From assembly GCF_009687865.1 (NCBI RefSeq), contig NZ_BLAE01000015.1, positions 124,001-188,000 on the forward strand: a stretch of DNA of 64,000 nucleotides, in the 5' to 3' direction. The first letter of the stretch is position 1. Each line of letters begins with the position of its first letter. This DNA is from Acrocarpospora macrocephala. Its GTDB lineage: Bacteria; Actinomycetota; Actinomycetes; Streptosporangiales; Streptosporangiaceae. Shown here in pieces: positions 1-64,000 of this stretch. The notes under the pieces are model-generated. The model ran no database searches and had not been told where the DNA came from. It saw nothing but the letters and a program-made list of their open reading frames with translations. The position numbers and the translations under genes are program-made.

Positions 1-314
1 AGTCCGCCGAGGGACGCGACTCCCACGTTGTTGTGCAGGATGTCGAGGCCGCCGAACCCGCCGACGCACGCCTCGACCATGGCCGCCACCGCCGCGGGGG
101 ACGACACGTCGGCGACGAAGGCCGTGCAGGCGCCGCCTTCCGCCTCGATGACGGCCCGCGTGCGCTCGACGGCACGCTCGTCCCGGTCCACCGCGAAGAC
201 CCGGGCGCCCTCGCGGGCGAACAGGACCGCGGCCGCCATGCCGTTTCCCCAGCCGGCACCGGCCGAACCCGCGCCGGTGACCAGGGCGACCTTGCCGCCC
301 AGGCGCTGACCCAT
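1..314 (-). CDS. SDR-family oxidoreductase, C-terminus beyond window
   Basis: Only the N-terminal 104 residues are in the window; the gene runs off the left edge. The translation begins MGQRLGGKVALVTGAGSAG and shows the Rossmann strand and glycine-rich cofactor loop (TGAGSAGAGWGNG), an acidic residue after the second strand (AVDRDE) and the DILHNN segment of short-chain dehydrogenases. The catalytic Ser-Tyr-Lys lies outside. The start is 5 bases past the stop of the transporter ATPase gene, so it is probably the distal gene of the minus-strand operon that begins at 2749. An NAD(P)-dependent alcohol or keto-group oxidoreductase is likely; its substrate is unknown. Confidence 0.8.
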   Translation of the reverse strand, partial: MGQRLGGKVALVTGAGSAGAGWGNGMAAAVLFAREGARVFAVDRDERAVERTRAVIEAEGGACTAFVADVSSPAAVAAMVEACVGGFGGLDILHNNVGVASLGG

Positions 315-319
315 CCGCC

Positions 320-1129
320 TCACCCTCCCGCGGTGGCGGCCGTCGCCTGCGGGGACGGCGCCTCCTGACCCTTGATCGCGACGTAGACCGCCGTACGGAG
401 CCGGGCGAACTCGCGCAGTTCCTTCGTGGTGATCTGGTGCCGGTCGGCGGGCAGCCCTACCGTCAGCTCCTCCTTGACCACGGAGGGCGGCCGGCTCAGC
501 ACGACCACGCGGTCGGACATGTAGACCGCCTCGTCGATGTCGTGGGTGACCAGCAGGACGGTCATCCGGAAGCGGCGGCGCACCTCCAGGACCAGGTCCT
601 CCAGATCCGCGCGGGTCTGCGCGTCGACCGACGCGAACGGCTCGTCCATCAGGAGCACCCGTGGCCGGTAGGCCAGGGCCCGGGCGATCGCCACCCGTTG
701 CTGCATACCGCCCGACAGCTGCCAGGGATAGTGGTCGGCGAACCCGGCGAGCCCGACCGCCTCGATCGCCTCGGCCGCCGTCCGCTCCTTGCCGGGGATG
801 TCGCGGCGCCGGCGCAGCGGCAGCAGAATGTTCCCGCGCACGGTCAGCCAGGGGAACAGCGAACGCGCGTAGTCCTGGAACACCACCGCCAGCTCCGGCG
901 GCGGTTCGGTGACCGGGACGCCGCGGAGCAGCGTGCAGCCCGTGGTGGGGGGCGCCAGTCCGGCGATGCACCGCAGGAGGGTCGTCTTGCCGCAGCCGGA
1001 CGGCCCCACCACGGACACGAACTCGTCTTCCGCCACGGTGAATCCCACGCGCTCGATCGCCTTGACCGGCCGGTGAGCCCCGTCGAACGTCTTGGCGACG
1101 TCGACGACCTCCAGCAGCTGGGCACTCAT
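320..1129 (-). CDS. ABC transporter ATPase, nitrate/sulfonate/taurine (SsuB/TauB) type
   Basis: A 269-residue ATP-binding subunit. Visible motifs are Walker A GPSGCGKTT (about residue 42), the Q-loop VVFQDY, the ABC signature LSGGMQQRVAIARAL (about residue 139), Walker B VLLMDEPF and the switch histidine in LLVTHD. Length and motif spacing fit the SsuB/TauB/NrtD group, which powers import of sulfonates, taurine, nitrate, pyrimidine precursors or similar small molecules. It lies 49 bases downstream of two cognate permease genes on the same strand. No substrate-binding protein gene is present within the window; it may lie past the left edge. The substrate is therefore not assignable. Confidence 0.9.
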   Translation of the reverse strand: MSAQLLEVVDVAKTFDGAHRPVKAIERVGFTVAEDEFVSVVGPSGCGKTTLLRCIAGLAPPTTGCTLLRGVPVTEPPPELAVVFQDYARSLFPWLTVRGNILLPLRRRRDIPGKERTAAEAIEAVGLAGFADHYPWQLSGGMQQRVAIARALAYRPRVLLMDEPFASVDAQTRADLEDLVLEVRRRFRMTVLLVTHDIDEAVYMSDRVVVLSRPPSVVKEELTVGLPADRHQITTKELREFARLRTAVYVAIKGQEAPSPQATAATAGG

Positions 1130-1178
1130 GTTGTCTCTCCAGGTGTGAGGTTCCGGTCCGGTCGCGCCGGCCCGCGCG

Positions 1179-1952
1179 TCATTCGTCCCGTCCGGTGAGG
1201 TGCGTGTGCCATCGGCAGACCCGCCGTTCGACGACCTGCAGGCCCAGGTTGAGCCCGTAACCGAGCAGGCCGAGCAGGATGATCCCCGCCCACATGTCGG
1301 GGATGGAGAAGGTGAGCTGCGACTGCCACACGAAGAAGCCGATGCCGTTCGCCGACGCGACCATCTCGCTGGTGACCAACAGCAGCACCGCCATCGACAG
1401 GCTGATCCGCATGCCGGCGAAGATCCGCGGCATGATCGCGGGAATCAGCACCCAGCGCAGCCGGTCCAGGCCGCGCACCCGATAGGAGCGCGCCGAGGCC
1501 AGCATGGTGGCGTCGAGCTCGGCGATGCCGTCGGCGACGTTGAGCACGATCGGCCAGCAGCACACGAAGGCGATGATGAACACCTTCTGCGCGGTGCCGA
1601 TGCCGAACAGCACCAGGGACAGCGGCAGCAGGGAGACCGCGGGCAGGGACCGCAGGAAGCTGATGATCGGCTGGCTGAGCAGGCGGATCGTCCGGGACGA
1701 GCCGACCAGCACGCCGAGCGCGACGCCGGCGGCCACGGCCAAGGTGAACCCCAGGCCGAGCCGTACCAGGCTCGGCACCACGTGCTCGCCGAACTTGTCG
1801 AACAGCCAGGCGTCCCGGAAGGCGCCGAGCATGGTCGGCACGGAAGTCCAGGCATAGCCGCGGTCGCCGGCGAGGTAGAGCCAGGCGGCGGTGAGCAGCC
1901 CGGCGGTGACGCCGATCTCCAGCCACAGGTGGCGCAGCCGCCGCCCGTTCAT
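1179..1952 (-). CDS. ABC transporter permease, SsuC/TauC type (second permease)
   Basis: An inner-membrane subunit of about 257 residues with around six hydrophobic segments and the BPD_transp_1 EAA-like region (the segment containing LDATMLASARSYRVRGLDRLRWV). The ATG at 1952 overlaps the TGA of the upstream permease as ATGA, indicating translational coupling, and was preferred over a start 33 bases earlier that would lie inside the upstream gene. Two different permease subunits point to a heterodimeric membrane channel working with the ATPase at 320-1129. Confidence 0.88.
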   Translation of the reverse strand: MNGRRLRHLWLEIGVTAGLLTAAWLYLAGDRGYAWTSVPTMLGAFRDAWLFDKFGEHVVPSLVRLGLGFTLAVAAGVALGVLVGSSRTIRLLSQPIISFLRSLPAVSLLPLSLVLFGIGTAQKVFIIAFVCCWPIVLNVADGIAELDATMLASARSYRVRGLDRLRWVLIPAIMPRIFAGMRISLSMAVLLLVTSEMVASANGIGFFVWQSQLTFSIPDMWAGIILLGLLGYGLNLGLQVVERRVCRWHTHLTGRDE

Positions 1953-2749
1953 GCCGGCACCGCCGGGCGCTGGGACTGGTGCCACCGCAGGAACCGCCGC
2001 TCGACACCGCTGAACACCAGGTGTACGGCGATGCCGAGGATGCCGGACATCACGATCAGCGCGTACATGTGCACGACGTCACCGGCGGTCTGGGCGATGG
2101 CCATGTCGTGCCCGAGACCGGCCACGCCGATCACCAGTTCGGCGCCGATGGCGATGATCAGCGCCGTCGCGGAGGCGACCCGCAGCCCGGTCGCGATGAA
2201 CGGCAGGGCGCTCGGCAGCACCAGCCAGCGGACCCGTTCCAGCCGGGACAGGCCGTAGGAGCGGGCGGTGTCCCGGGCCCCCTCGTCCACGTTGCGCGCG
2301 CCGTACATCGCGGCCACGGCCAGCGACCACACGCTGCCGAACACGATCAGGAAGACCACGCTCGCGGTGCTCAGTCCCCACAGCAGCACGGTCAGCGGGA
2401 TCAGCGCCATGCCGGGGACAGGGCGCAGGAACTCCACGACGGGGCGCAGCGCGCGCCAGACCGCCTCCACCGATCCCATCAGCAGCCCGGCCGGGACGGC
2501 GACGGCGACGGTGATCAGCATGCCGATGCCCCACTGGGTCATGGTGGCGCCCACACCCGCCCAGAACGCCGGTCGGCCGACCTGGCGGACCAGTTCCCCG
2601 GCGACCAGACTCGCCGACGGCAGGTCGCTCGCCGACACCAGCGCGGTACGGGCGACGACCTCCCAGCCCGCCAGGGCCAGCGCTACCCCGGCCAGGCCCA
2701 GCACGACCGGTGCGCCGCGAAAGGTTACGTGGATTTGAGGGCTTCGCAT
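1949..2749 (-). CDS. ABC transporter permease, SsuC/TauC type (first permease)
   Basis: First gene of the minus-strand transport operon. The protein starting at MRSPQIHVTF has several transmembrane segments and a cytoplasmic EAA-type loop (GARDTARSYGLSRLERVRW) that docks the ATPase. The start at 2749 is chosen because GAGGAGG lies 8 bases upstream; a longer reading to 2800 lacks a ribosome site and would translate through it. The promoter should lie in 2750-2915. Confidence 0.87.
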   Translation of the reverse strand: MRSPQIHVTFRGAPVVLGLAGVALALAGWEVVARTALVSASDLPSASLVAGELVRQVGRPAFWAGVGATMTQWGIGMLITVAVAVPAGLLMGSVEAVWRALRPVVEFLRPVPGMALIPLTVLLWGLSTASVVFLIVFGSVWSLAVAAMYGARNVDEGARDTARSYGLSRLERVRWLVLPSALPFIATGLRVASATALIIAIGAELVIGVAGLGHDMAIAQTAGDVVHMYALIVMSGILGIAVHLVFSGVERRFLRWHQSQRPAVPA

Positions 2750-2837
2750 TCCCAGCACCTCCTCCTCAGAGAGAGCAGAGGCCACGTTCGCCCTGCTCAA
2801 GCGCCATAAAAGTAGCTGTTTCCGGTTAGTCGGGACT

Positions 2838-2855
2838 ATCCGTGCACTAACGGAT
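2838..2855. promoter_or_regulatory. 18-bp inverted repeat upstream of transport operon
   Basis: ATCCGT-GCACTA-ACGGAT has perfect 6-bp arms. It sits about 90 bases upstream of the first permease start, in the only gap that can hold that operon's promoter. It is a candidate operator; the cognate regulator is unknown. Confidence 0.35.
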
Positions 2856-2915
2856 ATAGGGCGCTGGTCACGTATGCGACATGTGTACGTAACCGATGGA
2901 CACGCCGGGGGCGGA

Positions 2916-3857
2916 TCAGCCGTCCTGATCCACGGTCAGGACGACCTTTCCGGCGAGCTCACGATCGTGGTACCGGCGGGCGATCCCGGGCAGTTCCCGC
3001 CAGGACGCCTCGGTCTCGACGGGCATCGTCAGCCGCCCGTCCCGTACCAGCCCGAGCAGCCGGTCCAGTCCCGCGCCGGCGGACCGGTCGCGCAACTCGG
3101 TGCCGAGGAAGAACCCGTAGAGCGTGGCCGCGCCCCGCTGGTAGAAATCCCGGGGCTGGAACGTCGTCGCACGCTCCGCCGCGTTGCCGTAGAGCACGCA
3201 CGTTCCGTCGACTTCCAGCCCGGCCAGCGACCGGGCCAGCGAGTCCCCGCCCACGGACTCCAGGATCAGATCGAATCTCCGTGGCAGCGGATGATCGGCG
3301 AGCACCACCTCGTGCACCGCGTCCGCGTCCAGCGTCGCGGCCTGTTCCGGGCCGCGCACCGAGGCGTACACGGTCGCGCCGGCGGCGGCCGCCAGCTGGC
3401 AGGCGAGCCGCCCCACTCCCCCGGACGCGCCGGTGACCAGCACCGAGCGCCCGAGCAGCAACCCGCCGCGCGCCAGTGCGAACAGCGCCGTCAGACCGGC
3501 CACCGGCAGGCAGGCCGCCTGCACGAGGGAGACCTCGTCCGGCACGACGGCGAGATCGGCCGTGCGCACCGCGACCCGCTGCGCCCAGCCACCGCCGCCG
3601 AGACCGGCGAAACCCACCACCCGGGCGCCGGCGGCGGGTCCGGATCCATCGGCCGCCGCGCTCGCGACGACTCCGGCCAGGTCCCACCCCGGACGCCAGC
3701 GGCGGGCCGGGGCGAGCGATTCGCGCACCTCGCCGGCGTTGAGGGAGAACGCCGACACCGCCACCACGGCGTCACCCGCGCCCGGTCGCGGGGGCGGCAC
3801 CTCCTCGATCCGCAGTCCGCCGGGGATGGCCGGGTCGGAGACCACCGCACGTATCAT
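2916..3857 (-). CDS. Zinc-independent MDR / quinone oxidoreductase-like NAD(P)H dehydrogenase
   Basis: A 313-residue medium-chain dehydrogenase/reductase. It has the N-terminal GroES-like fold (PRPGAGDAVVAVSAFSLN) and the nucleotide-binding loop VLVTGASGGVGRLACQLAA near residue 140. The cysteine-rich structural zinc site of classical alcohol dehydrogenases is absent, which fits the quinone-oxidoreductase subgroup. The start is the second of two adjacent ATGs, giving 6 bases from AAGGAG. It is 30 bases downstream of the ferredoxin oxidoreductase gene and probably co-transcribed with it; it may reduce an enone or quinone-like intermediate, which is inference only. Confidence 0.82.
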   Translation of the reverse strand: MIRAVVSDPAIPGGLRIEEVPPPRPGAGDAVVAVSAFSLNAGEVRESLAPARRWRPGWDLAGVVASAAADGSGPAAGARVVGFAGLGGGGWAQRVAVRTADLAVVPDEVSLVQAACLPVAGLTALFALARGGLLLGRSVLVTGASGGVGRLACQLAAAAGATVYASVRGPEQAATLDADAVHEVVLADHPLPRRFDLILESVGGDSLARSLAGLEVDGTCVLYGNAAERATTFQPRDFYQRGAATLYGFFLGTELRDRSAGAGLDRLLGLVRDGRLTMPVETEASWRELPGIARRYHDRELAGKVVLTVDQDG

Positions 3858-3887
3858 CATCTGCTCCTTGGAGTTTGTTTTCGTTCT

Positions 3888-6800
3888 TCAACCGGCCGCC
3901 GGGACCAGTTCTTCGCGCAGTTCCGCGAGCCGCCGCCGGTAGCGTTCGACGTTGTCGAGCTTGATCTGCTCGTATCCCCTGATCATGTCGGGCAGTTCCG
4001 CGATCCGGACGGCCAGGTCGTGGCCGTCCGGGTCGAGGGTCCGCCGCAGTTCGCCGAGGACGGCGCGGTACTCGGCGACCAGCTCGCGTTCCACGCGCCG
4101 CACTCTGGCGAGCCCGAACAGGTCCAGCCGGGTGCCGCGCAGCCGCCGGGCCGCGCGCAGCAGGACAAGCGCCGGCCGGGCCCACGGGCCCAGGGAGATC
4201 TTGCGATCCAGCCCCATGGCCCGCAGCACCGGCGGGTGCAGCCGCCAGCTGAAGCGGGCGCCGGGACCGAACTCCGCGGTGACGCGCGCGGCGAACTCCG
4301 GATCCAGGCACAGCCGCGCGACCTCGTATTCGTCCTTGTACGCCATGAGCTTGTACAACTGGCGGGCCACCGCCTCGGTGAGCGCCTGCGCTCCCGGCGC
4401 CCGCTCCGACTCGGCCCGCCACGTCCGCTCCACCTCGGCCAGGTAGTCCTCGGCGTATCGGACGTCCTGGTAGGCGATGAGATCGGCGGCCCGGTCGGCG
4501 GCCAGGGCCGCGAGATCCTCGGCTGCCGTGGCGTGCACGCCGGGAGCGATCCGGGCGAGCAGGGCGCGTTCCGCGCCGGTTCCCTGCCGCTCCTCCGGTA
4601 CGGCGGGCACGCCTTCCCCGGCGGCACGGCGGCCCAGTTCGAAGGCCCGGAGGTTGCGCTCCACCGCGGCGCCGTTCAACTTGATCGCCTCCTGGAGCGC
4701 GGTCACCGGCAGCGGGAGCGCGCCCGCCTGGTAGGCGGCGCCGAGGAGCACCACGTTGGCGCACTGGTCGTCGCCGAATTCCGCGACGGTGAGCGCTCGG
4801 GCGTCGAGGAAGACGCTCGGCTGAGGGCGGGCAGCGGTCGCGACCCGCGCGGTCAGTTCGGATAGGTCAGGAAACGCCATGCCGGGATCCACGACCATCC
4901 GCCCGGTGGGCACCTGGGCGGTGGACACCACGGCGACGGTGCGCCCAGGGTGGGCGGTCGCGAGGTTCCGCTGGTCCGCCGCGACCAGGAGATCGCACCC
5001 CAGATAGAGATCGCACTCGCCTTCTGCGGCCTTGTTGGCCCGGTCGACCGGGGTCCGGGAGATCTTCAGATCGGAGACGACGGCCCCGCCCTTCTGGGAC
5101 AGGCCGGTCTGGTCGAGGGTGCTGACGTACCGGCCGTCCAGCTGGGCCGCCGCCGCCACGATCTGCGCGACCGTCACCACACCGGTGCCGCCGACGCCGG
5201 TGATCCGGATCGTGAAATCGGTCCCGTCCACGCTCGGCGCCGGCTCTTCGAGCGGCCGGTCCCGGCCGGGGCCGCCGCGGGCCGGCCGGCTGCCGGGACG
5301 GACCGTCACGAACGACGGGCAGTCGCCGTCCAGGCAGGAATAGTCGGTGTTACACGACGACTGGTGGATCCGCGTCTTGCGGCCGTACTCGGTCTGGACC
5401 GGCTGCACCGACAGGCAGTTCGACTTGGCTCCGCAGTCGCCGCAACCCTCGCACACCCGTTCGTTGATGACGATCCGGGTCTGCGGCGCGGCGGCCCCGG
5501 CGCGTTTGCGGTCACGGCGCCGTTCGGCCGCGCACTGCTGGTCGTGGATGAGGACGGTCACCCCGGGCACGGCCGCGAGCGTGCGCTGAGCCTCCTCCAG
5601 CCGGTCCCGGTGCCAGACCGCGGCGCCGCGGGCCAGCCGCACCCGCCGGTACCGGCGCAGGTCCTCGGTGGTCACGATGATCCGGCGCACCCCTTCGGCG
5701 GCCAGCAGTTCGGTCAACTCCGGCACGCTGCGCATGCCGACCGCCCGCTGGCCCCCGGTCATGGCGACGGCCGAGTTGTACAGCAGCTTGAACGTGATGT
5801 TCGCCTCCGCCGCGACGGCCGCCCGGACCGCCAGGCTGCCGGAATGGTGGAAGGTGCCGTCGCCGAGGTTCTGCACCAGGTGACCGGTGTCCACGAACGG
5901 CGCCATGCCGAGCCACTGCGCCCCCTCGCCGCCCATCTGCGTCACCCCGAGCACGTCGCCGACCTGTTCCGGCTCCATCAGCAGCACCATCGCGTGGCAG
6001 CCGATGCCGCCACCGACCAGAGTTCCCGGGGGAACCCGGGTGGACCGGTTGTGCGGGCAGCCCGAGCAGAAGTAGGGAGTGCGCGAGACCAGCGGCAACG
6101 ACCTGCCCGCGGTGACCCGCTGCCGGGGCGCGCGCTCCGCCTGCCAGGCCCGCGCCTGGGGCAGGTCCAGCACGTCGGACAGCCGCGCGGCGAGGGCCGC
6201 GGTGACCGCCTCGACATCCAGTTCGGCGTCCTGCCGCAGCAACGGGGCGCCGCTCGGGTCGTGTTTGCCGACGATCCTGGGCGCCGCGGTCCCGTAGAGC
6301 CGCTCCTTGAGGGCGGTTTCCAGGAAGGGGCGTTTCTCCTCCACGACGAGGATCTCGTCGAGGCCGCCGGCGAACTCCGCCGTGATCACGGGTTCCAGCG
6401 GGTAGATCAGGCCGAGCTTGAGCACCCGGATGCCGTGGCGGGCCAGCGCCTCGTCGTCCAGCCCGAGGCGGCGCAGCGCCTGGCACACATCGAGGTACGC
6501 CTTGCCCGCGGCCACGATGCCGAACCGGTCGGCGGGCCCGGCCGACCGCAGCACGTTGAGCCCGTTGCGGGCGGCGTACTCGCCGGCGACGCGCAGCCGG
6601 ACGCCGAAGGCCGTCGCCTCGGCGGTGACGGGCACGCCGCCGACCAGCTTCGCGGTGACCTCATGCCGGTACGGACGGCCGTCGTGGCTCACCTCGGGCC
6701 GGACCGGCCGGATCCGGTCGAGGCCGACCCGCACCGTGGAACCGCCGTCGGCGATGTTGGTGACCAGCTTCATGGCCGTCCACAGGCCGCTGGCCCGCGA

Positions 6801-7358
6801 CATCTCCACCGCGTGCAGCCCGAGGTCCAGGATGTCCTGCGAATCGCTCGGGTAGAGCGTGGGCATGCCGAGGTCGGCCAGCGCGTGCTCGGACGCGCTG
6901 GGCACCGTCGAGGACTTCGCCACCGGGTCGTCGCCTACCAGGGCCAGGGCCCCGCCCATCGGATGGGTGCCCATCAGGTTGGCGTGCCGCAGGGCGTCGG
7001 TGGCGCGGTCGAGACCGGGCGCCTTGCCGTACCAGACGCCGAAGACGCCCGCGTGGCGCGCGTCGGGCCGGGTCGCGGCGAGCTGGCTGCCCTGGACGGC
7101 CGTCGCCGCGAGCTCCTCGTTGAGGCCGGGCCGGTGGACCAGGTCGTGTTCGGCGAGCAGGTCGGACTGCCGCGCCAGCTCGAGGTCGTAACCCGCCAGC
7201 GGCGACCCCTCGTAACCGGACACGAACCCCGCCGTGCCCAGCCCGCGGGCACGGTCCAGCCGCCGCTGGTCCAGCAGTAACCGGACCAGCGCCTGCGTGC
7301 CGGTCAGGTAGACGGTGCCCGCCGTCGCGGTGTATCGGTCCCGCAGGGTGTCGTTCAT
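3888..7358 (-). CDS. Single-chain indolepyruvate ferredoxin oxidoreductase (IorA-IorB fusion)
   Basis: A 1156-residue protein of the fused indolepyruvate (2-oxoacid) ferredoxin oxidoreductase family, which oxidatively decarboxylates aryl-2-oxoacids to acyl-CoA with ferredoxin as acceptor. The order seen is a pyrimidine-binding/transketolase-like N-terminal half, a thiamine-diphosphate region (GGIGCHAMVLL near 470-480), a cysteine cluster VCEGCGDCGAKSNC plus CNTDYSCLDGDCPSF for Fe-S centres, and a gamma-type domain (ITGVGGTGVVTVAQIVAAAA). The start at MNDTLRD follows GAGAGGG by 6 bases; an upstream extension of 39 residues is not supported. It is divergent from the IclR gene at 7484 and shares its 125-bp control region, so it probably belongs to the same regulon as the BKACE genes. 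Confidence 0.9.
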   Translation of the reverse strand: MNDTLRDRYTATAGTVYLTGTQALVRLLLDQRRLDRARGLGTAGFVSGYEGSPLAGYDLELARQSDLLAEHDLVHRPGLNEELAATAVQGSQLAATRPDARHAGVFGVWYGKAPGLDRATDALRHANLMGTHPMGGALALVGDDPVAKSSTVPSASEHALADLGMPTLYPSDSQDILDLGLHAVEMSRASGLWTAMKLVTNIADGGSTVRVGLDRIRPVRPEVSHDGRPYRHEVTAKLVGGVPVTAEATAFGVRLRVAGEYAARNGLNVLRSAGPADRFGIVAAGKAYLDVCQALRRLGLDDEALARHGIRVLKLGLIYPLEPVITAEFAGGLDEILVVEEKRPFLETALKERLYGTAAPRIVGKHDPSGAPLLRQDAELDVEAVTAALAARLSDVLDLPQARAWQAERAPRQRVTAGRSLPLVSRTPYFCSGCPHNRSTRVPPGTLVGGGIGCHAMVLLMEPEQVGDVLGVTQMGGEGAQWLGMAPFVDTGHLVQNLGDGTFHHSGSLAVRAAVAAEANITFKLLYNSAVAMTGGQRAVGMRSVPELTELLAAEGVRRIIVTTEDLRRYRRVRLARGAAVWHRDRLEEAQRTLAAVPGVTVLIHDQQCAAERRRDRKRAGAAAPQTRIVINERVCEGCGDCGAKSNCLSVQPVQTEYGRKTRIHQSSCNTDYSCLDGDCPSFVTVRPGSRPARGGPGRDRPLEEPAPSVDGTDFTIRITGVGGTGVVTVAQIVAAAAQLDGRYVSTLDQTGLSQKGGAVVSDLKISRTPVDRANKAAEGECDLYLGCDLLVAADQRNLATAHPGRTVAVVSTAQVPTGRMVVDPGMAFPDLSELTARVATAARPQPSVFLDARALTVAEFGDDQCANVVLLGAAYQAGALPLPVTALQEAIKLNGAAVERNLRAFELGRRAAGEGVPAVPEERQGTGAERALLARIAPGVHATAAEDLAALAADRAADLIAYQDVRYAEDYLAEVERTWRAESERAPGAQALTEAVARQLYKLMAYKDEYEVARLCLDPEFAARVTAEFGPGARFSWRLHPPVLRAMGLDRKISLGPWARPALVLLRAARRLRGTRLDLFGLARVRRVERELVAEYRAVLGELRRTLDPDGHDLAVRIAELPDMIRGYEQIKLDNVERYRRRLAELREELVPAAG

Positions 7359-7380
7359 GGCGGCCCTCTCGAGCGTGGCT

Positions 7381-7492
7381 GTTCCGAATAGAGAAACCTT
7401 GATTCGGATAGAGGTACGAATTGCTCGCACTGATCCTGCGGTTTTTCTCCTGAATGTCAAGACCGGACATAGCATGTTCCGCTATGAGGAAC
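7381..7492. promoter_or_regulatory. Divergent control region with three palindrome-like operators
   Basis: Between the two divergent starts lie GTTCCGAATAGAGAAAC (7381-7397), ATTCG-N10-CGAAT (7402-7421) and GTTCCGCTATGAGGAAC (7476-7492). The first and third share the frame GTTCCG..AT.AG..AAC, and the third has perfect GTTCC/GGAAC arms and covers the IclR start codon. This arrangement suits autoregulation by the IclR protein and control of the ferredoxin oxidoreductase gene. The sites are seen directly; the assignment to IclR is inference. Confidence 0.55.
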
Positions 7493-8311
7493 GAATCTGA
7501 GGCGACGAGCCGGGAGGAACGCGGGCTCGGGTCGGTGGCCAACGCGCTTCGCCTGCTGGAGACCATGGCGCGGGTGCCCCAGGCCGGGGTGTCGGAACTG
7601 GCCAGGGCGCTGCACCTGTCGAAGGCGTCGATGGACCGCCTGCTGTCCACGTTCACCCGCGCGGGGTTCGCCGAGCAGGACCCGGCCACCCGAAAGTACC
7701 GGCTGACCGTCAAGATCGTCGCACTGGCCGAGAGCGTGCGATCGCGGATCGGCCTCGTGGAGATCGCCCGGCCGCACCTGACCGGGCTGGCCGAACAGGT
7801 CCACGAGGCCGTCAACCTCGGCGTCTACCTCGACGGGGGCATGGTGTATCTCGACAGCATCCCCTCCAGGCACACCTTCCAGATCGAGGCGCGGCCCGGA
7901 GTCATGCTGCCGGCCTACTGCACCGGCGCGGGCAAGGCCATCCTGGCCTTCAGCCGGCCCGAGGTGGTCGAGTCGTACCTGGCCGGGGTGGCCCCGGTCG
8001 CGCACACGCGGTTCACCCTCACCAGCGTCTCGCTCATCCGGGAGGAGCTGGAGTCCATCCGGCGGGCCGGTTTCGCCGAGGACAAAGGGGAACTGCTGGA
8101 GGAGGCGTGCTGCGCGGCCGCGCCGGTGCCCGGCCCCGACGGCTACGCGGTGGCGGCCCTGTCGGTCACCGCTCCCCGCTCCCGCTACTCCGTCAGGCGG
8201 GCCGAACTGATCTCGGCCGTCACCGCGGCGGCGGAGCGGGTCACCGCCGGTATCGCCGCCGCGGGCATCACCGCCCCGGGCCGTACGAACCCGGCGCCGC
8301 CGCTGTCGTGA
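7484..8311 (+). CDS. IclR-family transcriptional regulator
   Basis: About 275 residues. The N-terminal winged helix-turn-helix is clear (LGSVANALRLLETMARVPQ, then SELARALHLSKASMDRLLSTF), followed by the IclR effector-binding domain with the typical segments LPAYCTGAGKAILAF and FAEDKGELLEEACCAAAPV. IclR proteins usually control catabolic operons and bind a small acid from the pathway. It is divergent from the ferredoxin oxidoreductase and 98 bases upstream of the BKACE-kinase genes, so it is the probable pathway regulator. The ATG at 7484 lies inside an inverted repeat and has little Shine-Dalgarno complementarity, so translation may be leaderless. Confidence 0.9.
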   Translation: MRNESEATSREERGLGSVANALRLLETMARVPQAGVSELARALHLSKASMDRLLSTFTRAGFAEQDPATRKYRLTVKIVALAESVRSRIGLVEIARPHLTGLAEQVHEAVNLGVYLDGGMVYLDSIPSRHTFQIEARPGVMLPAYCTGAGKAILAFSRPEVVESYLAGVAPVAHTRFTLTSVSLIREELESIRRAGFAEDKGELLEEACCAAAPVPGPDGYAVAALSVTAPRSRYSVRRAELISAVTAAAERVTAGIAAAGITAPGRTNPAPPLS

Positions 8312-8328
8312 CGATGATTCCGCCCTGG

Positions 8329-8347
8329 CGTCCCGATGATCGGGACG
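8329..8347. repeat. Inverted repeat between IclR and BKACE genes
   Basis: CGTCCCGA-TGA-TCGGGACG has perfect 8-bp arms and a 3-base loop. It could act as a terminator for the IclR gene or as an operator for the downstream catabolic genes. There is no T-run, which slightly favours an operator or attenuating hairpin. Confidence 0.45.
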
Positions 8348-8409
8348 ACTCCATTGCCGCTTCGTGACCGGCCGATGAGGATGCGACAACCGCGCATCTG
8401 GAGGTCGTG

Positions 8410-9303
8410 ATGAAGAAGCTGGTCATCGGGGTGCACCCGAACGAAGGCACCATGCGGGAGCCGAACCCGCATGTCCCGTGGACTCCGGAGGAGATCGCGG
8501 ACGACACGGCCGCGGCCCGGGAGGCGGGGGCCGCCGTGGTGCACTTCCACGCCCGTACGGCCACCGGCGGCGTGGATCACACGCCGGAGACGTACGGCAA
8601 GATCATGGCCGCGATCCGGGACCGCTGCGACATCCTGCTCGCCCCCACCCTGGCCAACGCCCCCGAGCACACGCTCGCCCAGCGGCTGGCCAACGTGGTG
8701 GAGAACGCCGCCGACCCCCGGACGCGAACGGACTTCCTGGTGGCGGAGATGGGCTGCGCGGTGATGGACCTGTGGGATCCGCAGGCCCGCCGGTTCACCT
8801 CGGAGAACCGGCTGTTCCTCAACGACACCGCGACGCAGCGCAGCCTGCTGGCCAAGGCCGCCGAACTCGGGATGACACCGTGGCTGCCCACCTTCAACGT
8901 GAGCTGGACCCGCGCCCTCACCGCCCACCTGGACTCCGGAGCCGTCGCCGGGCGGGCGGTCGTGCACCTGATCCTCGGCGGTCCCGAGTTCCCCGCCGCC
9001 CATCCGGCCACCGTCGAGGGTCTCCGCGCCCACCTGGACTTCCTGCCCGCCGGCCACGAGTACGAATGGTTCGTCTCGGCCTACCGGGGGGACGTGCTCG
9101 CGGTCGCCGAGGAGGCCATCCGGCGCGGCGGGCACGTCTCCATCGGCGTCGGCGACCACCACTACGCCCACCTCGGCCTGCCGACCAACGCCGAACTGGT
9201 GCGGCGGGTGGCCGAGCTGTCCCGGCGGATCGGCCGCGAGGTGGCCACCCCGGCGGAGGCTCGGCGCCTGCTGTGCGGCGGCCACGACACGGCGGAATGC
9301 TGA
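8410..9303 (+). CDS. BKACE / beta-keto acid cleavage enzyme family protein (DUF849)
   Basis: A 297-residue TIM-barrel protein of the BKACE family, whose studied members condense a beta-keto acid with acetyl-CoA and release acetoacetate plus a new CoA ester. Recognisable are the opening VIGVHPNE, WTPEEIADD and the metal-binding HFHAR (HxH). The Glu-bearing segment before strand 5 (usually P-E-x-E-V-F) reads TPWLPTFN, and the C-terminal R-x-G-x-E-D motif reads SIGVGDHH, so two glutamates and an arginine expected at the active site appear missing. The ATG at 8410 is 5 bases after GGAGG; a GTG 3 bases earlier is too close. It may act together with the BKACE domain of the fusion at 10318. Confidence 0.85.
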   Translation: MKKLVIGVHPNEGTMREPNPHVPWTPEEIADDTAAAREAGAAVVHFHARTATGGVDHTPETYGKIMAAIRDRCDILLAPTLANAPEHTLAQRLANVVENAADPRTRTDFLVAEMGCAVMDLWDPQARRFTSENRLFLNDTATQRSLLAKAAELGMTPWLPTFNVSWTRALTAHLDSGAVAGRAVVHLILGGPEFPAAHPATVEGLRAHLDFLPAGHEYEWFVSAYRGDVLAVAEEAIRRGGHVSIGVGDHHYAHLGLPTNAELVRRVAELSRRIGREVATPAEARRLLCGGHDTAEC

Positions 9304-9305
9304 CG

Positions 9306-10304
9306 ATGACCGACTACGCCGAGTCGCTCGTCACCTCGTCCCTGGCCAGTCTGCACCGGGCCAATCCGCACCTGGTCGTCTGCCACCCCGACCCCGCCTA
9401 CGTGGTGCGCGCCCCTGCCGACGGCGCCCCCAAGGTCGCGCTCGTCTCCGGGGGCGGCTCCGGCCACGAGCCGCTGCACACCGGGTTCGTCGGCACCGGG
9501 ATGCTCGACGCCGCCGTACCCGGAGCCATCTTCGCCAGCCCCACCGCGAGCCAGATCAGGGCGGCGATCCGGGCCGCGCACCGGGGCCGGGGGGCACTGC
9601 TGATCGTCAAGAACTACACCGGCGACGTGCTCAACTTCTCCATCGCCGCGGAACTGGCCGCCGCCGACGGCATCGAGACCCGTACCGTCCTCGTCGACGA
9701 CGACCTGGCGACCGGCGAGCGCGCCGGCCAGGATCCGCACCACCCGGGACGGCGCGGCACCGCCGCCGTCATCGCGGTGGAGAAGATCTGCGGCGCGGCG
9801 GCCGAGGCCGGCGCCGGCCTCGACGAGCTGGCCGACCTGGGCCGGCGGGTCGTCGGATCGGCGCGCACCATGGCCCTGGCCCTGGCCGCCTGCACCCATC
9901 CCAGCCAGCTCCGCCCCGCCTTCGAACTGGGCGATGACGAGATCGAGTTCGGGGTCGGCATCCACGGCGAACGGGGCGTCGAGGTACGCCGCCGCACCGC
10001 GGTGCCCGACCTGGTGGCCTCGCTCGCCGAGCCGATCACCGAAGCGCTGGGGCTGGCCGAGGGGGACGCCGTGATCGCGATCGTGAACGGCCTGGGCGGC
10101 ACGTACGGCCTGGAGCTGTCCCTGGTCCACGACGCGCTGGCCGCGTATCTCGACACCCGCGGCATCGGCATCGCCCGCACCCTGGTCGGCGACTACGTCA
10201 CCGCGCTGGACATGCGCGGCTTCTCGATCACCCTGGTGCGCGCCGCCGAGGAGTTCGTCGACCTGTGGGACGCCCCCGTCCGGGCCCCGGCCCTGACCTG
10301 GTGA
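9306..10304 (+). CDS. DhaK-type dihydroxyacetone (ketose) kinase subunit
   Basis: A 332-residue homologue of DhaK, the substrate-binding half of dihydroxyacetone kinases. It shows VALVSGGGSGHEPLHTGFVG near residue 40, IVKNYTGDVLNF and DDDLATG, and the EFGVGIHGERG segment carrying the histidine that covalently holds the ketose in characterised DhaK proteins. The ATP-binding DhaL partner is encoded next, at the N-terminus of the following gene. DhaK homologues phosphorylate dihydroxyacetone or C4 ketoses such as erythrulose; which applies here is unknown. A start 9 bases upstream (MLT) overlaps the previous stop and is equally possible. Confidence 0.88.
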   Translation: MTDYAESLVTSSLASLHRANPHLVVCHPDPAYVVRAPADGAPKVALVSGGGSGHEPLHTGFVGTGMLDAAVPGAIFASPTASQIRAAIRAAHRGRGALLIVKNYTGDVLNFSIAAELAAADGIETRTVLVDDDLATGERAGQDPHHPGRRGTAAVIAVEKICGAAAEAGAGLDELADLGRRVVGSARTMALALAACTHPSQLRPAFELGDDEIEFGVGIHGERGVEVRRRTAVPDLVASLAEPITEALGLAEGDAVIAIVNGLGGTYGLELSLVHDALAAYLDTRGIGIARTLVGDYVTALDMRGFSITLVRAAEEFVDLWDAPVRAPALTW

Positions 10305-10317
10305 GAGGAACGCACCG

Positions 10318-11856
10318 ATGGATGTTCTGCGAGCCGACGAGGCGCGGGCGTGGATCGAGGCGTTCCACGCCGCCGTCGAGCGGCACCACGACGAACTCAC
10401 CGACCTCGACCGCCGCGCGGGCGACGGCGACTTCGGCGCCAACGTGCTGTCGGCGCTCCGGCGCGCCGCGGCCATCCTCCGCACCGCCCCCGCCGACACC
10501 GCGGCAGCGGTCTTCACCGCGGTGGCGGAAGGCTTCCTGAACACCGGCGGGACCAGCGGGCCGCTCTTCGGCATGTGGTTCCGGGAGTTCGCGCTCGCGT
10601 CCGCCCCGGACCTCGCCACCGCCGACCTGGCCCGGGCGGTCCAGAACGGTCTGCGTACGGTGCAACGGCTCGGGCATGCCGAGGTGGGGCACAAGACGAT
10701 GGTCGACGCGATGGCGCCGGCGGCCGACGCGCTGCGGGTCGCGGCGGAGGCCGGGGAGCGACCCGCGGCCGCGCTGCGGCGGGCGGCGCGGGCCGCCCAG
10801 ACCGGCGCCCGGTCCACCGAGGCGCTGCTGGCGCGGCGCGGACGGGCCAGCTATGTCGGCGCGCGCGCCGTCGGCGTGGTCGACCCCGGGGCGCGCACCG
10901 TCGCGCTGTTCTTCGAGTCCGCTCCTGTGGGGGGTTCGCCGCGGCCCGCGACCGCTCGCAAGGTGATCGTCACAGTCGCCCCGACCGGGGGTTTCCTCAC
11001 CCCGGACACGCACCCGTACGTGCCGACCCAGCCGGAGGAGATCGCCGAGGAGGTGCACCGCTGTTTCGACGCCGGCGCCGCCATGGCCGCGCTCCACGCC
11101 CGCCGGCCCGACCACACCGCCACCTGCGACCCAGCCGTCTACCGGCGGATCAACGGGCTGATCAGGGAACGCTGCGACATCGTGCTGAACAACTCCACCG
11201 GTGGCGGGGCCAGCGGCGACATGGTGCGCCGCACCGCCGACGGCACCCTCGTCGTCGACTGGGACCAGCGGTTACGCGGACTCGACGGCGGCGCGGAGAC
11301 CTGCACCCTGGACGGCTTCACGGCGTACGCGACCGCGCCGGCCGGCGAACTGCTCATGGACACCCCGCCCTCCAAGGTCCGGCAGCTGGCGCTGTCGATG
11401 CGGGAGAAGGGCGTCAAACCCGAGTGGGAGGTCTTCAACCCCGCACACCTCGTCCAGGAGGTGGCCGAACTGACCGCCGCGGGATATGACAGCACGCCGT
11501 ACCTGGTGAACCTGGTGCTCGGCATGCACGGAACGTTCCAGAACGCCATGCCGTACACGCCGCGCATCCTCCAGCACCTGGTGGACCTGCTGCCCGCCGG
11601 CGCGGTCTTCACCGCGACCGTCTGCGGGGCCGAGCAGATCCGCGGTCTCACCCACGCCCTCCTCCTCGGCGGGCACGTCCGGGTCGGCATCGAGGACAAC
11701 CCGTTCACCCCCGCAGGGGAGCCCCACCGCAACGCGGAGCAGGTGGAGCACATCGTGCGCGTCATCCACGAACTGGGCATGGAACCGGCGACCCCGGCCG
11801 AGGCGCGCGAGATCCTCGGCCTTCCCCCGCGACAGGAGGCTGACTGTGCCGTCTGA
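10318..11856 (+). CDS. Fusion: DhaL-type kinase subunit + BKACE (DUF849) domain
   Basis: One uninterrupted 512-codon frame. Residues 1 to about 205 are DhaL, the ADP/ATP-Mg subunit of dihydroxyacetone kinases: LDRRAGDGDFGANV (Asp cluster; the usual GDGDHG has Phe for His), FLNTGGTSGPLFGMWF, GHKTMVDAM and RGRASYVGARAVGVVDPGA. After a short linker (SAPVGGSPRPATA) residues from about 216 are a full BKACE domain: VIVTVAPTGG, YVPTQPEEIAEEV, ALHARRPD, NNSTGGG, KPEWEVFN and HVRVGIEDN. The first histidine of the HxH metal motif is Ala here. The ATG follows GAGAGGAACGCACC. Fusion of a kinase subunit to a beta-keto acid cleavage domain is not an arrangement I recognise. No stop or codon-bias break is seen at the junction, which argues against a sequencing artefact. 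Confidence 0.88.
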   Translation: MDVLRADEARAWIEAFHAAVERHHDELTDLDRRAGDGDFGANVLSALRRAAAILRTAPADTAAAVFTAVAEGFLNTGGTSGPLFGMWFREFALASAPDLATADLARAVQNGLRTVQRLGHAEVGHKTMVDAMAPAADALRVAAEAGERPAAALRRAARAAQTGARSTEALLARRGRASYVGARAVGVVDPGARTVALFFESAPVGGSPRPATARKVIVTVAPTGGFLTPDTHPYVPTQPEEIAEEVHRCFDAGAAMAALHARRPDHTATCDPAVYRRINGLIRERCDIVLNNSTGGGASGDMVRRTADGTLVVDWDQRLRGLDGGAETCTLDGFTAYATAPAGELLMDTPPSKVRQLALSMREKGVKPEWEVFNPAHLVQEVAELTAAGYDSTPYLVNLVLGMHGTFQNAMPYTPRILQHLVDLLPAGAVFTATVCGAEQIRGLTHALLLGGHVRVGIEDNPFTPAGEPHRNAEQVEHIVRVIHELGMEPATPAEAREILGLPPRQEADCAV

Positions 11857-13576
11857 CCGGCCCCGGCTGCGCTCCCAGGACTGGTTCGGCGCGGACGGCA
11901 TCGCCGGCTTCGCGCACCGGTCGTGGCTGAAGAACCAGGGACTGCCCGATCGGGTCTTCGACGGGCGCCCGGTCATCGGCATCTGCAACACCTTCTCGGA
12001 GCTGACACCCTGCAACGCGCACTTCCGCGAGCTCGCCGAGCACGTCAAACGGGGAGTGCTCGAAGCCGGCGGCCTGCCCCTGGAGTTCCCCGTGACCTCG
12101 CTCGGCGAGACGGTGATGCGGCCCACCACCATGCTGCTGCGGAACCTGGCCAGCATGGACGTGGAGGAGTCGATCCGGGCCAACCCGATCGACGGGGTGG
12201 TGCTCCTGTGCGGCTGCGACAAGACCACCCCGGCGCTGCTGATGGGGGCGGCCAGCTGCGACCTGCCGACCATCGTCGTCTCCGGCGGCCCGATGCTGAC
12301 CGGGCGGTACCGTGGCCGGCCCATCGGCTCGGGCACGTCGGTGTTCGCCATGAACGAGGAGGTGCGGGCGGGCCGCATGAGCCAGGCCGAGTTCCGCGCG
12401 GCCGAAGCCTGCGCCTCGCGGTCGGCCGGGCACTGCAACACCATGGGCACCGCCTCGACCATGGCGAGCGTCGTGGAGGCGCTCGGCCTGGGGCTGCCGG
12501 GAAACGCCGACATCCCCGCCGTGGACGCGCGCCGCCGGGTCCTGGCCCGGGACGCCGGGCGCCGCGCCGTCGGCCTGGTCCACGAGAACGTACCGATGTC
12601 GGCGATCCTGACCAGGGCCGCGTTCGAGAACGCGATCCGGGTGGTCGCCGCGATCGGCGGATCGACCAATGCCGTGATCCACCTGCTCGCGCTGGCCGGC
12701 CGGATCGAAGCCGGGCTGATATTGGACGACTTCGACAAAGTCGCCCGAGGGGTCCCCCTCCTAGTCGATCTCATGCCGTCGGGCCGTCACCTGATGGAGG
12801 ACTTCTTCGCGGCCGGCGGTCTCCAGGCCGTCCTGAGCGAGCTGGGTGACCTGCTGCACCGCGAGGCTCGTACGGTCACCGGGCGGACCATCGGCGAAGA
12901 GGCGGCCGACGCGCAGGTCTGGGACCGGGAGGTGATCAGATCGGTGGCCGACCCGCTCGCGCCGGAGGCGGGAATCGCCGTGCTGCGCGGCAACCTGGCG
13001 CCGGACGGCGCGGTGATCAAGCCGTCGGCGGCCAGCCCGCACCTGCTGCGCCACCGGGGCCGCGCGCTCACGTTCACCGGTGTGGAGGACCTGCGGTCCC
13101 GCATCGACGATCCGGCGCTGGCGGTCGACGAGGACACGGTGCTGGTCCTGACCGGCGCGGGGCCGCGCGGGTACCCCGGGATGCCGGAGGTGGGCAACCT
13201 TCCCCTGCCGAGCGCCCTGCTCCGCCGCGGCGTCCGGGACCTGGTACGGATCTCCGACGCCCGGATGAGCGGCACCGCGTACGGCACCGTCGTCCTGCAC
13301 GTGTCACCGGAAGCGGCGGCCGGTGGACCACTGGCCCTGGTCCGGGACGGCGACATGATCGAACTCGACGTCGAGCACCGCCGGCTGCATCTCGACCTCC
13401 CCGCGGCGGAACTCACCCGTCGCCGACGGCAGTGGCGGCCCCCCGCCGCGCCGCAGGGGGGCGGCTATCGGAGACTGTACGTCGACCACGTGCTCCAGGC
13501 CGACCGGGGAGCCGACTTCGACTTCCTGGTCGGGCGACGCGGGGTTCAGGTGACGGGCGACAACCACCTTGGGTAG
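11846..13576 (+). CDS. IlvD/Edd-family dehydratase (sugar-acid or dihydroxyacid dehydratase)
   Basis: 576 residues, the usual size of this Fe-S dehydratase family. Conserved cysteines occur in NTFSELTPCNAHF, LLCGCDKTTPALLMG and GHCNTMGTASTMASV, and the C-terminal half has GPRGYPGMPEV and RISDARMSGTAYGTVV. The family removes water from 2,3-dihydroxyacids, including branched-chain precursors, gluconate-6-phosphate and pentonates. In a catabolic run with a kinase and an SDR, a sugar-acid substrate is more likely than valine synthesis. The GTG start at 11846 is preceded by AGGAGG at 6 bases and overlaps the fusion gene by 11 bases, so the two are coupled. Confidence 0.9.
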   Translation: MPSDRPRLRSQDWFGADGIAGFAHRSWLKNQGLPDRVFDGRPVIGICNTFSELTPCNAHFRELAEHVKRGVLEAGGLPLEFPVTSLGETVMRPTTMLLRNLASMDVEESIRANPIDGVVLLCGCDKTTPALLMGAASCDLPTIVVSGGPMLTGRYRGRPIGSGTSVFAMNEEVRAGRMSQAEFRAAEACASRSAGHCNTMGTASTMASVVEALGLGLPGNADIPAVDARRRVLARDAGRRAVGLVHENVPMSAILTRAAFENAIRVVAAIGGSTNAVIHLLALAGRIEAGLILDDFDKVARGVPLLVDLMPSGRHLMEDFFAAGGLQAVLSELGDLLHREARTVTGRTIGEEAADAQVWDREVIRSVADPLAPEAGIAVLRGNLAPDGAVIKPSAASPHLLRHRGRALTFTGVEDLRSRIDDPALAVDEDTVLVLTGAGPRGYPGMPEVGNLPLPSALLRRGVRDLVRISDARMSGTAYGTVVLHVSPEAAAGGPLALVRDGDMIELDVEHRRLHLDLPAAELTRRRRQWRPPAAPQGGGYRRLYVDHVLQADRGADFDFLVGRRGVQVTGDNHLG

Positions 13577-13585
13577 GGAGAGACG

Positions 13586-14311
13586 ATGACGGGTGTCGCG
13601 GTGGTGACCGGTGCGGGTTCCGGGATCGGCAGGGTGGTGAGCAGAGCGCTCCTGGAAGCCGGGTACCTGGTGGCGCTCGCCGGCCGGCGGGCGGAACCGC
13701 TCCGCGAGAGCGCCGGAGACCACCCCGGCGCCCTGGTCGTGCCCGCGGACGTGGCCGACCCGGACTCGGTGGCCGCGCTCTTCGATCGGGTACGGGACCA
13801 CTGGGGCCGGCTGGACCTGCTGTTCAACAACGCCGGCACCTTCGGTCCGCGCGGCGCCGTCGACGAGATCTCGGCGGCCGACTGGCGCCGTGTCGTGGAC
13901 ACGAACCTGACGGGCGCGTTCCTGTGCGCCCAGCACGCGTTCGCCATCATGAAAGAGCAGCTGCCCCAGGGCGGGCGCATCATCAACAACGGCTCCGTCT
14001 CCGCGCACACCCCTCGCCCCCGCAGCGTGGCGTACACCGCCACCAAGCACGCGCTCACCGGCCTGACGAAATCGATCGCGCTCGACGGCCGGCCGTACCG
14101 GATCGCCTGCGGACAGATCGACATCGGCAACGCGGCCACCGAGATGACCGTCGACCTGGCCCGGCCGGACCACGGGCCTGCGCCGGAACCGACGTTCGAC
14201 CCGGCACACGTCGCGGACGCGGTGCTCCTGATGGCGAATCTTCCCCTGGACGCGAACGTGCTGTTCCTGACCATCACCGCGACGGCTATGCCATTCGTCG
14301 GCCGGGGCTGA
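13586..14311 (+). CDS. SDR-family oxidoreductase
   Basis: 241 residues, complete classical SDR. It has the cofactor loop [21 protein letters not shown], the catalytic Ser in INNGSVS and Tyr-x-x-x-Lys in [10 protein letters not shown], and ends with [11 protein letters not shown]. It begins 9 bases after the dehydratase stop with GGGAGAG as ribosome site, so it completes the catabolic operon. It probably oxidises or reduces a hydroxyl/keto group of the pathway substrate. Confidence 0.9.
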
Positions 14312-14333
14312 GGGCACCTGACCGCGAGGCCGT

Positions 14334-15128
14334 TCATCGGCCGAGGCCCAGCACCGGACGCACCACCGACGCGCCGCGGGCGAGGTCGCGGGAGATCCCC
14401 AGGGCGCCCGCACGCACCGCCGTGTCCACCCGCGACAGGCTGATCCGGCCGACCGGACCCGAGATCGCCAGCGCGCCGAGCACCGCGCCGTCACCGTCCC
14501 GCACCGGTGCGGCCGCCCCCACCACCCCCGCGATGGACTCCTGCCGGTCGAACGCCACCCCGGAACGGCGGATCTGCGCCAACTCGGCGAGCAGCGCCGG
14601 CGGATCGGTGAGGGTGCGATCGGTCAGCCGGGGCAACACCCCGCCGAGGACTCCCCGGACCTTGTCCGCCGGGGAGAAGGCGAGCATGACCTTGCCCGCG
14701 CAACTGGCATGAGCGGGCCACCGGCCTCCGACGCGCTGCGGCAGCCGACGTCCGCGGTCGCCCCGGAATATCTCCACGTAGACGACCTCGATCTCCTCCA
14801 GCACCGCCAGCGCCACGTTGTGCCCGGTCGCGTCGTGCAGGTTCACCATATGCGGCCGCGCCGCCTCCACCAGGCCATTCGCCCGGGGCGCCGTCTGCCC
14901 GAGCTCGAACAGCAGCAGCCCGATCCGAAAGGCACTGCCCGCCTGCTCCAGCAAGCCCACCCGCACCAGCTCATGCACCGTCCGGTGCACCGTGGACTTG
15001 GGCAACCCGGTCCGCCGGGTCAGCTCCGCGATGCCGAGCGCGCCGTCCCCTTTCCGGAACTCCTTCAGCAGAACGGCCGCACGCCCGATCGCGCTGACCT
15101 CACCATCGTTCCGATGAGCGGGACTCAC
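14334..15128 (-). CDS. IclR-family transcriptional regulator (second)
   Basis: 264 residues from a GTG at 15128 (MSPAHRNDGEVSAIGRAAVLL). The winged HTH reads LGIAELTRRTGLPKSTVHRTVHELVRV and the effector domain includes HASCAGKVMLAFSPAD and FDRQESIAGVVGAAAPV. It lies tail-to-tail with the SDR gene and closes the catabolic region. The frame stays open far upstream, but codon pattern and homology begin here; the GTG abuts AGGGG with little spacing, so the exact start is uncertain. Confidence 0.85.
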   Translation of the reverse strand: MSPAHRNDGEVSAIGRAAVLLKEFRKGDGALGIAELTRRTGLPKSTVHRTVHELVRVGLLEQAGSAFRIGLLLFELGQTAPRANGLVEAARPHMVNLHDATGHNVALAVLEEIEVVYVEIFRGDRGRRLPQRVGGRWPAHASCAGKVMLAFSPADKVRGVLGGVLPRLTDRTLTDPPALLAELAQIRRSGVAFDRQESIAGVVGAAAPVRDGDGAVLGALAISGPVGRISLSRVDTAVRAGALGISRDLARGASVVRPVLGLGR

Positions 15129-15356
15129 CCCTGCATGGTACGCATCACCGAGGGGGATGAGGTCTCGCCCGCCCGCGAGCAGACGCCAGCCTCCTGAAAG
15201 GGCAGGGATAACCCCAGGTTCCGCACCGAGCGGGCACGGATGTGTCCGGCGTGGATACAGCGCATTCTCATAGCGCACGCAAATCCCGCCAATCGACACC
15301 GGAGGAGACATGGAACGCCCGGTGCACCACCACATGAACCGCGCGAGGTGACCGTC

Positions 15357-16649
15357 ATGGAGATCGCCATCGTGATCACCCTGGCCGCGGGCGTCGTCAA
15401 GGGACTGGCCTGGCTCCGGCAGCGTCTTCGCAGGCGCAGAACGGAAGGCGGCGTCCCGCTCGGGCAGGCCAGTATCGACTCCGCCGTCCCGACCTTCCGG
15501 ATCGTGTCCCTCGGACTGCAGGGCGCCGGCAAGACGCTGCTGCTGGCCAGCATGTTCCACGAACTTCAGGCGCCGACGCGGCAGAGCTACTACCTGTCCG
15601 CCGCGCCGGCCGACGTGGCCAAGCTCACCGAGTGGTTCGCCACCATGGCCGACACCACCGACCCCGGGGGCTGGCCGGCCGGGACCACGCTGAGCGAGAC
15701 CCGGCGCTTCGCCTTCACCGTCAAGACCAGGACCGCGGACTCCGTGCACGACATCCTGCGCCTGGACTACCTGGAGTACGCCGGCGAACTGCTCACCCGT
15801 ACCGACCCGGCCGGAGCCGAACGGCAGGCGGAACTGTTCGCCCAGGTCCAGTCGGCCGACGCCGTGCTCGGCATCCTGGACGGCCAGCGGATCCGCCAGC
15901 ACCTGGACGGTGAGGCACGCGGCTGGGCCGAACTGGACCGGACCCTCAACATCCTCATCCCGCACATGATGAACATCACCTGCCCGATCAGCTTCGTCCT
16001 CACCAAATGGGACCTGCTGGCCGACCTGCACGAGGACGAGGACACCCGGCTGGCCCGCGTCCGTGACCTGCTGATGGCCAACGATCACTTCCGGGCCCTG
16101 GTGAACACGCACGGCACGCAGCGCGTGGTCCGGCTCATCCCGGTGAGCGCGGTCGGCCGGGGATTCGCCACCATCGACCAGCACGGCCACGTGGTCAAGG
16201 TCCCGAGCGCCCAGGCGCAGCCGACCTACGCCGACGTGCCCCTGTCCGCCGTGGTTCCCGACGTCTTCGACCAGGCCGAGATGCGCCTGCACGAGGAGTT
16301 CACCGCCGACCTGGACGAGGAGATCCGCCAGTGGACCCGGCGGACGCCGCTGGAGCGGCTCTCCTCGGCGGCCACGCTGGCCGGGCAGTCGGCCGGGCGG
16401 GCGCTCCTGCAGTACATCGGCACGCCCGCTGTCACCGTGATGGGCGACGTGATGATGGGCATGTTCCTGGACTCCCGCCGCCGCCGAGCCGACACCGAGG
16501 AGGCCCAGGTCGACCGGCAGGTGAACCAGGCCGAACGGCGGGTCCAGGAGTTCCTGCACGCCCGCCGACGGGTGCTCCGCGACATGCGCGGCAAGCCTGA
16601 CCAGCTCGAAGGCCGGCTTCCCAGTTCCCGTCTCACGGCTGGACTGTGA
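15357..16649 (+). CDS. Membrane-tethered P-loop GTPase, uncharacterised
   Basis: 430 residues. Residues 1-17 form one hydrophobic segment (MEIAIVITLAAGVVKGL) followed by a basic stretch RQRLRRRR. The GTPase core has a P-loop SLGLQGAGKTLLL near residue 60, a possible switch II in LDYLEYAGELL, and TKWD matching the base-specifying N/TKxD motif, so it belongs broadly to TRAFAC-type GTPases. The C-terminal third is helical and ends in a charged, coiled-coil-like run (EEAQVDRQVNQAERRVQEFL). Its stop overlaps the next gene as GTGA. I do not recognise a characterised homologue; roles in membrane remodelling or defence are possible but not shown. Confidence 0.75.
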   Translation: MEIAIVITLAAGVVKGLAWLRQRLRRRRTEGGVPLGQASIDSAVPTFRIVSLGLQGAGKTLLLASMFHELQAPTRQSYYLSAAPADVAKLTEWFATMADTTDPGGWPAGTTLSETRRFAFTVKTRTADSVHDILRLDYLEYAGELLTRTDPAGAERQAELFAQVQSADAVLGILDGQRIRQHLDGEARGWAELDRTLNILIPHMMNITCPISFVLTKWDLLADLHEDEDTRLARVRDLLMANDHFRALVNTHGTQRVVRLIPVSAVGRGFATIDQHGHVVKVPSAQAQPTYADVPLSAVVPDVFDQAEMRLHEEFTADLDEEIRQWTRRTPLERLSSAATLAGQSAGRALLQYIGTPAVTVMGDVMMGMFLDSRRRRADTEEAQVDRQVNQAERRVQEFLHARRRVLRDMRGKPDQLEGRLPSSRLTAGL

Positions 16650-17362
16650 TCATGGCCACCGTGACCGCGCAGGCGTGGCCCTTCCTCGTCGCTCGGGGGC
16701 GGCGCGCCGGTTACCGCACCCTGCTGATGCCCCAGCCGTTCCTCGCCGAAGGCGATGCCGCCCTGCTGGAGAACAATGTCCAGCCCAGCGGCGTACCTGA
16801 CCGGCCGGAGGTCCTCAACCTCACCACCCGCATGGGCAGGGCGATCAGCGTGGTCCACGCGACCCATCGCCTGACCGCGGCCGACCTGGGCCAGGCCGAT
16901 GATCCCAAGGACGAACACGGCCGCCCCCTGCACCTGCTGTACGGCTACGTCCGCCCGCGCGGCACCCGCGTCGAGCCTGACCCGGCGGATCTGCGTACGG
17001 CCCGGGCCACCGCCCTTGAGGTGTACCGCCGGTTCCTCGACGACGAGGCGAACTTCACCACCGGCGCGGGTCAGCCCTTCCCCCTGCGAACCAGCCTCAG
17101 GACGCCCGCAGAAAGCAGGCCCGCGCCCGGCGCCGCCCCACGCTGGCGGCCGTCCCTCCGCGTCGTCCTCGCCGCGACGCTGGCACTCCTGTGCATCGTG
17201 TTCTTGCTGTTCACGCTGACGATCCTGGGTGACACGCCGACGCCGCCCAAGCCCGAATGTGTGATCGAGGCCGGCACCACCGACTGCCCGACGCCCACCC
17301 CGACCGGGAGTTCCACAGCTCAGAAGAGGATGGTCGGCGGCACCTCGTCGGCCAGGAAGTAA
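16646..17362 (+). CDS. Uncharacterised single-pass membrane protein paired with GTPase
   Basis: 238 residues from a GTG coupled to the GTPase stop (an ATG 6 bases later is the alternative). The N-terminal ~165 residues are soluble-looking (YRTLLMPQPFLAEGDAALL, HLLYGYVRPRGTRV). One transmembrane helix follows at about 172-195 (VVLAATLALLCIVFLLFTLT), then a short Thr/Pro-rich tail with two Cys (PECVIEAGTTDC). No domain is recognised. Its last 14 codons run antisense into the 3' end of the monooxygenase gene at 17320, so the C-terminus may have been altered by rearrangement. Confidence 0.65.
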   Translation: MIMATVTAQAWPFLVARGRRAGYRTLLMPQPFLAEGDAALLENNVQPSGVPDRPEVLNLTTRMGRAISVVHATHRLTAADLGQADDPKDEHGRPLHLLYGYVRPRGTRVEPDPADLRTARATALEVYRRFLDDEANFTTGAGQPFPLRTSLRTPAESRPAPGAAPRWRPSLRVVLAATLALLCIVFLLFTLTILGDTPTPPKPECVIEAGTTDCPTPTPTGSSTAQKRMVGGTSSARK

Positions 17363-18564
17363 CCTCCCGCGACTCCTGCCTTCCAGTCGCGGGAGTTGTG
17401 GTTCGCGACAGTGCGGGCATTGCGCCAGTGCCGGTCGAAGCCCAGCGTTCTGCTGGTGATGGAGCCTCCGGCGACGTCGAAGATCAGCTCACTGGCTCGG
17501 AGGGCGGACTCGATCGCTATGACGCCGGCCTGGGCAATGAGAACCGAGGACTCCGCGCCCGCGGTGTAGGCCGCTGTCCCGGCAAGGCGCCACGACGCCT
17601 CCCAGTTCTCCGCGGCCAGCAGGACGACCGAGCGGGCCGCGAACGCGCGCGCCCCGATCTCACCGACCGTGTGGCGGACGTAGAGATCGTCGATGCTCTT
17701 GTCCGCAGTGCTGTGCCTGATCGGACGAGCCTTCTCGCGGACGTACCAGACCGCGTCATCGAACACCCGTGCGGCGATACCGGCCTCCACGGCTGTCAAG
17801 TAGAGCTGTGCGCCGGAACCGTCCCGCCAGGGGTTGTCCTGAGCTGTCGTGTCGGCCCTGGTGACTTCTTCCTCGTAGACGCGGACGTTCGTGAGCCGGG
17901 TGGTGCCGCTTGCCGTGAGCTGTTGCCCGATGCCGTCGAAGTCGTCGATTCGTGCCACGCCCTCCCGGTCGGCGGGGACGCAGAAGCGCACGACATTGCC
18001 GTCGTCGTCCTTGGCGGTTCCACCGAACCACGTCGCGTACAGCGCACCGGTGGAGTAGTACTTCTCGCCGTTGAGGAGGTACTCGTCCCCGTCTCGTCGC
18101 AGCGTGGCGTTGATCGTGCCGGTCGGTCCTCCGGTGCGTTCGTTGTTGGTTCCGGAGAAGAGGTGGCCGGCGCGAATCCGCGCCACCAGTTCGGCTCGAC
18201 CCGGGAAGTCGGTCCTGGCTGACAGCCGGCTGGTAGCCAGGAAGCTGCCCCGGAGAGCCTGCGCCAGGCTGGAGTCGGCGCGCGCGAGGTCGATGACGAA
18301 GTCGAAGAGGTCGCGTTGCGACCCGCCTGCTCCGCCGTCGGCTGCGGGAACCGCGAGGAGGAGGATGCCGGTGTCGATGAGCTGCCGTACCTCGTCGAAC
18401 GCGAAGTCGTGACTCTCCTCACGCTCGCGGGCAGTCGCGCCGAGCCGGGCCAGAACGGGAGCGGCGGCGGCGCGGAGGTGGCTGACAGTCGGCACTCCGG
18501 TCAGTCTCGATTCGGCTGGGTGCGATCCATTGACGGCGACGGGGTCCACGGACTCGGTGGTCAT
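17320..18564 (-). CDS. DszC/SfnC-like flavin monooxygenase of the acyl-CoA dehydrogenase fold
   Basis: 414 residues. The acyl-CoA dehydrogenase fold is evident: N-terminal helical part (AREREESHDFAFDEVRQL), central beta-domain (FSGTNNERTGG, NGEKYYSTGALYATWFGG) and C-terminal helical domain (RHTVGEIGARAFAARSV) ending in the SRTLGFDRHWRNARTVANHN segment typical of the DszC/SfnC oxygenase branch. Members use FMNH2 from a separate reductase to attack sulfur-bearing or related organics. It ends a minus-strand gene set together with genes up to 22040. The catalytic role as a monooxygenase is by family; the substrate is unknown. Confidence 0.85.
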   Translation of the reverse strand: MTTESVDPVAVNGSHPAESRLTGVPTVSHLRAAAAPVLARLGATAREREESHDFAFDEVRQLIDTGILLLAVPAADGGAGGSQRDLFDFVIDLARADSSLAQALRGSFLATSRLSARTDFPGRAELVARIRAGHLFSGTNNERTGGPTGTINATLRRDGDEYLLNGEKYYSTGALYATWFGGTAKDDDGNVVRFCVPADREGVARIDDFDGIGQQLTASGTTRLTNVRVYEEEVTRADTTAQDNPWRDGSGAQLYLTAVEAGIAARVFDDAVWYVREKARPIRHSTADKSIDDLYVRHTVGEIGARAFAARSVVLLAAENWEASWRLAGTAAYTAGAESSVLIAQAGVIAIESALRASELIFDVAGGSITSRTLGFDRHWRNARTVANHNSRDWKAGVAGGYFLADEVPPTILF

Positions 18565-18615
18565 CGGCTTCCTTCTGCGGATTTAGAACAGTTTCTCTAT
18601 CGACCGTGCCGGGGA

Positions 18616-19554
18616 CTACTTCCCGGCAATGAATCCCGCCGCGGCAATCCGTTTCCAGGCCTCCGCCTGGGTGTCCTGCGGCAGCGGCCCACGCCGCACA
18701 GCTCTCGCGTTCGAACGGATGTGGTCGGGACTCGCGGATCCTGCGATCACCGAGCTGATGTGGGTATTCCCCAGCAGGAGTCGCAGCAGGAAGCCCGGGA
18801 CGGTGTCCCCGTCGAGCAGATCCTCGAGAGGGACCGAAGAGGGATCGACGTCGACTCCAGCGGCCGTCGGCTTGGGTCGGCTCAACCCCTGAGCCACCCC
18901 ACCACGAACGATCACTCCCGCGGAACGCTCCCCGGCGACGCCGAGGTACGGCTCGAGCTCCCGCTCGAACGGAGAATACGGAATCTGGTAGGCCTGGAAC
19001 TCCTTGATCGTGAGATGCGCGGGAAAGTGCGGAAGTACCGACGAGATACCGATGGCCCGGACCATTCCTTCATCTCGCAAGCGGATCAGTGCGTCCAACG
19101 TCCCCTGCGACTCGAGGATGTCCGGCGCAGGGCTGGCATGAAGCTGGAGGAGATCCAGGTGATCGGTCCTCAACCGGGTCAGACTCTGCTCTACTCCCCG
19201 GCGGATGTGCTCGGGGCTGAAGTCGTGAGGGAGGATCCCCGGCGGGGCGGTCGGCTGGTGCTCCAGCGGGCATCCCGCCTTCGTGGCCAGAAGGAACTCA
19301 TCCCGCCGGCCCGAGATCGCCGCCCCGATGATCTCCTCAGAGAGCCCGTAGTCGATGGAGGTGTCGATGAAGGTGATCCCTTCATCCAGCACAGTATTGA
19401 GTACTTCATGGGCGATCTCCCGGGCCAGCGGACGGGGGCGCCGGTGCACGTCGGCGCCGCCACGCAACTCCATCGCGCCATAACCGAGAAAGGTGACCGA
19501 CGGTCCTCCCGCCCAAAGGGGGCGCAGCGTCGGCGCGTCACTCGATGCGTTCAC
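18616..19554 (-). CDS. Aldo/keto reductase family protein
   Basis: 312 residues with the AKR (alpha/beta)8 features: VTFLGYGAMELRG, the catalytic Asp/Tyr segment FIDTSIDYGLSEEIIG, KAGCPLEH at the lysine position, and HLDLLQLHAS for the catalytic histidine. The C-terminal cofactor part contains VIAGSASPDHIRSN. The GTG start has GGAGG 5 bases upstream. Such reductases could handle an aldehyde released by oxidative C-S cleavage; that is inference from its place in the island. Confidence 0.87.
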   Translation of the reverse strand: MNASSDAPTLRPLWAGGPSVTFLGYGAMELRGGADVHRRPRPLAREIAHEVLNTVLDEGITFIDTSIDYGLSEEIIGAAISGRRDEFLLATKAGCPLEHQPTAPPGILPHDFSPEHIRRGVEQSLTRLRTDHLDLLQLHASPAPDILESQGTLDALIRLRDEGMVRAIGISSVLPHFPAHLTIKEFQAYQIPYSPFERELEPYLGVAGERSAGVIVRGGVAQGLSRPKPTAAGVDVDPSSVPLEDLLDGDTVPGFLLRLLLGNTHISSVIAGSASPDHIRSNARAVRRGPLPQDTQAEAWKRIAAAGFIAGK

Positions 19555-19565
19555 AGGTTCCTCCG

Positions 19566-20228
19566 TCAGGACTCGGCACTGCGCGGATCACGGTCGAGCC
19601 GGATCAGGTCATCAGCATGGAAGGTCACTCCGGCCAGTGTGACCACCCAGGCGTGGCCGGCCTCGACATCGCCATCGGCCGGCTTCCAGCTGACGCCCTG
19701 GCGGTGAGTCGGGATCGCGATCAGCCCGCCAATGCTGGGCTTCCAAGCAAGAACGGTGTTGTAGAGACCGGGGAAGTGGTCGACCCCCACCTCGCCGCGG
19801 GCACGCCGCAGCGGCTGCTCCGGGCTGGGAGCCGCACCGTCGCCCCAGCTCCACGCTCGCACGTCAGCAGCGAAGGTCACCAGATCGCCACGACCTATGT
19901 CCCCGAGCACGGCGTTTCGGGCACGACCTGGCTCGAGGGCCGACAGGACTTCTACCGCCGTGACGTGCCAGCGGAGCACGTCGGCGAGTTCGGCGTCAAG
20001 GGCTGCCAAAGAAGCCAGCAGTTGCCTGCCGGCCTCGGGCGACCCGATCGCCGCCGCTCCGGCACGAACCGTCACCAGATGGTCGAGCGCCTCACGAAGC
20101 CGCGCTATCTGCGGTCCGTCGGGCGTGGTCCCGACAGCCAGAGATGGGTCGTCGAGGATCTCGCGTAATGCCACGACCGACTTCTCGTCGAGGGCGACGG
20201 TGGACGCGACGTCCGGGATACCGGTCAT
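19566..20228 (-). CDS. Short acyl-CoA-dehydrogenase-like protein lacking the C-terminal helical domain
   Basis: 220 residues from ATG 20228. The first part is helical (VRAGAAAIGSPEAGRQLLAS, DVLRWHVTAVEVLSAL) and the second resembles the central beta-domain of acyl-CoA dehydrogenase/DszC relatives (GDLVTFAADVRAWSWGDG, FPGLYNTVLAWKPSIGG, IAIPTHRQGVSWKP). The flavin-binding C-terminal bundle is missing with no frameshift, so it is a shortened relative or a partner subunit, not an obvious pseudogene. It lies between the reductase and the Dyp-like gene in a tight minus-strand run. Confidence 0.5.
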   Translation of the reverse strand: MTGIPDVASTVALDEKSVVALREILDDPSLAVGTTPDGPQIARLREALDHLVTVRAGAAAIGSPEAGRQLLASLAALDAELADVLRWHVTAVEVLSALEPGRARNAVLGDIGRGDLVTFAADVRAWSWGDGAAPSPEQPLRRARGEVGVDHFPGLYNTVLAWKPSIGGLIAIPTHRQGVSWKPADGDVEAGHAWVVTLAGVTFHADDLIRLDRDPRSAES

Positions 20229-20232
20229 GATC

Positions 20233-21291
20233 TCAATTCCGGTGGTGCGGGTAGGCGCGCAGTGCGCGGGGTGGAATCCCGACCGTTGCGCGATGCGTGA
20301 CATCGAAGAATGCGTTGATGCCGTTGCGCCGGCGGGCCCCGACCGAGTGGTGATACCCGGTGCCGTCCGCGGCGTTCATGGTCGCGCGCGTGTTGTTGAA
20401 GTCGCGGAGCTCGCGCTGCAACGAGACGAAGTGCGTGCCCGGCTTGCCGTCGTCGACCGTGGCGAAGTCACGGCGATTGATCACCGGCACGTTGTCGACC
20501 CTCGCCCGGGCGGCCGCCTGCGCGTGGCCCACGATCCCGTGCTCGCGAACCGTCTGCTCGTACGACTCGTAGTCGCTCGGAGCGTCGTCGGAGAACCTCT
20601 CCGCCTCCGCCGCCGTGACGGTCGGCGCATAGAGGAGCGCGGCTTGCTCGTCACGAGCCTTGGCGTGCCATCGGTCGACGTCGAGTTCGATCCGGCTGAC
20701 GTGTTGAGTAGTGCCTCCCGCCAGGGGGCCAGACAAGATCGTGATCGACTCCTCGGTGGCCTGATTGCCACGAAGCACAGAATGGAAGCCGAGCAGGAGG
20801 GGCGCTGACTTCGGCACGTCGAGATGCGGCAGCGCCTCGCTCGCGAGCCCCGCGCCGACGAAGCCGGTGCGGACCTCGCGGACCTTCAGGTGCTCGCCCA
20901 CGCCCGCACTCCCGAAGAGGGCGTCGCCGACCGACTCGATCACGTCCTGGTGATCGCTGGCGAGGTGGAAGATCGCGTGGGGCGTCTCGAGGACAGGATC
21001 CTCCCACCGTGACATCTTGGACGGGACGGTGATCAGGCCGACGTGCGGCGTGTGCTCGTCCCACCAGGTCGGGCCCCAGCCGAGGGTGGTCAGCAGACCG
21101 TCCGGACCGTAGGCGTAGCGCTCCTCGAGCTCGGCCAACCGCGACTCCAGCAGTCGCGCGGCGTCCTCGTCGGGGCTCTCGACCAGATCGACGAGGACCA
21201 GGCGGTGATAGCGAGGCGGCACCGGACGCCCGAGTTCGTCGTGCCCGAACGTCGCCTCCCACTCGTGCTGACCCGCGGGCGGGTTGCTCAT
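20233..21291 (-). CDS. Uncharacterised protein, possibly Dyp-type peroxidase superfamily
   Basis: 352 residues. Segments such as HRLVLVDLVESPDEDAARLL, GLLTTLGWGPTWWDEH, PLLLGFHSVLRGNQATEESI and the ending VTHRATVGIPPRALRAYPHH recall the two-ferredoxin-fold layout of Dyp-type peroxidases, but the GxxDG signature is not found. No signal peptide is visible. The start overlaps the stop of the gene at 21288 as ATGA and it is followed within 4 bases by the next gene, so it is co-translated with the island's oxidoreductases. Family assignment is tentative. Confidence 0.5.
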   Translation of the reverse strand: MSNPPAGQHEWEATFGHDELGRPVPPRYHRLVLVDLVESPDEDAARLLESRLAELEERYAYGPDGLLTTLGWGPTWWDEHTPHVGLITVPSKMSRWEDPVLETPHAIFHLASDHQDVIESVGDALFGSAGVGEHLKVREVRTGFVGAGLASEALPHLDVPKSAPLLLGFHSVLRGNQATEESITILSGPLAGGTTQHVSRIELDVDRWHAKARDEQAALLYAPTVTAAEAERFSDDAPSDYESYEQTVREHGIVGHAQAAARARVDNVPVINRRDFATVDDGKPGTHFVSLQRELRDFNNTRATMNAADGTGYHHSVGARRRNGINAFFDVTHRATVGIPPRALRAYPHHRN

Positions 21292-22040
21292 CCCGCCACC
21301 AGCTCTCGGACGAACTGCGCCTCGAAGTCGGGCACGAGCGTCGCGAATTGGCCGGCGATGTCACCGCGCTCCGCGCCGGGGATGCTGAGGTTGTAGACCG
21401 CGGCGGTGCGCCCGGTCGACACCTCGGGACTTTCGATGGCGGCCAGCGCGGCACGGGCCAGCGACTCGGTACTGACGAGCCCGTCGGCGTACTGGTCCTG
21501 GGTCAGCCGGATCTGGTACGACGGATCGTGGATCGCGGAGAGCCACGTGGCCCGAAGGATGGTCCAGGGGTTGCGCCCGGCGCGGAGGTGCGCCTCCAGT
21601 GCGCGGAGCGCGAGTGCGTGAACCCTGTGGTTGCGGTGGTTGACGCCGTGGCCGGTGAGGAAGTGCGACAGCAACACGACATGAACGTCGGGCCGGTCGG
21701 CGCTGAGCCGGTCCAGCACCCGGTGGCCGATCGTGCGCCCAGCCGTGGGTCCGTCCTCGGGCTGCGCCATCACTCCCCCGCCACCGTTCAGCGACGGAGA
21801 GAGGATCAGCGCATTCGCCTCGGCAAGGAGCCGGTCCAGCTCGGCCTCGGTCACACCGCCGTCGGCGGGACGGGTGTAGCGGTGACCGCGCTCGTGCGCC
21901 AGCCGCTCGGCGATCTCGCGCGCACCCCAGCCGCCGGCACGGCTGACCAGGTGGAACTCGGTAGTGGTGGCTTCGGCGTACACCGGGCCCAGTTCGACGA
22001 TGTTGACCACTGATACCAACTTTCTCGCAGGTTGGTCCAT
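21288..22040 (-). CDS. NmrA-like / atypical SDR NAD(P)-binding protein
   Basis: 250 residues, first gene of the minus-strand operon. The middle and end match NmrA-like epimerase relatives (NPWTILRATWLSAIHDPSY, DGLVSTESLARAALAAIE, VYNLSIPGAERGDIAGQF), but the usual GxxGxxG loop near the N-terminus is absent, so cofactor binding is doubtful. The ATG at 22040 lies 11 bases from the conserved 35-bp element and about 12 bases from a TAGATAT -10-like sequence, with no ribosome site, suggesting a leaderless mRNA. Confidence 0.6.
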   Translation of the reverse strand: MDQPARKLVSVVNIVELGPVYAEATTTEFHLVSRAGGWGAREIAERLAHERGHRYTRPADGGVTEAELDRLLAEANALILSPSLNGGGGVMAQPEDGPTAGRTIGHRVLDRLSADRPDVHVVLLSHFLTGHGVNHRNHRVHALALRALEAHLRAGRNPWTILRATWLSAIHDPSYQIRLTQDQYADGLVSTESLARAALAAIESPEVSTGRTAAVYNLSIPGAERGDIAGQFATLVPDFEAQFVRELVAG

Positions 22041-22051
22041 CGTCGAGTAGC

Positions 22052-22086
22052 ATATCTACTAATTTCCTACTTGAATACCATAGATT
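22052..22086. promoter_or_regulatory. 35-bp conserved element, copy 1
   Basis: The element reads ATATCTA-N3-ATTTCCTACTTGAA-N4-ATAGATT. The outer ATCTA/TAGAT arms are inverted. It sits between the divergent genes at 22040 and 22133. A second copy 7.7 kb away (29778-29812) matches at 29 of 35 positions and lies at the same distance from a minus-strand start. On the minus strand it supplies a TAGATAT -10-like box. Confidence 0.75.
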
Positions 22087-22132
22087 GTCATGAATCGGTG
22101 AGATTCGCTCGATCATCCGGAAGGGACGGTCC

Positions 22133-23233
22133 ATGTCCAGGACCAGCGTCGACGTAGTCATCACCGCCGAGCAAGTGGCGGTGGCTGGCCCGACTGAGCA
22201 CCCGGCCTACCGGGAGTTCGCCCAGCTCGTCGACGAAGTCATCGCGCCACGGGCGGTTGAGGTCGACGGCACCGAGGTGCCTCGCTCCCACATCGAGGCG
22301 CTGCGCGAGGTGGGCTACTTCTCCTGGACAGTCCCGCGGGAGTACGGCGGCGCACCCATCCCGCCAGCGGTCAAGAGTGCCGTCGACGACCTGCTGTTCG
22401 GCGCGGACCCCTCGACAGCGCTCGCGGTGGTCCATCACGGTAGCCCGGTCACGCAAGCGCTCAGCGCCAGGACTCCCCCGGCCATGGCCCTGCTGCCGAA
22501 GCTCGCCACGGGCGAGCGGATCGGTGGCGCCGGCATGTCTCAGATCCGCGCCTGGCCGAAGCGGCCCAGCCTCATGGCCACCAGGGCGCCCGGTGGCTAT
22601 CGCTTTGACGGCGCGGTGCGGTGGATCTCCGGCTGGGGCCTGGTCGACACCGCCTGGATCGGCGCGATCGACGAGCAGAACTCGACGTACGTCTTCGGCA
22701 TCGCGGACCTGACCCGGCCCGGGATAACCGCCACTCGACTGCGATTGGCCGCCGTACAAGGCTCGCGCACCGCGTCGCTCAAGCTGGACCGCTACTTCGT
22801 CCCCGACGAGTTCGTCACTCAAGTGGTGGACATCGCCGAGTGGAACAGGACAGACGGGCAGGTGTGGCCGAACGCGCGCCAGGCACAGGCGCCCGCTGCC
22901 CAGGTGCCTGAGCTACCGACGGCCGGTCCGGTCGGACTGGGCCGGGCCGCGCTGGCCGACGCGCTCGCGGCATACCCCGGCCAGCCGTCGCTCCTGCGGC
23001 TCTCCGAGGAGCTCGAGCGAGCCGCCGTCACGCCCATCACCGAGCCGCACTGGCGTGTCCAGCTCGATGCGCTTGCCGTGCGCGCCACGGCGGCCGGCCT
23101 CATCGCCAGCGGAGGGGAAGGGCTGCTCACCGACAACATCGCCCAGGTCCGCGCCCGCGCGGCGCTGTTCCTCCAGGTCCGTGCCCTCTCCGAGCGCGTC
23201 CGCCCCGCTCGCCTTGAGCAGTTCGCCAACTGA
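22133..23233 (+). CDS. Acyl-CoA dehydrogenase-like flavoprotein
   Basis: 366 residues. The N-terminal domain is clear (YREFAQLVDEVIAPRAVEVD, HIEALREVGYFSWTVPREYG) and the middle domain has GERIGGAGMSQIRAW and DGAVRWISGWGLVDTAWIG. The C-terminal helical part is shorter than in true dehydrogenases. The divergent start is 47 bases from the 35-bp element, with AAGGGA at a good distance. It pairs with the FMN monooxygenase 11 bases downstream and may be a flavin enzyme or accessory in the same oxidation. Confidence 0.75.
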   Translation: MSRTSVDVVITAEQVAVAGPTEHPAYREFAQLVDEVIAPRAVEVDGTEVPRSHIEALREVGYFSWTVPREYGGAPIPPAVKSAVDDLLFGADPSTALAVVHHGSPVTQALSARTPPAMALLPKLATGERIGGAGMSQIRAWPKRPSLMATRAPGGYRFDGAVRWISGWGLVDTAWIGAIDEQNSTYVFGIADLTRPGITATRLRLAAVQGSRTASLKLDRYFVPDEFVTQVVDIAEWNRTDGQVWPNARQAQAPAAQVPELPTAGPVGLGRAALADALAAYPGQPSLLRLSEELERAAVTPITEPHWRVQLDALAVRATAAGLIASGGEGLLTDNIAQVRARAALFLQVRALSERVRPARLEQFAN

Positions 23234-23244
23234 GGTCGATCACC

Positions 23245-24552
23245 ATGTCCAAGCGCACCCTTCACCTGAACGTCAACGTGATCTCCGCCGGCGCCCACCC
23301 TGCCGCCTGGCGGCTGCCCGAGGCCAACCCCCGGGCCTTCTTCGATCCCGCCCACTATGCCAACATCGCCAAGATCGCCGAGGCCGGACTCTTCGACACG
23401 GCCTTCATGGCCGACAACTCCTACCTGCATCCCGAGGGTTACCCGAACTCCGGGCTCGACCCGATCGTGACCCTGTCGGCGATGGCCGCCGCGACATCCA
23501 GGATCGGCCTGGTCGGCTCGTACTCGACCACCTTCCATCACCCGTACGGCATCGCCCGGTCCTTCGCCTCACTCGACCACCTCTCCGGCGGACGGATGGG
23601 ATGGAACGTCGTGACCAGTCGCAACAAGCCGGAGGGCCTGAACTACGGCTTCACCGACCTGCCGGACCGCGAGACGCGGTACGCGCGGGCCGCCGAGGCC
23701 GTCGAGGTCGTCACCGCGCTCTGGGACAGCTGGAAGCCGGGGGCGCTCGTGCTGGACACCACGTCCGGGGTCGCGGTCGACCGGGGCCTGATAAAGCCGA
23801 TCGACTTTGTCGGGGAGCACTACTCCGTCGCCGGGCCACTGCAGCTTCCTCCGTCACCTCAGGGCCGTCCTCTGATCACGCAGGCCGGTGGTTCTGAGGG
23901 CGGCGTCGACCTGGCCGCGCGGTTCGCCGATGCCGTCTTCACCTCCGCGCTCTTCATCGAGCCGGCCCGGGAGTCCTACCGGAAGCTCAAGGAAGCCGTC
24001 GCCCGTTACGGGCGTTCCCCGGAGAGCATCGCGGTCATGCCGGGAATCAACCCGGTCGTCGGCTCGACCGAGGAAGAGGCACGACGCCGCATCGCCGAGC
24101 ACAACGAGATCGTCACACCGGTGGGCAATCCCATCGAGCGGTTCGCCAAGTGGGTCGGCGTGGACCCCGATGGACTGGACCCGGACCGGCCATTCCCGCT
24201 GGAGCTGCTGAAGTCCACCGGAGACACCTACAGCTCGGTGGGCTTCGACACCGCGACCCGGCTCTACCTGGAGCGCAACCAGCACCGCACCGTACGGGAG
24301 CTGGCCGCCGACGGGCGGCAAGGGCACCGCAATCTCGTGGGCAGCGCGGAGCAGATCGCCGACGACCTCGAGGAATGGTTCCGGACGGGCGCGGCCGACG
24401 GCTTCGTCATCCAGTTCGACACGCTCCCGGGTGGCCTGGAGCTCTTCATCGAGCACGTCGTGCCGCTGCTGCAGAAGAAGGGGATCTTCCGGCGGGAGTA
24501 CGGCGAGAACACGCTGCGCGAGCGGTTCGGCGTGCCGTACCCCCGAGAGTGA
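23245..24552 (+). CDS. FMN-dependent LLM-class monooxygenase, DszA/NtaA/SnaA family
   Basis: 435 residues of the bacterial-luciferase-like family. Seen are LHLNVNVISAGAHPAAWR, HYANIAKIAEAGLFDTAFMAD, DPIVTLSAMAAATSRIGLV, SLDHLSGGRMGWNVVTSRN (the NtaA/DszA signature) and PLITQAGGSEGGVDLAARFA. These enzymes use FMNH2 and oxygen to cleave C-S or C-N bonds. No flavin reductase gene is recognisable nearby. It is immediately followed, convergently, by the peptide-type ABC transporter that would import the substrate. Confidence 0.92.
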   Translation: MSKRTLHLNVNVISAGAHPAAWRLPEANPRAFFDPAHYANIAKIAEAGLFDTAFMADNSYLHPEGYPNSGLDPIVTLSAMAAATSRIGLVGSYSTTFHHPYGIARSFASLDHLSGGRMGWNVVTSRNKPEGLNYGFTDLPDRETRYARAAEAVEVVTALWDSWKPGALVLDTTSGVAVDRGLIKPIDFVGEHYSVAGPLQLPPSPQGRPLITQAGGSEGGVDLAARFADAVFTSALFIEPARESYRKLKEAVARYGRSPESIAVMPGINPVVGSTEEEARRRIAEHNEIVTPVGNPIERFAKWVGVDPDGLDPDRPFPLELLKSTGDTYSSVGFDTATRLYLERNQHRTVRELAADGRQGHRNLVGSAEQIADDLEEWFRTGAADGFVIQFDTLPGGLELFIEHVVPLLQKKGIFRREYGENTLRERFGVPYPRE

Positions 24553-24563
24553 TGCTCGTTCTG

Positions 24564-26225
24564 TCAGACCTTCAGGTGGGAGCCGGGGACCGAGTCGATC
24601 AGGAGCTTGGTGTATTCCTCCTGCGGGTTGCCGAGGACACTCGCGGTGTCCGCGGACTCCACCACGGACCCGGCTCGAAGTACCGACACCGTGTCGGCGA
24701 GCAGCTTCACAACGCCGAGATCGTGGGTGATGAACAGGTAGGTGAGGGAGTACGCCGCCTGGAGGTCCGCCAGGAGCTGGAGGATCTCGGCCTGGACGGA
24801 CACGTCCAATGCCGACACCGCCTCGTCGAGGATGACGATCTCCGGGTTGAGGGAGAGCGCCCGCGCGATCGCGACCCGCTGAGCCTGCCCGCCCGACAGT
24901 TCACCTGCCTTGTGCTTGGCATACCTGTGCGGCAGTCGCACACCGTCGAGTAGCTCCAGGGCGATCTCGTACCGGTCCCGCCGGCCGATGTCCTTGCGGT
25001 GCACCCGGATCGGCTCGGTGACCAGATCCGCGACAGAGAAGCGCGGGTCCAGCGACGAGAACGGGTTCTGGTAGACGAACTGAAGGCTCCGGCTCAGCCG
25101 CTTGCGGCTCCATCGCCCGGCCTGCCCGAGCAGTCGCACCTCCCCGCTGTCGGCTGCCGTCAGCCCGGCCACGATTCGGGCGATGGTCGACTTGCCGGCG
25201 CCCGACTCGCCGACCAGAGCGTGGGTGGTCCCAGACTTGACCTTGAAGGAGACGTCATCGGCGGCCTTGACCGAGTGCTCGACGCCGCCTCGGCGAGTGG
25301 TGAACGTCTTGGAGACGTTCGTGACCTCGATGGCGTACTCGGACGTACTCCGCTCGTGCTCACCGGCCGCGGCCCGCGCGAGCTCGATCGGGCGGGGTGT
25401 GAGCCGGCCGGTGTGCAGCCCAGGTGCCGCGTCCAGCAACCGGCGGGTGTAGTCGTCGCGTACGCCATGCAGGAACTCGCCGCTGGTGCCCTCCTCGACA
25501 ACGGAACCATTGCGCATCACGACGATGCGGTCCGCTCGGTCCAGGGCCACCCCGAGATCGTGGGTCACGAGCAGGATCCCGATGCCGAGCTCCCTGCGGA
25601 GCAGGTCGAGGTGGTCGAGGATCTGCTTCTGCACGGTGACGTCGAGCGCGCTGGTTGGTTCGTCGGCGATGAGCAGCTTCGGCTCACCCGAAAGGGCGAT
25701 CGCGATCAGCACCCGCTGCTTCATCCCACCGGAGAGTTCGTGCGGGTATTTTGCGTAGATCGCCTCGGGCGCCGAAAGGCCGGCCAGCTCCAGGAACCGG
25801 AACGCGTCGGATCGGATGCGCAGGTTGTGGGCCCCGTTGCCGAACGGCAGGAGTCGGTGCCGGCGCAGCCTGTTGCGTAACGCGTCTTCGATCTGGCGAC
25901 CGATGGGCTTGACCGGATTCAACGAGACGCCGGGATCCTGCGGAATGAAGCCGACATAGGTGCCCCGATAGCGGGCGAACCTGTTGTGCGACCAACCTGC
26001 GACGTCGGCGTCGGCGAGCCGAACCTCTCCGCTGATCCGGCTGTTGGCGGGCAGCAGCCCGATCGCCGAGCGGATCAACGTGGACTTGCCCGAACCCGAC
26101 TCGCCGACGATCGTGACCAGTTCGCCAGGCGCGACCGCCAGCGACACACCGGCAACCGCCTGACTGGGCTGCTCACCGCGGCGGATGTACCAGATGCTGA
26201 CGTCGGTGAAGGAGAGCAGCGACAT
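24564..26225 (-). CDS. Peptide/nickel-type ABC transporter, two-domain ATPase (DppD-DppF fusion)
   Basis: 553 residues with two complete ATP-binding cassettes. The first has Walker A GESGSGKST, signature LSGGMKQRVLIAIAL and DEPTSALDV; the second has GESGAGKST, LSGGQAQRVAIARAL and DEAVSALDV. The order matches DppD fused to DppF. The ATG at 26225 overlaps the TGA of the upstream permease as ATGA. In this setting it probably powers uptake of an organosulfur or related compound, not peptides; that is inferred from neighbours. Confidence 0.92.
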   Translation of the reverse strand: MSLLSFTDVSIWYIRRGEQPSQAVAGVSLAVAPGELVTIVGESGSGKSTLIRSAIGLLPANSRISGEVRLADADVAGWSHNRFARYRGTYVGFIPQDPGVSLNPVKPIGRQIEDALRNRLRRHRLLPFGNGAHNLRIRSDAFRFLELAGLSAPEAIYAKYPHELSGGMKQRVLIAIALSGEPKLLIADEPTSALDVTVQKQILDHLDLLRRELGIGILLVTHDLGVALDRADRIVVMRNGSVVEEGTSGEFLHGVRDDYTRRLLDAAPGLHTGRLTPRPIELARAAAGEHERSTSEYAIEVTNVSKTFTTRRGGVEHSVKAADDVSFKVKSGTTHALVGESGAGKSTIARIVAGLTAADSGEVRLLGQAGRWSRKRLSRSLQFVYQNPFSSLDPRFSVADLVTEPIRVHRKDIGRRDRYEIALELLDGVRLPHRYAKHKAGELSGGQAQRVAIARALSLNPEIVILDEAVSALDVSVQAEILQLLADLQAAYSLTYLFITHDLGVVKLLADTVSVLRAGSVVESADTASVLGNPQEEYTKLLIDSVPGSHLKV

Positions 26226-27118
26226 CACAGTCCCCTCTCTGGCTGCAACGCACGGCTGATCCGGTTGCTGGCGAGCACCACCGACAGAATGACCGCACCG
26301 GGGAAGAGCGAGATCCATGGCGCGACCGCGAGCACGTCACGACCCTCCGCGACCAGCAAGCCCCACTCCGGCTGCGGCGGCGGAGCTCCGAAACCGAGGA
26401 ATCCCAGCGCCGCGATCGCGAGGATCGACGAGCCGAACTGCAGAGGGATCAGCGCGACGACCGAGCTCATCGAGTTCGGCAGCACGTGACGCAGGAGAAT
26501 GGCGAGCCTGTGGGTGCCGATGCTGGCAGCGGCCTCGACGAAGTCCGCCTGTGTCACCTTGAGAACCTCCGCGCGCATCACCCGCGCGAAGTTCGCCACC
26601 GAGGAGATGCCGACCGCGACTGCGACATTGGTCGTGCCGTAGCCAAGCGCCGAGACGATCACCATCGTCAGCAACAAGCCGGGAACCGAGAGCAGGACGT
26701 CGACGACGCGCATGAGGACCAGGTCGACGACGCCCCGGACGAAGCCCGCCACCAGACCCAGCGCGGTTCCGATGAAGAACGCGATCGACACCGCCAGCAG
26801 GGTGGCGGTCAGGGTGATAACCGTGCCGTATACCGTACGGGTGTAAATGTCACGGCCGAGCCGGTCGGTTCCGAACGGTTGGGCGGCGCTGGGTCCCGCG
26901 AGGATCGCGCTGGTGTCGGGGACGTAAGGGTCCTTCCAGGTGAAGACTCCCGGAATCACGCAGAACGCAACGGCCAAGAGGATCACCAAGACGGCGAGCA
27001 CAAGGCCAGGCTGGGCGACGACCGGGTGCAACACGCCGAACCGCCGTCGAGGCGGAGCGGAAGGCGTCGTGGCATCAAGGGCGTCCAGGCCGGAGGCTGT
27101 CGTGAGGCGCATGGTCAC
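26225..27118 (-). CDS. Peptide/nickel-type ABC transporter permease (DppC-like)
   Basis: 297 residues. The N-terminal DppC-type preamble is present (FTWKDPYVPDTSAILAGPSA, QPFGTDRLGRDIYTRTVYG), then about six membrane helices with the EAA-like loop DFVEAAASIGTHRLAILLRHVLPN. The GTG at 27118 overlaps the previous stop (GTGA); an ATG 6 bases further in is an alternative start. Confidence 0.9.
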   Translation of the reverse strand: MTMRLTTASGLDALDATTPSAPPRRRFGVLHPVVAQPGLVLAVLVILLAVAFCVIPGVFTWKDPYVPDTSAILAGPSAAQPFGTDRLGRDIYTRTVYGTVITLTATLLAVSIAFFIGTALGLVAGFVRGVVDLVLMRVVDVLLSVPGLLLTMVIVSALGYGTTNVAVAVGISSVANFARVMRAEVLKVTQADFVEAAASIGTHRLAILLRHVLPNSMSSVVALIPLQFGSSILAIAALGFLGFGAPPPQPEWGLLVAEGRDVLAVAPWISLFPGAVILSVVLASNRISRALQPERGL

Positions 27119-28062
27119 GCGGTCACACCCTTAGATACGGCTTTGAGCCGCGGGTCGACGAGCGGATAGGAGACATCGACGATGAAGTTCACCGTCACGA
27201 AGCAGACGGCGACGAGCATGACGATGCCTTGGACGATCGGGACGTCCTGGGCCCGGACCGCGTCTTCGGTGAGCCGGCCGATCCCTGCGCGCGAGAAGAT
27301 CGTCTCCGTGATCACGGCGCCGGCGAGCAACTCTCCGACGATGATGCCGCCCTGGGTCAGCGCCGGCAGACTCGCGTTGCGCAGCACTTCGGTGTTGAGC
27401 ACCTTCCCCTTGCGGGTGCCCTTGCTGTAGGACGTCAGGACGTACGGCGAGGCGTACTCGGTCTGGAAGTTGCGCAGCAGCAACTGAGCGATCGGTCCCG
27501 AGACCGGGATCGCCAGCGCCACCGCGGGAAGCACCAGCCCCCTCAGCCCCTCACCGCTGATGGGCGGGAACCAGCCGAGCTGGAAGGAGAAGACCTTGAT
27601 GATGATCAGGCCCAGCAGAAAGCTGGGAAACGACACCAGCAGCGGTGGCACGCTTGAGATGAGGTTGCGCAGCCGCGCCGACTCCAGATAGGTCGCCACC
27701 CAGGCGATGGAGAGCGCGAAGAGCGACGCCAGCACCAGTGCGCACGCCGCGAGGATCACAGTGTTGGGCAACGCCTCGCCGATCGCCTTGATCACCGGCT
27801 GACCCGTGCCCACCGATGTCCCGAAGTCGCCGTGCAGGGCTGCCAGGAGACGGTCGACGTACTGCTGCCACGCGGGGCGGTCGAAACCGTAGGCGTGCTC
27901 CATCTCCTTGAACGCCTGCGGGTCGATGCTGGCGCGCTCGTTCGGCGGGAAGAGGAGCTCGATCGGGCTGGCCGGCATCAGATAGAGCAGGATGAAGGAG
28001 GCCGTGAAGGCCCCCCACACCACGATCAGCGCGCGGCCGAGTTTCAGCAAGGCGTAGTTCAC
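27115..28062 (-). CDS. Peptide/nickel-type ABC transporter permease (DppB-like)
   Basis: 315 residues starting MNYALLKLGRALIVVWG. The long periplasmic N-terminal loop (FPPNERASIDPQAFKEMEHA, LLAALHGDFGTSVGTGQPV) and the C-terminal helices with EVLRNASLPALTQGGIIVGE are typical of DppB. It starts 3 bases downstream of the binding-protein stop, so it follows in the same transcript. Confidence 0.92.
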   Translation of the reverse strand: MNYALLKLGRALIVVWGAFTASFILLYLMPASPIELLFPPNERASIDPQAFKEMEHAYGFDRPAWQQYVDRLLAALHGDFGTSVGTGQPVIKAIGEALPNTVILAACALVLASLFALSIAWVATYLESARLRNLISSVPPLLVSFPSFLLGLIIIKVFSFQLGWFPPISGEGLRGLVLPAVALAIPVSGPIAQLLLRNFQTEYASPYVLTSYSKGTRKGKVLNTEVLRNASLPALTQGGIIVGELLAGAVITETIFSRAGIGRLTEDAVRAQDVPIVQGIVMLVAVCFVTVNFIVDVSYPLVDPRLKAVSKGVTA

Positions 28063-28065
28063 GGG

Positions 28066-29766
28066 CTACTTCCCGCCCACCCAGGTGGTGAGGAAGAGCA
28101 GCCGGTCGGCTCCGTCGAGGTAGATGTTCTGGACACCCTTCGCGGCGGCGACCTGCGAGGTCTGGAACTGCGGGTCGACGAGCACCAGCTCCTCGTGGAT
28201 GAGGTCCTGCACGGCCTTGGCCAGGGGAGCCTGCGCGGCTCCGGTGGCGGTGTCCAGGGCGTCGAAGGTCTTCACGATCCGCGCCCGGTCCGGGAAGTCG
28301 GCAGGGATGACCGCGCCGTTCCCCCGGTCGGGGTTGAGCTGCGTGTTGAGCACGGCCACGTCGTTCCGGCCACGATTGATGTTCGCCAGGTGGTACTCCG
28401 CGGTGAGCTGTTCGGCCGGGATGTTTCTGGGGTCGAACACGATCTCGACCTCCACTCCGATCGACTTCAGCGCCGCCTGGGTCGCCTCGTAGGTGACTCG
28501 GGCGTCCGGCACCAGGATGTTGCCGGTGCCCTTGAGCTGGAGCTTGACGCCGTCCTTCGCCCGGATTCCGTCGGCGCCGGGCTGCCAACCGGCGTCGTCG
28601 AGCAGCTTCTTGGCCAGGTCGAGGTCGTACTTCAGCGCGCCCTGGCTGTAGTCGGCGAACCCCGGGACGCCGTCGGTGAGCACGGAGTGCGCCTCGCCCT
28701 CGGAGTTGGACAGGAGCGTCTTCTTGAACCCGGGCCGGTCCGTGGCTGCCACGATGGCGCGCCGGACGTTGATGTCGTTGGTCGGCGCGAGGCTGAGGTT
28801 GAACTGCCAGCCGAGCGTGAAGCCGGGGTTGATCCTGGCAGTGAGCTCGAAGCCCTGGGCGGTCAGGACCTGCTCGTCGGTGGGGAGGATGTCGAAGGCG
28901 GCCGGCACGTCACCGGACTGGAGCGCACCGACGCGCACGCTCGCCTCGGGAATGGTGATGAACTCGATCTTGTCCAGGTACGCCGGTCCCTCGTGACCCA
29001 GCGCGGCCGGCGCCCAGGTGTAGTCGTTCCGGCGGGTGATGACGGTGCGCACCTTCGGGACGTACTCGGTGACGATGAACGGCCCGGTGCTGATCACGTT
29101 TTCCGGCTTCAGCCGATCCTCGGCCGAGGACTTCAGGGTCTTGTCCGCCAGGAAGCTGATGTTGCCGGTGCCGCTGTGGGCGCTCAGCTGCAGGAAGCTC
29201 GCGTTGGGGGCGCTGAAGCGCACCTTGACGACGTAGTCGCTGACGACCTGGGTCTCCTGGTACGGACCGAGGTAGCTCTTGCCGTTGGGCAGGATGCCGA
29301 GCGCCTCATCGCCGTTGAAGAACTGGTCGAGGTTGTTCTTGACCGAAGTCGCGTTGAACTTGGTGCCGTCGCTGAAGGTCACGTCCTCTCGAAGCGTGAA
29401 GGTGTACTCGGTGATGTCGTCGTTGTACTCCCACTTGGTGGCCAGCCATGGACTGAACTCGCCGGTGTCACGGTCCTGGAAGAGGAGCCGGTCCACGATG
29501 TTGTTGGAGAAGTTCGCACCGGCGAAACTGCTGTTGATCTGCGGGTCGATGGACTCGGGCGCACCCAGCCAGGCGAACTTGAGGGTCCCGCCCTTGACGG
29601 GAGCACCCCCACTCTTCGCGCTTACCGCCGGGTTACCGTCGGCGCCGCAGCCAACCAGCAGCAAGCTGGCGGCACCCCCGGCAAAAGCCAGGAAGCCGCG
29701 GCGGCTGGGATTAGCGGAGAGGAGAGACTCAGCTCCCGTCGTGGCCGAAATGAACTTAGTGGTCAT
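28066..29766 (-). CDS. Extracellular solute-binding lipoprotein, family 5 (peptide/organosulfur type)
   Basis: 566 residues, first gene of the four-gene transport operon. The N-terminus has a twin-arginine motif (SRRGFLAFAGG) and a lipobox LLLVGC, so it is probably exported by Tat and lipidated. Family-5 features include FAWLGAPESIDPQ, VDRLLFQDRDTGEFSPWLA, YTFTLREDVTFSDGTKF and DLAKKLLDDAGW. The start lies only 11 bases downstream of the second 35-bp element, with no ribosome site, again suggesting a leaderless transcript. It probably captures the island's substrate outside the cell. Confidence 0.92.
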   Translation of the reverse strand: MTTKFISATTGAESLLSANPSRRGFLAFAGGAASLLLVGCGADGNPAVSAKSGGAPVKGGTLKFAWLGAPESIDPQINSSFAGANFSNNIVDRLLFQDRDTGEFSPWLATKWEYNDDITEYTFTLREDVTFSDGTKFNATSVKNNLDQFFNGDEALGILPNGKSYLGPYQETQVVSDYVVKVRFSAPNASFLQLSAHSGTGNISFLADKTLKSSAEDRLKPENVISTGPFIVTEYVPKVRTVITRRNDYTWAPAALGHEGPAYLDKIEFITIPEASVRVGALQSGDVPAAFDILPTDEQVLTAQGFELTARINPGFTLGWQFNLSLAPTNDINVRRAIVAATDRPGFKKTLLSNSEGEAHSVLTDGVPGFADYSQGALKYDLDLAKKLLDDAGWQPGADGIRAKDGVKLQLKGTGNILVPDARVTYEATQAALKSIGVEVEIVFDPRNIPAEQLTAEYHLANINRGRNDVAVLNTQLNPDRGNGAVIPADFPDRARIVKTFDALDTATGAAQAPLAKAVQDLIHEELVLVDPQFQTSQVAAAKGVQNIYLDGADRLLFLTTWVGGK

Positions 29767-29777
29767 ACCCGCGTACT

Positions 29778-29812
29778 ATATCTAGGTATTTCCTACTTGA
29801 AAAGTATAGATT
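29778..29812. promoter_or_regulatory. 35-bp conserved element, copy 2
   Basis: Same frame as copy 1: ATATCTA-N3-ATTTCCTACTTGAA-N4-ATAGATT, differing only within the N3 and N4 spacers. It lies immediately upstream of the binding-protein gene. Because it ties the oxygenase operon and the transporter to one signal, a single regulator encoded elsewhere is likely. Confidence 0.75.
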
Positions 29813-29819
29813 CATCACG

Positions 29820-30020
29820 GTGGTGGCCGACGCGGTCAGCTACCTGCTCTCGGCCGTGGGCCTCGGCGCGATGGGCGGGCTACTCGGTTCGCGGCTGGCC
29901 CGACCGCTCGTCACCTGGTTTGGGCAGCACCAGATCCTGCTCCTGGCCGGGGCGCTGCGCGCGCTCTGGCCCGTCGGCCTGGCCGGCGTGCTCCTGCTGG
30001 TGACCCCGCTACTCAATGGT
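29820..30020 (+). pseudogene. Remnant of an MFS transporter gene
   Basis: The frame reads VADAVSYLLSAVGL joined to GAMGGLLGSRLARPLVTWFG, then a hydrophobic stretch (ILLLAGALRALWPVGLAG). In full-length MFS exporters these two motifs are separated by a long stretch of helices, so this looks like an internally deleted fragment with no proper start and no sensible end. It fills the gap between the transporter operon and the MDR gene and marks a rearrangement scar. Confidence 0.5.
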
Positions 30021-30064
30021 GGGCACGATCAGATCTCTTCCGGAGGAGCGGATGGACGGGGTTC

Positions 30065-31015
30065 TCAGGAGCAGGTGACGGCGAGCTTGCCGAGTGCTCC
30101 GGCGCCGAAGGCGGCGAACGCCTCAGGGGCCTGCTCCAGCGGGTAGGTGGCGGTGACCGGCACGCGCAGCGCGCCGGAGACGGTCTGCTCGGCCAGGACG
30201 GCCAGGGTCTGCGGGTTCGGGTCGGCCATGATCGTGTGGACGGTGACGTCCCCGCCGTGGACGCTGCCGGTGACGGCATCGGAGGTCAGGCCGAGGGTGG
30301 AGGCGATCCGCCCGCCGGGTCGCAGCAGGCCCGCGAGCTGGCTGCCCTCGCCCGCCAGGTGCAGCACAGCGTCCACACCCTCGGGAGCGAGGGCGCGGAC
30401 CTCGGCCTGCATGTCGCCGCTGAAGTCCACGAGGTGGACCGTGTGCTCGGTGAGGCCGGTGACGAAGTCGGCTTCGGCGCCGGGGCGGGCGGTGGCGATC
30501 ACTCGGGCGCCGCGGGCGGCGGCGAGCTGCACGGCCAGCGCGCCCACCCCGCCGGTGGCGCCGGAGATCAGCACCGTCTCGCCGTCGGCCGGGGCGACGG
30601 CGTTGACGCTGTCCAGCGCCGCGGTGCCGGCCAGGCCCAGCGCGCCCGCCTCCTGAACGGCCAGGCCCTCGGGGATGGGGGCGATGCCGTAGCCGGCGGG
30701 CACGGTGACGTATTGGGCCAGTGAACCGGTGCCCAGGAAGGGCTTCATCACCACGCCGAAGACCGCCTGGCCGACCGCGAAGCCTTCGGCGCCCTCGCCG
30801 AGCGCTTCGACGGTGCCGGCGAAGTCCTTGCCGACCACCAGCGGGAAGCGGTGCTCCATCATCTGCTGCAGGTAGCCCGCCGCGGTGGAGGCGTCGAAGC
30901 CGTTGATCGAGGAAACGGCCACCTTCACCAGCACCTCTCCCGCCTCGGGGTGAGGGGTGGGGATCTCGGTCACGGCGGGGGTCGCAGGGACGGAGTTCAG
31001 CGTTACGGCACGCAT
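30065..31015 (-). CDS. NADP-dependent MDR / quinone reductase-like oxidoreductase
   Basis: 316 residues starting MRAVTLNSVPATPAV. It has the GroES-like N-terminal domain (PHPEAGEVLVKVAVSSINGF, VVGKDFAGTVEALG) and the nucleotide-binding loop LISGATGGVGALAVQLAA. Structural-zinc cysteines are absent. GAAAGG precedes the ATG by about 9 bases. It is divergent from a TetR regulator with shared operators, so it is the probable target of that repressor and may reduce toxic enones or quinones. Confidence 0.87.
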   Translation of the reverse strand: MRAVTLNSVPATPAVTEIPTPHPEAGEVLVKVAVSSINGFDASTAAGYLQQMMEHRFPLVVGKDFAGTVEALGEGAEGFAVGQAVFGVVMKPFLGTGSLAQYVTVPAGYGIAPIPEGLAVQEAGALGLAGTAALDSVNAVAPADGETVLISGATGGVGALAVQLAAARGARVIATARPGAEADFVTGLTEHTVHLVDFSGDMQAEVRALAPEGVDAVLHLAGEGSQLAGLLRPGGRIASTLGLTSDAVTGSVHGGDVTVHTIMADPNPQTLAVLAEQTVSGALRVPVTATYPLEQAPEAFAAFGAGALGKLAVTCS

Positions 31016-31031
31016 GAGCTGCACCTTTCGA

Positions 31032-31097
31032 AAGTGGAACGGCCTACCCGGTTCCATCATGCAGCCTAGCAACGAAAATGGGTAGCCCGTTCCACTT
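31032..31097. promoter_or_regulatory. Inverted pair of TetR-type operators
   Basis: AAGTGGAACGGCCTACCC (31032-31049) recurs in inverted orientation at 31080-31097 with one or two changes. The first copy is part of GGAAC-N10-GTTCC (31036-31055). The sites cover the divergent promoters of the MDR gene (31015) and the TetR gene (31113), so the TetR protein probably represses both. Confidence 0.7.
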
Positions 31098-31112
31098 GGT
31101 AGAGTGGGGGTC

Positions 31113-31835
31113 ATGACACCCACCGCAGAGCCCGACTCGCCCGCCGACCGGCAGCCCGAACCGGGACTGCGCGCCGACGCCGAACGCAACCGCGAGCGCA
31201 TCCTGACCGCCGCCCGCCGCCTGTACGCCAGCCACGGACTCGGCGTCTCCATGGCGTGTGTCGCCCGCGAGGCCGACGTCGGCAAGGCCACCTTGTCGCG
31301 CCGTTTCGCCACCCGCGAAGAACTCATCAACGCGGTCTTCGCCGACCGCATGGACGCCTACGCCGCCGCGGCCGCCGAAGCCCTCGCCGATCCCGACCCC
31401 TGGCGCGGCTTCACCGGCTACATCGAGGCCGTGTGCGCCATGCAGGCCGCCGACCGCGGCTTCGCCGACGTGCTGACCATGACCTTCCCCGCCGCCAAGG
31501 CACTGGAAGCCCGCCGCGCCGAGGCCTACAACGCGTTCCTCGAACTCATCGCCCGCGCCCAGGCCAGCGGCCACCTGCGCGACGACTTCACCGCAGAAGA
31601 CCTCGTCATCCTGCTGATGGCCAACGCCGGCGTCGTCGCCGCCACCGCAGACGCCGCCCCCGACACCTGGCGACGGCTGGTGAGCCAGATGTTGCGCGCC
31701 TACGCCACCCCCGGCGCCGACCTGCCACCGCTGGAACAGCCCCCCGCACCCACCGCTCTGTATCGAGCCATGGTCCGCCTCACCCGCCCCGCCCCTGACA
31801 CCGGTGGCGCCGCCGAGCGACCAGACGGCCGTTGA
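31113..31835 (+). CDS. TetR-family transcriptional regulator
   Basis: 240 residues. The N-terminal HTH is typical: RERILTAARRLYASHGLGVS, then EADVGKATLSRRFATREELI. The remainder is helical, with a variable ligand-binding core (EDLVILLMANAGVVAATADA). The ATG at 31113 was chosen; a GTG 9 bases upstream is possible. It is divergent from the MDR gene across the operator pair at 31032-31097. Confidence 0.9.
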   Translation: MTPTAEPDSPADRQPEPGLRADAERNRERILTAARRLYASHGLGVSMACVAREADVGKATLSRRFATREELINAVFADRMDAYAAAAAEALADPDPWRGFTGYIEAVCAMQAADRGFADVLTMTFPAAKALEARRAEAYNAFLELIARAQASGHLRDDFTAEDLVILLMANAGVVAATADAAPDTWRRLVSQMLRAYATPGADLPPLEQPPAPTALYRAMVRLTRPAPDTGGAAERPDGR

Positions 31836-31961
31836 CGTTGCCAAGGATCCCCCGTGAGAGCTACCGAAATCGTCCACTCACTGGTGATTCGCCGAAATGG
31901 GCCGCGCTCATAGCGTTTCCGGTGCGCCGCGACCGGGCGGCCGACATCGACGGAGGTCACC

Positions 31962-32810
31962 ATGAGCACGACAGGTAGCCCGCAGCACGCGCTCCCGGAC
32001 GGCCGGATCCGGCGGATCGTCCGGTTCCCTCTGACCTGGATGCTGATCGGACTGCTCGGCGTCGGCGTGGTGTCGGCGGTGACCGCGGACGCGGGGCCGG
32101 TGCTCGCCGTCGTGGGCGCGGGCGCCGCGCTGGCCGTGTACTGGGCGGTGATGCGGTACGCCGCCGGGCGGCAGACACCGGAGATCGCCAGAAGAGGGGC
32201 CGGGCGGGAGGCGCTGTCGGGGGCCGGCATCGGGCTGGGGTTCGTGCTGGTCTCGGCGTTGCTGATCGCAGCCGCAGGTGGGTACGCCTTCAGCTGGGCA
32301 TCGGGGAACGTCCTGTCGGTGGTGTTCACGGTGGCCGCGACGGCGGTGGGGGCGGCGGTCACCGAGGAGCTGATCTTCCGTGGCCTGGCGTTGCAGGCGC
32401 TGGAGCGGCTGTGCGGGAGCGTGGGCGCCGTCGCGGTCACCGCGCTGGTGTTCGGGGGCGCGCACCTGGCCAACCCCGCGGCCACCCTGGGGAGTTCGCT
32501 GGCGATCGCCGTCGAGGCGGGTGTGCTGCTCGGGGCCGCGTTCCTGTGGCGGCGCACCATCTGGTTCGTCGTGGGGCTGCACGCCGCGTGGAACGCCACC
32601 GTGGCGCTGCTGGGCATCCCGGTGTCCGGGCACGTGTCGCCGGGGCTGCTGGCCACCGAGGTGAGCGGCCCGGCGTGGCTGACCGGCGGCGGGTTCGGTC
32701 TTGAAGCGTCGATCATCCCGGTCGCCGTGAGCGTGCTGCTGGCCGTGCCGATGCTCGTCCTGGCGCACCGGCGCGGCGGCCTGATCCCGGTGCGGCGTGG
32801 CCGCCGTTAG
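31962..32810 (+). CDS. CPBP-family intramembrane metalloprotease
   Basis: 282 residues with about eight hydrophobic segments. The CPBP/Abi motifs are present: EELIFRG near residue 135, FGGAHLANP, and GLHAAWN. These proteases cut membrane-bound substrates and are linked to prenyl-protein processing, bacteriocin immunity and signalling. The histidine kinase gene starts 9 bases downstream, so the protease and the two-component system form one operon, which suggests it modifies the sensor or produces its signal (inference). Confidence 0.88.
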   Translation: MSTTGSPQHALPDGRIRRIVRFPLTWMLIGLLGVGVVSAVTADAGPVLAVVGAGAALAVYWAVMRYAAGRQTPEIARRGAGREALSGAGIGLGFVLVSALLIAAAGGYAFSWASGNVLSVVFTVAATAVGAAVTEELIFRGLALQALERLCGSVGAVAVTALVFGGAHLANPAATLGSSLAIAVEAGVLLGAAFLWRRTIWFVVGLHAAWNATVALLGIPVSGHVSPGLLATEVSGPAWLTGGGFGLEASIIPVAVSVLLAVPMLVLAHRRGGLIPVRRGRR

Positions 32811-32819
32811 GCTTGCCGG

Positions 32820-33989
32820 GTGTTCGCGTACGCGATCCGCGCCATCGGCTCGTGGCCGGGCTGGTGGCGGGCCCAGCACCTGGCGGTGCGGGACGGCCTG
32901 CTCGCGGTGGCGGTCACCCTGCTGGCGTACGTGCCGACGATGTCGGCCATGTCTGCCCAGATCGGCGACCTGCCCCGACGCCCGCCGGACGCGCTGGCGG
33001 TATTGCTGGCCCTGGCCCAGTCCGTGCCGCTGGTCATCCGCAGCCGCCATCCTGCGGCCTGCGTGGCAGTCGTCGGCTCCGCCTTCGCGGTGCACCAAGC
33101 ACTGGCGTATCCGCCGACGTTCGCCAGCATCGGGCTCTACCTGTCCCTGTACGCCGCCGGAGCCCACCAAGCCAGGTTCCGGTACGGCCTGGTCGCCGCC
33201 GCGACCGTGGGTTACACCGCGCTGGCGGTCCACCTGCACAATCTGGGATCCCCGAACCAGGTGCAGGATTTCCTCGCGTTCTCTCTGGCGCTGGCGGTGA
33301 TGTGGATGGCTGGTGCCGGGGTGCGCCGGTGGCGGGCGGAGGAGGCCGAACGGCGGCGGCTCAGCGCGCACGTGGCCGCCACCGCCGAACGGGCGCGTAT
33401 CGCCCGCGAACTCCACGATGTGGTCACCCATCACGTGACCGCCATGGTCGTGCAGGCCGACGCCGCGCAGTTCCTGGTCGGCAGCGCGCCCGCCCGCGCC
33501 GGGGATGGGCTGGCCGCCATCAGCGACACGGGCCGCCGGGCCCTGACGGAATTGCGGCACCTGCTCGGCGTACTGGAGGCGACCGGTGACCAGCCCGCCG
33601 CGGACCGCGCACCGACCCTGGGCAAGGTCGGCGACCTGGTCGAACGGGCCCGATTATCCGGCCAGCCCGTGCATCTGACCGAGCTGGGTGACCAGCTGCC
33701 CCGGGCCGTGGACGTGGAACTGGCCGCCTATCGGGTAGTTCAGGAGGCGCTCACCAACGCGGTCAAACACGCGGCGGGTCAGCCCACGGCGGTCACGGTT
33801 CACCACCACGAGGACCGCATCGAGATCGAAGTGACCACCGGCGGTCCTGCCACCGTGTCGGCTGGCGGGCGCGGTCTCTCCGGGCTGGGTGAACGACTGC
33901 GCCTGCTCGGCGGCGAACTGTCCGCCGCCGCGGGCCCCAGCGGAGGCTTCCGCGTCCACGCCCGCATCCCCGCCAGGAACGACCCGTGA
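32820..33989 (+). CDS. Two-component sensor histidine kinase, NarL/DesK type
   Basis: 389 residues from a GTG. The N-terminal half has about five membrane helices with no large extracellular domain. The dimerisation/phosphoacceptor helix reads ARIARELHDVVTHHV (His near residue 202), and the ATPase N-box is VQEALTNAVKHA, with the G-box GLSGLGERLRLLGG. It would phosphorylate the regulator encoded next. The short extracellular part suggests a membrane-state or intramembrane signal, in line with the CPBP partner. Confidence 0.92.
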   Translation: MFAYAIRAIGSWPGWWRAQHLAVRDGLLAVAVTLLAYVPTMSAMSAQIGDLPRRPPDALAVLLALAQSVPLVIRSRHPAACVAVVGSAFAVHQALAYPPTFASIGLYLSLYAAGAHQARFRYGLVAAATVGYTALAVHLHNLGSPNQVQDFLAFSLALAVMWMAGAGVRRWRAEEAERRRLSAHVAATAERARIARELHDVVTHHVTAMVVQADAAQFLVGSAPARAGDGLAAISDTGRRALTELRHLLGVLEATGDQPAADRAPTLGKVGDLVERARLSGQPVHLTELGDQLPRAVDVELAAYRVVQEALTNAVKHAAGQPTAVTVHHHEDRIEIEVTTGGPATVSAGGRGLSGLGERLRLLGGELSAAAGPSGGFRVHARIPARNDP

Positions 33990-34672
33990 CCGGCCCTCCG
34001 ATCCGCGTGCTCATCTGCGAAGACCAGGCTCTGGTACGCGCCGGTTACAACACGATCTTCTCCGCCCAGCCCGACATGGCCGTCGTCGGAGAGGCCGCCG
34101 ACGGCCGCGAAGCGGTGGCGGCCGCCCAGCGGCTCAACCCCGACGTGATCGTGATGGACATCCGCATGCCCATCATCGATGGCATCGAAGCCACCCGCCG
34201 GCTGGCGGGCCCCGGCCTCCTCTCCCCCGCCAAAGTGCTGGTCGTCACCACCTTCAACATCGACGAGTACGTCTACGAAGCCCTCAAGGCCGGGGCCAGC
34301 GGCTTCCTGCTCAAGGACGCGCCCCCCGCGGAACTCGTCAACGGCATACGGACCATCGCCCGCGGCGACTCACTGCTGGCCCCCGCCGTCACCCGCACCC
34401 TCATCGGCCACTTCGCCGAACGCCTGCGCCCCGCCGACACCGCCCGCCCGGCCCGCGAGGAGATCGTGCGCGCGCTGACCCACCGCGAACTGGAGGTACT
34501 CCGGCAGATCGCCGCCGGCCTGTCCAACGCGGAGATCGCCGCGACGTTGTTCATCGCCCCCGAGACCGTGAAAACCTACGTCTCACGAATCCTGGCCAAA
34601 CTCGACCTCCGCGACCGCGTCCAGGCGGTCGTCCTCGCGTACCGCGTGGGACTGGTGTCCGGTACGGGCTGA
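33986..34672 (+). CDS. NarL/LuxR-type response regulator
   Basis: 228 residues. The receiver domain has the acidic pair CEDQ and the phosphorylated Asp in VIVMDIRMP; Thr and Lys are in VVTTFN and GFLLKDAP. The C-terminal LuxR-type HTH is LTHRELEVLRQIAAGLSNAEIA with VKTYVSRILAKLDLRDR. The GTG overlaps the kinase stop as GTGA. It ends 11 bases from the convergent PKS gene. Confidence 0.93.
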   Translation: MTGPPIRVLICEDQALVRAGYNTIFSAQPDMAVVGEAADGREAVAAAQRLNPDVIVMDIRMPIIDGIEATRRLAGPGLLSPAKVLVVTTFNIDEYVYEALKAGASGFLLKDAPPAELVNGIRTIARGDSLLAPAVTRTLIGHFAERLRPADTARPAREEIVRALTHRELEVLRQIAAGLSNAEIAATLFIAPETVKTYVSRILAKLDLRDRVQAVVLAYRVGLVSGTG

Positions 34673-34683
34673 ATCGCCCGGCC

Positions 34684-37600
34684 TCAACCCCCGATCGCAG
34701 GCACGCTCTCGAGAACGACCTCCGCTTCGGCGACCGGTCGCACTGTCACGAGAAGATCCACCAAGTGACCCGCGATCGCGGAAATGGTGGGCTGCTGCCA
34801 CAGCAAGGTCGCGGGGAGGCGGCAGCCGAAGCGCTTCTCCAGACGCCGCCTGACCATGACGGTCATCACCGAATCCAGCCCCTGTTCCACGAGGGGACGC
34901 CGGAGCGCCAGGTCCGCCGGGGCGAGCCTCATCACGGCCGCGATCTCCGCGCGGACCTCGATCAGGACGAACTCGCGCAGCTCCTCCGGCGGCAGACCGG
35001 CGTACGACTCCGCGGGCTCCCGGAGCTCCTCCTCAGCCGCCGCGGGCGCGTCGATCACCGGATAGCGGAGTCCGGACAGGTGTCCCACCACACGGCCGTC
35101 GGCGTCGGCCAGGAGCGCCCGTACCGTGTCGTCGCCTGCCGGGTCGACGGCCGCCTCGATGATCACCGTCTCCGGCGGCGGGCCGGTCAGCGCCACCTCG
35201 TCGATGTGCACGACCATGCGCAGCACCGGATCGCCGGCGAACACGCAGGGAGCCACGGACATCACCGCGTCCAGCGCCGGTGCCCAGGTCGGAGGTGTCT
35301 CGACAGACTGCCCGGTGCGGACCGTGGCGCGCAGCACTCCGTCTCCGCTCAGCAGCGTCTCGATCGTCCAGTCGAAGCCCGTCGTGGGGACGCCGACGGC
35401 GGCCAGCCGCCGGTGCACGAATCCGGTGTCGATCGGGGTAAGACCGGTCGCGTCCGGCAGCACGTCGGGCAGCACCTGGCCCGGAGCGCCGGGAGCCGGC
35501 ACGGACGCGGTGACGTGGATCAGCCAGGCGGGTTCCGGCTCGCCGAGGCCGGCCGGCGTACGCGCCGCGAGCCGTATCCCGGGAGGCTCGTGGACGACCT
35601 GGATCTGCCTGCGTGCCGCGGTCATCAGCGGATGCGTCATCTCCACATCGGTGAGGATGCCGTCCTTGTCCGCGACCGCGTGCAGGAACGTGTTGACCAG
35701 CACGGCGGCGGGCACGATCTCGACCCCGCCGACGGCGTGGCTGCCCGGGTAGGGCCGGTTGGCGTCCTCCAGGCTGGTCCGCCACACCCGTGCCCGGCTG
35801 CCCGCGAGGCTCGTCCCGGCTCCGAGCAGGGTGGCGGAGTGCACGTCGTGCCCTCGGTTCTCGTCGCCGCTGGAGGAGTCACGCCAGTGGCGGCGGCGCT
35901 GCCAGGCGTACGGCGGCAGGGCGGCCAGGTCGCCGTCCGGCTGCAGACGGTTCCAGTCCACATCGACGCCGTGGCAGTGCGCCGTGCCCACTGCGGCGAG
36001 GAAGGTCGATCGCTCCGGCTGGTTCCGGCGCAGCGACGTGCCCACGAACACGTCCTCGAACCCGGTCTCCCCGAGCGTCTCGGTGATGGAGTGCGCGACC
36101 ACGGGGTGCGGGGAGATCTCCAGGAACGCGCGGTAGCCGTCCTGCGCGGCGGCCGTGGTCGCCGCGGCCAGCCGTACCGGGTCCCGGAGGTTCGCCGCCC
36201 AGTACTGGGAGTCGAGGACGGGCGTCGAGCGGGGGTCCGTCAGCACGGTCGTGTACATGGGAATGCGGGGCGCGCCGAACGAGAGATCGGCGGTGGCCGC
36301 CGCCAGCTCGACGGCCAGCGGCTCCATGTGCGGGCTGTGGAAGGCGACGTCCGACGCCACCCGGCGGACCACGATGCCCTCGGCCGGCCACTCGTTCAGC
36401 ACGTCCTCGACCGCGGCGACGTCGCCGGACAGCACGGTGGAGGCGGGCGCCGACGAGATCGCGGCCACCAGGTCGGTACGGCCCTCCAGCCGCTCGGCCG
36501 CCTCCTCGAACGGCAGTCCGACCATCACCATGGCCCCCTTGCCCTCGGCCTGGCGCAGCAGCCGGGACCGGCGGCAGATCAGGCGCGCGCCGTCGGAGAC
36601 GCTCATCGCGCCGGCCGTCACCGCCGCCGCGATCTCGCCGACGGAGTGACCGATGACGGCCTCCGGGACCACTCCGTACGCGCTCCAGAGCCTGGCGAGC
36701 CCGAGCTGCATCACGAAGATCATGGTTTGGACGCGGTCGATCCCGTCCAGCTCGCCCTCGGCCAGGACCTGCCGGGGAGAGAAGCCGATCTCCGCGGCGA
36801 AGATCGGCTCCACCTCGTCGACCAGGGCCGCGAACTCCGGCTCCGTGGCGAGCAGGTCCCGCCCCATCCCGCGCCACTGGCAGCCCTGCCCGGAGAACAC
36901 CCAGACCGGCCCGGGGCCCGGCACCGGCAGCACGTCCCCGGTGAGGACGGCCTCGGCCGGCAGGTCCGCCGCGAGCCTGCGCAGGTTGGCCGCCAACTCG
37001 TCCCGGTCCGCCCCGATCACGACGGCTCGACGGGCCAGATGCGAGCGCCGGAGCGCCAGCGTGTGCCCCACCGAAGCCAGGTCGAGCCCCCCTTCGAGCC
37101 GGTCGGCAAGCGTGCCCGCGTACTGCCGCAGCGCCGTTTCCGACGCGGCCGACAGCGGGAACAGGCGCTGCCCCGTCCCCTCGCCCCGGGGCGCCTCCGG
37201 AGCCGGCGGCGCCTGTTCGAGCAGGATGTGCGCGACGGTGCCGCCGTACCCGAAGCTGGAGACGCCCGCCCGGCTGGGGTGGCCGCGATCCGGCCAGGCC
37301 GATCGTTCGGTCACCACGCGAAGCCCGGAGGTCTCCCACGAGATGGCCGGGTTCGGGGTGGTCAGCACGCTCGGGGGGATCTCACCGCGGCCGAGGGCGA
37401 GCACCGCCTTGATGACACCGGCGATGCCGGCGGCGCCTTCGAGGTGGCCGATATTGGACTTGACCGAGCCGATGAGGCATGGGTCGCCGGGGGGCCGTCC
37501 CGTGCCGTACACGGCGGACAGCGCGCCCGCCTCGAGCGGGTCGCCCAGCCGGGTCCCGGTCCCGTGCGCCTCGATGTAGTCGACCGTGGCCGGTGCGATG

Positions 37601-38514
37601 CCCGCCTGCCGGCACGCCCGGATCATCACGTGTTCCTGGGCCGCCCCGCACGGCGCCATGATGCCGTTGGTGTGCCCGTCCTGGTTCACGGCGCTGCCGA
37701 TGACGAGCGCGAGGATCCGATCACCGTCGCGGCGCGCGTCGGACAGCCGTTTGAGCACGATCACGCCGCAGCCCTCACCGCGTCCGTAGCCGTCGGCCGT
37801 GGCGTCGAACGACTTGGACCGCCCGTCGGGGGCCAGGGCTCCGGCGGCGCCGAGCGTGAGGGTCTCGCCCGGGGTCACCAGCAGGTTGACCCCGCCGGCG
37901 AGGGCGACGTCACTCTCGCCGAGCCGCAGGCTCTGCGCGGCCAGGTGGAGCGCGACCAGCGACGCCGAGCACGCGGTGTCCACCGCCATGCTGGGCCCGC
38001 GCAGGTCCAGGGAATAGGAGATGCGATTGGCGACGGCGCAGGTCGCGGCGCCGATCCCGGTCCACGCCTCGATCTGGGGCAGGTCCTCGAGCAGGCGGCG
38101 TCCGTAGTCGTCGGTGCAGACCCCGATGAACACCCCGGTGTCGGTGCCGGCCAGCTTGCGCGGCGGCAGGCCGGCGTGCTCCAGGGCCTCCCACGCGGTC
38201 TCCATCAGGACCCGCTGCTGCGGATCCATCAGCTCGGCCTCCCGGGGCGACAGGCCGAAGAACTCCGCGTCGAAGCCCTCGATGTCGCTCAGGAAGCTGC
38301 CGTTGCGTACGGCATGGCGCAGCGCGGCGGCGTATTCGGGACTCCGGTTCTCGTACGAGCGCCAGCGTTCTGCGGGCAGCGGCCGGGTCGTGTTCCGGCC
38401 GGCGCACAGCAGGTCCCAGAATCCCTCCGGTGTGTCGGCATCGCCGGGAAAGCGGCATCCGATCCCGACCACCGCCACCGGTTCCACCCGGACTCCGCTC
38501 GAACTGTCGACCAT
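34684..38514 (-). CDS. Iterative type I polyketide synthase, KS-AT-DH-ACP (orsellinic-acid-synthase type)
   Basis: 1276 residues from ATG 38514. Ketosynthase: residues ~10-430 with Cys182 in DTACSAS, and the histidines in HGTGT and NIGH. Acyltransferase: ~545-850 with GHSVGE and the substrate segment VAFHSPHM, which is malonyl-like. Dehydratase/hot-dog domain: ~890-1150 with HxxxGxxxxP present as HAVGGVEIVP. ACP: last ~75 residues with GLDSVM carrying the phosphopantetheine serine. No ketoreductase is present. This matches AviM/CalO5-type bacterial orsellinate synthases more than 6-methylsalicylate synthases, which keep a KR. The frame stays open for 275 codons upstream but overlaps the KASIII gene, so it was not used. 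Product: probably orsellinic acid or a related tetraketide, offloaded by the neighbouring KASIII-like enzymes. Confidence 0.9.
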   Translation of the reverse strand: MVDSSSGVRVEPVAVVGIGCRFPGDADTPEGFWDLLCAGRNTTRPLPAERWRSYENRSPEYAAALRHAVRNGSFLSDIEGFDAEFFGLSPREAELMDPQQRVLMETAWEALEHAGLPPRKLAGTDTGVFIGVCTDDYGRRLLEDLPQIEAWTGIGAATCAVANRISYSLDLRGPSMAVDTACSASLVALHLAAQSLRLGESDVALAGGVNLLVTPGETLTLGAAGALAPDGRSKSFDATADGYGRGEGCGVIVLKRLSDARRDGDRILALVIGSAVNQDGHTNGIMAPCGAAQEHVMIRACRQAGIAPATVDYIEAHGTGTRLGDPLEAGALSAVYGTGRPPGDPCLIGSVKSNIGHLEGAAGIAGVIKAVLALGRGEIPPSVLTTPNPAISWETSGLRVVTERSAWPDRGHPSRAGVSSFGYGGTVAHILLEQAPPAPEAPRGEGTGQRLFPLSAASETALRQYAGTLADRLEGGLDLASVGHTLALRRSHLARRAVVIGADRDELAANLRRLAADLPAEAVLTGDVLPVPGPGPVWVFSGQGCQWRGMGRDLLATEPEFAALVDEVEPIFAAEIGFSPRQVLAEGELDGIDRVQTMIFVMQLGLARLWSAYGVVPEAVIGHSVGEIAAAVTAGAMSVSDGARLICRRSRLLRQAEGKGAMVMVGLPFEEAAERLEGRTDLVAAISSAPASTVLSGDVAAVEDVLNEWPAEGIVVRRVASDVAFHSPHMEPLAVELAAATADLSFGAPRIPMYTTVLTDPRSTPVLDSQYWAANLRDPVRLAAATTAAAQDGYRAFLEISPHPVVAHSITETLGETGFEDVFVGTSLRRNQPERSTFLAAVGTAHCHGVDVDWNRLQPDGDLAALPPYAWQRRRHWRDSSSGDENRGHDVHSATLLGAGTSLAGSRARVWRTSLEDANRPYPGSHAVGGVEIVPAAVLVNTFLHAVADKDGILTDVEMTHPLMTAARRQIQVVHEPPGIRLAARTPAGLGEPEPAWLIHVTASVPAPGAPGQVLPDVLPDATGLTPIDTGFVHRRLAAVGVPTTGFDWTIETLLSGDGVLRATVRTGQSVETPPTWAPALDAVMSVAPCVFAGDPVLRMVVHIDEVALTGPPPETVIIEAAVDPAGDDTVRALLADADGRVVGHLSGLRYPVIDAPAAAEEELREPAESYAGLPPEELREFVLIEVRAEIAAVMRLAPADLALRRPLVEQGLDSVMTVMVRRRLEKRFGCRLPATLLWQQPTISAIAGHLVDLLVTVRPVAEAEVVLESVPAIGG

Positions 38515-38543
38515 CGCGTTCGTTTCCTTTCGGTGACGACGTT

Positions 38544-39584
38544 TCAGGACCATGCAGGCGTATCGAGAATCTTGATCACGGCGCTGGAGACGGTGACGCC
38601 CGGGCCGGTGCCGAGCATCAGCAGGTGGTCGCCGGGGCCCAGTTGCCCGGTCAGTAGGAGCCGGTCGAGGGCAAGGACCTGGTCGCTGGCCCCGCAGTGG
38701 CCGATGGTGCGGCCGTAGTCCCAGGTCGATCGGGACATCGGCAGGTCGAGCGCGGCCATGCAGCGCTGTTCGACGATCTCTTCGGAGTAGTTCATGAAGG
38801 CCACCCGGGCGAGATCGCGGGCCTCGATGCCGCTCTCGGCCAGCGCGCGCTCGACGACCTCCATGAGTGCCCGCTGGATCTTGAACAGGGCCGCCGTGCC
38901 CTCGCCCCGGGGCATGACCTGCTGCCGGAACTGCTCGTTCCTGGCCCCGAAGCTCATCCGGCGGCCGACGGTGACGCCGGGAGGGAACAGGGGTTCGGTG
39001 CCCCGGTGCAGTTCCTCGGCCTCGGTCACGGTCACGGTACAGACCGACATCAGGCGCGCGAAACCCGCCTCCTTCGTGAGCACGAGCGCGCTGGCGGCGT
39101 CCCCGCCGATGTAGCCGGGACCCATCCGCCACCGATCCATCAACGGGGTGCCGTAATTGTCGGCGGCGACCAGCAAGGCGGCCTGCCGGGCGGGAGCGGC
39201 GTCCAGGTAGCTCGCCGCGAGTTCCAAGGCGATGAACATCCCGTTGCAGCCCTGCCGGATCTCGGTGGCCAGGACATCCCCGCCGACCAGATGGCGCTGC
39301 AGGTAGGAATGCGGCGGCCAGCCGTCCGGACCTTGGTGCCACGTCGAGGCGTAAAGCAGGAGATCCAGGTCGGCCGGTGCCCGCCCGCTGCGCTTGAGCG
39401 CGCTCTGCGCCGCGTGCAGTGCCATCTCCGGAGCCGGTAGGTCACCGGCCACCGCCGCCCCGGCCAGGTTGTGCAGTTCGACCTCTTCGGCCGGATACCA
39501 GCCTTTGGCGACGGCCTTCTCGACGCTGATCGTCCGGGGGAGGAAGGCTCCCACTCCGCTGATGTACGTGTCCGCCCACTGCAT
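38544..39584 (-). CDS. KASIII-like acyltransferase (ChlB3/CerJ type)
   Basis: 346 residues. The thiolase fold and active Cys113 (IRQGCNG) are conserved, but the HQAN motif of FabH is replaced by FMNYSEE and the GNTSA motif by GHCGASDQ (His296, Asp301). This rearranged triad is typical of KASIII relatives that transfer acyl groups to a hydroxyl or ACP instead of condensing with malonyl-ACP. It lies between the PKS and the free ACP genes, so it probably moves the aromatic acyl chain from one carrier to the other. GAGGG lies 7 bases before the ATG. Confidence 0.85.
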
Positions 39585-39610
39585 GACTCTGCCCTCGCTC
39601 GATCGGACGG

Positions 39611-39877
39611 CTAAACGGATGGAGCCGGTTCGAGTTCTTTGATCACCGCGACGATGGTCGCCACGTCCGCGAAGTTCTCGGCATCGAGTTTCGCGGCGGG
39701 GATCGGGACGCCGATCTCCCGCCGGATGAAGTTCAGCAGGCGCGCCGTTCGCAAGGAGTCCAGAAGTCCCGACAGCAGGAGCGGGGTCGTCTCGTCGACC
39801 TCCATGTCGACATCGGCCGGGACCAGGTTCTGCTGGATGAAGGCGACCAGCCTGGAGGCGATCTCTTCGGTCGTCAT
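39611..39877 (-). CDS. Discrete acyl carrier protein
   Basis: 88 residues. The phosphopantetheine attachment serine lies in [15 protein letters not shown] near residue 44, and the four-helix pattern ([27 protein letters not shown]) is right for an ACP. The ATG overlaps the stop of the upstream KASIII gene as ATGA. In chlorothricin-type pathways such an ACP (ChlB2) carries the aromatic acyl group between two KASIII enzymes. Confidence 0.9.
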
Positions 39878-40941
39878 GCCGCGTGCCCTCTCGTGCCGGC
39901 GGGCCGTGTCGCGGGAGCGGTCGCGAGGACCCTGAACGCGGCCGCGGCGACCGACGTGCCGGAACCGAACCCCACCATGAGCAGGTGATCGCCGGGTACG
40001 AGCCCACCGGTCGCGACCAGATGCTCGAAGGCGATGAACTGATCGACCGCGCCGCAATGGCCGACGCGCCGGCCGTAGTCCCAGGTCGTCTGCTCGAGTT
40101 CGATGCCCAGCCAGGACATCTGCCCGTCCAGGTCTTCGCGGCGGCCGTGCGGGAACGCCACCCGAGTGATGTCGGCCAGTCCGATCCCGGCCTCTTCCAG
40201 GGTCCGTTCCACCTGCTGCATCATCGTTTTCTGGATCTTCAGGTGTATTCCGGTTCCCTGCTTTTCGAGTAACCGCCGGCGGAATTCCTCGTGCCGGTCT
40301 CCGAAGCTCAGCCCCCTCCCGATGGTGGCGTCCGGGGGGAACAAGGGGTAGGCGCCGTCGTTGACCGCGTCGGCCTCCGGGATCGTTGTCGCGTTCACCG
40401 CGAGGAGCTCGGCCATGCCGTACTCCTTGCCGAGGATGAGCGCGCACGCGGCATCGCCTATCACCGCCCCGGGCGTCATCCGCCAGCGGTCCACCAGCGG
40501 GGTGCCGTGGTTGTCGGCGGAGACCACCAGCGCCGTCTCCCGGTCCGGGTCGGCTTGCAGATAACTCGCCGCCAGCTCGAGTGAGCTGATCATTCCGACG
40601 CAGCCGCTCCGGATCTCGTACGCCGGCACTCCCCCGCCGAGGAGATGCATCTGCAGGTAGTGCTGGGGCTGCCAGCCGTTCGGACCCTGATGCCAGACCG
40701 AAGGATAGAGCAGCAGATCGAGATTTCGCGGGGCGGATTCGCCCCAGCGGTCGTAGGCGTCCAGGACCGCGAGCCGGGCCATCTCGGGTGCGGGCATGTC
40801 GCCGGCGACCGCCGCGCCGATCTGCTGGAACCGCTCAACCTCCTCGGCCGGGTACCGGCCGTCCCGAGCCGCCTGCTCGACGCTCACGACGTCCGGCACG
40901 AAGACGCCGAGGCTCCTGACGAACATGTTGGATGTACGCAC
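39874..40941 (-). CDS. KASIII-like acyltransferase (ChlB6/AviN type)
   Basis: 355 residues, paralogous to the protein at 38544. Active Cys lies in [12 protein letters not shown], and GHCGAVDQ supplies the shifted His/Asp; HQAN is replaced by AFPHGRRE. The start is placed at the GTG 40941 because AGGGG precedes it and the N-terminal length then matches the paralogue; ATG 40926 is the alternative. First gene of the four-gene cassette. It may be the enzyme that delivers the acyl group to the final acceptor, but which of the two paralogues does so cannot be told from sequence. Confidence 0.84.
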
Positions 40942-41255
40942 ACGTCCCCTAACTCGTCGACGATCGCCACACCTGTCGGCATGGCGAGGAAGGGGCACCG
41001 CCGAATCGACGGGGCACCAGGGAGAACGACGTCACCAGGACGCCGGCGGGGTTTTCCGGACAAGCCGCAACGACGGGGCCTTCCGGCAGCGGGTCAGGCG
41101 AACAAAGCGAACGGGCGCCGCCCGTATCGTGCGTTCACACAAAAGCACCCGCTACGTACAGTCTTTTCATTGTGAAACGAGGTGAAATCCCGGTACGGGA
41201 TGTTCGAATAGCTCGCAGCCGGCCGACGAAAAATATCGGAATACGGAGCCGGTGG
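40942..41255. promoter_or_regulatory. Upstream region of the polyketide cassette with inverted repeat
   Basis: This 314-bp gap must contain the cassette promoter. GTTCACACAA at 41133 and TTGTGAAAC ending at 41178 form a near-inverted repeat about 28 bases apart and could be an operator. The base composition is lower in GC than the flanking genes from about 41100 on. Confidence 0.4.
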
Positions 41256-41465
41256 TCAGGCGATGTTCAGCTGGTAGTTCCGCGATCCCTGCCGGCCGCC
41301 GAAGTGCCCTGAACCAATTGCCGTCACGAGTTCCTCTCCCTCATCGGCCGTCACGTAGGCAAGGATAGGACTGTAGATCGACTGACGCAATATGCACGTC
41401 CGAAATCTGAAAAACATCATTCCGTGATCGGAGTTCGGCGGAACGTGTTGAGCGATGAAATGCAC
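41256..41465 (-). CDS. Possible small hypothetical protein
   Basis: A 69-codon frame from a GTG, ending AIGSGHFGGRQGSRNYQLNIA. Codon third positions in the last ~35 codons are moderately GC-rich, but the earlier part (FFRFRTCILRQSIYSP) is not typical for this genome and the ribosome site is poor. No family is recognised. A shorter reading from a GTG with AGGGAGAGG upstream would give only 23 residues. Confidence 0.25.
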   Translation of the reverse strand: MHFIAQHVPPNSDHGMMFFRFRTCILRQSIYSPILAYVTADEGEELVTAIGSGHFGGRQGSRNYQLNIA

Positions 41466-41604
41466 TTCTCCGCTCCGGGCTCCGTGCGGTTCTGCGCATG
41501 AATGGTTCCGGAGTGTGTTTCCAAAATAACGCTCGGGAGAACAGCCGATCCGCTGCCGGTCCGTCCGTCGCACGGACCGGCAGCACGGACATATACGCGT
41601 CGTC

Positions 41605-42924
41605 TTATCCGAACACCCTGGTACAGACGATGCCGTTGAGTTTGAACTCAGGCGGCGGGGTGTTCGTCCCGCTGTAGGTCGCCTGGAAGCCGAAGGTGGT
41701 GGCGGAGCTGGCGCCGATAACGGCGTTGTGGCCGGCGTCGCGTGCGGTCACCTGAGCGCCGGACTGGGTCACCGTGGCGTTCCAGGTGCTCGTGATCTGC
41801 TGATTGCCTGGCCAGGTCCACGTCAGGACCCAGCGGTCGATGGGAGTCGCGCCGGTGTTCGTTATGGTCACGTTGGCGGACAAACCGGTGCCCCAGACGG
41901 TGGGGGCCCAGGCGACCTGGCAGGAGGTGCCCATCTTGAGCCCGCCGCGCAGGAAGCCGTCAAAGGTGTCCCAGGTGGGGTTGGGCGAGCCGACCTGGGT
42001 GGTCCCGTAGCAATTCTGGGCGGTGTAGGTGGTCTGGGTGCCGAAGCGGGCGGGGTCCAGGACCCAGGCCAGACCGTGATCCGCGCCGGGTATCGAGATG
42101 AACTGGGCGTTGCCACAGCTTGTCCTGATCCTGTCGTAGAGCAGCACGCTCTGCCCGTGCGGCACCAGGAAATCGGCCTGGCCGTGCAGGAACAGCAACG
42201 GCGGGTCGGCGCTGTCGACGTAGTTGATCGGATTGGACAGGGCCACCTGGGTGGGGCACGTCTGGATGGCGCAGCCGATCAGGAGGGATTCGGGAGAGGC
42301 GGGAGAGTTGTGGTCCAGCCCTCCGGTCGGCAGGTTTTGCGCGTTCATCTGGAGGAAGTCGGTGGGGCTGAAGAAGGCGAGTCCCGCTTGCACGGCACTG
42401 GAGACGCCGGTCGTGCCGATGGTGCCCTCCAGCGACGACACGCCGCCGGTCAGGGTGGCCATCTCCGTCAGCCAGCCGCCCGAGGAGTCGCCCATCATGG
42501 CGAAGCGATTGGGGTCGAGCTGGTAATCGCCGGCGTGGGCGCGCAGCCAGCGGATGGCCGCCTTGATGTCGTGCACCTGGGCCGGGAAGATCGCTTGAGA
42601 GCTGGACCGGACGCTGACGCCGGCCACCGCGAACCCTTTGGCGTTGAAGATGGCGGCAATCGCGTCCGCGCCGGTCTTGCCATCGTCGCTCGTCCACGCC
42701 GAGCCACTGTGCCAGATCAGCAGCGGCCGGGGTGTGATGCCGCCGGATGGCAGGTAAAGGTCCAGCAGGTGCCCCCTGGAGCCGGCCGGCTGTGCGGGCG
42801 CGTAGGCGATATCGCTGATCACCTGCGCGTGCGCCGGTGGCGCGAGGGCGAGCGACACACCGAGGGTGGCCAGCATGGTCATGACCATGCCGACGATCGT
42901 GGACGTGCGGATACGAGCATGCAT
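41605..42924 (-). CDS. Secreted alpha/beta-hydrolase esterase with C-terminal CBM2 domain
   Basis: 439 residues. Residues 1-33 are a signal peptide ending AHA. The hydrolase domain has LLDLYLPSG, LLIWHSGSAW (oxyanion region), the nucleophile MGDSSGGW near residue 145, and Asp/His in FLHGQADFLVPHG and GADHGLAW. The last ~105 residues (CQVAWAPTVWGTGLSANVTI to NGIVC, bounded by two Cys, with WVLTWTWPGNQQI) are a family-2 carbohydrate-binding module. It probably deacylates plant cell-wall polysaccharide while attached to cellulose or xylan. A separate gene on its own strand; its promoter is in 42925-43405. Confidence 0.87.
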   Translation of the reverse strand: MHARIRTSTIVGMVMTMLATLGVSLALAPPAHAQVISDIAYAPAQPAGSRGHLLDLYLPSGGITPRPLLIWHSGSAWTSDDGKTGADAIAAIFNAKGFAVAGVSVRSSSQAIFPAQVHDIKAAIRWLRAHAGDYQLDPNRFAMMGDSSGGWLTEMATLTGGVSSLEGTIGTTGVSSAVQAGLAFFSPTDFLQMNAQNLPTGGLDHNSPASPESLLIGCAIQTCPTQVALSNPINYVDSADPPLLFLHGQADFLVPHGQSVLLYDRIRTSCGNAQFISIPGADHGLAWVLDPARFGTQTTYTAQNCYGTTQVGSPNPTWDTFDGFLRGGLKMGTSCQVAWAPTVWGTGLSANVTITNTGATPIDRWVLTWTWPGNQQITSTWNATVTQSGAQVTARDAGHNAVIGASSATTFGFQATYSGTNTPPPEFKLNGIVCTRVFG

Positions 42925-43405
42925 GGTGTGTCTCCGGTGTTCGGATGATCGCCGCTTCCCAGCTGGCCGTGCAGATCTCCCCCGGTGCCGGGGCAGCCGC
43001 GATCAGCACGCGAGCCATTGCGCCTGTGAGAACGCACGTCCCCGGCCTCGCATCGATATGGGCGAGGTGACGATATGACAGGTACGCGACAATGGTCAAA
43101 AGTATTTGTGGGATCGGTCCATTCCTGATGGCAAACAGGGAACGCGGCCCATCTGGGACCGGACGGGACAAAGTGCAAGTGTCGGCCTCTAATCGCAGCA
43201 ATCATCGTTGAACATGTGCCGCTCTGTGAAAGTTTCATCCTTCCCGCAGTTGATTAGGCCAGGTCATTACCGGTTGGACGATCATCACTTCCGCCCTCAG
43301 CCGGCGGTGATGCTCCGCGCCTGGCGTACGGGTGCCAGAATCCTTTCCTTGCACCCGGTTAGTGATATCTTGACCGCCGTGATCCGCCCAGTCGCAGGAG
43401 GATTG
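42925..43405. other. 481-bp intergenic region between divergent genes
   Basis: No protein frame with sensible codon use was found. It must hold the promoters of the CBM2 esterase (minus) and the small secreted peptide (plus). A short GC-rich hairpin, CCCCGG-TG-CCGGGG, lies at 42980-42993. No convincing -35/-10 pair was identified. Confidence 0.5.
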
Positions 43406-43624
43406 ATGCGCAAGGTACGTGCGGTTCTCGTCTCGGCCGTTTTAGCCACCGGTATGTCGTTATCGATCGGCGCCGCCCCGGCGCAGGCCGAGACGGTGAA
43501 GGGCATCTACCGGCAATACTCGGAATGCCAGCGGGTCGGAAGCTACGGCGACGACCAAGGCTGGTGGAACGGCTGGAGATGCGAGTGGAAGAGCCAGTAT
43601 TACTACTACTTCCTCTACGCGTGA
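43406..43624 (+). CDS. Small secreted aromatic-rich peptide, hypothetical
   Basis: 72 residues with an optimal ribosome site (GGAGGATTG before ATG). A Sec signal peptide is clear: MRKVRAVLVSAVLAT to a cleavage-like PAQA near residue 28. The mature part is about 44 residues, with only two Cys (SECQRV and WRCEW, likely one disulfide), several Trp and a tail of four Tyr, Phe, Leu, Tyr, Ala. No family is recognised. A strong terminator follows within 11 bases, so it is transcribed alone. Confidence 0.75.
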   Translation: MRKVRAVLVSAVLATGMSLSIGAAPAQAETVKGIYRQYSECQRVGSYGDDQGWWNGWRCEWKSQYYYYFLYA

Positions 43625-43634
43625 CACCGTGAAG

Positions 43635-43676
43635 GACGCGCCCCCGGCTCGGGATGGGCGAGCCTGGGGGCGCGTC
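43635..43676. terminator. Strong bidirectional hairpin terminator
   Basis: GACGCGCCCCCGGCTCG pairs with CGAGCC-T-GGGGGCGCGTC across a 7-base loop (17 base pairs, one bulge). It separates the small peptide gene from the SRPBCC remnant. No T-tract is present, as is common in actinomycetes. Confidence 0.8.
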
Positions 43677-43700
43677 AGGTCACGCCGGGTTGCAGGTCTT

Positions 43701-43946
43701 TCACGCAGAGAGCGTCCGCCGCAGGGCCTCGAGGCCGCCGCTCAAGACGCGGTGGACGGCGGCGATCGCTTCCTCCTCGGTGACCCCCACCGGTGTGAAA
43801 CTGCCCGACCACTCCACCCGGGAACTGTCCGGCTCGCCGGGAACCTCGTGTACGGCGATGGTGGCGCGGTAGTCCTGTACCGGGAGGGGCGGCTCGGGGG
43901 CGGAGTAGCTGTAGGTGCGGGCCCGCTCGTCGAGGCGCTCGACGAT
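43701..43946 (-). pseudogene. 5'-truncated SRPBCC-family protein gene
   Basis: An 81-codon frame reads IVERLDERARTYSYSAPEPP, then PVQDYRATIAVHEVPGEPDS and ends GGLEALRRTLSA. This is the C-terminal half of an SRPBCC (polyketide cyclase/START-like) protein, which is normally 140-150 residues. No start codon exists; a TGA lies 2 codons upstream of the first conserved residue. The break coincides with the left arm of the MarR inverted repeat, suggesting a deletion that removed its 5' half. Confidence 0.65.
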
Positions 43947-43997
43947 ACTTCACGCCAAAAGTGATCAGGGTGGGCAAATGCTTCAAGCGTGAAGTAT
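43945..43997. promoter_or_regulatory. MarR-type operator: 11-bp perfect inverted repeat
   Basis: ATACTTCACGC (43945-43955) and GCGTGAAGTAT (43987-43997) are exact inverted copies 31 bases apart; the right arm also lies in the palindrome CTTCA-AGCG-TGAAG. The right arm is immediately upstream of the MarR start, and the left arm abuts the truncated divergent gene. Autorepression by MarR is the likely function. Confidence 0.75.
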
Positions 43998-44006
43998 GGT
44001 GGGGGT

Positions 44007-44495
44007 GTGGAAGAGGAGCTGGAGTCGCGCTGGCTCGAGGGCGATGAGCAGCAGAGCTGGTACGCGCTGGCGTTGCTGCTGAACCAGTTGCCCGCGGCGC
44101 TGGACGCGCAGATGCAGCGGGACGCGGGGATCAGCCAGTTCGAGTACATGGTGCTGTCGGCGTTGTCGATGGCACCGGGGCGGACGATGCGGATGAGCGT
44201 GCTGGCCGGGTACGCGGGCGCGACCCTGTCCCGGTTGTCGAACGTGGTCAGCCGGCTGGAGAAGCGCGGCTGGGTCGAGCGGTCACCCGACCCGGCCAGC
44301 GGGCGGACGACCCTGGCGACGCTCACCGGCGACGGCTTCGCCGTGGTGGCGGAGGCCGCGCCCCGGCACGTCGCCGAGGTCCGCCGCCTGGTCATCGATC
44401 CGCTGACCAAGGCCCAGCAGCGGCAGCTGGGCGTGATCGCCTCCCGCATCCTGCGGGCCGTCGACCCCGACCGCAGGATCTCTGAGAGCTCCTGA
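44007..44495 (+). CDS. MarR-family transcriptional regulator
   Basis: 162 residues from GTG 44007 (an in-frame GTG at 43989 lies within the operator). The winged HTH is visible: FEYMVLSALSMAPGRTMRMS, YAGATLSRLSNVVSRLEKRG and a wing DPASGRTTLATLT. The dimerisation helices flank it. The gene is 47 bases upstream of the atypical SDR, which it probably regulates. Confidence 0.9.
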   Translation: MEEELESRWLEGDEQQSWYALALLLNQLPAALDAQMQRDAGISQFEYMVLSALSMAPGRTMRMSVLAGYAGATLSRLSNVVSRLEKRGWVERSPDPASGRTTLATLTGDGFAVVAEAAPRHVAEVRRLVIDPLTKAQQRQLGVIASRILRAVDPDRRISESS

Positions 44496-44542
44496 GCCCG
44501 CACCCCGCTCACCATCACCCGATCGACGAAAGGACTTCCGTC

Positions 44543-45208
44543 ATGCCCACCATCGTCATCGTCGGCGCGGGCCCCGGCCTCGGCGCCGCCCTCGGCAAGG
44601 TTTTCGGCGGCCACGGCTTCAACGTCGCGCTGATCTCCCGCAGCAAGACCAACCTGGACGTCCTCGCGGCCGGACTCGTCAACCAGGGAATCACCGCGGA
44701 GGGCTTCCCCGCCGACGTCACCGACACCGCCTCCCTCACCGCCGCGCTGGAGGCCGCCGCCGCCCGGTTCGGCCGGATCGACGTGCTGGAGTTCTCCCCG
44801 TACGCCGGGCTGGTCCAGGTCAACCCGGCCGACGTCACCGTGGACAACCTCCAGCCCGCCATTCAGGAGATCCTCTACGGCGCCGTCACCGCCACCCGGG
44901 CCGTCCTGCCCGCCATGCTCGAAGCCGGATCCGGGACGCTGCTCTACACCACCGGCGGCGGCGCGATCAGCCCCTATCCGTTCCTCGCCACCCTCAACGC
45001 CGCCCAGGCCGCCCTGCGCAACTGGGCGCACAACCTCCACAACACCCTCGCCGGCCAGGGCATCCACGCCGCCACGGTCGCCATCAACGCCATGATCACC
45101 GACAACGCGCCCGAGGGCATCCCGGCCATCGCCCCCGACGACCTCGCCCAGAGCTACTGGAACCTCCACACCCAGCGAGACCGCGCCGAGCTGGCCCTCC
45201 CCGCCTGA
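44543..45208 (+). CDS. Atypical SDR-family protein
   Basis: 221 residues with a Rossmann fold and modified cofactor loop VIVGAGPGLGAALG; NADP preference is suggested by SRSKTN. The usual catalytic Tyr-x-x-x-Lys region reads SPYPFLATLNAAQAALRNW, where the lysine position has no Lys, and NAG is replaced by FSPYAG. It may be a non-catalytic or altered reductase. AAAGGA precedes the ATG. It lies in a probable operon with the MarR gene. Confidence 0.85.
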   Translation: MPTIVIVGAGPGLGAALGKVFGGHGFNVALISRSKTNLDVLAAGLVNQGITAEGFPADVTDTASLTAALEAAAARFGRIDVLEFSPYAGLVQVNPADVTVDNLQPAIQEILYGAVTATRAVLPAMLEAGSGTLLYTTGGGAISPYPFLATLNAAQAALRNWAHNLHNTLAGQGIHAATVAINAMITDNAPEGIPAIAPDDLAQSYWNLHTQRDRAELALPA

Positions 45209-45225
45209 ACGGTTCCCTCGGTGAG

Positions 45226-46803
45226 TCAGCGCAGGTCGGCGACTACATCGTTGGATTCACGGCTGTCGGAATCCTGGGGCCGTTGCTGCGGACCTCGCGC
45301 GAGAACGTAGACGAACAGGACCGCCATGACGACCGCGCCTGCCCACATGGCCTGCTGCCAGCCGGCGACGAAGGACTCTTGGGCGGCTCGGGCCAGCGCC
45401 TGCGCCTGCGAGCCGACCCCGTCGGCGGCCGCGAGGGCGTTGGCGACGCCCTCGCGGGCGGTGTCGGCGGCGGCGTCCGGCACTCCGTCGAGCCGGGAGT
45501 CGATGGCGCCGCGGTAGCCGGCGGTCAGGACCGCTCCGAGCAACGCGACACCGAGCGCGCTGCCGAACTCCCGGGTCAGGTCGTTGAGCGCGGACGCGAC
45601 ACCTTGCCGCTCACGCGGCAAGGCGCTGGTGATGGCCTCGGTGGAGGGCGTCATCGTCAAACCCATCCCGAGTCCCATGGCGAGCATGCCGGGGAGGACC
45701 GAGAGGTAGCCGCCGTCGACGGAGACGAAAGCGGCCATGAGGACCAGCCCCGCGCCACCCAGGAAGATCCCTGAGGCCATCGTCGGGCGGCTGCCGACGC
45801 GCGCGGCCACCCGCGGGGCGAGGCCGGAGGCGAACATCATCAGCAGCGCCATCGGCATGAGCGCCAGGGTGGAGCGAAGGCCGGACCAGCCGAGCACCGC
45901 CTGGAAGTACGGGAAGAGGACCACGAAGATCCCCGCCTGCACGCCGAAGACCGTCAGGAGCGACACGGAACCGCTCGCGAGACCTCGCTCGCGGAACAGG
46001 CGGACATCGAGGAGCGGAGCCTGCCGGCGCAGCTCCCAGGCCACGAATCCGACCGCGGCGAGGACGCCGACGAGGAGGCTCAGCAGCGTCGCGGGCGCGG
46101 TCCAGCCTCGTTCCGGGCCCTCGTGGAGGAAGAAGACGAGCCCGACCACCGCGGCCACGGACGACAGCGAACCGACGGTGTCGAACCCGTGCCCTGACGC
46201 CTCGCGCGAGTTCGGGATGGATCGCAGCGCCATGACGACGGCGACGACGACGAGCACGACCGGCAGGACGAAGAGCCACCGCCAGCTCGCCAGGTCGACC
46301 AGCACGGCCGACAGGTACATCCCCAGGATGCCGCCACCGCCGGCGACGCCGGTCCACACGCCGATCGCCTTGGAGCGTTCCTCGTCCGGGAAGGTCGAGG
46401 TGATGACGGCGAGGGTGACCGGCATGATCATCGCTGCGCCCACGCCGCTCAGGAAACGCGCGGCGAGCATGATCTCGGACGAGGTGGCGAGGCCGGCCGC
46501 CGTACTCGCCATTCCGAAGACGAGCAGGCCCGCGAGCAGCACCGGCCTGCGGCCCCACCGGTCGCCCATCGCGCCGAGCGGCAGGAGCAACGCGGCCAGA
46601 CTGATGGTGTAGATGTTGATGAACCACAAGACCTCGGTTTGCGAGGCGTCGAACGCGACGGCGAGCTCCGGCTGGGCGACGTTCAGCCCGGACACCGAAG
46701 CGATGACCGCCATGAGCGCGATGCAGACCCCGACCAAGATCGTACGTCGTTGTCGTGGGTCCTGGATGGTCGGGCCCGCGTCTGAGGACCGGTTCGTACG
46801 CAT
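45226..46803 (-). CDS. DHA2-family (EmrB/QacA-type) MFS drug exporter
   Basis: 525 residues with about 14 membrane helices. Motifs include VSGLNVAQPELAVAF, the loop GAMGDRWGRRPVLLAG, RFLSGVGAAMIMPVTLAVIT (motif C region) and FPDEERSKAIGVW. The ATG at 46803 follows GAAAGGA at 6 bases. Members pump hydrophobic or cationic drugs out using proton motive force. It faces the atypical SDR and follows the methyltransferase gene on the same strand by 52 bases. Confidence 0.9.
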   Translation of the reverse strand: MRTNRSSDAGPTIQDPRQRRTILVGVCIALMAVIASVSGLNVAQPELAVAFDASQTEVLWFINIYTISLAALLLPLGAMGDRWGRRPVLLAGLLVFGMASTAAGLATSSEIMLAARFLSGVGAAMIMPVTLAVITSTFPDEERSKAIGVWTGVAGGGGILGMYLSAVLVDLASWRWLFVLPVVLVVVAVVMALRSIPNSREASGHGFDTVGSLSSVAAVVGLVFFLHEGPERGWTAPATLLSLLVGVLAAVGFVAWELRRQAPLLDVRLFRERGLASGSVSLLTVFGVQAGIFVVLFPYFQAVLGWSGLRSTLALMPMALLMMFASGLAPRVAARVGSRPTMASGIFLGGAGLVLMAAFVSVDGGYLSVLPGMLAMGLGMGLTMTPSTEAITSALPRERQGVASALNDLTREFGSALGVALLGAVLTAGYRGAIDSRLDGVPDAAADTAREGVANALAAADGVGSQAQALARAAQESFVAGWQQAMWAGAVVMAVLFVYVLARGPQQRPQDSDSRESNDVVADLR

Positions 46804-46855
46804 GGGCATTCCTTTCAAGAAGGCAAGGGGAATCGGCGCCGGTCGGATGGTGTGA

Positions 46856-47491
46856 TTACCGGCGTCGGGTGGCGCGCACGACGACGTCGTGGACGGGGAC
46901 GGCCCGGCCATCGGGGCCGGTGAGCGTGCGGCGGTGCTCTTCGGCGGTGACGATCTCCCACTCCATGTCGTCCATGCGCGCGGTGATGGCCGCGGCGGTG
47001 GACGATGCTTCGGCAGGAGGGTGGTGCTCGTGGCCGGTAGCGCCCGGGGCGTGCAGGTGTCCCACGATGAGTAGCGTGCCGCCGGGAGCCACCCATCCGG
47101 CGATGCGGTCGTAGAACTCCAGCTGGGGCATCGCCGGGTGGGCGTAGTTGGTCATGACCAGGTCGAACTGCGCGTCCGGGCTCCAGACGCTCAGATCCGC
47201 CTCAACCCACTGCAAGCGCTCGAGGGCCCCGCTCGCCGCCGCGCGCTCGGCGGCGTGGGCAAGGGCCTCGGACGAGATGTCGGCCGCGGTGACGTGCCAG
47301 CCGTGGGAGGCAAGCCAGATCGCCTCGGCACCGCCGCCGCACCCCGCATCCAGTGCCGTGCCCGGCGTCAGGCCGCTGGTCTCCCGAGCGAGGTACGGGT
47401 TCGGCGGGTGGCCGGCCATGGATCCGAAACCCCCAGCTCGCCCTTGGTGCCAGCGCCGCTCCCAGTAGTCCTTGTCGAATTCGTGCGCCAT
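46856..47491 (-). CDS. Class I SAM-dependent methyltransferase
   Basis: 211 residues. The SAM-binding motif I is LDAGCGGGAEAIWLA near residue 47, with the acidic end of strand 2 in VTAADIS and motif-IV-like DLVMTNYAHPAM. It opens with EFDKDYWERRWHQG, as in TehB/thiopurine-type methyltransferases. It is divergent from the XRE-cupin regulator and upstream of the MFS exporter, so the three may form a resistance or export unit. Confidence 0.88.
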   Translation of the reverse strand: MAHEFDKDYWERRWHQGRAGGFGSMAGHPPNPYLARETSGLTPGTALDAGCGGGAEAIWLASHGWHVTAADISSEALAHAAERAAASGALERLQWVEADLSVWSPDAQFDLVMTNYAHPAMPQLEFYDRIAGWVAPGGTLLIVGHLHAPGATGHEHHPPAEASSTAAAITARMDDMEWEIVTAEEHRRTLTGPDGRAVPVHDVVVRATRRR

Positions 47492-47577
47492 AGGTCGTCC
47501 TCCTCGTTCGCGATGATCTCTCCGCCGGAGCCGGTGACCTCATGGTGCTGATGGAGAAGGCGGATGTGCAAACGTTG

Positions 47578-47591
47578 TTGCCGAATGGCAA
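47578..47591. promoter_or_regulatory. 14-bp palindrome upstream of XRE-cupin gene
   Basis: TTGCC-GAAT-GGCAA has perfect 5-bp arms. It lies 10 bases upstream of the regulator start and between divergent genes, so it may be its own operator and control the methyltransferase. Confidence 0.5.
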
Positions 47592-47600
47592 AATGGAGGG

Positions 47601-49791
<2,191 letters not shown>

Positions 49792-49806
49792 CTATACGTT
49801 GAGAGT

Positions 49807-49832
49807 GGCAAGGAGTGGGCGACCTCCTTGCC
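49807..49832. terminator. Hairpin downstream of the esterase gene
   Basis: GGCAAGGAG and CTCCTTGCC are perfect 9-bp arms around an 8-base loop. On the minus strand it follows the hydrolase stop (49912) and precedes the rox promoter, so it is a likely terminator that insulates rox. Confidence 0.65.
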
Positions 49833-49911
49833 TTTGCCTTTTGTGGTCCGCTGTGGACGGGCAAGCCGGCCGAGGTGGGCCCGCGACCGGCTATCGAACG
49901 TGACCGCCGAA

Positions 49912-51261
49912 TCAGGCCTTCAACGAGCAGGTGTTCTCCAGGTCGCCCGTCGTCGGGCGGGAGAGCGTCGCGCTCGCGGGTGGCCGGACGCCCGTGCCGA
50001 TCCACGACTCCAGCGCGGTGAAGGCGCTGCGGAAGCAGGGCAGCAGTGGCCGGATCCGGTCGGGGTAGGCCGGGTAGAGGCTGTCGACGTGGTTGCCGCC
50101 CTCGACTCGGTAGTAGCGGAACAAGCGGTTGCGATGGCTGTCGGCGATCATCTTGGCGTAGACGTCGGAGTCCGCTCCGATGGGCAGCAGGGTGTCCAGC
50201 GTGCCATGGATCGTGATCAGCGGGCGCTTGATCTTCCCTGTGAGGGCGACCCGCGCGACGGCCTGCCGTACGGCGGCGGGGCGGGAGGCGTAGTCGTAGT
50301 CGGTGTCGCAGCCGGGCGTGCCCGAGGCGCAGAACGGCGTGCCCGCCTCGGCGTCCCCGTCGTAGGACGGGTCGAACTCCTCGCGGTAGACCCGCTGGGT
50401 GAGGTCCCAGTAGTAGCTGTAGTGGAAGGCCCACAGGAAAGACGACTCGGCCGCGAAACCGGCCTCGATCATTCCGGCGGTGTCCCCGCTCGGGTACGCG
50501 CGCAGCGCGGGCGGGAGGAAGGTCAGCAGGTTGGGTCCGGCGGCCGTCCAGAGCACGCCCTCCCAGTCCACGCCGCCGTCGAACAGGTCGGGACGGTTCT
50601 CCAGTTGCCAGCGCACCAGGTAGCCGCCGTTGGACTGACCGGCCGCGATCGTGGTGCGGGCGGGCCGGCCGTACCGCTGCCGCACGACCTTCTTGGCGGC
50701 GATGGCGAGCTGGCTGACCCGGTCGTTCCACTCGGCGACCGCGTCGCCGGGACGGACGCCGTCGCGGTAGAAGGTCACGCCGGTGTTGCCCTTGTCGGTC
50801 GCGGCGTAGGCGTAGCCGCGGGCCAGCGCCCAGTCGGAGATCGTGAAGTCGTTGGCGTAGGTCTCCCTGTTGCCTGGGGACCCGGCCACGACCAGGCCGC
50901 CGTTCCAGTGCCGGGGCAGCCGGATGACGAACTGGGCGTCATGGTTCCAGCCGTGGTTGGTGTTGCCGGTCGAGGTGTCGGGGAAGTAGCCGTCGACCTG
51001 AATCCCGGGAACGCCGGACGGGTTGACGGCGCCGGCGGAGTTGAGCCCGGCCCAGTCGGCCTGGTCGGTGTGCCCCGTGACGAGCGTGCCCTTGGTGGTG
51101 AGATCGTCTAGGCAGGCGACCACCTGCCGCTCCGCGCCCGGCACGGTCACCTCGGGGCAGGGGGCGGCGGAGGCGTCCGGGGCGGGGACGGTGACCGCAC
51201 CGGCGACCAGGGTGACGCCCGCGAGGGCGCGCGCGGTGAGCCCGCGCAGCCGGCCGGCCAT
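49912..51261 (-). CDS. Secreted alpha/beta-hydrolase (tannase/hydroxybutyrate-oligomer-hydrolase-like)
   Basis: 449 residues. A signal peptide (MAGRLRGLTARALAGVTL, cleavage near DASA-AP) is followed by a hydrolase with nucleophile motif AAGQSNGGYLVRW near residue 210, Asp in HGTLDTLLPIG and His in EGGNHVDS. The length and the extra loops (SGTPGCDTDYDYA) recall tannase/feruloyl-esterase or 3-hydroxybutyrate oligomer hydrolase relatives; the exact substrate is unclear. The ATG overlaps the transporter stop (ATGA), so the enzyme and the MHS transporter are made together, probably releasing and importing an organic acid. Confidence 0.78.
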   Translation of the reverse strand: MAGRLRGLTARALAGVTLVAGAVTVPAPDASAAPCPEVTVPGAERQVVACLDDLTTKGTLVTGHTDQADWAGLNSAGAVNPSGVPGIQVDGYFPDTSTGNTNHGWNHDAQFVIRLPRHWNGGLVVAGSPGNRETYANDFTISDWALARGYAYAATDKGNTGVTFYRDGVRPGDAVAEWNDRVSQLAIAAKKVVRQRYGRPARTTIAAGQSNGGYLVRWQLENRPDLFDGGVDWEGVLWTAAGPNLLTFLPPALRAYPSGDTAGMIEAGFAAESSFLWAFHYSYYWDLTQRVYREEFDPSYDGDAEAGTPFCASGTPGCDTDYDYASRPAAVRQAVARVALTGKIKRPLITIHGTLDTLLPIGADSDVYAKMIADSHRNRLFRYYRVEGGNHVDSLYPAYPDRIRPLLPCFRSAFTALESWIGTGVRPPASATLSRPTTGDLENTCSLKA

Positions 51262-52604
51262 CAGGCTTCCTTCACGACGGGTACGGCGGCGGCCTCGCCC
51301 ACGCCGGACGTCGGAGCCACCGCGGCCAGGTCCCGCTCGCGCGTCTCCTTGGCGGCGAACACCGCCACCAGCGTGAGGATCGCGGCAAGAGCCACGTAGA
51401 GGGAGATCGGGAGGCTGGCGCCGTACGCGTCGAGCAGCGCGACCGCGATGATCGGAGCGAGCGCGCCCGCCACGATCGAGGCGAGCTGGTAGCCGATCGA
51501 CACGCCCGAGTAGCGCATCCGCGTCCCGAACAGTTCGGAGAAGAACGCCGCCTGAGGGCCGTACATCGCGCCGTGGAAGACCAGGCCGACGGTCACCGCC
51601 AGCGTCGTCAGGGCGAACGAGGCGGTGTCGATCAGCGGGAAGAACGCGAACGCCCACACGCCCACCCCGAGCGCGCCGAGCAGGTACACCGGCCGCCGGC
51701 CCAACCGGTCCGACAGCGCGCCCCACAGCGGGATCGTGACGAAGTGGATGGCCGAGCCGATCAGCACCGCGTTGAGCACGGTGCCCCGGGGCAGTCCCAC
51801 CGTGGTCGTGCCGTACACCAGGACGAAGGCGGTGATCACGTAGTAGGAGATGTTCTCGGCGAGCCGGGCGCCGATCGCGACCAGCACGTCGGAGCGGTGG
51901 TGGCGGAACACGTCCATGATCGGGGCCTTCGGCGCGGCCTGCTGGTTGGCCACCGCCTCCTGGAACAGCGGTGACTCGGCCACGCTGAGCCGGACCCACA
52001 GGCCGATCAGCACGAGCACGCCCGAGAGCAGGAACGCGATCCGCCAGCCCCACGCGAGGAAGGCGTCCTCCGGCTGGACCGCCGCCAGCAGCGCGAGGAC
52101 GCCCGTGGCCAGCAGGTTCCCGCCGGGCGCGCCGGCCTGCGGCCAGGAGGCCCAGAAGCCGCGGTGGCGCGGATCGCCGTGCTCGGAGACCAGCAGCACC
52201 GCTCCGCCCCACTCGCCGCCCAGCGCGAAGCCCTGCACCAGGCGTAACGCGGTGAGCAGCAGGGGGGCCGCGGCGCCGAGGGTCGCGTAGGTCGGCAGCA
52301 GGCCGATCAGGAACGTGGCGCCGCCCATCATCAGCAGGCTGATGACGAGCAGCCGCTTGCGGCCGAGCCGGTCGCCGAAGTGGCCGAACACCAGCCCGCC
52401 GAGCGGCCGGGCGACGAAGCCGATCGCGTAGGTGAGGAACGCGAGGAGGGTGCCGGTGAGTTCGTCTTCGTTGGGGAAGAACAGCTTGTTGAACACCAGA
52501 GCGGCGGCGGCGCCGTAAAGGAAGAAGTCATACCACTCGATCGTGGTGCCGATCAGACTGGCCGCGATGACCTTCCTGATCCGGCTGGGTGACGTTGAGG
52601 CCAT
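51261..52604 (-). CDS. MHS-family (metabolite:H+ symporter) MFS transporter
   Basis: 447 residues with about 12 membrane helices. MHS signatures are present: GTTIEWYDFFLYG at the N-terminus, FGHFGDRLGRKRLL, RLVQGFALGGEWGGAVLL and the second-half GALSDRLGRRPVYLLGALG. Relatives carry shikimate, citrate, proline/betaine or other carboxylates with protons. The ATG at 52604 follows GAGGAG. First gene of a two-gene operon with the secreted hydrolase. Confidence 0.92.
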   Translation of the reverse strand: MASTSPSRIRKVIAASLIGTTIEWYDFFLYGAAAALVFNKLFFPNEDELTGTLLAFLTYAIGFVARPLGGLVFGHFGDRLGRKRLLVISLLMMGGATFLIGLLPTYATLGAAAPLLLTALRLVQGFALGGEWGGAVLLVSEHGDPRHRGFWASWPQAGAPGGNLLATGVLALLAAVQPEDAFLAWGWRIAFLLSGVLVLIGLWVRLSVAESPLFQEAVANQQAAPKAPIMDVFRHHRSDVLVAIGARLAENISYYVITAFVLVYGTTTVGLPRGTVLNAVLIGSAIHFVTIPLWGALSDRLGRRPVYLLGALGVGVWAFAFFPLIDTASFALTTLAVTVGLVFHGAMYGPQAAFFSELFGTRMRYSGVSIGYQLASIVAGALAPIIAVALLDAYGASLPISLYVALAAILTLVAVFAAKETRERDLAAVAPTSGVGEAAAVPVVKEA

Positions 52605-52658
52605 GGGAACTCCTCGCATCGGGGGGCGGGTTCCGCAACGGTATGCATGGACCTTTGT

Positions 52659-52694
52659 GACTCCTATGTGTCAGCTCAACACACATCAGGAATC
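52659..52694. promoter_or_regulatory. Imperfect inverted repeat upstream of MHS operon
   Basis: GACTCCTATGTGT (52659-52671) and ACACACATCAGGAATC (52679-52694) are inverted near-copies around a 7-base centre. The site lies about 55 bases upstream of the transporter start and may bind a GntR- or other-type regulator encoded elsewhere. Confidence 0.45.
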
Positions 52695-52796
52695 CGGTAT
52701 GTGAGGCCTCGGAACGGCTCACAGCGGCGGCAGAGCCGTCGTGAAGGGGTCTTTACAACGACAGGGCCGAGGTGTCACACTCGGGCAATCCCACGA

Positions 52797-52842
52797 TGTA
52801 AGCGCTTCCACATCGTGGCGAGAGTGAGTGGAAGCGCTTACA
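52797..52842. promoter_or_regulatory. Two LacI-type operators
   Basis: TGTAAGCGCTTCCA (52797-52810) and TGGAAGCGCTTACA (52829-52842) are exact inverted copies, each centred on AAGCGCTT. Centre-to-centre distance is 32 bp, about three helical turns, which allows cooperative binding. They lie directly upstream of the LacI gene and its sugar operon, so autorepression and sugar induction are likely. The core resembles CebR/LacI-type sites. Confidence 0.85.
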
Positions 52843-52858
52843 CTCCAAGAGGTCCCAC

Positions 52859-53869
52859 GTGGCGAACAGTGACGAGAGCGCGACGATCTACCAGGTCGCG
52901 CAACGGGCCGGCGTGTCCATCGCCACCGTGTCCCGGGCGTTGCGCGGCACGGGGCCGGTCGCCGCCAAGACTCGGGAGCGGGTGCTGCGCGCCGTCGAGG
53001 AGCTGCGCTTCACCCCCAGCCGCCTGGGCGTCTCGCTGGCCTCCGGCCGCCACGCCGCCAACGGCATCGTCTTCCCCGACCTGTCGGGGCCGTACTTCGC
53101 GGAGGTGCTGCTCGGCTACGAGGAGGTCGCCTCCGAGCTGGGCCGGTCGGTGATCATCCTCTCCACCCGGGGCAGGGCCGCCGTGCCCGACCTGGTCCGC
53201 GACCTGTCCCGCCGGGTGGACGGCATGGTCATCTTCGGCCAGACGGTACGGGACGACGTGGTCGCCGAGATCGTCGACTCAGGCCTGCCGCTGGTGATGA
53301 TCGCCCGTGACGATGTCGCCGGCGCCGACGTGGTGGCCAGCGAGAACACCGTGTCGGCGGCCCGGCTGGCGAGCCACCTGCTCGGCCACGGCTACCGGCG
53401 CATCGCGCTGGCCGGAGGCCACGACAACGGCGACATCACCCAGCGGTGGACGTCCGTCGGCCAGGTCCTCAGCGAGCACGGTCTCACCCCGCCCGAGCCG
53501 TCCCCCTGCGAGTTCACCGTCGAGGGCGGGCACGCCCTCGGCCGCTACCTGCTGTCCGGTCCCCGGCCCGAGGCGATCGTCTGCGCCGACGACCAGGTGG
53601 CCCTCGGCGTGATCCTGGCCGCCGAGGAGCTCGGCCTGTCCGTGCCCGGTGACGTCGCCGTCACCGGATGGGACGACATCATGGCCGCCCGGCACGCCCG
53701 TCCCGCGCTCACCACCGTCCGGCAGCCGATGCGCGATCTCGGCGCCCGCGCCGCCCGCGCCCTGGACGAGCTGATCACCGGCGCCCGGGACACCCCACGC
53801 TCGCAAGTCACCCCCACCGAGCTCGTCATCAGAGCGAGCTGCGGTACGCACCCTCTGGAGGAAGCGTGA
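52859..53869 (+). CDS. LacI-family transcriptional repressor of the sugar operon
   Basis: 336 residues from GTG 52859. The HTH reads TIYQVAQRAGVSIATVSRAL with hinge LRFTPSRLGVSLASGRH; the periplasmic-binding-like sugar domain includes VDGMVIFGQTVRDDV, HGYRRIALAGGH and VTGWDDIMAARHARPALTT. AGAGG precedes the start. It is the first gene of the operon and overlaps the binding-protein start as GTGA, an unusual tight coupling of a repressor to a transporter. Confidence 0.92.
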   Translation: MANSDESATIYQVAQRAGVSIATVSRALRGTGPVAAKTRERVLRAVEELRFTPSRLGVSLASGRHAANGIVFPDLSGPYFAEVLLGYEEVASELGRSVIILSTRGRAAVPDLVRDLSRRVDGMVIFGQTVRDDVVAEIVDSGLPLVMIARDDVAGADVVASENTVSAARLASHLLGHGYRRIALAGGHDNGDITQRWTSVGQVLSEHGLTPPEPSPCEFTVEGGHALGRYLLSGPRPEAIVCADDQVALGVILAAEELGLSVPGDVAVTGWDDIMAARHARPALTTVRQPMRDLGARAARALDELITGARDTPRSQVTPTELVIRASCGTHPLEEA

Positions 53870-55116
53870 AGAGGTTCGTCATCGGAGTGGCCGCGGTGGG
53901 CCTGCTCGCCGCCGCGTGCGGCAGGAGCGCCGACGGCCCGGCGGAACAGGCCAAGGACGTCGACGTCAACAAGGCCACCGGCGAGGTCACCGTGTGGGCG
54001 ATGGGCGCCGAGGGGGAGGCGCTCGGCGCGTTCGCCAAGGAGTTCGAGGCGGCCAACCCCGGCATCACCGTCAAGGTGACCCCGCTCGGCTGGGACGTCG
54101 CCCACGACAAGATCACCGCCGCCATCGCCGGGAACGCCACCCCCGACGTCTCGATGCTGGGCAGCACCTGGATGGGCGAGATGGCCAAGACCGGCGCCCT
54201 GGAACCCACCCCCGGCAACCTCATCGACAAGTCCGTGTTCTTCCCCGGCGCCTGGAGCACCGGCGAGGTCGGCGGCACCGCGTACGGCGTGCCCTGGTAC
54301 GTGGAGACCCGCGCCTTCTACTACCGCACCGACCTGGCCGAGAAGGCCGGGGTCAAACCCCCCGCCACCTGGGCGGAGACCACGGCCTTCGTCAAGGCGT
54401 TGAAGGACAAGGCGGGCGCCGAACTGGGCGTGGAGCAGAACTTCAAGCAGGGCTCCTGGCAGGAGGTGGTCCCGCTGGTCTGGCAGGCGGGCGGCGACAT
54501 CTCCGCCGCCGGCAAGTGGACGCTGGACACGCCGGAGATGGTCACCGCGCTCACCCACTACTCCTCCTTCTTCAAGGACGGCCTGTCCGCCACCGACCAG
54601 CCGACCGGCGCGTTCCCGCAGACGTTCGTGAAGGGCGAGGTCGGGGCGTTCTACTCCGGGCCGTGGATGATCGCCGGGATGGAGAAGGAGGGCGGCGCGG
54701 GCTTCGCCGAGAAGTTCGCCGTCGCGCCGTACCCGAAGGGCAGCGCCGGCGGGACCAGCGTCATCGGCGGAAGCAACATGGTGGTCTTCAAGAGCGCCAA
54801 GAGCCGGGACGCGGCCTGGAAGTTCCTCCAGTGGCTGACCGATCCGAAGGTGCAGGCGAACTGGTTCGGCAAGGTGAGCGCGCTGCCCAGCGTGCAGGCC
54901 GCCTGGCAGGAGCCCGCGCTCACCGCCGACCAGCGGGTGGGGGTCTTCGGCGAGCAGCTCAAGGACGCCAAATCTGCGCCGGCCGTGCCGACCTGGGAGC
55001 AGGTCGCGAAGGTGATGGAGACCGAGATCGAGAAGCTCGCGCTGGGCAAGCAGTCGGCCGCGGAGGCGGCCAAGGCGATGCAGGCGCAGGCGGAGGCGAT
55101 CGGGACCGGGGCCTGA
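53866..55116 (+). CDS. Sugar ABC transporter substrate-binding lipoprotein (family 1)
   Basis: 416 residues. The signal sequence ends in a lipobox LLAAAC near residue 18, so the protein is lipid-anchored outside the membrane. Family features are GEVTVWAMGAEGEALGAFAK, ITVKVTPLGWDVAHDKITAA, GVPWYVETRAFYYRTDLA and SNMVVFKSAKSRDAAWKFLQ. It probably binds an oligosaccharide released by the enzymes encoded downstream. No ATPase gene is present; a shared MsiK-type ATPase elsewhere would be expected. Confidence 0.92.
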   Translation: MKRFVIGVAAVGLLAAACGRSADGPAEQAKDVDVNKATGEVTVWAMGAEGEALGAFAKEFEAANPGITVKVTPLGWDVAHDKITAAIAGNATPDVSMLGSTWMGEMAKTGALEPTPGNLIDKSVFFPGAWSTGEVGGTAYGVPWYVETRAFYYRTDLAEKAGVKPPATWAETTAFVKALKDKAGAELGVEQNFKQGSWQEVVPLVWQAGGDISAAGKWTLDTPEMVTALTHYSSFFKDGLSATDQPTGAFPQTFVKGEVGAFYSGPWMIAGMEKEGGAGFAEKFAVAPYPKGSAGGTSVIGGSNMVVFKSAKSRDAAWKFLQWLTDPKVQANWFGKVSALPSVQAAWQEPALTADQRVGVFGEQLKDAKSAPAVPTWEQVAKVMETEIEKLALGKQSAAEAAKAMQAQAEAIGTGA

Positions 55117-55118
55117 TC

Positions 55119-56018
55119 ATGGTGGCTGCCGTGGGGACCAGGGCGCCGCTTCGCCGTACCGGGATCGCCTGGTTGTTCGTGGCGCCGTTCGTGGTGGTCT
55201 TCGCGGTGTTCTGGGCGGGGCCGCTGCTGGTGGGGCTCGGGATGAGCTTCACCGACATGCGCAGCACCGACGTACGGGATCCGCTGGGCGTGGACCTGGT
55301 CGGCGTGCGGAACTACCTGCGGCTGTTCGACGACGAGCTGATGCGCAAGGCGGCGGTCAACACGCTGGTGTTCGTGGTCACCGCGCTGCCGCTGACGCTG
55401 GGTCTCGGCCTGGCGGCGGCGGTGGCGCTGAACTCCGGGATCGCGCGGCTGCCCGCGGTGTTCTTCCGGCTGGGGTACTACCTGCCCTACATCACCAGCA
55501 TCATCGGCATCGCGGTGGCCTGGCGGTTCCTGCTCGATCCCGACGCGGGGCCGGTCAACCAGCTGCTGGCGGCGGTCGGCGTGGACGGGCCCTCATGGCT
55601 GGCCGACGAGACGCTGGCGCTGCCGGTGATCATCGTGATGACGGCCTGGCGGAGTTTCGGGTTCGACATGGTCATCCTGCTGGCCGCCCTGCAGGGCATT
55701 CCGAAGGAGCTGTACGAGGCCGCCGAGGTGGACGGCGCGGGGCGCTGGGAGCGGTTCCGGTGGGTCACCGTGCCGATGCTGCGACCGGCGTTGCTGTTCT
55801 GCACGGTGTACAGCTCGATCGGGTTCACCCAGTTCATGGAGGAGCCGCTGGTGATGACCCGGGGCGGCCCCGCGGGGGCGACCACGTCGGCGTCGCTGGC
55901 CATCTACAACCAGTTCGGGTCCGGAAATTTCGGTTATGCGGGGGCGGCGGCCACCGTGCTGTTCACCGTGATCGCGGCGCTGGCGTTCCTCCAGTTCCGG
56001 CTGGGGAGGTCGCGATGA
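55119..56018 (+). CDS. Sugar ABC transporter permease (MalF-like)
   Basis: 299 residues, about six membrane helices. The N-terminal helix AWLFVAPFVVVFAVFWAGP and the EAA loop IPKELYEAAEVDGAGRWERF are typical of the MalF side of carbohydrate importers. It begins 2 bases after the binding-protein stop. The last residues overlap the next start as ATGA. Confidence 0.92.
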   Translation: MVAAVGTRAPLRRTGIAWLFVAPFVVVFAVFWAGPLLVGLGMSFTDMRSTDVRDPLGVDLVGVRNYLRLFDDELMRKAAVNTLVFVVTALPLTLGLGLAAAVALNSGIARLPAVFFRLGYYLPYITSIIGIAVAWRFLLDPDAGPVNQLLAAVGVDGPSWLADETLALPVIIVMTAWRSFGFDMVILLAALQGIPKELYEAAEVDGAGRWERFRWVTVPMLRPALLFCTVYSSIGFTQFMEEPLVMTRGGPAGATTSASLAIYNQFGSGNFGYAGAAATVLFTVIAALAFLQFRLGRSR

Positions 56019-56824
56019 CGCGCCGGGTGTGGACCTACGCGGGCCTGGCCGTCGGCCTGGTGCTGGTCGCCTTCCCGTTCGGGTGGACGCTGCTCGCCTC
56101 GTTCAAGCCGGAGGGCGAGATCCGCCGCGACCCGCCGACGTTCCTGCCCGACCAGTGGACGTTCGGCAACTACGCGGGGCTCTTCGAGCGTACCCAGATG
56201 GATCAGGCATTCTTCAACAGCACCGTGGTCGCGCTGGCGGCCGTGGCGGGCAACCTGCTCTTCTGCTCGATGGTCGGGTACGCCTTCGCCAAGTTGCCGT
56301 TCCGGGGCAGGAACGTGCTGTTCGGCCTGGTGCTGGTGCAGATGATGGTCCCGGCGATCGTGGTGATGATCCCGCAGTTCGTGCTGATCGCCAGGTTCGG
56401 TCTGGTCAACACGTTCCTGGGGATCATCCTGCCGACCGTCGTGACGCCGCTCGGGATCTTCCTGATGCGGCAGTTCATCGCCGACATCCCGGACGAACTC
56501 GTGCACGCCGCCCGGGTGGACGGCGCCCGGGAGTTCCGGATCTTCTTCCAGATCGTCCTGCCCCTCTGCAAGCCCGCGCTCGCCACGCTCGGCCTGATCA
56601 CCTTCTTCACCTCGTGGAACGCGTTCATCTGGCCGGCCGTGGTGGCGCAGAGCGAGGACATGTACACCCTGCCGGTCGCCCTGGCGATCTTCAACAGCGC
56701 CCAGGCCACCCAGTACGGCCTGCTCATCGCGGGCGCCGTCGTGGTGGTCCTCCCCATCCTCGTGATCTTCCTCTTCCTGCAGCGCTACTTCGTGCAAGGC
56801 ACCACATTCACCGGTCTGAAGTGA
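56015..56824 (+). CDS. Sugar ABC transporter permease (MalG-like)
   Basis: 269 residues, about six membrane helices. MalG-type marks are FGWTLLASFKPEGEI, SMVGYAFAKLPFRGRN and the EAA loop IPDELVHAARVDGAREFRIF. The ATG has GGGGAGG upstream and overlaps the previous stop. With the neighbouring permease it forms the channel of the importer. Confidence 0.92.
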   Translation: MTRRVWTYAGLAVGLVLVAFPFGWTLLASFKPEGEIRRDPPTFLPDQWTFGNYAGLFERTQMDQAFFNSTVVALAAVAGNLLFCSMVGYAFAKLPFRGRNVLFGLVLVQMMVPAIVVMIPQFVLIARFGLVNTFLGIILPTVVTPLGIFLMRQFIADIPDELVHAARVDGAREFRIFFQIVLPLCKPALATLGLITFFTSWNAFIWPAVVAQSEDMYTLPVALAIFNSAQATQYGLLIAGAVVVVLPILVIFLFLQRYFVQGTTFTGLK

Positions 56825-56836
56825 CGGGAAGTTTCC

Positions 56837-58342
56837 ATGCGAACTCGTTTATGGGCCGCTCTCGCGGCCTGCCTCGTCCTGCTCCCCACCGCGCCCGCCG
56901 CCGCCTCCTCCGAGAAGAGAACCCTCGAAGGGTACGCACGGGACACCTGGCGCTCGATGACCGCGATGGTGGATCCCGCCACCGGCATCCCGGCCGACAA
57001 GATCGAGGGCACCCTCTCCCCCGCGACCCGAGCCAAGGTCACCTCCCCCACCAACATCGCCACCTACCTGTGGAGCACGGTCGCCGCCCGCGACATCGGG
57101 CTGATCCGCAGGTCCGAGGCGCTCACCCGGGTGACCCGGGTGATCCGCGCGGTCGAACGGCTGGAGCGGCACGCGCCCACCGGCCAGTTCTACAACTGGT
57201 ACGACCCGCACACCCTCGCCCTGGTCCGCACCTGGCCGGAGAGCGGCTCGGTGGTCGAGCCGTTCGCCTCCAGCGTCGACAACGGCTGGCTGGCGGCGGC
57301 GCTGATGATGCTCCGCACGGCCGTGCCCGAGGTCGCCGCGCGGGCGAACGCGCTGGTCACCGGCATGGACTTCCGCTCCTACTACGACCCGGCCGCCCAG
57401 CCGGACACCGGCCTGCTGCGCGGCGGCTTCTGGCCCGCCCAGCCGTCGGGCTGCTCGGTGGCGAGCGACTACAACGGCTCCGGCACCACGGTCTACTCCA
57501 CCTGCCACCACTACGGCGCGCTCACCGAAACCCGGATCACCTCCTACGTCGGCATCGCCCTCGGCCAGCTCCCCAAGAACCACTATTTCGGCATGTGGCG
57601 GACATTCCCGGATACGTGTGACTGGTCATGGCCGGAGCAGAAACCGGTCGGGGTCTGGGAGACCCACCAGGGCGTGAACGTCTTCGAGGGCACGTACGGC
57701 TACCGCGGCCTGCGCCTGGTCCCCACCTGGGGCGGCAGCATGTTCGAGGCGCTCATGGTCCCGCAACTCGTCCCCGAGGACACCTGGGGCGCCCGCAGCT
57801 GGGGCCGCAACCACCCGATCTACGTGGCCGCCCAGCGCGCCCACGGCCTCGACGACGCCAAATACGGCTACTGGGGCTTCTCCCCCAGCAACAACCCGGC
57901 CGGCGGCTACCGCGAGTACGGCGTGGACGCCATCGGCATGGACACCGACGGCTACACCTCCGACCAGGAACGCACCTCCGTCGACTACGGCTTCGGCGAC
58001 TGCCGCCCCGGCAAACCGGAACCCGCCTCCTACGGCGACGGCGTGGTCACCCCGCACGCCTCCTTCCTGGCCCTGCGCTACGCGCCCGCGCAGGCGCTGG
58101 ACAACCTCGCCAAGATCAAAGCCGACTTCGACGCGTACGGCCCCGGCGGCTTCTACGACGCGGTCGCGGTGCGCAGCGGGCAGGTGGCCAAGCAGTACCT
58201 GGCGCTCGACCAGGGGATGATCATGATCGCGCTCGGCAACGCGCTGAGCCGGGACGCGCTGCGCGGGTACTTCGCCACGCCGAAGGTCAAGGCCGTCCTC
58301 GCGCCGTTGCTCGCCGAGGAATCCTGGAACGTGTCCCACTAA
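56837..58342 (+). CDS. Secreted DUF3131/glucoamylase-like (GH144-type) enzyme
   Basis: 501 residues. A Sec signal (MRTRLWAALAACLVLLPTAP, AAA-S) is followed by a DUF3131-like part (TLEGYARDTWRSMTAMVDPA, DKIEGTLSPATRAKVTSPTN, NWYDPHTLALVR, SSVDNGWLAAALMML) and a glucoamylase-like (PF10091) half (HYFGMWRTFPDTCDWSW, FEGTYGYRGLRLVPTWGG, GFSPSNNPAGGYREYGVDA, FYDAVAV). GH144/GH162-type members cut beta-1,2-glucan, but the family also holds uncharacterised enzymes, so activity is not certain. It sits in the sugar operon, 12 bases after the permease gene. Confidence 0.75.
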   Translation: MRTRLWAALAACLVLLPTAPAAASSEKRTLEGYARDTWRSMTAMVDPATGIPADKIEGTLSPATRAKVTSPTNIATYLWSTVAARDIGLIRRSEALTRVTRVIRAVERLERHAPTGQFYNWYDPHTLALVRTWPESGSVVEPFASSVDNGWLAAALMMLRTAVPEVAARANALVTGMDFRSYYDPAAQPDTGLLRGGFWPAQPSGCSVASDYNGSGTTVYSTCHHYGALTETRITSYVGIALGQLPKNHYFGMWRTFPDTCDWSWPEQKPVGVWETHQGVNVFEGTYGYRGLRLVPTWGGSMFEALMVPQLVPEDTWGARSWGRNHPIYVAAQRAHGLDDAKYGYWGFSPSNNPAGGYREYGVDAIGMDTDGYTSDQERTSVDYGFGDCRPGKPEPASYGDGVVTPHASFLALRYAPAQALDNLAKIKADFDAYGPGGFYDAVAVRSGQVAKQYLALDQGMIMIALGNALSRDALRGYFATPKVKAVLAPLLAEESWNVSH

Positions 58343-58364
58343 TTCACCTAGATCGGGGAGAAAC

Positions 58365-60191
58365 ATGAGCACGGCCGAGTCCGCACGACGCGACTGGCTG
58401 AACCGCATCTACCGGCCGTCCGGGGAGGTGGCGGGGCCCCCGTTGCCGGACCTCGCCGCCCCCTCGGGGGTGCGAGCCAGGTCGGGGCGCGGGCACGTCA
58501 CGGTGAGCTGGGATCCGGTACCGGGGGCGATCGGCTATCTGGTCGAGCGGGCGGCCGAGGCGGCGGGGCCGTACCGGTCCGTCGAGCAGCCGGACGTGGA
58601 TGTGCCGGCCGTGCCGGGGACCCGGTTCGTGGACACCTTCGCGGCCGCCGCCTGGTACCGGGTGGCGGCGGTCGCGACCGTGGACGCGGCCGGGCCGTTC
58701 AGCTCCCCGGTGTCCGTCTCATCGGGGGCGGACACCGGGGAGGTGGCGGTGGCGGTGGACGCGTCGCGGGTGATCGGCCCGGTCGGGCGCCCCTGGGCGT
58801 ACATGATCGGGTCGGAGCACCTGTCCCACCTGCTGTCGGACGACACGGTCGGCGGGCGGCCGATCGGCGCGGAGCTGTTCACGGCGCTGCGCGTCATGCG
58901 GGAGGAACTGGGCGTGCGCACGGTCCGCGCGCACGCCATCCTCTGCGACGATCTCGGCGTCTACCGGGAGGTCGACGGCGAACCCGTCCACGACTTCCGG
59001 AAGGTGGACGAGGTCTACGACCGCATCATGGCCATCGGGCTGCGGCCGATCGTCGAGCTCTCCTTCATGCCCCGCGACCTGGCCGCCGATCCGGACAAAA
59101 CCGTCTTCGGCTACCAGGCGATCATCTCCCCGCCGAAGGACTACGACCGCTGGGGCGACCTGGTCCGCGCCCTCGTCAGCCACCTCGCCGACCGGTACGG
59201 CCTGCAGGAGCTCATCGACAACTGGGCGTTCGAGGTATGGAACGAACCCAACCTGGAGGTCTTCTGGAGCGGCACCCCGGAGGAGTTCTTCCGCCTGTAC
59301 GACGTCTCCGCCGCCGCCGTGAAGGACGTCCACCCGGAGCTCCGCGTCGGCGGCCCGTCCTCGGCGGCCGACGGCTGGGTCCAGGAACTCCTCGACCACG
59401 TGCACCGCTCGGGCGCGGCCCTCGACTTCCTCTCCACCCACACCTACGGCAACGCGCCGCTGGACTGGCGGCCCGCGCTGGCCCGGCACGGCAGGGCGGG
59501 CACCCCCATCTGGTGGACCGAGTGGGGCCCCACCCCCACCCACTTCCACGGCATCGGCGACGGCCCTTTCGGCGCGACCTTCCTGCTGCACGGCATGCGC
59601 TCAGCGGCCGGGCGGCTGGCCGCGCTGGCCCACTGGGTGGCCTCCGACCACTTCGAGGAGCTCGGCCGCCCGCCCGCCCTCTTCCACGGCGGCTTCGGCC
59701 TGCTCACGGTCGGCAACCTCCGCAAACCCCGCTACTTCGCGTTGTCCCTGGCCAACCGCCTGGGCGAGCACGAACTCTCGCACACCCTCACCGGCGACGT
59801 GGGCGGCGTCGAGATCTGGCCCGCCCTCGCCGCCGACGGCACCATCGGCCTCCTGATCTGGAACGGCACCCTCAACCAGTCCCAGGCGGGCGGCGACCCC
59901 GCCCTCACCCGGGATGTCACGCTGACCCTGACCAACCTGCCCGAGGACTCCTACACCCTCACCCACCACCGGATCGACCTGACCCACTCCAACATCCAGT
60001 CCGCCTGGCCGGCCAGCACACCCTGGCCGGACCCCCACCAGTGGACGGCCCTCCACGAGGCCAACACACTCGACGAGCTCACCCCACCACAAACCGTCGA
60101 CGGCGGCACGGTGACCCTCACCTTCCCCCTCCCGATGCCCGGCGTCTCCTACCTGGAACTACGCGCCGAGCACCGCTCGATGACCAGCTGA
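58365..60191 (+). CDS. GH39-type glycosidase with N-terminal fibronectin-III-like domain
   Basis: 608 residues with no signal peptide. Residues ~28-120 form an Fn3-like domain (GVRARSGRGHVTVSWDPVPG, FSSPVSVSSGAD). The catalytic (beta/alpha)8 domain has the acid/base Glu in FEVWNEPNLEVFW and a nucleophile Glu in WWTEWGPTPTHFH, as in GH39 beta-xylosidases. A beta-sandwich tail follows. The protein is probably cytoplasmic, acting on oligosaccharides imported by the linked ABC transporter. It is last in the operon and faces a bidirectional hairpin. Confidence 0.85.
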   Translation: MSTAESARRDWLNRIYRPSGEVAGPPLPDLAAPSGVRARSGRGHVTVSWDPVPGAIGYLVERAAEAAGPYRSVEQPDVDVPAVPGTRFVDTFAAAAWYRVAAVATVDAAGPFSSPVSVSSGADTGEVAVAVDASRVIGPVGRPWAYMIGSEHLSHLLSDDTVGGRPIGAELFTALRVMREELGVRTVRAHAILCDDLGVYREVDGEPVHDFRKVDEVYDRIMAIGLRPIVELSFMPRDLAADPDKTVFGYQAIISPPKDYDRWGDLVRALVSHLADRYGLQELIDNWAFEVWNEPNLEVFWSGTPEEFFRLYDVSAAAVKDVHPELRVGGPSSAADGWVQELLDHVHRSGAALDFLSTHTYGNAPLDWRPALARHGRAGTPIWWTEWGPTPTHFHGIGDGPFGATFLLHGMRSAAGRLAALAHWVASDHFEELGRPPALFHGGFGLLTVGNLRKPRYFALSLANRLGEHELSHTLTGDVGGVEIWPALAADGTIGLLIWNGTLNQSQAGGDPALTRDVTLTLTNLPEDSYTLTHHRIDLTHSNIQSAWPASTPWPDPHQWTALHEANTLDELTPPQTVDGGTVTLTFPLPMPGVSYLELRAEHRSMTS

Positions 60192-60200
60192 CGCAGGCGC

Positions 60201-60228
60201 CCGGCCCGGTAGGAAGACCGGAGGCCGG
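60201..60228. terminator. Hairpin between convergent GH39 and GH26 genes
   Basis: CCGGCCCGGT pairs with ACCG-GA-GGCCGG around a 6-base loop. It lies in the 37-bp gap between convergent genes and would end transcription from both sides. Confidence 0.65.
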
Positions 60229-61662
60229 TCAGGCGGGCAGGGTCCACCTCTGCCAGGCGTTGCTGTTGGCGTCCCAGATCTGCAGGCGGGTGCCGTTGGC
60301 GGTGCTGCCACCGGGGACGTCCAGGACACGGCCCGACTGCGGGTTGCGCAGCTGGCCGGTGCCGAGGCTCTGCCACTGCTGGGCGCCGGATCCGTTGCAA
60401 TCCCAGATCTGGATCGGGGTGCCGTTCGCGGTGCCCTGGCCGGTCACGTCCAGACACTTGCCGAGCGCCCGGATCGTGCCGTCCGTGCCGACCGTCCAGC
60501 GCTGCGCGGCTGTACCGTTACAGTCATACAGGTCAACGGCCGTGCCGTTCGCGGTGCCCGCCCCCGCCACATCGACGCACTTACCGCCCACACCGGTGAT
60601 CGGGCCGGTACGCCCCGGCTGCGAACCCGTCGGGATGCTGATCTCGCCGCGGTTGAGGACACGCCCGTCGTAGTAGGTGGCCTTCACGCCGTCGTTGGTG
60701 TTGTACTCGGGCTTGATCAGCCAATCCATCCACACACTGAAGTACGTCCATTTCGGCTGCGCGGCCAGCTGAGCCGGGGTGGGTGTACGGCCGACCTCCG
60801 CCAGGGCGATCGGCTTTCCGTGGGAGATGTTCTGCATCGCCTGGTACCAGTCGTTCGAGGGGAAGTACTGCACCCACACGTCGAGCGTGACGAGGTCGAC
60901 GTAGCTGTCACCCGGGTAGTAGTCGCCGACGCTGCCGGCCTTGCCCGCGAGGTCCTTGACGTTCCAGACCCAGACAATGTTGTCGAAGCCCTTCCCGACC
61001 AGGTAGTCACGTGTGATCTGGAACAGCTTGCGGCTTCCGTTCGCGCCCGGACGCCCGCCCCACCACGACCACGCTTCGTTCATCTCGTGCTGCGGCCGGA
61101 ACAGGACAGGGATTCCGGCGTCCTTGAGCTGCTGGAAGTAGGGCACCGTCTGGTCCAGGCGCCGCTTCCACGAGGTGTTGAGCGGCGTGCCGTCGGTGAC
61201 GAGTTCGTTCCACTGGGAATCGGACAGCCAGCTGCCCTTCACGGGCCAGGAGCCGCCCTCGAAGTTGCAGGTCGCGACGAGCGGCACGCATGCGTGCCAG
61301 GTGATCGCCGGGATCGAGCCCGCCGCCCACGCGGCCTTGGCCTGGTCGAACACGCGCTGCCGGTTGTCGATGTCGTTCTGGCTGAAGCCGAAGTCGCCAC
61401 CCCAGACGCCCGGGAAGAGCCCGGTGATGTCGCGGACCTTGTTCGTCCACTGCGTCGGGTTGCTGTTGGGGCCGTCCTGCTGACCGGACAGCCAGTTGCG
61501 GCCGGTCAGGCCGGCGAAGTAGTTGATCACGTCGGTACGCGTCACCCCCGGAGGAGCCGGAGGCGCCGCCGCGGCCGGAGAGGCACCGCCGAGCGCCACC
61601 GTGGTGGCCAGGGCGATGGCCGATAAGGCCCTCAGGAATCGGACGGAAAAGCGTCTGGACAT
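60229..61662 (-). CDS. Secreted GH26 beta-mannanase with C-terminal ricin-type CBM13
   Basis: 477 residues. A signal peptide ends near ASPAAAA. The GH26 domain (~40-345) has the acid/base Glu in FRPQHEMNEAWSWWG and the nucleophile Glu in IALAEVGRTP. A ricin-type trefoil follows with three QxW repeats (QRWTVGTDG, QQWQSLGTG, QRWTLPA) and repeated CLDVTGQGTANGT-like units. It probably cuts mannan outside the cell, held by the CBM13. A LacI-type site lies about 40 bases upstream. Confidence 0.93.
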   Translation of the reverse strand: MSRRFSVRFLRALSAIALATTVALGGASPAAAAPPAPPGVTRTDVINYFAGLTGRNWLSGQQDGPNSNPTQWTNKVRDITGLFPGVWGGDFGFSQNDIDNRQRVFDQAKAAWAAGSIPAITWHACVPLVATCNFEGGSWPVKGSWLSDSQWNELVTDGTPLNTSWKRRLDQTVPYFQQLKDAGIPVLFRPQHEMNEAWSWWGGRPGANGSRKLFQITRDYLVGKGFDNIVWVWNVKDLAGKAGSVGDYYPGDSYVDLVTLDVWVQYFPSNDWYQAMQNISHGKPIALAEVGRTPTPAQLAAQPKWTYFSVWMDWLIKPEYNTNDGVKATYYDGRVLNRGEISIPTGSQPGRTGPITGVGGKCVDVAGAGTANGTAVDLYDCNGTAAQRWTVGTDGTIRALGKCLDVTGQGTANGTPIQIWDCNGSGAQQWQSLGTGQLRNPQSGRVLDVPGGSTANGTRLQIWDANSNAWQRWTLPA

Positions 61663-61702
61663 GGGCCGGTGTCCCTTCGATGGAGGACGGATACCGCCGA
61701 GT

Positions 61703-61720
61703 AACTGTAGCGTTTTAGTT
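61703..61720. promoter_or_regulatory. Candidate LacI-type operator upstream of GH26 gene
   Basis: AACTGTAGCGTTTTAGTT has AACT/AGTT outer arms and a central CG, the layout of LacI-family operators. It lies about 40 bases upstream of the mannanase start and 180 bases from the end of the LacI gene at 61904, which is its likely regulator. Confidence 0.5.
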
Positions 61721-61903
61721 CATCCTTGCGTCGGGACGGTAGAAGGGACCCGCGCCACTGTCAAGAGTCCTAACTGAAGATGGACGGGCTTGTGAGCATC
61801 GCGCACGGAGAGTGAGATCCGGTGTTCACGCAGGTGAAGGCGACGAATGGGTATGGGGGCGCCCCCGCGATGGCGGTGTTCGATCGCGTGGCGGGGCCGC
61901 TGC

Positions 61904-62941
61904 TCAGGCGCGAGGTGGTGCCGTCGAGCGGCGCGGGACCAGGCTGGGTGGTTGCGTGGCGTGGGACTCGTGTTCGACGCCGTTCATCACGTCGAACAGG
62001 GCATTGGTGACCTCGGCGCCGAACGCGTGGATGTCGTGGCTCATCGCCGACAGCGCCGGGCGCGTGAGCTGGCACAACTGTGAGTCGTCCCAGGCCAGTA
62101 GGGACAGGTCCGCGGGAACCGACAGGCCGAACTCGTCCACGACGTTCAGCGCGGCGACCGCCATGAGGTCGTTGTCGAAGATGATCGCGGTGGGCCGTCT
62201 GGGCTCGAGTAGCAGCCGGCGGACCGCCCTGCTGCCCTGTCCGGCGGAGAAGTCGGCGACCTCGGTCTGGCCTTCGATGCCCAGTTCGCTCACGACTTCC
62301 TGGAACGCCGCGGTCCGGATCACCGAGTGACCGAGTTCGGCCAGGCCGGAGACGCGTCCGATGCGGCGATGGCCCAGCGCGGCCAGGTAGCGCACGGCCT
62401 CCCGGATCGCGGCGTCATCGTCGGTCCAGACGCAGGTGAACGGTCCGGCCAGGGACGGGTGCCCGACGGCGACCGCCGGCAATCCGATCTCGGCGAGCGC
62501 CGGAATGCGAGGGTCATCGACTTTCAAGTCGACCAGGATGCTGCCGTTGACCCGTCCACCCTGCCACCACTCGCGGTGGACCTCGATCTCCTCGTCAGCC
62601 TCGATCACCCGCAGCAGCAGCGAGCACCCGCGCTTGCCGAGCACGCTCTCGATCCCGGAGATGAACTCCATGTAGAACGGCTCGAGCCCGAGCAGCCGGG
62701 CCGGCCGCGCGATGGCGAGGCCGACCGTGTGCACCGCGTGCCCGGACAGCGCGGCGGCGGCCAGATTCGGACGCCAGCCCAGGTCGCGGGCCGCTTTCAG
62801 GATGCGTTCCTTGGTGGCCGCCGACACGCCGGGCCGATCGTGCAATGCGATCGTCACCGCCGATGGCGACACCCCGGCCAGCGCGGCAACATCCTTGATC
62901 GTCGCCCTGCGATCCCTGCGGGCCGCACCCATCTCCGTCAC
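61904..62941 (-). CDS. LacI-family transcriptional regulator (mannan/beta-glucoside locus)
   Basis: 345 residues from GTG 62941 (ATG 62932 also possible). The HTH is TIKDVAALAGVSPSAVTIAL with hinge DLGWRPNLAAAALSGHAVH; the ligand domain includes NGSILVDLKVDDPRIPALAE, LGHRRIGRVSGLAEL and LLAWDDSQLCQLTRPALSAM. It lies between the GH26 gene and the divergent GH1 gene and probably controls both. Confidence 0.92.
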   Translation of the reverse strand: MTEMGAARRDRRATIKDVAALAGVSPSAVTIALHDRPGVSAATKERILKAARDLGWRPNLAAAALSGHAVHTVGLAIARPARLLGLEPFYMEFISGIESVLGKRGCSLLLRVIEADEEIEVHREWWQGGRVNGSILVDLKVDDPRIPALAEIGLPAVAVGHPSLAGPFTCVWTDDDAAIREAVRYLAALGHRRIGRVSGLAELGHSVIRTAAFQEVVSELGIEGQTEVADFSAGQGSRAVRRLLLEPRRPTAIIFDNDLMAVAALNVVDEFGLSVPADLSLLAWDDSQLCQLTRPALSAMSHDIHAFGAEVTNALFDVMNGVEHESHATQPPSLVPRRSTAPPRA

Positions 62942-63191
62942 AACGACCGCCTTCTGACACCAGAGCAGGGTCGCGTTCGGCCCCGATCGAGGTCAATGTA
63001 CCCGCTCGCCGACTGCAAGGTGCGAGTAGATGCCCATCCATGGCGTACGCCCCGGCCGACTCTCAGACCCGAACAGCCCGGCCAGGAGGCCCAGCCGTTC
63101 CCGAGCAAGTGCACTGTATCGATCTATGGACAGACCGAAATATCGAACTTATGGTGAGCCGGCGCGCCTCCGACCACACGAAGGGAAGCCC

Positions 63192-64000
63192 ATGCCTCAC
63201 GACCCCATGACGACCTTTCCCGCGTACTTCCGCTGGGGAGTGGCGACCTCGGCGTACCAGATCGAGGGTGCGGCCCGCGAAGACGGCAGGACCGACTCCA
63301 TCTGGGACACCTTCTGCCGGGTACCGGGAGCTGTCGCCAACGGCGACACCGGTGACGTGGCCTGCGATCACTACCACCGCATGCCCGAGGATGTCGCCCT
63401 GCTGGCGGGACTCGGTGTGGACACCTACCGGTTCTCGATCTCGTGGCCGCGCGTGCAACCGGGCGGGAAGGGCCCGGCGAACGAGAAAGGGCTGGACTTC
63501 TACGATCGCCTCGTCGACGAACTGCTGGCCAGCGGCGTCGACCCGTGGGTGACGCTCTACCACTGGGATCTGCCCCAGGAACTGGAGGATGCCGGCGGCT
63601 GGCCGGAGCGCGACACGGCCTGGCGGTTCGCCGACTACGCCGAGCTGGCGTTCGCCCGCCTCCAGGACCGCGTCGCATCGTGGACCACGCTCAACGAACC
63701 GTGGTGTGTGGCCATGTACGGCTACGCCGACGGCATGCACGCCCCCGGACACCGTGACCGCGCCGCCGCCATGCACGCTGTCCACCACCTGCTGCTCGCC
63801 CACGGCACAGCCGTCGACCGCATGCGTAGCGCCGGCGGCGACCACCATTTCGGCATCACCCTCAACCTGACCCCGGCGATCCCGCGGACCGAGGCCGACG
63901 TCGAGACCGCCCGCCGCGCCGACGGCTTCGGCATCCGCATGTACCTGGACCCGCTGCTGCGCGGCCACTACCCGTCCGACACCCTCGCCGACCTGGCCGA
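63192..64000 (+). CDS. GH1 beta-glycosidase, C-terminus beyond window
   Basis: The first 269 residues are in the window and the frame is open at the right edge. It opens MPHDPMTTFPAYFRWGVATS, continuing with AYQIEG, then shows SIWDTFCRVPGAVANGDTGD, the CDHYHRMPEDVALLAGLGVD segment, YRFSISWPRVQP and the acid/base Glu in WTTLNEPW. These are the hallmarks of family GH1. The nucleophile TENG motif lies outside. AAGGGAAG precedes the ATG. No signal peptide is visible, so it probably acts on imported oligosaccharides. It is divergent from the LacI gene at 61904-62941. Confidence 0.93.
   Translation, partial: MPHDPMTTFPAYFRWGVATSAYQIEGAAREDGRTDSIWDTFCRVPGAVANGDTGDVACDHYHRMPEDVALLAGLGVDTYRFSISWPRVQPGGKGPANEKGLDFYDRLVDELLASGVDPWVTLYHWDLPQELEDAGGWPERDTAWRFADYAELAFARLQDRVASWTTLNEPWCVAMYGYADGMHAPGHRDRAAAMHAVHHLLLAHGTAVDRMRSAGGDHHFGITLNLTPAIPRTEADVETARRADGFGIRMYLDPLLRGHYPSDTLADLA

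Follow-up and report, generated by a model that had tools for sequence, protein, structure and literature searches.

A DhaL kinase subunit read in one frame with a BKACE-family barrel: a probable private fusion of adjacent genes in a conserved actinobacterial operon

The window analyzed here, a stretch of 64,000 nucleotides, comes from the genome of Acrocarpospora macrocephala, a 12.1 Mb draft in 166 contigs with matches to three BKACE-family and five Dak2 domains. Within it, a single open reading frame couples a DhaL-type kinase subunit to a BKACE-family (DUF849) TIM barrel (BKACE2). This frame is the fourth of six genes running in the same direction, which code for an IclR-family regulator, a separate BKACE-family protein (BKACE1), DhaK, the fused DhaL::BKACE2 protein, an IlvD/EDD-type dehydratase and an SDR-family dehydrogenase:

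7454..8311 (+): IclR-family regulator at the operon head (Pfam PF01614/PF09339)
8410..9303 (+): BKACE1, a PF05853-family protein (PF05853 search of the same genome; PDB 5zmu, E 1.6e-67)
9297..10304 (+): DhaK (Dak1) subunit, presumed partner of the DhaL domain (PF02733, E 5e-112; start by gene calling)
10318..11856 (+): DhaL::BKACE2 fused ORF, 512 aa (uninterrupted ATG ORF of 512 codons)
10318..10920 (+): DhaL (Dak2) domain, residues 1-201 (Pfam, NCBIfam, alignment to PDB 2btd/3pnl)
10921..10959 (+): join of about 13 residues, where relatives have an ATGA/GTGA overlap
10960..11823 (+): BKACE-family TIM barrel (BKACE2), residues 215-502 (Pfam, alignments, AF2)
11846..13576 (+): IlvD/EDD-type dehydratase (Pfam; NCBIfam PRK06131, PRK13016)
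13586..14311 (+): SDR-family dehydrogenase (Pfam PF00106, E 5e-47)

The packing is tight, as expected of an operon, with BKACE1 running into the start of dhaK and the fused ORF into the dehydratase gene, and we infer that the six genes share one transcript. The dehydratase exceeds the cut-offs of two broad models for dihydroxy-acid dehydratases and falls short of the one for L-arabinonate dehydratase (898.8 bits against a cut-off of 539 for NCBIfam PRK06131; 824.5 bits, under the cut-off of 882, for PRK13016, L-arabinonate dehydratase), matches that would point to a sugar acid without naming which. The closest solved relative of BKACE1 is the cis-epoxysuccinate hydrolase CESH[D] (PDB 5zmu, E 1.6e-67, the next different enzyme following at 5.2e-23). 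It retains the His-x-His motif but none of the other three BKACE residues (catalytic Glu, Arg, metal Glu); PMC6429283 describes the cis-epoxysuccinate hydrolase family as sharing no more than two of the three metal ligands of Kce. This likeness concerns the neighboring BKACE1 alone and not the fused chain. A literature search confined to open-licence papers found no described pathway for an operon with DhaK, DhaL, dehydratase, SDR and two BKACE-fold proteins. Beside the operon lie genes for a 1156-aa protein with POR and DUF6537 domains (3888-7358, minus strand) and for a zinc-type dehydrogenase (2916-3860, minus strand), homologs of both of which occupy the same place in Dactylosporangium sucinum (L047). 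Just downstream, 15240-16649 (plus strand) gives a weak, above-cut-off match to Double-GTPase 2 (PF19993).

Both halves of the fused protein are recovered by Pfam well above cut-off: Dak2 (PF02734) at residues 34-201 (E 8.9e-43, 146.6 bits against 27) and BKACE (PF05853) at residues 215-502 (E 1.6e-73, 247.9 bits against 24.8), the latter over profile positions 1-274 of 274. The DhaL domain also scores 149.7 bits against NCBIfam TIGR02365, above the equivalog cut-off of 138.3. Third-position GC stays at 0.86-0.96 in every block of 50 codons as far as residue 500, so that both halves look coding in the fused frame. The original prediction of a DhaL subunit and a BKACE domain in a single-frame chain is thus borne out by the 512 open codons and the two domain matches. 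An AF2 model of the fused protein gives a well-modelled barrel (block pLDDT 75-98 over residues 211-500) and a poor DhaL half (block pLDDT 37-74, with residues 176-212 below 50), the latter because the alignment used contained no DhaL rows; the model is thus uninformative for the packing of the domains.

The aspartates of the DhaL nucleotide site are conserved in the alignment to PDB 2btd/3pnl, and we take them to be the counterparts of the Mg-ADP ligands of E. coli DhaL. As in the DhaL of dihydroxyacetone kinase (PF02734, TIGR02365, 2btd, 3pnl), the whole Dak2 domain is present and dhaK is adjacent, the DhaK partner being encoded directly upstream (PF02733, 9297-10304); the window version differs in its C-terminal fusion to the barrel. 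The operon has no dhaM, and the one DhaM match in the genome is on another contig beside another dhaL, so the phosphate donor could be ATP or DhaM. Standalone dhaK-dhaL loci, in Amycolatopsis and others, are as close to the window as the operon copies, so the kinase itself is probably of the ordinary short-ketose type; to name dihydroxyacetone as its substrate would be a guess. Neither these standalone loci nor the dhaK-dhaL-SDR loci of Nocardiopsis gave a further clue.

The barrel presents a more unusual picture. Its E371 corresponds to the catalytic E171 of BKACE15 (residue numbers counted on the 8rio alignment) and is invariant in 18 sequences, as are R455 and the metal Glu E459, and H260 is kept. 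The first metal His is replaced by A258 in 18 of 18 sequences, and the canonical Tyr by F373 in the window, with Phe at this position nearly always in the 18. The catalytic role of the Glu, where the Arg had earlier been proposed as the base, is set out in PMC11961710, and a preprint (PMC12871164) gives the Tyr (Tyr173 of PdKce) for all BKACEs and a metal site of His-x-His plus Glu, for example H48, H50 and E247 of BsfD. BKACE2 thus has the catalytic Glu and departs from both the His-x-His plus Glu metal site (A258) and the Tyr (F373). In comparison with Kce (2y7d) and BKACE15/PdKce (8rio/8rip), it shares the full barrel profile, the Glu, the Arg and the metal Glu, and differs in its Ala for the first metal His and its Phe for the Tyr. 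The barrel had been called a complete BKACE barrel; this holds for the fold, which spans the full PF05853 profile, and not for the active site, where one metal His and the Tyr are replaced. As these changes are common to the whole clade, unfused proteins included, they were not caused by the fusion. All NCBIfam BKACE equivalogs that match BKACE2 do so under their cut-offs.

A related departure is found in BsfD, a divergent DUF849 enzyme of flavophos biosynthesis, which, according to PMC12871164, belongs to the same family, has Phe for Tyr as in BKACE2 and does not perform the standard cleavage; it retains both metal His, unlike BKACE2, and has a phosphonate-binding insertion. Two of the seven DUF849 groups are also reported in PMC4922564 not to be BKACEs. 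With the first metal His and the Tyr missing, acetyl-CoA-dependent C-C cleavage would have to count as unproven for BKACE2. Relatives of the barrel adjoin thioesterases and acyl-CoA enzymes, a context that would fit an acyl-CoA product and speak for ordinary BKACE chemistry. Those at 50-56% identity adjoin a thioesterase and, in one locus (L059), also a 3-hydroxyacyl-CoA dehydrogenase. These neighbors suggested a CdhC-type cleavage of 3-dehydrocarnitine (carnitine route; PMC5806209 and PMC12482172), which we dropped, judging by neighbor genes alone, on the plasmid neighborhoods: the three inspected of 13 plasmid matches lie in gentisate/acyl-CoA, dioxygenase/maleylacetate reductase and carotenoid-oxygenase/biotin-carboxylase settings, which belong to other and in part aromatic pathways, none of them carnitine-like. 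That a BKACE can cleave a sugar acid has a precedent in oxidative deoxyribonate catabolism, which combines an SDR with a BKACE; the relevant portion of its description (PMC6365646) mentions neither an IlvD nor a DhaKL step. A decarboxylation route to dihydroxyacetone would be conjecture, and no substrate is claimed.

The same operon occurs in other actinobacteria with the two domains as separate genes. A pattern-based scan of genome contigs with the fused protein as query gave 75 loci, 13 of which have both domains side by side (L047-L056, L058, L076 and L113); a search of the order added two further two-domain loci (G260 and G215), its G181 being identical to L048. In all 15 of these genomes the BKACE gene is read in another frame than dhaL, and an ATGA or GTGA at their boundary makes a possible barrel start overlap the dhaL stop by four bases (12 loci read by script, the other three individually: L055 and L058 because of a motif misfit, L076 because of its further frameshifts). 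In L048, an additional ATG that lies 32 bases downstream, behind a purine-rich stretch, may be the true start of the barrel gene. The closest relative of the window is L047, with identities of 66% for DhaL, 73% for BKACE2, 72% for BKACE1, 72% for DhaK, 78% for the SDR and 81% for IlvD; as these are similar in the fused and the unfused parts, neither domain looks decaying. In trees, L047 is the partner of the window DhaK (98/98) and IlvD (99/99) with starred support, and of the window DhaL (82/79) and BKACE2 (89/81) with unstarred support. Sequence identity to the window proteins across the undamaged operon loci is 57-72% for DhaK and 50-66% for DhaL. In a DhaL tree of 18 rows, which holds only some of the loci, G260 and G215 group with the one Nocardiopsis row, apart from the other operons, a pattern suggesting that the kinase was exchanged at some point in the history of the operon.

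Ten of the 11 gene-called operon loci contain further genes, for a transporter, a VOC protein, a second SDR and, in one or two copies, domains of ~142 aa, and five of the 11 encode a lactonase-like protein; the remaining locus, L047, resembles the window in carrying no such extra gene between the IclR and SDR genes. A related cluster in Amycolatopsis deserti (L057) has BKACE1, ~142-aa genes, BKACE2 and an SDR, without dhaK, dhaL or ilvD; a dhaK-dhaL pair of this species is on another contig (L091). In Pseudonocardia sp. MH-G8 (L055, 9517-10341, plus strand), an apparent internal deletion has joined the first part of ilvD in-frame to the end of the SDR gene.

Among the matches listed, sorted by E-value, a full-length match to the fused protein occurs in one of 297 genomes of the order, that of the window; some match at E 0.001 is present in 280 of the 297, nearly all of them one-domain (again among the matches listed). 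The window genome is likewise the one with a match at E 1e-90 among 394 genomes of the class and at E 1e-50 among five of the genus, the other four of which have none; the three samples overlap and hold one genome per species. Plasmids add 13 matching records out of 72,556, none of which covers 80% of the protein, and a literature search for a DhaL-BKACE fusion returned no instance, the two enzyme names co-occurring in one paper, in a synthetic-pathway context. The statement that this architecture is not known from described systems is supported, with no second instance in the genomes, plasmids and literature searched, and a search for Dak2 and BKACE in one chain, as had been suggested for actinobacterial genomes, yields the window genome as the sole case in these overlapping samples. 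This uniqueness holds for the sampled genomes; unsampled strains may share the fusion.

With the genes separate in all 15 relatives and fused in the window only, we most likely see a private fusion of genes that were already coupled, and we consider it reasonably probable that the frame arose by lineage-private, in-frame joining of two genes that lie side by side in a conserved actinobacterial operon for sugar-acid catabolism. The overlap of the dhaL stop with a BKACE start in the relatives probably couples translation of the two genes. In the window lineage this overlap would have been lost and a short, unconserved DhaL tail would have absorbed a net frame change, letting the ribosome read through into the barrel; this direction of change is read from the 15 relatives and not from a reconstructed ancestor. 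Each domain most likely keeps the function of the separate protein: the DhaL part would carry the nucleotide for the DhaK encoded upstream, which would phosphorylate a short ketose such as dihydroxyacetone, and the barrel would take an acid intermediate of that pathway as its substrate. Being joined would then set a 1:1 ratio of the domains and add no new reaction.

The join is where such a fusion has to be distinguished from an assembly or sequencing indel, by which one base would be extra or missing, DhaL would end soon after and the barrel would start separately. We regard an indel as somewhat unlikely. It draws weight from the fact that the fusion is known from one assembled sequence of a single draft genome of 166 contigs, from a run of six G in the join, from the separate state of the genes in 15 of 15 relatives and from a coding signal that is weak whichever frame is read: under a codon model derived from this operon, the 17 codons that span the join (10912-10962) reach -4.34, closer to the mean of -6.12 for off-frame reading than to the in-frame mean of +4.67 (2073 in-frame 16-codon windows, 5% point -4.73), and the alternative frames score -5.95 and -4.05, no other frame being clearly better. 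The earlier statement that there is no bias shift at the join was accordingly too strong, the score being near the in-frame 5% point. Two GTG codons of the barrel frame lie near the join, one inside it at 10927 and one at 10963. Shifting DhaL by one base across the join restores the arrangement of the relatives, with a TGA stop at 10964-10966 that overlaps the GTG at 10963 by four bases. However, this GTG sits within the conserved KVIVT strand of the barrel, two or more residues later than the starts in the relatives, and the same GTGA is present in L049 and G260 although their dhaL stops earlier, where it is a codon coincidence. Relative to L047, the window has four more bases between the conserved ends and a GCGA aligned to the ATGA, the exact placement depending on the alignment; as it is without both the stop and the start at that position, the join has changed in any case. 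Given the coincidental GTGA and the loss of the first residues of the conserved strand that a start at 10963 would entail, a true fusion appears more likely than an assembly error, though not by a wide margin.

If the chain is real, it might also be a bifunctional enzyme under selection, in which kinase subunit and barrel act on linked intermediates and benefit from being one chain. Both domains look intact, and the genes are neighbors in all 15 relatives, so that they probably serve one pathway; this operon membership was already true of the separate genes and adds no support for consecutive reactions. That phosphorylation and C-C cleavage act on consecutive intermediates, as was originally proposed, does not follow from a fusion when all 15 relatives have separate, overlapping cistrons. 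In A. deserti the cluster contains the barrel gene but no dhaK, dhaL or ilvD, the DhaL grouping of G260 and G215 suggests that the kinase was exchanged, no second fused case was found among the genomes and plasmids searched, and a consecutive reaction cannot be written without a substrate; we therefore hold such selection to be decidedly improbable. A broader version, a real bifunctional chain in an undescribed actinobacterial sugar-acid pathway, where a cis-epoxysuccinate-hydrolase-like protein and an Ala-x-His barrel with non-standard chemistry would be tied to the kinase subunit, is less far-fetched and still doubtful. The absence of a match at E 1e-50 from all four other genomes of the genus and the want of the transporter, VOC protein, second SDR and ~142-aa genes of 10 of the 11 gene-called relatives could mean that the fusion impairs one domain of an operon heading to loss; with all six genes open, even identities to L047, the key residues kept and the same reduced gene set in L047, such decay is hardly credible.

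We thus return to the fusion of neighboring genes, and the locus has the look of a local joining event and not of a novel type of enzyme. Probably this is a joined protein with two working halves, and the loss of the stop/start overlap in one lineage would be the most economical reading. If real, it illustrates cleanly how a four-base stop/start overlap can give rise to a single fused chain. Of wider interest is the operon itself, which in 16 actinobacterial genomes including that of the window combines DhaK and DhaL with a dehydratase, an SDR and two unusual proteins of the BKACE fold; with its atypical metal site, the barrel among them may have a chemistry other than the standard cleavage.

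The domains of ~142 aa are paralogous and mostly encoded by a gene pair between BKACE1 and dhaK (BKACE2 in L057), for example at 6112-6540 and 6540-6974 (plus strand) of L049, and also in L048, L050, L052, L054, L055, L057, L058, L076, L040 and L041; they are absent from the window operon and L047. The L049 pair has no match in Pfam or NCBIfam, L048 gives weak, doubtful Pfam matches alone, and Foldseek against the PDB returned none at E <= 0.001. With an AF2 model at pLDDT 86 and conserved SHGG/SNGG, NDAG.GK and D.W motifs, they possibly represent an undescribed family.
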